Shown in pieces: positions 1-12,874 of a stretch of 12,874 bases of DNA. The stretch is from Chloroflexota bacterium (GTDB lineage: Bacteria; Chloroflexota; Anaerolineae; Anaerolineales; Villigracilaceae). The notes below the pieces were generated by a model, which saw nothing but the letters and a program-made list of their open reading frames with translations, was not told where the DNA came from and made no database searches. The stretch covers positions 1 to 12,874 of the forward strand of contig JAMDBC010000065.1 in the NCBI GenBank assembly GCA_023484185.1. The letters are read 5' to 3'. Position 1 is the first letter of the stretch. The number at the start of each line of letters is the position of its first letter. The position numbers were made by a program, and so were the translations under genes.

Positions 1-339
1 GGCTGGCGAACTAAAGGCCAGCACGGTTGCCACCGCCGCGCCATTATATTGAACGGAAAACGTCCACATCGAATTGAAGACCGCAAGTGTCAGGCCGTAG
101 AATAAGATGAACGGCCAGTGTGGTTTCTCAAGATGGAATCGTTTGCGGCTGAAAAGCAAAAGTCCGGCCAGCATCCCGAACGAAACGAACAGGTCACGCC
201 AAAAGGCCAGCACGAGCGATGGAAGCTGATAATGCGTGCTCAAATAACTGATCAGCACGCCGGTGGTCGACCATAACAGCGTGGCAAGGATGGCGATGAA
301 ATATCCGCGCGAAAACGTGGATGGTGGTTGTATCTTCAT
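1..339 (-). CDS. EamA/DMT-family membrane transporter (N-terminal part)
   Basis: Reading the complement from ATG at 339 gives 113 uninterrupted codons that run off the left edge of the window. The translation is strongly hydrophobic. A first membrane segment at about residues 13-32 carries the LLWSTTGVLIS stretch, a second lies at about 43-63 (LVLAFWRDLFVSFGMLAGL), a charged loop follows (SRKRFHLEKPHW), a third segment is at about 76-90, and a fourth begins at about 101. A TGV/LIS first helix, a WRD second helix and an AAVATVL motif near residue 105 are typical of EamA (drug/metabolite transporter, RhaT-like) half-repeats. The family is made of ten-helix inner-membrane permeases, so roughly the first third is visible. 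The substrate is unknown. No Shine-Dalgarno sequence precedes the ATG. It is transcribed divergently from the c-di-GMP operon. Family call fairly sure; substrate not. Confidence 0.82.
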   Translation of the reverse strand, partial: MKIQPPSTFSRGYFIAILATLLWSTTGVLISYLSTHYQLPSLVLAFWRDLFVSFGMLAGLLLFSRKRFHLEKPHWPFILFYGLTLAVFNSMWTFSVQYNGAAVATVLAFSSPA

Positions 340-348
340 GGCGGCTGG

Positions 349-354
349 ATTGTA
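349..354 (-). promoter_or_regulatory. possible -10 box of the EamA gene (near-leaderless start)
   Basis: On the minus strand TACAAT (5 of 6 to TATAAT) ends 9 nt before the ATG at 339. The base seven positions downstream of it would lie only about 3 nt before the ATG, which would give an almost leaderless transcript. That agrees with the missing Shine-Dalgarno sequence. The -35 region (TTTTCC at 17 nt spacing) is poor, so this is tentative. Confidence 0.3.
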
Positions 355-555
355 ACCCGAAGTCACAGAGCGGAAAAGAATATTGGGTGCATCGGTCACC
401 TGTCGCCCATCGCAAGGCAGACGTTTTGCCGCAGACCCAAGCGCCCTGTCAACTTAAAGAAATTCGCGTTATAGTCAGGCAGAAAGATGGCGGCATCGGC
501 CTCCATGCCGAGCGCAATGCCCACCCGATGCCCGATCTGAACCTGTTGGATTAAA

Positions 556-584
556 TTGACGGGTTGAGTGTCGCTCAGTAAACT
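556..584 (+). promoter_or_regulatory. sigma70-like promoter of the c-di-GMP operon
   Basis: TTGACG (556-561, 5 of 6) and TAAACT (579-584, 4 of 6) are separated by exactly 17 nt. Transcription would begin near 591 and give a leader of about 40 nt that contains the GGAG at 620-623, which lies 8 nt before the ATG at 632. Only the sequence match supports this. Confidence 0.5.
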
Positions 585-631
585 GAAGGTTACTGGTTGT
601 CGTTGAACATCTTGCCCTCGGAGAATCATTT

Positions 632-3600
632 ATGAGCAAGCCCATTCGCATTCTTTACGTAGACGACAATGCGCTCGATCGTGAACTGGTGCGCGGCGCC
701 CTGGAAAAAGAACACGGCGGATTTAAACTTGTTACGGCCACTTCCCACAGAGACTTTGAAAAGGCCCTCGCCAAAGGCGGCTTTGACCTCATCCTGAGCG
801 ATTTCAACATCCCGGGCTTCGAAGGGCTGCAGGTTCTCGAAACGGTCAGGGCCAAAGACTTGAATCTGCCGGTTGTGATCGTGACCGGAACCGGGTCCGA
901 AGAGACCGCGGTTGAAGCCTTGAAACGCGGCGCATCAGATTACATCATCAAAACTCCCAAACATATCCGTCGTCTGCCGCGGGTAATCCACGCCGTGCTC
1001 GAAAAAAAGCAGGCAGAAGAAGCCCAACGTGAGATCGAACAGCAATACCGCACCTTGTTTCAAACAAGCCCCATTGGGATCGGCGTGGCTGACATGCAAG
1101 GCAACCTGTTGACCTTTAATGATGCCATCCTTCTCCCCGGCGGTTATACCCGCGCAGATATCAAAAAAATCGGCGGCGTCGCAGGCTTATATTACGATCC
1201 GAGCCAGCGCAACGAAGCGTTGGCGCTTCTAAAAAAGCAGGGTTTTCTGCGAAACCACCCGGTTCAGTTCAAACGCAAGGATGGCACGGCTTATGATGCT
1301 TTACTCACGCTGACCCCGGTATTTTTTCAGGGGCAAGCGTGCCTCCAAGCCTTAGTGGAGGATATCGCCGAACGCAAGCGGGCGGAAGAAGCGCTTCGGG
1401 ATAGCAACACGAAACTGGAGGGCATATTCAACACCATGATGGATGCTCTCATCACTATGGATGAGAAGCAGAAGATTATCAGCTTCAATCCCGCCGCCGA
1501 GCAAATGTTTGGATGCCCGGCTGACGAAGCCATTGGCCAAACGCTCAACCGCTTTGTTCCTGAACATGTTCGCAAAGAACATGGCCAGTTTGTACGCGCT
1601 TTTGGCCAATCTGCTGCGACCAAACGCTCGATGAGACATCCTTTCTTGGCGTTGACTTGTTTGCGCGCCGATGGCGAGGCGTTTCCGAGCGAAGTCTCCA
1701 TCTCACAAATTGAAATCGGTGGGGAAAAGCTATACACTGCCATCGTGCGCGATGTTACCGAACGCAAGCGGGCGGAGGAAAAAACCCTGCGACTCAACCG
1801 CCTGTATGCCACACTCAGCCAGATCAATCAAGCAATCGTGCGCGTGCGCGAACCGGAAGTCTTGTTCGAAGAAATTTGCCGCGTGGCGGTTGAATTCGGC
1901 CAATTTCGCATGGCATGGATCGGCTTGATGGACGAGACCGATGGACTGGTTAGGCCGGTCAAATTTGCGGGTGAGGAACAGGGCTATCTATCCAGCGTTC
2001 GCATCAAATATATGGATGAGAGCCTGGGACGCGGCCCGGTGGGTACAGCCATCCGTGAGGGGCGCTGCATTGTCTTCCAGGATATCGACACTGATCCGCG
2101 CATGGAGCCGTGGCGTGAGCAGGCTTTATTGCGCGGCTATCGTTCATTGGCGGCAGTACCATTTCGCCGAAATAATGTGGTCATCGGGGCGCTGACTGTG
2201 TATGCGGCAGAGCCTCACGGGTTTGATGTGGATGCCGAGAATTTACTGGAAGAAATAGGGAGCGACATTTCATTTGCGTTGGATTCCATGAATGCTGCGA
2301 AACAGCGCCAGCAAGCCGAGAATGAGCTCAAGCGTTTGAAAGATTTCAATGAGAATCTGATCAACAGCATGGCGGAAGGAATGGTGGTCCAGAATACGGA
2401 TGGATACTTCACCTTTGTAAATCCGGCGACCTCGGCCATGACCGGTTACCCGCCTGAGGAGCTTATCGGTTCGCATTGGACAAAATTCATTCCTGCTGAT
2501 CAGCAGGAAATTATTAAGGAGACTGACAAGCGGCGTCTGGCTGGCGAGGCCTCCCGCTATGAAATAGAATTCCTGCACAAAAGCGGGAAACGAATCCACC
2601 AGCTGGTCAGCGGCAGTCCGCTCTTTGAAAATGGGCAGTTCAATGGCACAATGGCAATTTTCATGGACATCAGCGAACGGGCGCAGGCGCAGGAAAAAAT
2701 ACGAAGATCCGAAGAACAATTGGCAGCTGTGATGGAAGGCAGCCAGTTGGGCTACTCAGACTGGAATATCCAAAAAGGCGAAGTACAAAGGAATGAACAT
2801 TGGGCAGGCATGCTTGGCTATACGTTGCACGAAATTGAAAGCACCTATGATACATGGGAGGAGTTGATCCATCCTGACGACCGCGCCAGAGCCAGGCAGG
2901 CGGTTCAGGATCATCTTGACGGAAAAACGCCCATCCATCATGATGAGTATCGGATGCGCACGAAAGACGGGAACTATCGCTGGATTCTGGATCATGGCAG
3001 GATCATCGAATACGATGCGCAGGGCCGCCCATTGCGAATGACCGCCACGCATACCGACATCACCGAGCGCAAACTGGCCGAGCAGCAGATCGCCAGTCAA
3101 TTCCTGCGCTTGAAAGCCCTGCATCATATCGATACGGCCATTGCATCCAACTTCGATCTGCGCGTCACGCTGGGGACCCTGCTGGATGAGGTGACTTCCC
3201 AGTTGAGAGTTGACGCCGCATCGATTTGCCTGTTCGATAAATATATGCTGACGCTCGAACACATGACGGGCACCGGCTTTTATTCAGGCGCTGGTCACAG
3301 CGCCAAATCGAAGATCTCGGAAAGCCTGGCCGGACGCGCCGTTATTGAACGCCGGATGGTTCACATTCCAGATCTGTCCGCGGCCGATATTGATTCCGTA
3401 AACGCAAACCGCTATCGAAGCGAAAAGTTTGTCTCTTATTATGCCGTGCCATTGATCTCCAAAGGTCAGGTCAAGGGTGTGATGGAACTTCTCCAGCGCG
3501 CGCCGCTCGAAGTCACGTCAGAAAGCATGAATTTTCTGGAAACATTGGCGGAACAGGCGGCCATTGCAATTGATGTTTCCAATCTGTTCAGCGATCTGCA

Positions 3601-4180
3601 AAAGTCCAACATGGAATTGGCTATGGCGTATGACGCCACCATTGAGGGCTGGTCACGCGCCATGGATCTGCGCGATAAGGATACCGAAGGCCATACCCTG
3701 CGAGTGGCCGAGATTGCCATGTTGTTGGCAGACAGACTGGGAATTAGCCAGGAGCAACAGATCAGGATCCGCCGCGGCGCTCTGCTGCATGACATTGGCA
3801 AACTGGGTGTGCCCGACTCAATTCTGCTCAAGCCCGGTAAGCTCACCGATGAGGAATGGGAGATCATGCGCCAGCATCCAACCCTGGCTTATAACATGCT
3901 GCAGCCCATTGATTACCTAAAACCATCGCTCGCTATTCCGTATTGCCATCATGAAAAATGGGACGGCACAGGTTATCCGCGCGGTTTGAGGGGTGAACAA
4001 ATTCCGTTGGATGCGCGCATCTTTGCCGTTGTGGATGTGTGGGACGCCCTGCGGTCAGAACGTCCATACCGCGCCGCCTGGTCACAAAGACAGACGTTTG
4101 ATTACATCCGTGAACAATCTGGCACGCATTTCGATCCGCAGATCGCGGAAGTTTTCTTGGACATGATTGCCAGCTCGTAA
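632..4180 (+). CDS. REC-PAS-PAS-GAF-PAS-PAS-GAF-HD-GYP cyclic-di-GMP phosphodiesterase
   Basis: This 1182-residue soluble protein should hydrolyse cyclic di-GMP under control of many sensory inputs. The N-terminal receiver domain (about 5-125) keeps the acidic pair D11/D12, phospho-acceptor D57, T85 and K107, so a partner histidine kinase, not encoded here, is expected to phosphorylate it. Then come PAS (about 134-248), PAS (260-378), GAF (386-556), PAS (570-685), PAS (695-815, with the FxxLIHPDD-like WEELIHPDD), and GAF (825-985). Most sensor modules end in the D(I/V)(T/S)ER or AER linker. The C-terminal HD-GYP domain (about 1000-1180) has H1021, H1053-D1054 (LLHDIGKLGVPD), H1082, H1106-H1107 and DGTGYP at 1111-1116, so the metal and substrate residues are present. 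No membrane segment or DNA-binding domain is seen. The start is supported by GGAG 8 nt upstream. It is followed after 81 nt by an opposing diguanylate cyclase. The ligands of the PAS and GAF domains cannot be predicted. Confidence 0.93.
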   Translation: MSKPIRILYVDDNALDRELVRGALEKEHGGFKLVTATSHRDFEKALAKGGFDLILSDFNIPGFEGLQVLETVRAKDLNLPVVIVTGTGSEETAVEALKRGASDYIIKTPKHIRRLPRVIHAVLEKKQAEEAQREIEQQYRTLFQTSPIGIGVADMQGNLLTFNDAILLPGGYTRADIKKIGGVAGLYYDPSQRNEALALLKKQGFLRNHPVQFKRKDGTAYDALLTLTPVFFQGQACLQALVEDIAERKRAEEALRDSNTKLEGIFNTMMDALITMDEKQKIISFNPAAEQMFGCPADEAIGQTLNRFVPEHVRKEHGQFVRAFGQSAATKRSMRHPFLALTCLRADGEAFPSEVSISQIEIGGEKLYTAIVRDVTERKRAEEKTLRLNRLYATLSQINQAIVRVREPEVLFEEICRVAVEFGQFRMAWIGLMDETDGLVRPVKFAGEEQGYLSSVRIKYMDESLGRGPVGTAIREGRCIVFQDIDTDPRMEPWREQALLRGYRSLAAVPFRRNNVVIGALTVYAAEPHGFDVDAENLLEEIGSDISFALDSMNAAKQRQQAENELKRLKDFNENLINSMAEGMVVQNTDGYFTFVNPATSAMTGYPPEELIGSHWTKFIPADQQEIIKETDKRRLAGEASRYEIEFLHKSGKRIHQLVSGSPLFENGQFNGTMAIFMDISERAQAQEKIRRSEEQLAAVMEGSQLGYSDWNIQKGEVQRNEHWAGMLGYTLHEIESTYDTWEELIHPDDRARARQAVQDHLDGKTPIHHDEYRMRTKDGNYRWILDHGRIIEYDAQGRPLRMTATHTDITERKLAEQQIASQFLRLKALHHIDTAIASNFDLRVTLGTLLDEVTSQLRVDAASICLFDKYMLTLEHMTGTGFYSGAGHSAKSKISESLAGRAVIERRMVHIPDLSAADIDSVNANRYRSEKFVSYYAVPLISKGQVKGVMELLQRAPLEVTSESMNFLETLAEQAAIAIDVSNLFSDLQKSNMELAMAYDATIEGWSRAMDLRDKDTEGHTLRVAEIAMLLADRLGISQEQQIRIRRGALLHDIGKLGVPDSILLKPGKLTDEEWEIMRQHPTLAYNMLQPIDYLKPSLAIPYCHHEKWDGTGYPRGLRGEQIPLDARIFAVVDVWDALRSERPYRAAWSQRQTFDYIREQSGTHFDPQIAEVFLDMIASS

Positions 4181-4261
4181 TTTGAGTCTGTTTTACCTTT
4201 CGATGCGCTCCAACCGCCGCTGATTTCGCTGGATAGCGCCAAACCCAGCCGGAGAAATAAA

Positions 4262-6505
4262 ATGACAGCCAAAAGGAAATCCGCTCAAAAATCAGCAAAC
4301 ACGAAGACGAAAAAGCTGACAACGCAGGTCGACGACCCACAGCCAGTTTTTCCCGTCGTCCCGGTGGCCGCCTCGATGGACGGATTGGAGGCGCTGCGCG
4401 AATCCGAAGAACGTACCCGTTTATTCCAGGGAATTCTGCGATCTGTTTCGGACGGTATTCTGGCGGTCAATCGTGAGAACCAGGTGCTTTTTTCCAATGA
4501 TCGCTTCGCCCAGATGTGGATGATTCCGCAGGAGATCATGGCTTCCAAAGATGACACTCGCCTGCTTCAATATGTCCTCGATCAATTATCCGACCCGCAG
4601 GTTTTTCTCCAAAAAGTCCAGGACCTGTATTACTCGAACGAAAAGAGTTTCGACACGCTGTACTTCAAAGACGGTAGGGTGTTTGAGCGCCTGTCGCGTC
4701 CCATGCTGGAAGGGACGGAAGTGAGCGGCAGAGTCTGGTCATTTCGCGATGTCAGCCTGCGCAGGCAGATCGAAAAAGAACTGGCGGATTCTGAAGCGGA
4801 ACTGCGCGCCCTGTTCGCCTCCATGCATGATGCAGTGCTGGTCATCGACCGGCAGGGAGTTTACCGCAAGATCGCCCCGACCAATCCCGGCCTGCTGGTT
4901 AAGCCGCCCGATGAACTGCTTGGTATGAATCTGCGGGATATTTTCCCCGCCGAAAAGGCTGTCCTCTTTGGCGGGATTATGCAACAGGTACTGGACACAA
5001 AAAAAACAGCGCAGATCGAATATGAACTTATCATCGCTGGCCGAACCACATGGTTCCAAACCACCATCTCAGCCCTGGATGAAGACAGCACGCTGTGGGT
5101 TGCGCACGATATCACCAATCGCAAGCAGGCTGAAGAAGGCCTGCGCACCGCCGAAGCAAACTACCATTCCATTTTCGAAAATGCAACGGTCGGCATTTAT
5201 CAATCCACGCCGCAGGGACGCTTTCGAAGCGTCAACCCGGTCATGGCGCGCATCTTCGGATTCGATTCCCCGGAAGAAATGCTCAGCAGCATTACCAGCA
5301 TCGAGCAGCAGTATTACGTGGACCCGGCCGACCGTCACAAATTCCAACAGATGATGATGGAAGAGGGGCGAGCACCTGAATTTGTCAGCCTGAACATGCG
5401 CAAGGACGGCTCGCACATCTGGATACAGGAAGACGCCCGCGCCGTAAAGGATGCAAACGGGAACATCCTGTATTACGAGGGCTTCGTCAGCGACATCACC
5501 GAGCGCAAGCAGGCGCAGGAGACGCTGCAGCGCGCCGAGCAACGCTATCGCGGTTTGTTCGAAGATGCGCCGGCCATGTACGTCATCACCCGCGAGGTCG
5601 AGGGTAGCCCTGTGGTGGCGAACTGCAACGAACTATTCTCGCGCACCTTGGGATACAGTCGTGATGAACTGCTGGAGCGGCCGGTGACAGACTTTTACTC
5701 GCCCGCTTCGCGCCTCCAATTGCTCGAAGGCGGCTACCGCCGCGCTCTGGCAGGAGAATTTATGATTGAAGAGCGTGAACTCCTAACCTACGATGGGCAC
5801 GTCGTTCCCGCTATGGTGCGCGCGGTACCCGAGCTTGATGCCGCAGGGCGCGTACTTGGCACCCGGGCCATGTTCGTGGACATCAGCGAGCGAAAGCAGG
5901 CGGAAGAGGAATTGCACCGTATCAAAAACAAGCTCGAAACCCTCAACCTCGAACTCCAGCAGTCGCTGGAGCGCGAAACACTACTGGCCTGCACGGACGG
6001 TTTGACCGGCTTGTACAATCACCGTCACTTCTTCGAACTTGCTGCCCGCGAATTCCACGCCGCCGTACGTCATCAAAGCCCGCTCACTTTCATGATGTTC
6101 GACGTGGATGACTTCAAACGAGTTAACGATATTTTTGGGCATGCCGCCGGTGACAAGCTGATGGTGGAGATGGCGCAGATTGCTGCCGCGCAGGTGCGCG
6201 CCTCCGATATGGTGGCGCGCTACGGCGGGGATGAATTCATAGCCATGCTGCCGCATGCCAGTGCGCAGCAGGCGCTGCCCATCGCGGAGCGCATCCAATC
6301 AGGTGTCAAGGCCATAGGCCTGCAAACCGGCAACGAAGCGTTGACTGTTACGTTGAGCATTGGCATTGCGGAGATGCGGCATGAACCAGTGGACAAGGAT
6401 GTCGAGCGCGTCATCCAGCGCGCAGACAAAGCGTTGTATACAGCAAAACAAAGCGGGCGCAATCGTACTGTGATCTTTGAAGAGGATGAGAAAGGAGCGA
6501 CCTGA
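4262..6505 (+). CDS. multi-PAS diguanylate cyclase (GGDEF)
   Basis: This 747-residue protein should make cyclic di-GMP from two GTP. After a basic, low-complexity N-terminus (residues 1-40, rich in Lys and Ser) it has four PAS modules at about 50-165, 178-290, 298-415 and 425-545. The last three are joined by NRKQAEE-, ERKQAQE- and ERKQAEE-type coiled linkers. A short coiled coil (545-575) leads into the GGDEF domain (about 576-742), which starts with the DGLTGLYNHRHFF signature. The metal-binding FDVDDFK is at 613-619, the active-site motif GGDEF at 655-659, and the inhibitory RxxD I-site (R646-D649) sits at the canonical distance before it. An active, product-inhibited enzyme is therefore expected. 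No transmembrane segment is seen. GGAG lies 7 nt before the ATG, and the 81-nt gap to the phosphodiesterase gene shows no terminator, so the two are probably co-transcribed. AAAGGAG near the 3' end serves the start at 6505. Confidence 0.93.
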   Translation: MTAKRKSAQKSANTKTKKLTTQVDDPQPVFPVVPVAASMDGLEALRESEERTRLFQGILRSVSDGILAVNRENQVLFSNDRFAQMWMIPQEIMASKDDTRLLQYVLDQLSDPQVFLQKVQDLYYSNEKSFDTLYFKDGRVFERLSRPMLEGTEVSGRVWSFRDVSLRRQIEKELADSEAELRALFASMHDAVLVIDRQGVYRKIAPTNPGLLVKPPDELLGMNLRDIFPAEKAVLFGGIMQQVLDTKKTAQIEYELIIAGRTTWFQTTISALDEDSTLWVAHDITNRKQAEEGLRTAEANYHSIFENATVGIYQSTPQGRFRSVNPVMARIFGFDSPEEMLSSITSIEQQYYVDPADRHKFQQMMMEEGRAPEFVSLNMRKDGSHIWIQEDARAVKDANGNILYYEGFVSDITERKQAQETLQRAEQRYRGLFEDAPAMYVITREVEGSPVVANCNELFSRTLGYSRDELLERPVTDFYSPASRLQLLEGGYRRALAGEFMIEERELLTYDGHVVPAMVRAVPELDAAGRVLGTRAMFVDISERKQAEEELHRIKNKLETLNLELQQSLERETLLACTDGLTGLYNHRHFFELAAREFHAAVRHQSPLTFMMFDVDDFKRVNDIFGHAAGDKLMVEMAQIAAAQVRASDMVARYGGDEFIAMLPHASAQQALPIAERIQSGVKAIGLQTGNEALTVTLSIGIAEMRHEPVDKDVERVIQRADKALYTAKQSGRNRTVIFEEDEKGAT

Positions 6506-6564
6506 TGAATTCTCCAAAACCATCCCTCACATGGGACGATCCGTCGAGGGTGACGGACACTTAG
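6505..6564 (+). pseudogene. 5' stub of a lost third operon gene (19 codons)
   Basis: The ATG overlaps the stop codon of the diguanylate cyclase gene (TGATG) and follows AAAGGAG by about 7 nt, a strong translational-coupling arrangement. The frame reads MNSPKPSLTWDDPSRVTDT and then hits TAG at 6562-6564. Such start signals are hard to explain for a 19-residue product but natural for the head of a longer gene. A GGDEF C-terminal fragment on the same strand at 6831-7013 is the best candidate for the tail of the same gene. The join between the two is inferred, since the middle is missing. A genuine small protein is the alternative. Confidence 0.5.
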
Positions 6565-6830
6565 GTTCCCATTCTCTACCGTACACAATCTCTTTATTGA
6601 CAAGTTTCTCTTCCGGCATGGCGCGGCAGACTTTGATGCGCCAGGGCTTTGGAAGTAGTTTTGCTTGTAGTACTTACGCAGAATCGTGTACTTTCATCGC
6701 CAGGTTTTTGAGAGTTTGCCAGGCTTTTGTGGCGTCATTTGATAGATGCTGGCGTCCCGCGTGTCTTGGTGGTTATTTCTGTGTAAGTCCTGACACATTG
6801 TTGTCCACCGTTAGAGGAGTGAAGCTATGA
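6565..6830 (+). other. non-coding filler between the two gene fragments
   Basis: No frame in this stretch gives a recognisable protein, and stops are frequent in the frame of the 6505 stub. The 117-bp palindromic element (6672-6788) occupies its right half. An AGAGGAG sequence at 6812-6818 precedes an ATG at 6827, but that frame yields only 22 codons. The stretch is best read as decayed or replaced gene body. Confidence 0.45.
6672..6788. mobile_element. MITE-like palindromic intergenic element, 117 bp
   Basis: Two 12-bp terminal inverted repeats bracket the element: ACTTACGCAGAA at 6672-6683 and TTCTGTGTAAGT at 6777-6788, matching at 11 of 12 positions. The interior carries an imperfect direct repeat, GCCAGGTTTTT (6699-6709) and GCCAGGCTTTT (6718-6728), two GGCGTC copies (6731-6736 and 6751-6756), and an ACCACCAAGAC motif on the minus strand. 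It codes for nothing, and I see no clear target duplication. It resembles short, non-autonomous dispersed repeats that I associate with Chloroflexota-type genomes, but I cannot confirm copy number from one window. Confidence 0.5.
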
Positions 6831-7013
6831 AAGCAAAATCAGTTTGCAACGCCAAAAGGGGACGCTTTTGTCACACTCAGCCTCGGTGTTGTTAAAATGA
6901 GCCGTGCCTCGCCTGCCGAATCGGCGGAAGATGCATTTCGCCGCGCCGACAATGCCCTGTGCGCTGCTAAACAAACCGGGCGGAATCGCACGATGATCTC
7001 TCGTGAAGAATAA
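6831..7013 (+). pseudogene. C-terminal remnant of a GGDEF domain
   Basis: Sixty codons open directly after an in-frame TGA (6828-6830) and end at TAA (7011-7013). They match the last third of a diguanylate cyclase domain. FVTLSLGVVKM corresponds to TVTLSIGIAEM of the intact neighbour, and RRADNALCAAKQTGRNRTM corresponds to QRADKALYTAKQSGRNRTV. The catalytic GGDEF motif and everything before it are absent, so the piece cannot be active. No start codon with a ribosome binding site exists in this frame near its beginning. Nucleotide divergence from the intact gene points to a separate paralogue rather than a recent duplication. Confidence 0.8.
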
Positions 7014-7034
7014 CAGCAGGAAAGAAAGATACTT

Positions 7035-7121
7035 ATGAAATGGCAAACCGTTATTTTCATTAGCTTACTATCGGCCACTCTGTCGACTTGGAATCCCCGT
7101 AATATTAGCAATAATTCCTAA
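7035..7121 (+). pseudogene. truncated N-terminus of a membrane protein, possibly a 7TM sensor kinase
   Basis: An ATG 21 nt after the GGDEF remnant stop, preceded by AGGAAAG, opens a frame that begins MKWQTVIFISLLSATLS. This is a hydrophobic start resembling the N-terminal seven-helix region found at the head of many Chloroflexota histidine kinases (MxWQ followed by a helix ending in SAxxS). After about residue 17 the character changes abruptly to polar sequence, and the frame stops at TAA (7119-7121) after 28 codons. The changed part lies antisense to the end of the minus-strand gene at 7068-7271. I read it as the head of a fourth operon gene cut by a rearrangement. The kinase assignment is a guess. 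Confidence 0.4.
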
Positions 7122-7271
7122 CGTTCCTGATATAAAAACCCCAATGGCAGATAACGATAATGCCCTCCACCAATTTCTATGATTACGATGAACCTGACAA
7201 TATTTACTACCCCTGACGGCAGTTTTTTCACACTGTGTTCCTTTGGCTGTTTTTGCTGTACATCTTGCCAT
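7068..7271 (-). CDS. small Cys/His-cluster membrane protein (DUF5763-like)
   Basis: This 67-residue protein has a compact N-terminal cluster C4-x9-C14-x10-C25-x2-H28 with the KGTQC and YCQVH signatures. These are typical of the DUF5763 group, which is thought to bind a metal. A basic linker follows, then one hydrophobic helix at about 35-57 (ALSLSAIGVFISGTLGIIAN). A small metal-bound domain anchored in the membrane is the simplest picture; the function is unknown. It begins 30 nt after the stop of the phosphatase gene on the same strand, so it is probably co-transcribed. The ribosome binding site is weak (a GAGAAA-like purine run). The last residues (about SRQSGR) are encoded antisense to the stub at 7035-7121, so the natural C-terminus may have been altered by the junction. 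Confidence 0.68.
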   Translation of the reverse strand: MARCTAKTAKGTQCEKTAVRGSKYCQVHRNHRNWWRALSLSAIGVFISGTLGIIANITGIPSRQSGR

Positions 7272-7301
7272 TGTAAATTCTTTTTTTCTCGCTGTTTCCA
7301 G

Positions 7302-8072
7302 TTATTTCAAGATCTGCAACATTTGATCGTAAATTCCCGGTGCGGCGACGATCACAGACTGTGGTGGAGAGATGAAATCCGGACTACCATCCATGGCGCT
7401 GACGCGCGCTCCAGCCTCCTGCGCGATCAACCCTGCAGCAGCTATGTCCCAGGCTTTGAGTGAAAGTTCCCAGAAGCCGTCTAGGCGGCTGGCAGCCACA
7501 TAACAACTGTCCAACACGGCCGAACCATGACAACGAACGCCCTGTGTCAATTTGGACATTTTCACAAAATTTTCAAAGTTGTTGCTTTCGGTGCTCCAGA
7601 CATCATATGGGAATCCGGTCACTAGCAGACTTTTTTGCAATTCCTCAGTATGAGACGCGTGAATCCTCTTTCCATTCAAGCGAGCGCCCTTGCCGCGTTC
7701 AGCAGAAAACATTTCGTGGCGCAGCGGATCGTACACGACGCCCAATTTGAGGTTTCCGCGGAAAGCAAAGCCTATTGAAACACAAAAGATCGGGTCATGA
7801 TGGGAATAGTTTACTGTCCCATCCAGTGGATCGATATACCAGATGTCTTCGTTCTGGCCTCTAATCTCGCCGCTCTCCTCGGTAAAGATATGGCCACCAG
7901 GAAAGCGCGTCTCGATTTCCTTAAGCAAAAAAGATTCCGAAGCATGATCGGCTTCGGTCACAAGGTCAATCACCCCCTTATAACTAATATCATGTTCCTT
8001 GTTAAAACCTTCCCGCAGGATCGCACCAGCGGATCGTGCTAGAGATTCAATATCGGACAGTGTTGGTTTCAT
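7302..8072 (-). CDS. inositol monophosphatase family phosphatase
   Basis: This is a 256-residue Mg-dependent phosphomonoesterase of the IMPase/SuhB superfamily, cytoplasmic, acting on inositol phosphates or related sugar or nucleotide phosphates. From the chosen start the motifs are DLVTEAD at about 36-42, FTEESG at 63-68 with the metal-binding Glu pair, WYIDPLDGTVNY at 78-89 with D81 and D84, GVVYDP near 111-116, and the C-terminal AWDIAAAG at 207-214. All are intact, and the length is normal for the family. The frame stays open upstream to ATG 8153 and ATG 8081. The ATG at 8072 (MKPTLSDIESLAR) is preferred because AGGA sits 9 nt ahead and the family normally starts here; the 27 extra residues look unlike IMPase. 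It is divergent from the ABC importer operon and leads into the small gene at 7271. Substrate not determinable from sequence. Confidence 0.9.
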   Translation of the reverse strand: MKPTLSDIESLARSAGAILREGFNKEHDISYKGVIDLVTEADHASESFLLKEIETRFPGGHIFTEESGEIRGQNEDIWYIDPLDGTVNYSHHDPIFCVSIGFAFRGNLKLGVVYDPLRHEMFSAERGKGARLNGKRIHASHTEELQKSLLVTGFPYDVWSTESNNFENFVKMSKLTQGVRCHGSAVLDSCYVAASRLDGFWELSLKAWDIAAAGLIAQEAGARVSAMDGSPDFISPPQSVIVAAPGIYDQMLQILK

Positions 8073-8174
8073 GAATTCCATTCCTAACGCGGCAACCAGG
8101 CGCACGGATGGCAAAGCGAGTGTCTGGCAAACGCAATTCTTCTTTTGCGTCATCGATTTTTTTAGCGTTTCTGC

Positions 8175-8202
8175 AATATAGTGTCTCCTGTTTTCAGGTT
8201 AA
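8175..8202 (-). promoter_or_regulatory. possible promoter of the phosphatase gene
   Basis: On the minus strand TTAACC (8202-8197, 4 of 6) and TATATT (8180-8175, 5 of 6) are 16 nt apart. The transcript would start near 8168 and leave a leader of about 95 nt before the preferred start at 8072. It would lie only about 15 nt from the alternative ATG at 8153, which lacks a nearby ribosome binding site. Weak evidence. Confidence 0.3.
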
Positions 8203-8240
8203 ACTTTCCAAAAACGCACAATAAACAGCTTGAAATGTAG

Positions 8241-8276
8241 TGATTATGATTATAACATCCATTAATCAAATCATAA
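8241..8276. promoter_or_regulatory. candidate operator: clustered TGATTA half-sites with 8-bp dyad
   Basis: TTATGATT (8244-8251) and AATCATAA (8269-8276) are exact inverted repeats with centres 25 bp apart. Within the same 36 bp, TGATTA occurs at 8241-8246 and 8247-8252 and its complement TAATCA at 8263-8268, giving four related half-sites. They lie about 25 bp upstream of the -35 box of the importer promoter, where an activator or repressor could bind. The region is very AT-rich, so chance symmetry is possible. Confidence 0.35.
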
Positions 8277-8301
8277 AACAAATTAAAACGAAACAAAAAT
8301 A

Positions 8302-8329
8302 TTGACAAACAAAACATGCGGAGTATAAT
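8302..8329 (+). promoter_or_regulatory. consensus sigma70 promoter of the ABC importer operon
   Basis: A perfect TTGACA (8302-8307) and a perfect TATAAT (8324-8329) are separated by 16 nt, inside an A-rich stretch that could act as an UP element. Transcription would begin near 8336, giving a leader of about 17 nt that holds TAGGA (8338-8342) 10 nt before the ATG at 8353. This is the strongest promoter match in the window. Confidence 0.75.
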
Positions 8330-8352
8330 AACAAATATAGGACATACTCATT

Positions 8353-9216
8353 ATGACAGCTAAAAGGAAAAAGAGTGGATACGTTGCATGGGTGGGGTTT
8401 GCCCCGTTTTTGATTTTTTGTTTGGCATTTGAGATTGTGCCAATCTTTTTTTTGGTCCGGGGAAGCTTTTTTGACAAAACCACCGGGGAACTCACGCTTT
8501 CACATTACTTTGAGTTGCAGCGTCCCTTGTACGTAAATTCATTCCTGAACAGTATTGAACTTTCGGCGTTAACAGCCGCGGTTGGCGTGGTTTTAGGCTC
8601 GTTGATTGGTTATGCAATTTATCTCTGGCCGTCCGAGCGTGTTCGCGATGCGCTCATCACACTTTCCGATGTAACCACTAATTTTGCGGGGGCTCCCCTC
8701 GCATTCGCGTTCGTTGTGATCCTGGGATTGAATGGGGTCATCACACAATTCCTGATACGGTATTTTCACTACGATCTTTATCAGACCTTTAGTATCTATT
8801 CCTTCTCGGGGTTGGTATTGGCCTACGTGTATTTTCAACTGCCCTTGATGGTTTTGCTTATTCTCCCTGCTTTTGCCGGGATCAAAAAAGAATGGCATGA
8901 ATCGGCTCAAAGTCTGTCTGCCAGCGCCTTCCAATTTTGGTGGGATATCGGTATCCCTGTTTTAATGCCGTCCCTGATTGCCGGGTTTACACTGCTTTTT
9001 GCCAATGCATTCGGCGCGTATGCCACAGCTTATACGCTCGTTCAATCGAAGATGTCGCTGGTGACACTGCAGATCGGTTACATGATTGCCGGTGAAGTTC
9101 GGCAGGACCCAGGGATCGGCATGGCAATGGCGGTCCTATCCCTGCTCATTATGGGGTTGAGCATTGTCGTGTATCAGATAGCCACAGTTCGCGCTCATCG
9201 TTGGTCGAAATCCTGA
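8353..9216 (+). CDS. ABC importer permease, PotB-type
   Basis: This 287-residue inner-membrane permease of the BPD_transp_1 class is predicted to form the channel of an ATP-driven importer with the next gene. After a short basic N-terminus (KRKKSG), hydrophobic segments lie at about 11-35, 68-92, 112-134, 146-172, 205-228 and 256-278, the six expected for this class. The cytoplasmic EAA loop that contacts the ATPase is at about 180-206 (EWHESAQSLSASAFQFWWDIGIP). It keeps the ESA and IP elements but has Ser in place of the usual Gly. The overall pattern resembles permeases of the polyamine, iron and phosphonate importers (PotB/FbpB/PhnU relatives). TAGGA 10 nt upstream and the adjacent consensus promoter support the start. 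First gene of the operon. Substrate unknown. Confidence 0.88.
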   Translation: MTAKRKKSGYVAWVGFAPFLIFCLAFEIVPIFFLVRGSFFDKTTGELTLSHYFELQRPLYVNSFLNSIELSALTAAVGVVLGSLIGYAIYLWPSERVRDALITLSDVTTNFAGAPLAFAFVVILGLNGVITQFLIRYFHYDLYQTFSIYSFSGLVLAYVYFQLPLMVLLILPAFAGIKKEWHESAQSLSASAFQFWWDIGIPVLMPSLIAGFTLLFANAFGAYATAYTLVQSKMSLVTLQIGYMIAGEVRQDPGIGMAMAVLSLLIMGLSIVVYQIATVRAHRWSKS

Positions 9217-9240
9217 GACACCGGAGGCTGGAACCAGGAA

Positions 9241-10089
9241 ATGACGAAGAACTCTCAGAAGATCGGACGAGAATCCCGCAAGAAGCGCCGCGCCGCCGGT
9301 TGGCAAAGGGCTTTGATTGCGCTGTTTCTTTTTTACATGCTCCTGCCCATCGTCTCGACCTATGTCTTTTCGATTGCAACGCGCTGGGATCGCACCATCC
9401 TGCCCGAAGGATATACGCTTCAATTCTACGAAAAAGCTGTTCAATCTTCCTACTTCAATACCACACTGCGAAATTCACTGATCTTGTCGCTTGCGACGGT
9501 CCTCGTCAGCCTCATCATTATCGTTCCGACGGTCTATTGGGTTCACACGCGTTTAACGGGCGCCAAACCCTTGCTTGACGTGTTGATGATCCTGCCTTTT
9601 GGAATTCCTACTGTGGTGCTGGCGCTGGCCCTCATCCAGATTTATAACTTCGCTCCGCTGGCGCGTTCGCCCTACCTGTTGATCGGCGCAGTCGTCGTGT
9701 ATTCCATGCCGTTCATGTACCGGCCGGTGTCCAACGCATTACAGGCGATTGATTCACATACGTTAACGGAGGCAGGCCAAAGTCTTGGTGCGAACGTTCT
9801 GCAAATCCTGGCGGAGGTTGTCATTCCGAATATCCTGCCCGGAATTTTGAGCGGAAGTCTGTTGGTCTTTGCCACTGTTTTTGCGGAATTCACGCTAACC
9901 TCGTTGATTGTGGGCGCGAAATTTAAGACGTTTCCGCTGCTGCTTGTGGAATATACGCGCATCAATGGAAATGTTGCAGCGGCCTTCTCGGTGATTTCCT
10001 TTACCATTGCCTGGCTGGTTTCCATGATGATCCTGTGGGTGGGGACGAAGGGAAAGGCCGCATCGCTTGAAGCGATGCAGGCTCGCTAA
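9241..10089 (+). CDS. ABC importer permease, PotC-type
   Basis: This 282-residue second permease of the importer should pair with the product of the preceding gene. A very basic N-terminus (residues 1-23, many Lys and Arg) precedes the first membrane helix at about 24-46. Others lie at about 78-100, 112-136, 143-160, 202-222 and 247-267. The EAA loop is canonical at 177-201: EAG, then G183, then IPNILPG. The gene starts 24 nt after the previous stop. GGAGG is 13 nt from the ATG, longer than usual, while AGGAA directly abuts the ATG and is too close, so initiation may be modest or coupled. The stop at 10089 lies 15 nt before the ATPase start. The family is certain from the EAA motif; the substrate is not. 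Confidence 0.9.
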   Translation: MTKNSQKIGRESRKKRRAAGWQRALIALFLFYMLLPIVSTYVFSIATRWDRTILPEGYTLQFYEKAVQSSYFNTTLRNSLILSLATVLVSLIIIVPTVYWVHTRLTGAKPLLDVLMILPFGIPTVVLALALIQIYNFAPLARSPYLLIGAVVVYSMPFMYRPVSNALQAIDSHTLTEAGQSLGANVLQILAEVVIPNILPGILSGSLLVFATVFAEFTLTSLIVGAKFKTFPLLLVEYTRINGNVAAAFSVISFTIAWLVSMMILWVGTKGKAASLEAMQAR

Positions 10090-10104
10090 ACAAAGGATGA
10101 ATAA

Positions 10105-11169
10105 ATGGCATATCTGGAATTGAAAAACGTATCCAAATCATATTCCGACGTTGACGTTGTGCATGACTTCAATCTAGACATCGAAAAGGGAACACTCGTT
10201 TCCCTGTTAGGGCCTTCCGGCTGCGGCAAGACAACCACATTGCGGATGATCGCCGGATTTGAGCAATTGGATGATGGTTCGATCCAACTCGATGGCAGCG
10301 ATATCACCGGCATTCCGCCCAACCGGCGTGACATCGGTATGGTCTTTCAGGCGTATGCGCTATTCCCGAATAAGACCGTCCGCGAGAATATTTCCTTTGG
10401 TCTTCGGATGAAGAAGACTCCGAAGAATGAGATCTGGAAAAAGGTTGATACCGTTCTTGAAATGGTGCGCTTGCAGGAAACCGCCAACCGCTATCCTCAC
10501 CAGCTTTCCGGCGGACAGCAGCAACGCATCGCGCTGGCGCGTGCTCTGGCCGTGCAGCCGCGCGTCCTGCTTCTGGATGAACCGTTATCCGCCTTGGATG
10601 CGGAAGTGCGAGTGGTGCTGCGTGGAGAGATTCGCCGCATTCAATCCGAACTGGCGATCACCACTGTTTACGTAACGCACGATCAGGAAGAAGCCTTGTC
10701 CATTTCAGATAAAGTCGTTGTGATGAATAAGGGCCTTATCGAACAGGTTGGCGCTCCAGAAGAAATTTACCGCGCTCCGCAGACGCGCTTTGTCGCAACG
10801 TTCATCGGCACTGCCAATCAATTCCTGGGGATCGCTTCGGGCAGGGACGCGGTGGTTTGCAAGAATATCAAATTGTTTGCGGATGGTGTGAAGAGTTTCA
10901 CCGACGGGCAGGAAGTGGTTGCGCTGGTACGACCGGAGAATATTCAGGTCCAGGCCGTGCAGCCGCAACGCAGCGATTGGAATGTGATTCCCGGTGTGGT
11001 TGAGACGATCACATTCCACGGCGCGGTCACGCGTCTCGGTGTAAACGTAAACGGTCAACGGGTTGTGGCTGACGTGACGGTTGCCAATACCAAACCGGTT
11101 TCATTAAACCAGAAGATCTGGTTGATGTTCCCTCCAAGCACCTGTCAGGTGATGGCTGTAATAGAATGA
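10105..11169 (+). CDS. ABC importer ATP-binding subunit, PotA/FbpC-type
   Basis: This 354-residue cytoplasmic ATPase powers the importer. Walker A is GPSGCGKT (36-43), the Q-loop glutamine is Q82 (VFQAYALFP), the signature is LSGGQQQR (134-141), Walker B is LLLDEP (155-160) followed by the D-loop SALD, and the switch histidine is H192 (YVTHDQEEA). The C-terminal extension (about 235-350) has the RPENI motif at 276-280 and ends in a TOBE-type ligand or regulatory fold. This is the layout of PotA, FbpC and CysA-like subunits rather than amino-acid importers. AAAGGA stands 7 nt before the ATG. The last codons overlap the next gene by four bases (ATGA at 11166-11169), which implies translational coupling. 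All catalytic residues are present, so it should be active. Confidence 0.93.
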   Translation: MAYLELKNVSKSYSDVDVVHDFNLDIEKGTLVSLLGPSGCGKTTTLRMIAGFEQLDDGSIQLDGSDITGIPPNRRDIGMVFQAYALFPNKTVRENISFGLRMKKTPKNEIWKKVDTVLEMVRLQETANRYPHQLSGGQQQRIALARALAVQPRVLLLDEPLSALDAEVRVVLRGEIRRIQSELAITTVYVTHDQEEALSISDKVVVMNKGLIEQVGAPEEIYRAPQTRFVATFIGTANQFLGIASGRDAVVCKNIKLFADGVKSFTDGQEVVALVRPENIQVQAVQPQRSDWNVIPGVVETITFHGAVTRLGVNVNGQRVVADVTVANTKPVSLNQKIWLMFPPSTCQVMAVIE

Positions 11170-12635
11170 TCTTCATCAACGCGCACGAACTGGTTCTTGA
11201 TAAGCAGGAGAGGTTGGAAGCCTGGACCTCTTATGACCGCGTTGTACGTTCGGCGATGGACTTCGTCAAGAATTGTCCTGTTAATCGGGCAAATGGTTTG
11301 CCGTGGTATTTGCAGTATTCCTGCTTTTGGACTGATCCGCTTCGTCCGACTCTCTGGCCGGATAACCCCGCGGGGAAATTTGCGTGGGCCGTGACCACGC
11401 TGCTTAAGTATTATCCGTATTCGGGCGATGCCAGCCATATACAAATTGTCCGCACGATGCTCGACCGTCTTTGGGAATATCGTACGCCGAGTCACTATGA
11501 TTGGCCGGATGTTCCCTATGCTTCAGCTCATCCTGGAACGGGAGTGTACTTCGGCGCGCGTGCGGACGGCGTCTATGCCACCGAGCCGGATAAGATCGCG
11601 CAGGCGGGGAGGGCCTACATAGACTTTTATGAATTGACCGGCGAAAGGAAATATCTGGAAATCGGCTCGCGGTGCGCGGAGGTGTTGGCGCAGAAAATCC
11701 GACCCGGCGATGGGTCCCATTCACCGTGGCCTTTTCGGGTTGATGTGCGCGATGGACACATCGTTGAAGAATATACCGCGCATTGGATTCCCGCGGTCAA
11801 ACTGTTCGATGAGCTAACTCGATTGAACGAGGGCAACTATAAGACCGTGCGGAACCAGGTCTGGGACTGGATCGAGAAATATCCACTTCAAAACAACGTC
11901 TGGAAGGGGCATTTCGAAGATATCCGTCTCGATCCCGATAACGAAAACCGCGACCAATTATCGTCGTTGGAAACGGCGCGTTATATCCTCCAAAACAAGG
12001 AGCAATTCCCAAAATGGAAAGAAACAGTTAAGGCCCTGATTGATTGGGTGAAAGATACATTCGGTGGGCATCCTTTCTTTACGGCGATCCCAATCCATGA
12101 GCAGAAGTTTTGTTATTTCCCGATGGGCAGCCATACGGCGCGTTTCGCCAATCTTTCAGCTCTTTACGCGGAGCAAACCGGCGACCCGACATACAAAGAA
12201 CAGGCGCTTCGTTCCTTTAATTGGGCTAGCTATATGGCGAACAATGACGGTATCGTAACTGTTGGTGTGGATCGGCCGGATTACTATAACCAATGTTGGT
12301 TCACTGATGGTTACTTTGATTACGTTCCGCATTTTATAGATGGCATGGCGGCGATGCCCGAACTTGCTCCTGTGGATATAGATCGCATGCTGCGGTCAAC
12401 CTCGATGGTGCAAGAGATCGTTTACAAACCATATCAAGTCTCTTACCGGACATTTGATACGGATGGCGCCCAGAAGCTGCGTTTAACGTTCCAGCCTTGC
12501 CAGATCCTCGCAGATGGGAAACCGCTCTCGCAGCAAAAAACGGCGAGTGATCAATCCGGATGGAATTTTGATTCCACTTTGAATGTTTTGATCATTAAAC
12601 CGGGCTCCCGGGAAGTGGTCATTGCAGGACGTTGA
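11166..12635 (+). CDS. (alpha/alpha)-barrel, six-hairpin glycosidase-like protein
   Basis: This 489-residue protein has no signal peptide or membrane segment, so it probably acts in the cytoplasm on what the importer brings in. It is rich in aromatic and acidic residues. It contains repeated helical hairpins of the A..Y..LTG(D/E)..Y type, clearest at about 149-178 (FYELTGERKYLEIG) and 328-358 (LYAEQTGDPTYKEQA), as in (alpha/alpha)6 toroid sugar enzymes such as unsaturated glucuronyl hydrolases and epimerase-like families. Conserved-looking aromatic or acidic clusters are at 105-136 (Y-D-W-P-D, RADG) and 371-392 (CWFTDGYFDY). A smaller beta-rich C-terminal part covers about 420-489. I cannot place it in a specific glycoside hydrolase family or name catalytic residues. 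The four-base overlap with the ATPase gene ties its synthesis to the transporter. A non-hydrolytic role (epimerase, lyase) is possible. Confidence 0.6.
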   Translation: MIFINAHELVLDKQERLEAWTSYDRVVRSAMDFVKNCPVNRANGLPWYLQYSCFWTDPLRPTLWPDNPAGKFAWAVTTLLKYYPYSGDASHIQIVRTMLDRLWEYRTPSHYDWPDVPYASAHPGTGVYFGARADGVYATEPDKIAQAGRAYIDFYELTGERKYLEIGSRCAEVLAQKIRPGDGSHSPWPFRVDVRDGHIVEEYTAHWIPAVKLFDELTRLNEGNYKTVRNQVWDWIEKYPLQNNVWKGHFEDIRLDPDNENRDQLSSLETARYILQNKEQFPKWKETVKALIDWVKDTFGGHPFFTAIPIHEQKFCYFPMGSHTARFANLSALYAEQTGDPTYKEQALRSFNWASYMANNDGIVTVGVDRPDYYNQCWFTDGYFDYVPHFIDGMAAMPELAPVDIDRMLRSTSMVQEIVYKPYQVSYRTFDTDGAQKLRLTFQPCQILADGKPLSQQKTASDQSGWNFDSTLNVLIIKPGSREVVIAGR

Positions 12636-12815
12636 ATTCGATCCGAACCGCATTCGTCAAGACCCTTATGGTCACGGTCGATTCATCAGTTGCTTGGATT
12701 TGGAATTTAGGAAAGGAGGCGGTCACCCCGGAAGTGCATCACTGTTTCGCGAGCTTCGTTGGTGAGGTCAATCGTTCAACGGCTGACCCATAATTCAAAC
12801 AAAAGGAGAGTCAAG
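12636..12815 (+). other. 180-nt spacer before the exported protein gene
   Basis: This gap is much longer than the other spacings in the operon. It contains an AAAGGAGG-like sequence near 12712-12719 that is not followed by a convincing gene, a 5-bp stem GGTCA/TGACC (12766-12770 with 12784-12788) without a T-tract, and a 47-codon open frame from TTG 12622 to TGA 12765 with no good start signal. No clear promoter or terminator is visible. An mRNA segment that alters expression of the following gene relative to the upstream genes is possible. Confidence 0.4.
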
Positions 12816-12874
12816 ATGTCTAAGAGAATCACTTTGTTCGTGGGATTAATCACGGTGTTCGTTCTAGCGCTTTC
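12816..12874 (+). CDS. exported protein, N-terminus only; probably the solute-binding protein
   Basis: ATG at 12816 follows AGGAG (12804-12808) by 7 nt, the best ribosome binding site in the operon. The 19 complete codons before the window edge read MSKRITLFVGLITVFVLAL. This is a basic start followed by a hydrophobic core, as in a signal peptide or lipoprotein signal. The rest is outside the window. The upstream genes supply two permeases and an ATPase but no binding protein, so a substrate-binding protein is the expected product; a strong ribosome binding site fits the high level such proteins usually need. Any other secreted protein would look the same at this length. Confidence 0.6.
   Translation, partial: MSKRITLFVGLITVFVLAL

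Follow-up and report, generated by a model that had tools for sequence, protein, structure and literature searches.

The 12,874-nucleotide stretch of DNA analysed here (the window) appears to carry the 5' half of a catabolic operon of Anaerolineales-like type, with a probability that we put at about one half. Through this operon a sugar-containing and probably anionic compound would be imported and opened by a 489-residue protein (hereafter ENZ), and the sugar degraded to DHAP by a route of a familiar kind. Anaerolineae are common in anoxic environments and their nutrients are often a guess; an operon that is conserved, seems to lead from import to DHAP and holds one unassigned enzyme offers a testable handle on one nutrient and one enzyme family. 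Growth tests are possible because the cluster is carried by Pelolinea submarina (L006), a named strain whose genome is complete.

In the window, two permease genes are followed on one strand by those for a PotA-class ATPase, ENZ and the start of an exported protein (Table 1), in the order described by an earlier sequence-only reading, which had also correctly noted the overlap of the ENZ start with the ATPase stop. The gap between ENZ and the exported-protein gene measures 180 bases. Only the first 19 codons of the latter lie inside the window, and the N-terminus that they encode, MSKRITLFVGLITVFVLAL, is similar to the SBP_bac_6 N-termini of relatives (alignment A3, 13 rows). The window ends ahead of all catabolic genes, and those for the isomerase, kinase, aldolase and TIM would be expected downstream of this end, as in relatives. 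The divergent inositol-monophosphatase-family gene may be part of the regulon of the operon. Rfam and tRNA scans of the whole window gave no matches.

Table 1. Features of the window, with positions, strand and basis of assignment
Feature	Positions	Strand	Remarks
Inositol-monophosphatase-family gene	7302-8153	-	ORF, family match; divergent to operon
ABC permease 1 (BPD_transp_1)	8353-9216	+	287 aa; ORF, domain match
ABC permease 2 (BPD_transp_1)	9241-10089	+	282 aa; ORF, domain match
PotA-class ABC ATPase (ABC_tran/TOBE_2)	10105-11169	+	354 aa; ORF, domain matches
ATGA stop-start overlap, ATPase/ENZ	11166-11169	+	ENZ ATG at 11166 overlaps ATPase TGA
ENZ, (alpha/alpha)6 toroid with C-terminal beta domain	11166-12635	+	Predicted glycoside-cleaving, cytoplasmic
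RBS-like AAGGAG ahead of binding-protein gene	12803-12808	+	Read from sequence
Solute-binding lipoprotein gene, 5' start only	12816-12874	+	ATG at 12816; runs off window end

The arrangement was compared in 18 related loci, all fetched via ENZ, so that neighbour counts cannot reveal clusters devoid of it. ENZ is clustered with ABC genes in all 18 despite changes in gene order; loss of this neighbourhood in relatives, which the sequence-only reading had named as evidence against itself, was not observed. Permease 2 and the ATPase occur in every locus and a permease 1 orthologue in 17, the remaining one (L011) being cut off on that side. Further members of the cluster are an aldolase (17 loci), an FGGY kinase (16), an isomerase (15), a TIM (14) and YjbQ (14), each missing catabolic or YjbQ gene belonging to a locus whose fetched DNA stops short of it; a DeoR-type regulator is present in 13 clusters. 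This gene set, combining ENZ and the ABC importer with isomerase, kinase, aldolase, TIM and YjbQ, is therefore most likely a catabolic operon. The dedicated uptake-and-processing route proposed earlier is thus upheld as regards the ABC/ENZ cluster, but ENZ alone is not the processing route, to which the isomerase, kinase, aldolase and TIM also belong. An ATGA overlap between ENZ and its upstream gene recurs in 16 of the 18 loci, as well as in the window, the partner being the ATPase in 11 loci and the FGGY kinase in five, with no overlap in two. The constancy of permease 2, the ATPase and this overlap points to more than a chance arrangement. Because the kinase takes the place of the ATPase in five loci, the tie between ENZ and ATPase is positional, and on this point the sequence-only reading is not upheld as it stood. 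Among 298 genomes of the class, the five close ENZ and the five isomerases (at least 62% identity) fall in the same five genomes. Beside the operon lies a GHMP kinase in 14/18 loci, or a phosphatase in L016 and in the window, and record titles of the relatives mention samples from lake sediment, groundwater, mines and caves.

The AF2 model of ENZ (pLDDT 84.6, pTM 0.90) and its fold search revealed an (alpha/alpha)6 barrel, spanning residues of about 16-407 by structure comparison, in agreement with the earlier suggestion of a six-hairpin sugar enzyme. Several invariant residues fall in parts of the model with low confidence (122-136, 308-310 and 366-380). This toroid fold is shared with AGE epimerases, GH76, GH88, GH105 and GH127; unlike these families, ENZ of the window lies under all curated Pfam cut-offs, and no NCBIfam family was found above its cut-off either. 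Weak Pfam matches to GH127, C5-epim_C, GH76 and GH88 occur in part of 38 ENZ members. For GH76 (PF03663) the window protein scores 9.8 bits, below the cut-off of 25.9, and 13 of the 38 members match weakly; GH88 (PF07470) is not among the matches of the window protein and is weak in six members. At E up to 1, GH127 (PF07944) matches 18 members (best 6.9e-4) but not the window protein. Profile comparison with alignments from genomes of the class gave no ground for claiming membership of GH127-type or AGE-type families: the two GH127-type alignments (16 and 8 proteins) gave probabilities of 52.4 and 0.5 over 70 and 43 columns, and the AGE-type one (22 proteins) gave 1.7 over 73 columns, with no full-length match. 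A characterised counterpart, the other finding that would have spoken against the sequence-only reading, did not emerge from these curated families, nor from PDB sequences, where nothing scored below E 0.03 and Lin0763 came closest (E 0.031). At E up to 1e-3 the search with ENZ gave 1133 homologues, for which the source names given, among 120 listed, are hypothetical protein, and a protein identical to ENZ lies on a longer contig, a record of 21,403 bases; a search with residues 180-400 recovered 448 proteins, with no functional name among 120 listed.

Two cysteines of ENZ, C316 and C377, are invariant in the 38 rows of alignment A1, and were compared with the zinc-bound cysteine that we take to be the GH127 nucleophile. 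At the aligned columns of four distant relatives C316 is kept in one and C377 in none; most of the four retain R191, E/D251, D252, E312, Q313 and H323. In three genomes that carry a 46-48% isomerase together with a 40-43% aldolase, the search with ENZ found no match and a GH4-type gene lies nearby; by analogy this gene may stand in place of ENZ. Partly because of these related cassettes, ENZ is read as a probable glycoside-cleaving enzyme of the cytoplasm. A bolder proposal, which we hold tentatively, is that ENZ founds a new sugar-releasing family within an undescribed anionic-glycoside route of Anaerolineae, where a single ATPase may work with two pairs of permeases and some genomes fuse two binding proteins in one chain.

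The ATPase passed the potA model (TIGR01187, 358.3 bits against a cut-off of 355.6), its sole pass among the best 25 of 195 NCBIfam rows, which confirms the PotA class assigned earlier; TIGR01187 is a broad subfamily model and passing it leaves the substrate unfixed. The score against PhnT2 (TIGR03265, 2-aminoethylphosphonate) was 417.3 bits, below the cut-off of 457.7. Binding-protein tests were done on the proteins of relatives, the window copy being 19 codons. The closest solved relative is 5t1p, and AfuA is a solved relative whose ligand is known (E 4.7e-24). AfuABC is presumably an importer of PotA/FbpC type, like the one described here. According to the available part of one report (PMC4546632), AfuA binds hexose and heptose phosphates (PDB 4r72-4r75), with H205, D206 and E229 as its sugar-contact motif. 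As we read the alignment, its phosphate contacts S37 and T150 correspond to S102 and T205 of the Pelolinea binding protein, encoded at 9614-10744 of L006, the former invariant and the latter nearly so in the 13 rows of A3. In contrast, two of the three sugar contacts, the essential H205 and E229, are replaced in the relatives' binding proteins, where by the same reading only the position of D206 is kept, and the operon adds an isomerase, a kinase and an aldolase to the importer. AfuA, P5PA and a putative 2-aminoethylphosphonate binder are the relatives to which a name or paper assigns a phosphate or phosphonate ligand; putrescine binders are also found, and iron-transport names stand on 9 of the 12 rows of the search, the entry of AfuA included. 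Because of these relatives an anionic cargo is plausible, though several of them bear iron-binder names; the charged or phosphorylated cargo of the sequence-only reading thus finds some backing in phosphate-ligand relatives, as a plausible class of cargo and not a proven one.

In the proposed route, the binding protein and the two permeases with their ATPase would take the compound into the cell, where ENZ would cleave it to yield an aldose. A metal-dependent, L-arabinose-isomerase-like enzyme would then convert the aldose to a ketose, the FGGY kinase would phosphorylate the ketose, most likely at C1, and a Schiff-base aldolase would split the ketose phosphate into an aldehyde and, probably, DHAP, which TIM would pass into glycolysis. 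Family scores of these four enzymes were measured on the Pelolinea proteins. The isomerase resembles L-arabinose isomerase in its C-terminal domain and aligned metal-ligand positions, but its score of 82.6 bits falls short of the 622-bit cut-off (NF002795), so that it is not an orthologue by that test; E298, E321, H336 and H435/H436 (L006 numbering), which align with what we take to be the Glu/Glu/His/His metal ligands of L-arabinose isomerase, are invariant in 13/13 proteins. The kinase was accepted by both FGGY models (PF00370, 211.8 bits; PF02782, 126.7 bits), keeps the Asp of the MDQ motif in 12/12 and has xylulokinase and AI-2 kinase entries as best matches. The aldolase passed PF01791 (67 bits, cut-off 23.8), the DeoC/LacD family of LsrF, MJ0400 and archaeal class I FBP aldolase, and its Lys aligned with that of LsrF and MJ0400, presumably the Schiff-base Lys, is invariant in 14/14; unlike these enzymes, it lies under all NCBIfam cut-offs listed. 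TIM passed NF003302 (183.4 bits, cut-off 132) and keeps K17, H98 and E146, assumed to be its catalytic residues, in 13/13.

Other readings of the cluster were weighed against this route. The best structural Z of the ENZ model belongs to epimerases, not hydrolases, which counts against the glycosidase reading. ENZ could be an AGE-type epimerase or aldose isomerase (inverting C2, for example) acting ahead of the isomerase on a free imported sugar, with no hydrolysis, which we consider unlikely; AGE (PF07221) matches none of the 38 ENZ members at E up to 1. Less likely still is an AfuABC-like system with a phosphorylated cargo, in which the kinase would form a ketose bisphosphate, the aldolase would release two triose phosphates and ENZ would act on a phosphorylated glycoside. 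Kinship to AfuA with its aligned Ser and Thr, the inclusion of class I fructose-bisphosphate aldolase in the aldolase family, and the GHMP kinase or phosphatase beside the operon would fit such a system; the lost AfuA contacts, a closest solved relative (5t1p) that is not known to have a ligand, and a kinase of FGGY type rather than a phosphofructokinase argue against it.

Sulfoglycolysis, with sulfoquinovose or its glyceride as cargo, a Chloroflexota form of sulfo-EMP and ENZ as a new sulfoquinovosidase, is improbable. The sequence from aldose to ketose, ketose-1-phosphate and DHAP is sulfo-EMP chemistry, the operon having isomerase, ketose kinase and DHAP aldolase chemistry as in the available part of PMC12890257, where Chloroflexi species use sulfoquinovose by the sulfo-TAL pathway. 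Nevertheless, the weak match of the isomerase to the SftI sulfoquinovose-isomerase model (NF048012) reaches 54.3 bits where the cut-off is 700, less than the score for L-arabinose isomerase, and SftI is above cut-off in none of the five ENZ genomes. Sulfolactaldehyde reductase or dehydrogenase was not recognised among the scanned cluster proteins, and PF03446, used as a test for the reductase, occurs in 5/5 ENZ genomes and 14/14 controls and hence does not discriminate. The Pelolinea genome has no GH31 match and the four other ENZ genomes each have one, which is neutral if the sulfoquinovosidase is new. That ENZ is an unrelated passenger, in the operon by chance, is very improbable: the overlap missing from two loci and the fetching of all loci via ENZ would allow for it, but ENZ stays in the cluster through rearrangements and accompanies the close isomerase in 5/5 genomes.

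Plasmid searches by tblastn gave no match with ENZ, 96 records with the isomerase, none reaching 60% identity (the best one listed has about 28%), and 79 with the GHMP kinase, none covering 80%; a pattern search of viral contigs was without match. No description of the cluster was found in the literature listings on Anaerolineae uptake, Pelolinea, the Campylobacter relative of the binding protein, sulfoquinovose use by Chloroflexi and GHMP kinases; the name Pelolinea submarina is absent from the 20 papers listed out of 4308. The divergent GHMP kinase has AbGHMP (PDB 9ulx, E 3e-104) as closest solved relative, for which no paper was found under protein name or entry codes in the literature searched. 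The best 50 structural matches of its model (pLDDT 74.8) are galactokinases and GalNAc kinase, 9ulx being absent from them. In L016, one of the 18 loci, a 43% relative of the inositol-monophosphatase-family gene lies upstream of the operon.

Conservation of the enzyme gene beside the ABC genes, set as a check by the sequence-only reading, is borne out by the ATPase and permease 2, both found in all 18 related loci by tblastn with proteins of Pelolinea submarina. These loci were all fetched through ENZ, the 489-residue window protein, so that the counts describe its neighbours: permease 1 (17/18), aldolase (17/18), FGGY kinase (16/18), isomerase (15/18), triose-phosphate isomerase (TIM, 14/18), YjbQ (14/18) and DeoR (13/18). 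Matches are missing for permease 1 in L011, the aldolase in L004, the kinase in L003 and L004, the isomerase in L002, L003 and L004, and TIM and YjbQ in these three and L011; in every such case the fetched DNA stops short of the gene. A galactokinase-like GHMP kinase occurs in 14 of the 18 loci; the DNA of L011 and L018 is cut on that side, and the gene is absent from the fetched DNA of L015 and L016, the latter carrying an inositol-monophosphatase relative upstream, as in the window. The ENZ cluster is real, conserved and coherent.

The overlap of the enzyme start with the ATPase stop (ATGA) is real in the window (table) and recurs in 11/18 loci. The proposed coupling to the ATPase holds there but not throughout, since the FGGY kinase takes the role of overlap partner in five loci (L007, L008, L012, L014, L016) and an upstream overlap is missing in L013 and L015; therefore, ENZ goes with the operon rather than with the ATPase.

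Genes of the window
Feature	Position	Strand	Basis or remark
EamA-family transporter gene, partial	1-399	-	cut by window start
Receiver-PAS-GAF-HD protein, 1182 aa	632-4180	+	large signalling gene, adjoins PAS-GGDEF gene
PAS-GGDEF protein, 747 aa	4262-6505	+	large signalling gene, adjoins receiver-PAS-GAF-HD gene
Inositol-monophosphatase-family gene, divergent	7302-8153	-	family profile
ABC permease 1	8353-9216	+	ORF listing, family profiles
ABC permease 2	9241-10089	+	ORF listing, family profiles
ABC ATPase	10105-11169	+	ORF listing, family profiles
ENZ, 489 residues	11166-12635	+	ORF listing
Exported protein, 19 codons within window	from 12816 (ATG)	+	sequence reading

By profiles, the Pelolinea cluster encodes a GHMP kinase, an SBP_bac_6 binding protein, a DeoC/LacD aldolase, an FGGY kinase, an isomerase with Arabinose_Iso_C, a DeoR regulator, TIM and YjbQ. 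The isomerase scores far under the cut-offs for L-arabinose isomerase (82.6 vs 622) and SftI (54.3 vs 700). Its residues E298, E321, H336 and H435/H436 align with L-arabinose isomerase positions, which we take to be the metal ligands of that enzyme, and are invariant in 13/13 sequences (11 of the 15 ENZ loci with the gene, plus L124 and L125, two loci of a related cassette). Also invariant are the aldolase Lys at the position that holds the Schiff-base Lys in LsrF and MJ0400 (14/14; 12 of 17 ENZ loci with the gene, plus L124 and L125), TIM K17, H98 and E146 (13/13; 13 of 14 ENZ loci with the gene) and the MDQ Asp of the FGGY kinase (12/12; 11 of 16 ENZ loci with the gene, plus L125). Because of these families and conserved residues, the route would run from an aldose through a ketose and a ketose phosphate to DHAP and an aldehyde; DHAP is an inference from the family of the aldolase and the presence of a TIM gene. 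This is a familiar type of pathway, with one enzyme, ENZ, lacking an assigned family: the window protein lacks NCBIfam matches at E up to 0.1, and none of its Pfam matches reaches the cut-off. No description of the cluster was found in the literature searched, which covered few subscription papers.

ENZ is widespread, with 1133 homologues at E up to 1e-3, and among the 120 listed the source name, where given, is hypothetical protein. The genome-contig scan that yielded the 18 loci returned records of Anaerolineales, Anaerolineae or Chloroflexi, among them single records titled Candidatus Aquidulcis and Pelolinea submarina. Within the class, 6/298 genomes have an ENZ match at E up to 1e-3, five close and one at 30%; a phylum sample of 400 genomes gave five matches (G001 again, two clear but distant, two barely at threshold). 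The ENZ genes of L012 (7959-9530) and L014 (7725-9275) contain in-frame insertions of about 30-40 residues after about residue 283, with a similar GD-FA-LAMT-like string in both, which looks like the in-frame entry of a short repeat element.

A glycoside-cleaving role is favoured for ENZ because of its co-occurrence with the isomerase and the GH4-type genes of cassettes that lack it. Isomerases of at least 62% identity are present in the five close-ENZ genomes and in no other of the 298, the wider family (E up to 1e-30) being found in 59. In genomes G030, G064 and G089, where ENZ has no match, the isomerases reach 46-48%; the loci concerned (L124-L126) hold an aldolase (40-43%) and a GH4-type gene, and two of the three an FGGY kinase (42%), none being seen within the G089 stretch examined. 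GH4 enzymes cleave glycosides; the argument drawn from these genes is one of analogy and does not amount to proof. The GH4 assignment is a Pfam match above cut-off in L125, an NCBIfam match under the AglA cut-off in L124 and, in L126, an ORF whose first residues equal those of L125. L124 also holds permeases and SBP_bac_1 proteins. Near the L125 cassette lie two MTTB-family genes, a class III aminotransferase and a GFO_IDH_MocA gene; the three cassettes may handle a methylated or betaine-like glycoside.

The nearest solved relative of the binding protein is 5t1p (E 1.2e-90, PDB sequence search), presumably a Campylobacter protein, on which no publication was found in the literature searched. 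Next come 8x1a, AfuA, P5PA and a putative 2-aminoethylphosphonate binder. Iron-transport names stand on 9/12 solved-relative rows, including AfuA's own entry; the AfuA paper states that AfuA was first taken for an iron binder, and gives S37 and T150 as phosphate contacts and H205, D206 and E229 as sugar contacts (PMC4546632). In an alignment read by hand, with a numbering offset of two, S37 and T150 correspond to Pelolinea S102 and T205 and D206 to D264, whereas H205 and E229 are not conserved. The matching phosphate contacts and the missing H205 and E229 suggest an anionic ligand that is not an AfuA-type hexose phosphate, which would retain the charged part of the proposed cargo, a charged or phosphorylated carbohydrate. 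With 358.3 bits the window ATPase exceeds the 355.6-bit cut-off of TIGR01187, a broad potA model, and with 417.3 bits it stays below that of PhnT2 (457.7 bits).

A second permease pair with SBP (solute-binding protein) matches occurs in 8/18 loci (L003, L004, L005, L007, L008, L009, L014, L016), and an MBL-fold gene in 6/18. Each of the 18 loci has one ATPase match, and where there are two permease pairs they may share an ATPase. In L007, L008, L014 and L016 two tandem SBP matches lie inside one ORF of 709-746 residues, Pfam confirming two SBP_bac_6 stretches in L008 and L014, and in these four loci the second permease pair lies next to the ENZ cluster, the fetched DNA showing no second ATPase match.

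In the window, 180 bases separate the end of ENZ from the ATG of the exported protein. In tblastn, the similarity of permease 1 continues for 17 codons ahead of 8353, the start listed first (8302-8352, +), so that its true start may lie upstream, with an unusual codon. The two signalling genes are possibly an opposing c-di-GMP pair.
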